Below are positions 1 to 14,071 of a DNA stretch of 14,071 bases, piece by piece. The translations under genes and the position numbers were made by a program. The DNA is from Psychrobacter sp. GTDB lineage: Bacteria; Pseudomonadota; Gammaproteobacteria; Pseudomonadales; Moraxellaceae. The stretch lies in the NCBI GenBank assembly GCA_012270355.1, contig JAAXIL010000093.1, positions 529-14,599 of the forward strand, written 5' to 3'. Every line of letters begins with the position of its first letter. Positions within the stretch are counted from its first letter, which is position 1. Under the pieces are notes generated by a model. The model saw only the letters and a list, made by a program, of their open reading frames with translations, had not been told where the DNA came from and ran no database searches.

Positions 1-89
1 ATTCGCAGGGTGCTGATGCTCAACGTCATCAGACCGAGCCATCTACCGCTAAAAGCGTTAATGCCACACAAAATCCGATGTCAACTTAA
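1..89 (+). CDS. Possible 3' end of an unidentified upstream gene (partial)
   Basis: Reading from base 3, 28 codons run open to a TAA at 87-89. The other two forward frames give no better candidate. The peptide is hydrophilic, rich in Gln, Thr, Ser and Ala, and ends in NPMST, so it would be a polar C-terminal tail. There is no domain here to identify. The next gene's ribosome binding site starts about 20 bases after the stop, so this may be the preceding gene of the same transcript. With only 28 codons visible, it could also be a chance open frame. Confidence 0.35.
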   Translation, partial: SQGADAQRHQTEPSTAKSVNATQNPMST

Positions 90-118
90 AAAAACTACAT
101 ATAAAAGCGAGGTGAAAC

Positions 119-769
119 ATGAGTGACTTATCCAAAGCCAAACTAAACGCCCGAAGTATTGACCACCTCGCACCTGTCACGCCCAGCCCGATTTTTGAGC
201 TGTGCAATCGGCATCCAACGCTTGCGGTGTATGCCAATCAGTTTGTGACGTGGGACACTAATTTGTGCATCCATATCAATCGCTATTCGACTAATTTTGC
301 CATTGCCAGTTTTTTTAAGGTCATCAGGCGGTTGGGTGATGGATGGTTTTGGTATGCGATGCTGACATAGACGGTGGTACTCTATGGCTCTGAAGCACTC
401 ATTCCGTTACTTACCACGACTCTGATTAGCGGGGCAGGGCTTGTGATTTATAAATTACTCAAGGTCAAAACCGTGCGTCCGCGTCCGTATCAGGTGCATC
501 AGGTGATTGTGCTTGGCGAGCGTCCGCTTGATGTGTTTAGTTTTCCGTCCGGGCATACCCTGCAAGCAGTATTGTTTACGGTCACGCTAGGTACTTATTT
601 TCCTGCTCTGTTGCTAATTATGCTTCCATTTATGGCATTGGTTGCCTTGTCTCGCATGGTACTGGGCTTGCATTACCCCACTGATGTGCTGATTGGGGCG
701 GGCATTGGTTACGGTTTGGCACTCACTGCCCCGAGCATGCATGCGGTGTTGGCGGGGTGGTTGGTTTAA
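119..769 (+). pseudogene. PAP2-family (phosphatidic acid phosphatase type 2) membrane phosphatase, interrupted by in-frame TAG
   Basis: Read through its stop, this is a 216-residue protein of the PAP2 superfamily, membrane enzymes that dephosphorylate lipid phosphates such as phosphatidylglycerol phosphate or undecaprenyl pyrophosphate. All three family motifs lie after the stop: KxxxxxxRP (KVKTVRPRP), PSGH (FPSGHTLQ) and SRxxxxxHxxxD (SRMVLGLHYPTD), separated by hydrophobic membrane segments. The start at 119 is preceded by GAGGTG at 109-114. Codon 84 (368-370) is TAG and the same frame resumes at once with hydrophobic sequence, so this is a nonsense change, not a frameshift. A GTG at 374 could restart translation and yield a 131-residue product that keeps the catalytic motifs but lacks the N-terminal membrane part. 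The exact substrate cannot be told. The family call is firm; loss of function is likely but not certain. Confidence 0.8.
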
Positions 770-842
770 GATGAGATGTTTTATAGTTTGATATGTTTTT
801 ACTGATGTGATGCTCTGCCTATAAATTCCCCTTTTTATCCCC

Positions 843-848
843 TATAAT
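843..848 (+). promoter_or_regulatory. Candidate -10 box upstream of dcd
   Basis: A perfect TATAAT lies about 75 bases before the dcd start in the 153-base gap after the PAP2 gene. No good TTGACA-like -35 box sits 16-18 bases upstream, so the promoter call is tentative. In the stretch between it and dcd, ATAGCT (885-890) and AGCTAT (896-901) could form a 6-bp hairpin with a 5-base loop in the leader. The dcd ribosome binding site is AAGG at 912-915. Confidence 0.3.
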
Positions 849-922
849 ACCCCGCCTTACTTCCTCATTATTGTTACCACTATCATAGCTAGTAAAGCTA
901 TCAAAGCAAACAAGGCACCTCT

Positions 923-1498
923 ATGTCCATAAAATCAGACCGCTGGATTCGGCAAATGGCACAAAACCATGGCATGATTGAACCCTTTGAGGCAGGTCAG
1001 GTACGGTTTAATGAGGCGGGTGACAAATTGGTGAGCTATGGTACCTCAAGCTATGGCTATGACGTTCGCTGTGCCCGTGAGTTCAAAGTCTTCACCAATG
1101 TGCATTCTGCCATTGTTGACCCCAAAAACTTTGATGACAACAGCTTCATCGACATTGTAGGTGATGAGTGCATCATTCCGCCAAATTCCTTTGCGTTGGC
1201 TCGCACGGTTGAGTATTTTCGTATCCCCCGAGATGTGCTCACAATTTGCCTTGGCAAATCCACTTATGCCCGCTGTGGTATTATCGTGAATGTGACACCA
1301 CTCGAGCCTGAATGGGAAGGTCATGTGACCTTAGAGTTTAGCAATACCACCAATCTACCAGCCCGCATTTACGCTGGCGAAGGCGTAGCACAAATGCTCT
1401 TTTTTCAAAGTGATGCTGACGACGTTTGCGAAACGTCTTATAAAGATAGGGGTGGTAAGTATCAAGGGCAAACGGGCGTAACGTTGCCAAGAACTTAG
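923..1498 (+). CDS. dcd: dCTP deaminase
   Basis: This cytoplasmic enzyme deaminates dCTP to dUTP, feeding dTMP synthesis through dUTPase. The 191-residue protein closely matches the Acinetobacter/Burkholderia-type Dcd (about 188-190 residues). It begins [10 protein letters not shown] and carries [13 protein letters not shown], the nucleotide-binding GKSTYARCG (112-119), [11 protein letters not shown], and the catalytic glutamate in VTLEFSN (E138, the same number as in E. coli). It ends with [17 protein letters not shown], the conserved C-terminal part that closes over the nucleotide. AAGG lies 7 bases before the ATG. The gene is complete and shows none of the disruptions seen in its neighbours. 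Dcd adjacent to nuo is an arrangement I associate with Moraxellaceae. The last four codons and stop are part of a 12-bp tandem repeat that continues downstream. Confidence 0.95.
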
Positions 1499-1534
1499 CC
1501 AAGAACTTAGTTAGGAATTAAGCCAAGAACCTAA
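1487..1534 (+). repeat. 12-bp tandem repeat duplicating the dcd 3' end and stop
   Basis: CCAAGAACTTAG occurs twice in perfect tandem (1487-1498 and 1499-1510). A diverged unit follows at 1511-1522 (TTAGGAATTAAG) and a third recognisable copy at 1523-1534 (CCAAGAACCTAA). The first unit encodes the last three residues of Dcd plus its stop. Later units repeat Pro-Arg-Thr-stop in the same frame, giving back-up stops at 1508-1510 and 1532-1534. This looks like slippage or short tandem duplication. Any function, such as a secure stop or an mRNA 3' element, is speculation. Confidence 0.75.
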
Positions 1535-1621
1535 CCTTTACGATTAATGGCTCGTGCCATACTGAGGCCTTTCTATAAGCAATTTTAGTTGAAAAGTCAA
1601 TAAACCTGCCTTAACGATTTA

Positions 1622-1661
1622 TGACACCAAATTGCATTTGTTTACTGGCAATTTAGTGTCA
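1622..1661. repeat. Inverted repeat in the nuo leader region
   Basis: The arms 1622-1635 and 1648-1661 are complementary at 13 of 14 positions (TGACAC/GTGTCA ends, AAATTGC/GCAATTT inner part, one mismatch), with a 12-base A/T-rich loop. No T-run follows, so it is a poor intrinsic terminator for dcd. It lies 121 bases before nuoA and next to a possible -10 box, so an operator for a dimeric regulator or a leader hairpin are both reasonable readings. I do not recognise the motif. Confidence 0.55.
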
Positions 1662-1674
1662 AAATCAGTATAGT
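1646..1674 (+). promoter_or_regulatory. Candidate promoter of the nuo operon
   Basis: TATAGT at 1669-1674 matches the -10 consensus at 5 of 6 positions. TGGCAA at 1646-1651, 17 bases upstream, is only a 3 of 6 match for -35. Another TATACT at 1688-1693 has no fitting -35 box. The right arm of the inverted repeat covers part of the proposed -35 and spacer, which would suit repression or activation at this site. The evidence is hexamer matching alone. Confidence 0.25.
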
Positions 1675-1781
1675 ACATCCTCAAATTTATACTTACCGTT
1701 AATTATTCACCTGCCAACACCTTGTTGCCATTGATACTCTTTTTTGATGGTGACAAGTGTGCCAGCCAGTGAGGTCATTGT

Positions 1782-2486
1782 ATGGCATCTGCCTATAACT
1801 GGTCAGCCGTCGCATTCATTCTTGCCGCCATTGGTTTGGTGGTATTTATGTTGGTGGTGCCTCGTCTTTTGGGTGGTCGCTCGGGTGGATTACAAAAAGA
1901 AGAAGTTTTTGAGTCGGGCGTGGTCGGAGCTGGCAACGCCCGCATCCGCTTGTCCGCAAAATTCTATTTGGTTGCTCTGATCTATGTCATCTTGGACCTC
2001 TAAGCCTTTTTCCTTTATGCCTATGCCGTTTCGGTGCGTGAGGTCAGTTGGCTTGGCTTTGCGGCGGCGGCGGTATTTATTGGCATTTTGTTTATCGGCT
2101 TGGTTTATGAGCTTAGCCTTGGGGCGATGAATTGGTCTCCAAGTGATAAACGTAAAAAGAAACCCCGATATACCGAAGCCCCGGCTGGCTTTAATCTTGC
2201 CAGTATCACCAAATTCAACGGCATTGAAGAGTTACATACTGACCCGACAGGCAAAGTACCTGCCCAATCGTCTGGGCAAATTAACGTGTCTAACGACATT
2301 GAAGCCAATCGTCGTCACCTTGATAACATTGACCACATCAACACAACGGGTGTCATCACCTCTTACGACTTTGCCGAAGATGGGGCAAGTCCATATCCGA
2401 CCAAGCAAAAGTCTATTTCCAATTCTGGCAACAATACGGCTACTCATACCATTAAACACACTGCTTCAGTTAAGCAGGAGGGTTAA
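1782..2486 (+). pseudogene. nuoA: NADH-quinone oxidoreductase subunit A, interrupted by in-frame TAA at a conserved Glu
   Basis: NuoA is a small three-helix membrane subunit of complex I, at the joint between the peripheral and membrane arms. The start at 1782 has GAGG 7 bases upstream. The sequence follows E. coli NuoA: a first helix, FESGVVGAGNARIRLSAKFYL, then VALIYVILDL. Codon 74 (2001-2003) is TAA where homologs have Glu (E. coli VIFDVEALYLF). The same frame then continues AFFLYAYAVSVREVSWLGF, the rest of helix 2 and helix 3. One G-to-T change, GAA to TAA, would explain it. The read-through protein is 234 residues, longer than the 147 of E. coli, because of a polar C-terminal tail of about 100 residues. 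No convincing restart lies after the stop, and a truncated product would lack helix 3. The subunit is confidently identified and, as written, broken. Confidence 0.88.
2476..2482 (+). promoter_or_regulatory. Strong ribosome binding site of nuoB
   Basis: AGGAGGG, close to the full anti-Shine-Dalgarno complement, lies 7 bases before the nuoB ATG and inside the last codons of nuoA. It fixes the nuoB start at 2490. It also means nuoB can be translated independently of the interrupted nuoA, although polarity on the mRNA remains possible. Confidence 0.75.
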
Positions 2487-2489
2487 TCC

Positions 2490-3194
2490 ATGAAATACAC
2501 CTTAACCCGAGCCAACATGGACGCAAATGCGTCTTTAAATGGCGACAATTTTGATAACGCCAACCCTTATACGGCGTATCAGCGTCAAACTGTGCCTGAT
2601 CCCATAAAAGCGGAAGTGGAAAAAAATGTGTTTATGGGTAAGTTGGAGCAAATGGTGCACGCCACTGCCAACTGGGGACGTAAACACTCGCTGTGGCCAT
2701 TCAACTTTGGGACGTCTTGTTGTTATGTGGAATATGCCACAACCTTGACTGCGGTGCATGATTTGTCCCGATTTGGGGCAGAGGTCATACGTGCGTCGCC
2801 CAGGCAGGCGGACGTGATGATTGTCGCAGGCACCTGTTTTATGAAAATGGCACCCGTCATTCAACGGCTTTATGAGCAAATGCTAGAGCCAAAATGGGTG
2901 ATTTCGATGGGGGCGTGTGCCAATTCTGGCGGTATGTATGACATTTATTCGGTGGTACAAGGCGTGGATAAAATCATCCCTGTTGATGTGTATGTGCCAG
3001 GCTGTCCGCCACGCCCTGAAGCATTGATTCAAGCCTTGATGCTACTGCAAGAGTCCATCACCGAAGAGCGTCGTCCGCTCGGCATTCATATGAATGACCA
3101 AGGGGTGGATCAACCACACATGGTGCCTGACCTTGACCTCAAACAAGCCTATCGCATTGCTGTCAAAAATTTGCGTAGTCCCGATAGCATTTAG
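2490..3194 (+). CDS. nuoB: NADH-quinone oxidoreductase subunit B
   Basis: NuoB carries cluster N2, the last [4Fe-4S] cluster before quinone, in the connecting arm of complex I. The 234-residue protein has all four expected ligands: the tandem pair in GTSCCYVEY (C77, C78), C143 in [10 protein letters not shown] and C172 in VPGCPPRP. Their spacing equals that of E. coli C63/C64/C129/C158. [16 protein letters not shown] and the long conserved [17 protein letters not shown] region are intact. The first 45 or so residues form a polar N-terminal extension typical of a variable end. The start at 2490 is set by an AGGAGG site. The gene sits between interrupted nuoA and nuoC and shows no visible lesion. 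The stop is TAG at 3192-3194, 39 bases before nuoC. Confidence 0.97.
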
Positions 3195-3233
3195 TTATTT
3201 CGTCATTGAGATTGTCTGTAAGGTTTTCCCTTT

Positions 3234-3863
3234 ATGGTTGTTGCCGTTCAAAACGCAAAACAAACTAAACAATCAACGCTTGGTTCCAAGCCAACCATTC
3301 AGCCACAGTCTGAACCGTTGATTTTGCGTGAGTTACGCCGTAAATTTGCGGATAAATTTATCCAGCAAACCACGTTTGATGGCATCCCGACTTTATGGGT
3401 GGGTCGTGCTGATTTGCTCGATATGGTGCTTTATTTACGTACGGTGCCAAAGCCTTATGTCATGTTGCTTGATTTGTCGGCGATGGACGAGCGTTTGCGT
3501 GAACACAAAGACCCGTTTAATGAAGGCTTGCCTGAACGTGATTTCTGTGTATTTTATCATCTCATGTCACTTGAGCGTAATTCTGACATTCGTCTAAAAG
3601 TGGCGTTATTTGAAGATGATTTAAATGTGCCCACTGCGACCAAAATTTATCCCAATGCCAATTGGTATGAACGGGAAGTGTGGGACATGTTTGGCATTGT
3701 GTTTGATGGGCATCCGCATCTTACCCGCATTTTGCTACCGAAGTATTGGGAAGGTCATCCGCTTCGCAAAGAATATCATGCCCGAGCCACTGAGTTTACG
3801 CCCTATTTTTTAAATACTGCCAAACAACAATTTGAGCAAGAAAACTTGCGGTTTGTGCCTTAA
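3234..3863 (+). CDS. nuoC: NADH-quinone oxidoreductase subunit C (N-terminal part of a former NuoCD fusion)
   Basis: This is the 30-kDa-type subunit of the connecting arm, which packs against NuoD near the quinone site. The 209 residues match the NuoC half of E. coli Nuo[40 protein letters not shown] (family signature ERExxD, from E146), GHPLRKEY and ARATEF. TAAGG at 3219-3223 precedes the ATG. The stop TAA (3861-3863) falls where fused homologs read Pro-Glu-Glu-Trp-Gly-Met-Lys-Arg. Here it is Pro-stop-Glu-Trp-Gly-Met-Lys-Arg in the same frame, so one Glu codon appears converted to a stop (GAA to TAA). Residue 182 is His (CAT) in LRKEYHAR where the family has an almost invariant Pro. NuoC alone is a normal subunit in many bacteria, so this product may still be usable. 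Confidence 0.85.
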
Positions 3864-3872
3864 GAATGGGGT

Positions 3873-5057
3873 ATGAAACGCTCAGGTCGGGATGATGACT
3901 TTATGTTCATAAACCTCGGACCCAACCATCCATCCGCACATGGGGCGTTTCGGTTGGTGCTTCAGCTCGATGGTGAGGAAGTGATCGACTGCATTCCCGA
4001 TATTGGCTATCACCATCGGGGTGCCGAAAAAATGGCAGAACGCCAGACGTGGCATTCGTACATTCCTTACACGGACCGTATCGACTATCTTGGCGGGGTG
4101 ATGAATGAGTTGCCGTATGTGATGGCGGTAGAGCAATTAGCAGGCATCACAGTGCCTGAACGGGCTCAGACCATTCGGGTAATGATGAGTGAGTTTTTCC
4201 GCATTACCAATAATTTGCTGTATTTCGGCACGTTCATTCAAGATGCTGGTGGGATGACCCCCGTATTTTATATGTTTACCGACCGCCAAAAAGCTTATGA
4301 TGTGATTGAAGCAGTGACAGGCTATCGGATGCACCCAGCTTGGTTCCGTATTGGTGGCACGGCAGCAGATTTGCCACGTGGCTGGCAACGCTTGGTCAAA
4401 GAGTTTTTAGATTGGATGCCTAAGCGACTGGATGAATACGTCAAGGCGGCGATGCAGAACTCGGTGCTTAAAGGACGGACGCAAAACGTCGCTCAGTACG
4501 ATGCCAAACAGGCATTGGCTTGGGGCGTGACTGGGGCAGGATTACGAGCAACGGGTGTGGATTTTGACTTGCGTAAAGCCCGCCCGTACATGGGATATGA
4601 GAACTTTGAATTCGAAGTCCCTGTTTTTTATAATGGTGATGCCTATGATCGCTGTATGGTCAAAATTGAGGAAATGCGTCAATCGCTTCGCATCATACGT
4701 CAATGTTTGGACAATATGCCGTCAGGACCATATAAAGCAGACCATCCACTTGCGGTGCCACCGCCCAAAGACCGCACTTTGCATGATATCGAAACCTTGA
4801 TTAACCACTTTTTATCGGTATCATGGGGACCTGTCATGCCAGCAGGCGAAGCGTCCATGATGGTGGAAGCGACCAAAGGCATCAACAGTTATTATATTAC
4901 GTCGGATAAATCGACGATGAGCTACCGAACTCGCATTCGTACCCCGACGTTTGCTCATTTACAACAAATGCCGTCGGTGATTAACGGCTCGCTGGTGTCA
5001 GATGCGATTATTTATTTGGCATCCATTGATATTGTCATGGCGGATTGTGATCGATAA
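3873..5057 (+). CDS. nuoD: NADH-quinone oxidoreductase subunit D (C-terminal part of a former NuoCD fusion)
   Basis: This is the 49-kDa-type subunit that lines the quinone-binding cavity with NuoB. The reading frame continues from nuoC after its TAA. The first usable ATG is at 3873, 9 bases past the stop. The 394 residues follow E. coli NuoD throughout: [16 protein letters not shown] (quinone-site loop), [56 protein letters not shown] and [12 protein letters not shown], ending in IVMADCDR. The upstream bases are G-rich (TGGGG) but too close to the ATG for a standard Shine-Dalgarno site. Expression would probably depend on termination-reinitiation from nuoC. The span 3234-5057 read as one gene gives about 607 codons, close to E. 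coli NuoCD. The downstream gene nuoE starts 3 bases after this stop. Confidence 0.88.
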
Positions 5058-5059
5058 TT

Positions 5060-5596
5060 ATGAAAATATTGACCGATAAAGCCCCAACTGTGAATGTCGC
5101 TAGCATCTTGACCCAAGATGAAATGGCAGGCATCACTGAATATATTCATCACTATCCGCAAGCTCGTGCAGCTGTCTTGGATGCGTTGAAGCTGGTGCAA
5201 AAACGCAATGGCTGGGTGGATGACGCTCAAGTGGCTGCGGTAGCGAATATGTTGGACATTGCCATTAGTGATGTCGAGGGCGTGGCGACATTTTTTAATC
5301 GCATTTATCGCTCGCCTGTGGGTGAACATGTCATTTTGATTTGTGATTCAGTGGCATGCTATTTGACGGGTTATGAGCAATTAGCCCAATCTTTTAAAGA
5401 CAACCTAGGCATTGAATTTGGACAGACCACGCTAGATGGCAAATTTACCTTATTGCCGATTTGTTGTTTAGGTAATTGCGACAAAGGTCCTGCGGTGCTG
5501 ATTGGTGAGGACACCTATGGACCTGTCTTGCCTGAAGAAGTACCAGAACTCTTGGCATACTATGCGGGTGAGCTTGATGAAGGGGCAGTCGCATGA
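5060..5596 (+). CDS. nuoE: NADH-quinone oxidoreductase subunit E
   Basis: NuoE is the 24-kDa-type thioredoxin-fold subunit of the NADH-dehydrogenase arm and holds the [2Fe-2S] cluster N1a. The 178-residue protein has the four ligands in the pattern C-x4-C (C95, C100 in ICDSVACYLTGYE) and C-x3-C (C136, C140 in CCLGNCDKGP). It also has the conserved DVEGVATFFNRIYRSPVG. The N-terminal part (LVQKRNGWV) is the usual helical region. The start at 5060 lies just after the nuoD stop, with only a weak ribosome binding site, so coupling to nuoD translation is likely. The stop TGA overlaps the nuoF ATG (ATGA). No lesion is visible. Confidence 0.96.
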   Translation: MKILTDKAPTVNVASILTQDEMAGITEYIHHYPQARAAVLDALKLVQKRNGWVDDAQVAAVANMLDIAISDVEGVATFFNRIYRSPVGEHVILICDSVACYLTGYEQLAQSFKDNLGIEFGQTTLDGKFTLLPICCLGNCDKGPAVLIGEDTYGPVLPEEVPELLAYYAGELDEGAVA

Positions 5597-7161
5597 GTGA
5601 CAATATGAGTGGCAGTAATCCACAGGTTGATAAGCAAGTGATTATCGAAACCAATAAAATCGAAAATAATCAAGAAGCTATGGATTCAACTTCGGCTGAA
5701 CAGATATCAACTCATCTAAGCGTAGCCGAACAAATTGCCCGTCGGCAATCGGGTCTAGCCCCCAGTCAACTTAATGAGCAACGCATCCCGATTTATGGTG
5801 ATAAAGCCACTGCCACCAATGAAACAAAGCCCCTTACTTGGCGATTGGCACATCATGATGCCGTACTAGACTTGGCGACTTATCAAAGTTTGCAAGGCTT
5901 TGAGGGATTAAAAAAAGCGTTAGAACAAGCCCCTAAAGAAGTAGAAAACAGCATCAAGGCAGCTAACGTGCGAGGGCGGGGCGGAGCAGGGTTTAATGCA
6001 GGTTTAAAGTGGTCGTTTATGTCACCCCCTGATGGCTTGCCACGCTACTTGATTTGTAATGCAGACGAGATGGAGCCAGGCACATTCAAAGACCGTTTAC
6101 TGATGGAACGGTTGCCGTTTCAGTTGATTGAAGGCATGCTTATTACTGCCCATGCGATTGGAGCGACGGATGGTTATATCTTTATCCGTGGTGAATACAT
6201 TTTAGCGGCAGAGCGGCTTCAACAAGCAAGTGAAGAAAGACTTCCAAATCATCTGCTCGGCCAAAAGATTTTAGCCAGCGAGTTAAGTTATAATCTGCCT
6301 GATCACACTGGGGCACGACGATATATTTGCGGAGAAGAAACCGCACTCATCAACTGCTTAGAAGGTCGCCGTGCTAATCCTCGCACCAAACCGCCATTTC
6401 CGCAAATCTCGGGAGCATGGGGCAGACCGACGGTCGTCAATAATGTCGAAACCCTTAGCAATATGCCCGCCATTATGGTAAATGGAGTGGACTGGTACAC
6501 CGATTTGCCGAAAGAGAAAGGCAACAGTGAAACTCCAGGCACGAAAATATTTGGGTGCTCGGGACGGGTTAACGATGCGGGATTGTGGGAATTGCCGTTT
6601 GGTTATACTGCTCGAGAAATCATCGAAGAATTTGCGGGGGGCATGCAAGATGGTTTAACTCTAAAAGCATGGCTACCGGGTGGGGCATCGACCGACTTTT
6701 TGACCGCTGACCATTTGGATGTCCCCATGGACTTTGACAGCATTCAAGGTGACGGCAGTCGGATGGGGACTGGGCTCATTATGGTGGTGGACAGCACGCA
6801 AGACATGGTCGCCTTGCAGAAAAACTTGCAGATCTTTTTCCAGCGTGAATCTTGTGGATGGTGCACCCCATGCCGAGATGGCTTGCCTTGGGGCGTGAAG
6901 CTACTCGATGCCATGGAAAGAGGCGAGGGGCAAACGGGCGATATTGAAAAACTCGAGGCGTTGACCCGCAATTTGTGGCTGGGTAAGACGTTTTGTGCCC
7001 ATGCCCCAGGGGCGATGGAACCTTTGATGAGTAGTTTAAAATATTTCCGCACTGAGTTTGAAAGTAAAATTGATGTGCGTGAGCCAACCGAAGCAGACAT
7101 TGCCACGTCGCAGTGGGCTGAGAAAGAAATCAAAAAAGTCGTCACCGCAGTCAAGGGTTAA
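5593..7161 (+). CDS. nuoF: NADH-quinone oxidoreductase subunit F (NADH- and FMN-binding)
   Basis: NuoF binds NADH and FMN and passes electrons to [4Fe-4S] cluster N3. At 522 residues it exceeds the 445 of E. coli because of a polar N-terminal extension of about 75 residues before KPLTWRL. The start at 5593 overlaps the nuoE stop and has AAGGGG 7 bases upstream. Motifs are GRGGAGFNAGLKW, the FMN-site CNADEMEPGTFKDR, YICGEETALINCLEGRR, and the N3 ligands ESCGWCTPC (C421, C424, C427) plus C468 in KTFCAHAPG. Two spots look odd. Residue 242 is Arg (GARRYICGEE) where homologs have Gly. Residues 462-463 are Trp-Leu (NLWLGKTFC) where E. coli has Gly-Pro (LGPGKTFC), next to a cluster ligand. The frame is open and complete, but activity may be impaired. 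Confidence 0.94.
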   Translation: MSDNMSGSNPQVDKQVIIETNKIENNQEAMDSTSAEQISTHLSVAEQIARRQSGLAPSQLNEQRIPIYGDKATATNETKPLTWRLAHHDAVLDLATYQSLQGFEGLKKALEQAPKEVENSIKAANVRGRGGAGFNAGLKWSFMSPPDGLPRYLICNADEMEPGTFKDRLLMERLPFQLIEGMLITAHAIGATDGYIFIRGEYILAAERLQQASEERLPNHLLGQKILASELSYNLPDHTGARRYICGEETALINCLEGRRANPRTKPPFPQISGAWGRPTVVNNVETLSNMPAIMVNGVDWYTDLPKEKGNSETPGTKIFGCSGRVNDAGLWELPFGYTAREIIEEFAGGMQDGLTLKAWLPGGASTDFLTADHLDVPMDFDSIQGDGSRMGTGLIMVVDSTQDMVALQKNLQIFFQRESCGWCTPCRDGLPWGVKLLDAMERGEGQTGDIEKLEALTRNLWLGKTFCAHAPGAMEPLMSSLKYFRTEFESKIDVREPTEADIATSQWAEKEIKKVVTAVKG

Positions 7162-7220
7162 TAGTTTCAGTATTTGGATCAATGGGCAAACTCAGCTCAC
7201 TTATTTAGCAAGAGGCAATC

Positions 7221-10200
7221 ATGGCAGTCATTCATATTGATGGCAAATCTGTCGAAGTTGATGGAGCAGACAACCTGCTTGAAGCATGTCTGTCGCTTGG
7301 CATTGACGTGCCTTATTTCTGCTATCACCCGGCGTTGGGGTCGGTTGGCTCATGTCGTCAGTGTGCGGTCAAACAGTATAACAATGCCGAAGATGCAGAG
7401 GCAGGTAAGGGTAGGCTGGTCATGTCGTGCATGACCGCCCCGACGCAAGACATGTATATTTCGGTGGATGATGCTGAAGCCAAAGCCTTTCGAGCCTCGA
7501 TGGTTGAGTTTTTGATGACCAATCATCCGCATGATTGTCCGACTTGTCCCGAAGGGGGGCATTGTCATTTGCAAGACATGACGTATATGTCGGGGCACAA
7601 TCAGCGTCGCTATCGTTTCACCAAACGCACCCATCAAAACCAATACCTTGGACCCTTTATCAAGCATGAGATGAACCGCTGTATCGCTTGCTACCGCTGT
7701 GTTCGATTCTATAAGGATTATGCAGGTGGTGATGACTTGGGCGTATATGCTTCCGCTAATCGAGTTTATTTTGGACGGGAAGCTGACGGACAATTGCAAA
7801 GCGAATTTTCGGGCAACCTCACTGAAGTTTGTCCAACAGGTGTATTCACGGATAAAACCCACGCTGACCACTACAATCGCAAATGGGACATGCAATATGC
7901 CCCAAGCATTTGTCATGGATGTTCGGCAGGCTGTAACATTTCTCCGTGGGAGCGGTATGGCGAAATCAGACGCATTGAGAACCGTTATATCGGTGAAGTC
8001 AATGGCTACTTTTAATGAGAATTAGGACGCTTTAGCTATGGTTATGTCAACCGTGATGACCGTCCGACCAATCCGCTCGAACGCATCAATGGCAAAACGG
8101 TCAAAATCAGTTTGGATTATGCGTTAGATGAAGCAGTAAAACGTCTAAAAGACAAAAAAGTGATTGGCATTGGCTCACCTCGTGCCAGCTTGGAAACCAA
8201 TTTTGCCTTAAAAAAACTGGTCGGCTTTGACAACTTTTCAACAGGGCTCAATCAGCATCAGCAATCGTTAGTTGAAACCTGTATCGACATTTTGAAAACA
8301 GACGGCATTCACAATGCTTCGCTAAAAGAAATCGAAAGTCATGATGCGGTGTTGGTACTCGGAGAAGACATTACCCAAACCAGCTCACGTGTGGCGTTGG
8401 CAGTCAGACAGTCAGCAAAGAATAAAGCCCTCAAAATGGCAGAAGCCTTAAAGACACAAGACTGGCTTGCCGAACCTGTCAAACGTATTGGACAGAATGA
8501 ACTCAGCCCGGTATATGTGATTGACAGTGTACAAACCAAGCTTGATGACATCAGCAAAATCAGTTGTATTGCCACGCCCGAGGACATTGCCACGCTAGGA
8601 TTTGCAGTTGCCAAAGCAATTGCCAGTGTGGATGCATCCCAAGATGTGCAAAATTTATCGGTTGATGCTTTTAAAGCGTCAGAAGCGTCAAACAGCGAGC
8701 ATGGCGACGGACATGACGACGATAAAAATGACACTTCTGATGAACATGAAGGTCAAGACCATGAGCAAAGCCAGATGAATCAGCTTGCTCAGCAAATCGC
8801 TATTGATTTGTTGCAAGCCAATCAACCCTTAGTGGTGTCGGGTACCAGTTTGTTCCATCAGCCCATTATCGAAGCGTCTGCTCAAATTGTCCATGCATTG
8901 AGCGACAAACGCCAAGCCATTCAAACTGCTGAGCAAGAGCGGGTTACGGCTCACAATGATCGTATTTCTCGACTCCAAGCGGAGCAAGCCTCGTATCAAC
9001 CGCAAGAAGATGAAGACTTAAGTGCCAAACCGAAAAAGCAAGCGGGCGATGAAAAGCAAGACGACGTGCGTGACCCTGCCACAGGCGAGCAATTAGAGCA
9101 ACGGCAGGTCAATGAGCAATATCAATCGCAAGCCAGCATCTATCTATGCGTGCCCGATGCCAATAGCATTGGTGTGTGTTTGCTGGGGGGAAAACCGCTT
9201 GAGGAGTTGCTTGCTCATGACTTTGAACAAGTGCAGACAGTTATTGTTGCGGAGAATCAACTAACCGATGCGATTAGCGTCGAAAAATTAGCAAACTTGC
9301 TCAATGACAAAAAGGTAATTGCCTTAGATCATCAATTCTTACATTGGCATGAATATGTAGGATTGGTGTTACCGTCTGCCAGCTTTGCTGAAGCCGATGG
9401 CACGTTGGTATCGGCTGAGGGGCGGGCTCAACGCTTTTTCCAAGTGTATGACCCCCGTTATTACCACCCCAATAGCGATATTGTCGAAGGTTGGCGATGG
9501 CTTCATGCCTTGCAGACCAGCATAGAGGGTCTGCCAACGGCGTGGACTCAGCTTGATGATGTCATTAACGAATTGATTCGTACGCATCCCAACTTAGCCC
9601 TGATTAAAGACGTTGCTCCGACAGCTGATTTTCGCATTACGGGCTTAAAAGTCGCCCGTGAACCTCGTCGATATTCGGGACGCACTGCCATGCGAGCCCC
9701 GCTATCGGTGCATGAACCCATGCAACCTAAAGATAGGGACACCTCGCTGACCTTTTCTATGGAAGGTTATCAAGGCGAAAAAACGCCCAGCTCAATGATT
9801 CCGTTTGCGTGGTCGGCAGGGTGGAACTCTCCGCAAGCGTGGAACAAATATCAAGATCATGTGGGCGGACACCTCAAACACGGTGACCCGGGCATACGTT
9901 TGTTTGATGCGTTGGAAGCGGAACAACGGTTGCCAAAAAAAGAATATACCGCACCCTCGCAAACCGTCATGCCAAAAAGCAGTTTATTTGAAGGGCGGGC
10001 AAAACTGATTCCGATTTATGATATGTTTGCCAAATCCCCGATGGGTAGTCGAAGTCCTGTTGTTGAAAGCCAGTTACCCGAACCCGCATTTTATGTGAGC
10101 GTTGATGATGCAGAGCGGTGGCAACTGAGTGGCAAAGATTGGCTTGCCATTAGCATTGATGGCTTGCGGATTGAGTTGCCAGTCAAATTGGTTGAGCATT

Positions 10201-10394
10201 TAGCAGAAGGATGTATTGGCTATCCCGTTGGACAAGTTCCGATTATTCATCCAAATATGCCAACAGCGGTGACAAAAATTGATCCGCCGGCAAGGCTGGT
10301 TGAAGAGTCACTTGGCGATTTGACACAAGCTCCTAATCAAATCCCTACTACTGGTGGGTTAGATTCTAATTCAGTTCAGCAGACGGGGGCATAA
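7221..10394 (+). pseudogene. nuoG: NADH-quinone oxidoreductase subunit G, interrupted by two adjacent in-frame stops
   Basis: NuoG is the 75-kDa-type iron-sulfur subunit. AGAGG lies 5 bases before the ATG. Ligands are present for N1b (C34, C45, C48, C70), N5 (H102, C106, C109, C115) and N4 (C154, C157, C160, C204), as are the first three for N7 (C231, C234, C238). Codons 265-266 (8013-8018) are TAA TGA where homologs read Leu-Cys of YFLCDRGRFGYGYVN; that Cys is the fourth N7 ligand. The same frame continues GRFSYGYVNRDDRP and then the molybdopterin-oxidoreductase-like domain to 10394, including KKVIGIGSPRAS and RYSGRTAMRA. The full frame of 1057 codons exceeds E. coli (about 908) because of two charged insertions. 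Tyr142 (NQYLGP) and Trp243 (SPWERYG) replace usual Asp and Gly. The first fragment ends at 8015. No strong ribosome binding site is evident for the second part. Confidence 0.92.
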
Positions 10395-11432
10395 ATGCAA
10401 ATTACTCGCATCATTCCCGACGTGCCTGCTTTTTTGCAAGCCAGCATGAGTTATGAGACGTGGTCAATCCTGTTTTTGGTCACCCAATCCATTGTGATAT
10501 TTTTGGCAGTGGTGATAACCGCTGCCCTCATGATTATTTATGAGCGCCGGATGCTCGCTCTGTGGCAAGACCGCTATGGTCCAAATCGAGTGGGTCCGTT
10601 TGGCTCTTTGCAACTTGTGGCGGATATGCTCAAAATCTTCTTTAAGGAAGATTGGACGCCTAAGTTTACCGATAAATTTATGTTTGTCCTTGCCCCTGCG
10701 ATTGCCATGTTCACAGCATTGGCGTCGTTTGCCATTATTCCGATTTCACCAACGCTTGGCGTGGCGGATTGGAACATTGGCATTTTGTTTTTCTTTGCGA
10801 TGGCGGGCATGGCGGTTTATGCGGTGATGTTTGGTGGTTGGGCATCCGCCAATAAATACTCGTTGCTTGGCGGGTTACGCTCGGCAGCTCAAACCATCAG
10901 CTATGAAGTGTTTTTGGGCTTGTCATTAATGGGCGTGGTTGCCATGACTGGCTCATTTAATTTGCGTGAAATTGTTGAGTCGCAAGTTGGTGGATTTTGG
11001 CATTGGAATTTCTTTCCGCAAATTTTGGGCTTTCTAACCTTTGTGGTGGCAGGGGTGGCAGTCACGCACAGACACCCATTTGACCAACCCGAAGCCGAGC
11101 AGGAGCTGGCAGAAGGATATCACGTTGAATATTCGGGCATGAAGTTCGGCATGTTCTTTATTGGCGAGTATGTCAATGTTGTGTTGATTTCTGCATTGAT
11201 GACGTGTTTGTTTTTTGGTGGTTGGTCTGCCCCGATTGACCTCGGTTTTTCATTTTTGCCCCCAGCATTTTGGTTTATTATCAAAACCTTGTTTTTTATG
11301 ACGATGTTTGTACTGGCGCGAGGGTCGCTCATGCGTCCTCGCTATGACCAAGTGATGAACTTCGGTTGGAAGGTATGCTTGCCGGTCACCTTGATTAACC
11401 TATTAGTCACAGCTTGGGTGATTTTGATTTAA
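10395..11432 (+). CDS. nuoH: NADH-quinone oxidoreductase subunit H
   Basis: NuoH is the membrane subunit that forms the entrance of the quinone chamber and links it to the proton-pumping arm. The 345-residue protein (325 in E. coli) has about eight hydrophobic helices. Its hallmark cytoplasmic loops are [44 protein letters not shown] and the acidic [20 protein letters not shown], then EYSGMKFG and [17 protein letters not shown] near the end. The ATG directly follows the nuoG TAA, and GGGGG at 10385-10389 serves as ribosome binding site. All recognised conserved charged residues appear present. No lesion is visible. Confidence 0.97.
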
Positions 11433-11454
11433 GTCAGTATATTGAGAAAGTACG

Positions 11455-12015
11455 ATGTTAAAAGCAGTACTAACAACCTTAAAAAATACGGTGGTGGGCA
11501 TGTTTACCATCATCCGTTCCATGTGGATGGTCAATAGCCATGCTATCCGTCCTCGGGATACCATTTTGTATCCCGAAGAGCCTGTCCCTGTGCCGCCCCG
11601 TTTTCGAGGGCGTATCGTGTTGACGCGTGACCCTGACGGAGATGAACGCTGTGTAGCTTGCAACCTGTGTGCGGTGGCGTGCCCTGTGGGGTGCATCTCG
11701 CTACAAAAAGCAGAGCGAGAGGACGGGCGTTGGTATCCAGAGTTCATCCTCATCAATTTTAGCCGCTTTATATTTTTTGGCATGTGTGAAGAAGCCTGCC
11801 CGACGACTGCCATTCAATTGACACCCGACTTTGAACTGGGCGAATATGTGCGACAGAATCTAGTATATGACAAAGAGCATTTATTGATTTCTGGACCAGG
11901 CAAATATCCCGATTATAATTATTATCGGGTGTCGGGCATGGCGATTGCTGACAAACCTAAAGGGGCGGCGGAAAACGAAGCGGAACCCGTTGATTTACGG
12001 AGTTTGTTGCCATGA
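11455..12015 (+). CDS. nuoI: NADH-quinone oxidoreductase subunit I with two cluster-ligand cysteines replaced
   Basis: NuoI is the 23-kDa-type ferredoxin-like subunit with [4Fe-4S] clusters N6a and N6b, bridging NuoG to NuoB. The 186 residues match E. coli NuoI almost throughout: [32 protein letters not shown] and [15 protein letters not shown]. The first motif is intact (C66, C69, C72, C76 in [12 protein letters not shown]). The second should read CIFCGLCEEACP but reads [12 protein letters not shown]: residues 105 and 108 are Phe (TTT at 11767 and 11776), while C111 and C115 remain. By family knowledge N6b uses both lost Cys, so that cluster cannot form normally. Residue 99 is Leu (CTC) where E. 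coli has Arg. All three fit G-to-T changes. GAGAAAG lies upstream of the ATG. The stop overlaps the nuoJ start (ATGA). Confidence 0.93.
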
Positions 12016-12776
12016 CCGATTTGTTAGCAAATACCAGTTTGGTTGGATTTTATGCCTTGGGTTTTGTGGCAATATTTGCCAGTCTTCGGGTAATTATGCT
12101 TGCCAATCCTGTGCATGCGATTTTATCGATGATCGTATCGTTGCTCGCTTTGGCAGGCATCTTTTTTATTTTAGGTGCCCCCTTTGCAGGAGCATTGCAA
12201 GTCATCGTCTATGCAGGTGCGATTTTGGTGCTGTTTGTGTTTGTGATTATGATGCTTAATTTGGGCATCACCACGGACGCTCGAGAAAGTCGTTGGCTTG
12301 CTGGCGATGTTTGGGCAGTTCCTGGAGGGTTAACTTTAATCATTGGCGTGGTATTGTTTGCCATGTTGCAAGGTGGTGTATTCGGTCAGCATGATACCGT
12401 TGATCATGCTTCCGCTGTCGTCACGACGACGGCTTTGGCTGGCACCCAAACGGTTTCTGCCAAAGCGGTGGGAACAGCATTGTTTACGCAATATGTGTTG
12501 CTTGTTGAAGTGGCAGCGATGTTGCTACTGGCGGCATTGGTGGCAGCCTATCATCTCGGTAAAAAAGCCTTGGATGATGAAAACTTAAGCCATAATAGTC
12601 AACGCCGTCAGATCTTACTTGACGAGGCAGGAAGCATTGCCGAGTATGACAATGCCGATGCAACCGATGCCGTAGAATATGCCAAACCCTATACCTATCA
12701 ATCGGTTAACCCCCATTTATACAAAAAGTCATCATCCCAAACCACTCGCAACGCTAAGGGGCAATATGATGGCTAA
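12012..12776 (+). CDS. nuoJ: NADH-quinone oxidoreductase subunit J
   Basis: NuoJ is a five-helix membrane-arm subunit beside NuoK, involved in coupling quinone reduction to proton movement. The conserved block is clear: [42 protein letters not shown] and FVIMMLNLG, then [33 protein letters not shown]. The protein is 254 residues against 184 in E. coli. The excess is mostly a polar C-terminal tail of about 65 residues after [12 protein letters not shown]. The start overlaps the nuoI stop and GGAG at 11999-12002 is the likely ribosome binding site. The 3' end overlaps nuoK by 8 bases. No lesion is visible. Confidence 0.95.
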
Positions 12777-13170
12777 GGTAAATTTGACTGATTTAAATGC
12801 TGTGCAAACCCATGAAATGGTAGCCAATCAAGAAAGTTTGGTTATTGTTGATGATGCCCCTAATTTAGGCGTGCCGATGACACATGGGCTAATTTTGGCA
12901 GGGATTATATTTGCCATTGGTTTATGCGGCGTGATGGTGCGGCGTAATTTTTTATTTATGCTGATGAGCCTCGAGATTATGATGAGTGCCGCGGCATTGG
13001 CGTTTGTGGTGGCAGGCAGGCGTTGGGTCAATGCTGATGGGCAAGTGATGTTTATTTTAATTTTGACCTTGGCAGCGGCGGAAGCGGCGATTGGATTGGC
13101 GATTTTATTACAATTTTATCATCGGCGGGGTCATTTGGATGTCGATACCGCCAACGAGATGAAGGGATAG
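12769..13170 (+). CDS. nuoK: NADH-quinone oxidoreductase subunit K
   Basis: NuoK is a three-helix, MrpC-like membrane-arm subunit with two buried glutamates on the proton path. Both are present: in [17 protein letters not shown] and in [24 protein letters not shown] and [11 protein letters not shown] match the E. coli ends. I chose the ATG at 12769 because AAGGGG (12756-12761) lies 7 bases upstream; an ATG at 12766 is only 4 bases away. This gives 133 residues, with about 36 residues of polar sequence before the MTHGLIL where the 100-residue E. coli protein begins. A start at that internal ATG (about 12877) would give a family-sized protein but has no good ribosome binding site. An 8-base overlap with nuoJ suggests coupling. 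Confidence 0.93.
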
Positions 13171-13173
13171 CAC

Positions 13174-14071
13174 ATGAGTTTTTTAGCATTGACCTTTATC
13201 TTCCCTGCTTTAAGTGCCTTGATATTGGCATTTGGACGAGGCAGACTGAATGAAGAGGCGGCCAAATACCTTGGTGTGGGTAGCATGGGGCTGTCTGCCC
13301 TTTGTGCGTTGATTGCCTCAGTAAGCTATCTCACCACACATGAGCCGAGTACGGTCATCAATGTGCCTTTATGGACTTGGATGCAAATTGGTGATTTTTC
13401 GCCAGCGTTTGGCTTAAGTTTTGATGGCTTGGCTCTCACCATGCTTGGTGTGATTACTGGGGTCGGTTTTCTCATTCATTTGTTTGCGTCATGGTACATG
13501 AAGGGCGATGCCACGTTTGCCCGCTTTTTTAGCTATATGAATTTGTTCGTTGCCAGCATGTTGTTATTGGTGCTAAGCGACAATCTATTGCTCATGTATT
13601 TGGGCTGGGAAGGGGTGGGCATCTGCTCATATTTGTTGATTGGCTATTATTACGATAATCGAGCCAATGGACGGGCGGCAATTAAAGCCTTTACCGTCAC
13701 TCGGGTCGGTGATGTGTTCTTAGCCTTTGGTTTGTTTTTATTGTTTCGAGAATTTGGCACGCTTGATATACAAACCATTATTCAAACTGCCCCGCAAGTC
13801 TTTAGTGAAAATGACCCGACTTTGAAACTTGCCACGATGATGCTGGTTGGTGGGGCGATGGGTAAGTCGGCTCAAATCCCTTTGCATACTTGGCTTGCTG
13901 ATGCGATGGCAGGTCCGACACCTGTGTCCGCTCTCATTCATGCGGCAACGATGGTGACAGCGGGCGTCTATCTGATTGCTCGCTTGCATCCCCTGTTTGT
14001 ATTGACCCCAGGCATCTTGCTGTAGTGGGTTGGGGCAGTGGGGGCCATTACGCTACTCGTCGCAGGGTTTT
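13174..14071 (+). pseudogene. nuoL: NADH-quinone oxidoreductase subunit L, 5' part, with in-frame TAG; runs off the window
   Basis: NuoL is the most distal antiporter-like proton-pumping subunit. The start at 13174 is 3 bases after nuoK and has AAGGGA 6 bases upstream. The first 283 residues follow E. coli NuoL: FDGLALTMLGVITGVGFLIH, WYMKGD, DNLLLMYLGWEGVGICSYLL (pumping Glu in WEG), AFTVTRVGDVFLAFGL, GGAMGKSAQIPLHTWLADAM (pumping Lys in GKSAQ) and GPTPVSALIHAATMVTAGVY. Codon 284 (14023-14025) is TAG, after LFVLTPGILL. The frame then continues WVGAVGAITLLVAGF to the window edge, matching the VGIVGAVTLLLAGF of E. coli, so the stop is a substitution inside the gene. E. coli NuoL has about 613 residues, so a product ending here would lack over half of its helices. 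The rest of the gene lies outside the window. Confidence 0.9.

Follow-up and report, generated by a model that had tools for sequence, protein, structure and literature searches.

Two cysteine-to-phenylalanine differences in the NuoI of a Psychrobacter draft assembly are most likely an artefact of the sequence record

According to a table in PMC8357420, the NuoI subunit of NADH-quinone oxidoreductase carries the clusters N6a and N6b. The closest described counterparts of the protein reported here are the NuoI subunits of Psychrobacter and Moraxella (NF004536, TIGR01971), with which it shares 81-92% identity over a comparison set of 80 related loci (12 of them labelled MAG), a complete motif I and the flanking nuo genes, but from which it differs in that two cysteines of motif II read as phenylalanine and in that residues 98 and 99 are odd. 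The Escherichia coli NuoI (PDB 7awt chain I) aligns to it without gaps, query 8-186 to chain 2-180, but has cysteines at the corresponding residues, 99 and 102, a numbering that follows from the alignment offset. The other known system to which the locus can be compared is that of clustered base errors in draft and metagenome assemblies, which it resembles in having patches of substitutions and apparently false stops across unrelated genes. The usual proof of such errors is read mapping, and PMC10582259 concerns the detection of assembly errors from mapped reads, whereas the present case was built from the assembled sequence alone.

The window, that is, the whole stretch of 14,071 bases that was analysed, comprises bases 529-14599 of contig C102 (14,599 bases) in a draft assembly of 1.95 Mb and 258 contigs, which is 83.25% complete with 2.63% contamination and contains N joints of 10 and 100 bases. 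In the window, a dCTP deaminase gene and a PAP2-like frame are followed by the nuo operon, which extends from nuoA into nuoL and in which nuoI sits between nuoH and nuoJ (Table 1). NuoI was single-copy in the draft genome. The genes nuoB to nuoG and nuoI were named by curated family models, whereas the names of nuoA, nuoH, nuoJ, nuoK and nuoL were assigned by gene order and sequence; these five had matches in between 66 and 80 of the 80 loci. The name PAP2 is our own reading of the sequence, and the protein of a relative had no NCBIfam match at E <= 1e-30. The named records nearest to the window NuoI were from Psychrobacter and Moraxella, plus one record titled Streptomyces, and the closest protein among the matches listed was 89% identical.

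Table 1. Location of nuoI and of the altered sites in the window
Feature	Position	Strand	Remarks
PAP2-like frame (119-769) split by in-frame stop TAG	368..370	+	No frameshift
nuoA patch: six invariant residues changed, one of them the stop TAA at 2001	1977..2009	+	Comparison with relatives
nuoB patch close to gene end: three invariant residues changed	3129..3140	+	Comparison with relatives
In-frame stop TAA dividing nuoCD into nuoC and nuoD	3861..3863	+	One open frame in 70/70 loci with both parts found
nuoF patch: residues 228, 233, 236 and 242 changed at invariant or nearly invariant positions	6274..6318	+	
nuoG patch: two consecutive stops (TAA 8013, TGA 8016) and a third changed residue	8013..8021	+	Same frame continues to 10394
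nuoI, NADH-quinone oxidoreductase subunit I	11455..12015	+	Open frame of 186 aa; NF004536; E. coli NuoI 7awt_I, E 2.6e-94
NuoI patch, residues 98, 99, 105 and 108	11746..11778	+	Usual residue in 80/80, 79/80, 80/80 and 80/80 relatives
nuoL in-frame stop TAG	14023..14025	+	<50 bases from contig end

The printed NuoI scored 317.6 bits against NF004536 (cut-off 212) and 146.7 bits against TIGR01971 (cut-off 113.05), in agreement with the preliminary description of this DNA, which held that the frame is open and that annotation would pass the gene as intact. The first CxxCxxCxxxC motif is complete (Cys 66, 69, 72 and 76), and in the second, Cys 111 and 115 are in place and residues 105 and 108 are phenylalanine as printed (codons at 11767 and 11776), where cysteine occurs in all 80 related loci. 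The window and every one of the 80 loci have the remaining six cysteines of the two motifs. The FxxF for CxxC reported earlier was thus confirmed both in the DNA and in its translation, and the proposed alignment with the NuoI of relatives of the Psychrobacter and Moraxella types left the window as the odd one out. The preliminary description had counted three changes here, Leu99, Phe105 and Phe108, all of which were found, and had missed a fourth, Ile98 (codon at 11746), at which the 80 loci have phenylalanine; at residue 99 the loci have arginine in 79 cases and glutamine in one. The rest of NuoI outside the patch is conserved. A protein truly made with FxxF could not hold N6b by the logic of the ferredoxin motif, from which we also take residues 105 and 108 to be N6b ligands.

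To compare the window with its relatives, a leave-one-out test was applied to the twelve nuo translations, in which columns invariant in all other sequences were identified and the breaks were counted for each sequence, three or more breaks making a cluster. The window broke 40 of 1894 invariant columns, including 3 stops, and contained 4 clusters; the 80 relatives had a median of 0.5 breaks, 79 of them broke 11 or fewer, and none of the 80 had a stop or a cluster at invariant columns. The most breaks among relatives were found in the divergent sequence L107 (35 of 1875), followed by L101 and L056 with 11 each. The NuoI patch is more than chance and yet, with so many strictly invariant columns broken across the nuo operon, is not special to NuoI. 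Under the strict rule it was not itself scored as a cluster, since its changes are spaced more widely than the limit allows and one of its positions, residue 99, falls short of strict invariance. The 12 loci labelled MAG showed neither an amino-acid cluster nor stops at invariant columns, which indicates that the fault is not a general trait of metagenomic bins. A stop at any position was found in 11 of the relatives' 906 nuo alignments, in 8 of them within five columns of an alignment end and in the other 3 outside the natural gene ends.

The sequence L107 (BMPS01000018.1) is titled Streptomyces cinereus JCM 3040 and carries a nuo operon of the Psychrobacter/Moraxella type, with 82% identity to the window NuoI; the record is mislabelled or contaminated, or comes from the wrong strain.

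The six in-frame stops of the window use TAA, TAG and TGA alike, which speaks against a single recoded stop codon, and no frameshift was seen in any of the window lesions. Owing to the stop at 3861, nuoC and nuoD give the appearance of two genes in the window (3234-5057), and they are fused in 70 of 70 relatives. The partner subunits of NuoI are not all encoded intact, as stops lie in nuoA, nuoCD, nuoG and nuoL, and nuoH, nuoJ and nuoK have zero changes at columns conserved in at least 98.5% of sequences. Lesions in nuoA, nuoCD, nuoG and nuoL, if real, would by themselves abolish complex I, irrespective of the NuoI sequence, and an account confined to N6b would therefore be incomplete. The loss of cluster N6b had been the central proposal of the preliminary description; the two cysteines of motif II are indeed absent from the printed sequence, but the occurrence of the loss in the organism is unsupported in view of the stops across the same assembly, and a NuoI-specific loss of N6b does not hold up as a reading of FxxF.

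At strictly invariant bases, the window had 58 changes, of which 40 were transversions by our sum, representing all eight transversion types; the pooled relatives had 413 changes, 221 of them transversions by our sum, with 74 changes in L107 alone. The earlier emphasis on G-to-T changes fits the NuoI patch but not the window, where such changes made up 8 of 58 (22 of 413 in the pooled relatives), and a G-to-T mutator or oxidation is accordingly unsupported as a general cause. The changed bases formed 5 clusters in the window, compared with a random mean of 0.53, and none of 5000 trials reached 5. However, L107 had 7 base-level clusters and 11 of the 80 relatives had at least one, so that clustering at this level supports error without proving it. 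As this control weakens clustering as a proof on its own, the case rests on the stops and on the essential genes.

Lesions elsewhere in the draft were sought in 61 sampled stretches with 332,890 readable bases (16 stretches being wholly N), to which frames from 1.21 Mb of the relative G022 were aligned. This gave 86 gene alignments over 25,921 aa with 19 stops and no frameshift seen, and it superseded a smaller earlier comparison of 43 gene alignments with 7 stops. In the control, 11 related nuo regions, one of them identical to that of G022, gave 153 alignments over 59,073 aa with 2 stops, both of which precede the nuoB start. Nine of the 19 stops in the draft were set aside as lying upstream of a presumed true start (4 in L155, 2 in L126, 1 each in L229 and L129, and 1 before nuoB), which left 6 on the window contig and 4 on other contigs. 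By our count, internal stops occurred in 5 of 13 gene alignments on the window contig and in 4 of 73 on the others. A pairwise 'dip' measure was dropped as evidence, since it did not clearly tell the draft, with 19 dips in 25,921 aa, apart from the controls, with 33 dips in 59,073 aa.

The genes struck outside the window are of unrelated functions. An in-frame TAA was found in tsaD and an in-frame TAG in purB, near a contig end, and a family search of the whole draft detected no other full copy of tsaD and no other copy of purB over the cut-off. A ftsI-type gene holds an in-frame TGA; two further transpeptidase genes score above the cut-off and have no stop, so that the ftsI-type gene may not be the only one of its kind in the draft. 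The in-frame stop of uvrB is close to an N joint of 10 bases. The rpoB frame is open and breaks 22 of 925 invariant columns, as compared with at most 6 in 29 relatives, and four of these breaks fall within five codons. This rpoB patch (G000:C147, L239) affects four residues, and three of its four changed bases are of the same kind. The genes tsaD, purB, ftsI-type and rpoB rank as essential or almost essential, which is not the case for uvrB; in particular, tsaD and purB are hardly dispensable for such a cell, and rpoB is indispensable. The assembly therefore has this kind of lesion in essential genes of unrelated function, and a living cell could hardly carry this set of stops in tsaD, purB, ftsI-type and uvrB together with the rpoB patch.

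In our opinion, the FxxF of NuoI is very probably one instance of substitution errors that occur in clusters in an assembly of poor quality and probably metagenomic origin. The patches and stops themselves are in the sequence, and their origin in sequencing or assembly, as well as the source of the draft in a metagenomic bin, is what we infer from them; sequence error is the most likely explanation because the same assembly has patches and stops in other genes that can hardly be dispensed with. The draft would carry short patches of wrong bases, each spanning from a few bases to some tens, probably at places with a consensus drawn from scarce or poor reads, and one such patch would have struck the second ferredoxin motif of nuoI, by chance sparing the open frame. 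The nuoI of the organism most likely codes for the usual cysteines, and its complex I would be functional as in relatives. The fault would belong to this assembly, and the window contig is the worst among those sampled. A part of the unusual residues may reflect true divergence of this lineage. Among the observations that run counter to a reading as error, L107, without any stop or cluster at invariant columns, approaches the window in its broken columns and exceeds it in base changes, and the stops of purB and nuoL are close to contig ends.

The denser damage on the window contig leaves some room for a real decay of complex I in the lineage, through lesions in nuoA, nuoCD, nuoG, nuoL and nuoI, with the cell relying on another NADH dehydrogenase, which we regard as unlikely. 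In addition to the denser broken genes, the assembly is small (1.95 Mb, where other members of the genus have 2.2-3.7 Mb), although its completeness is only 83%. Gene decay usually brings indels, and its lesions would be limited to dispensable genes, but no frameshift was seen in the 86 gene alignments, and stops of the same kind in tsaD and purB, together with the rpoB patch, all lie outside complex I. Furthermore, nuoH, nuoJ and nuoK are unchanged at the highly conserved columns, and a NuoI match was found in 105 of 105 genus genomes searched, the window genome included. A variant of the decay reading, in which a Psychrobacter lineage is losing complex I and the lesions of tsaD, purB and rpoB are separate draft errors, is judged slightly less likely still. 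If decay were true, it would mean a loss of complex I in a genus whose other examined members keep NuoI.

It is very unlikely that damage to the template or polymerase error before sequencing, for example in single-cell or very low-input amplification, produced reads that match the contig and differ from the organism; the nuoB, rpoB and NuoI patches are each rich in one type of change, but the spectrum across the window is mixed, with transversions of every type in the majority. Finally, the reading of FxxF as a natural, working NuoI variant with N6b lost or replaced was rejected in spite of the open frame and the conserved remainder of the protein, because Cys 105 and 108 are kept in all 80 loci and are missing from none of the best 120 of 5431 matching proteins (E <= 1e-60), so that the relatives with the same FxxF by which the preliminary description would have recognized such a variant did not appear among them, and because six in-frame stops surround it in the window.

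The FxxF of NuoI is thus most likely not a real feature but an ordinary artefact. The printed protein nevertheless passes a curated family model despite two missing cluster ligands, and in this respect it serves as a warning case: in screens for lost catalytic residues in drafts, the neighbouring and essential genes should be checked first, before biology is claimed. A tally of broken invariant columns in comparison with related sequences, with the decision left to stops in essential genes, was enough here to favour one reading clearly without recourse to reads.

Several minor observations concern the NuoI sequences of other genomes. Among the best 120 matches, the proteins P0012 and P0058 have glycine at the third cysteine of motif II and keep the positions of Cys 105 and 108; they lie on short contigs, the longest of 669 and 2992 bases, and may represent the same sort of error. 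In one other genome of the genus, NuoI matches as two overlapping pieces (G098:C1:1548951-1549495), and in another, a second, partial NuoI copy is located at a contig end (G044:C102:2-355).
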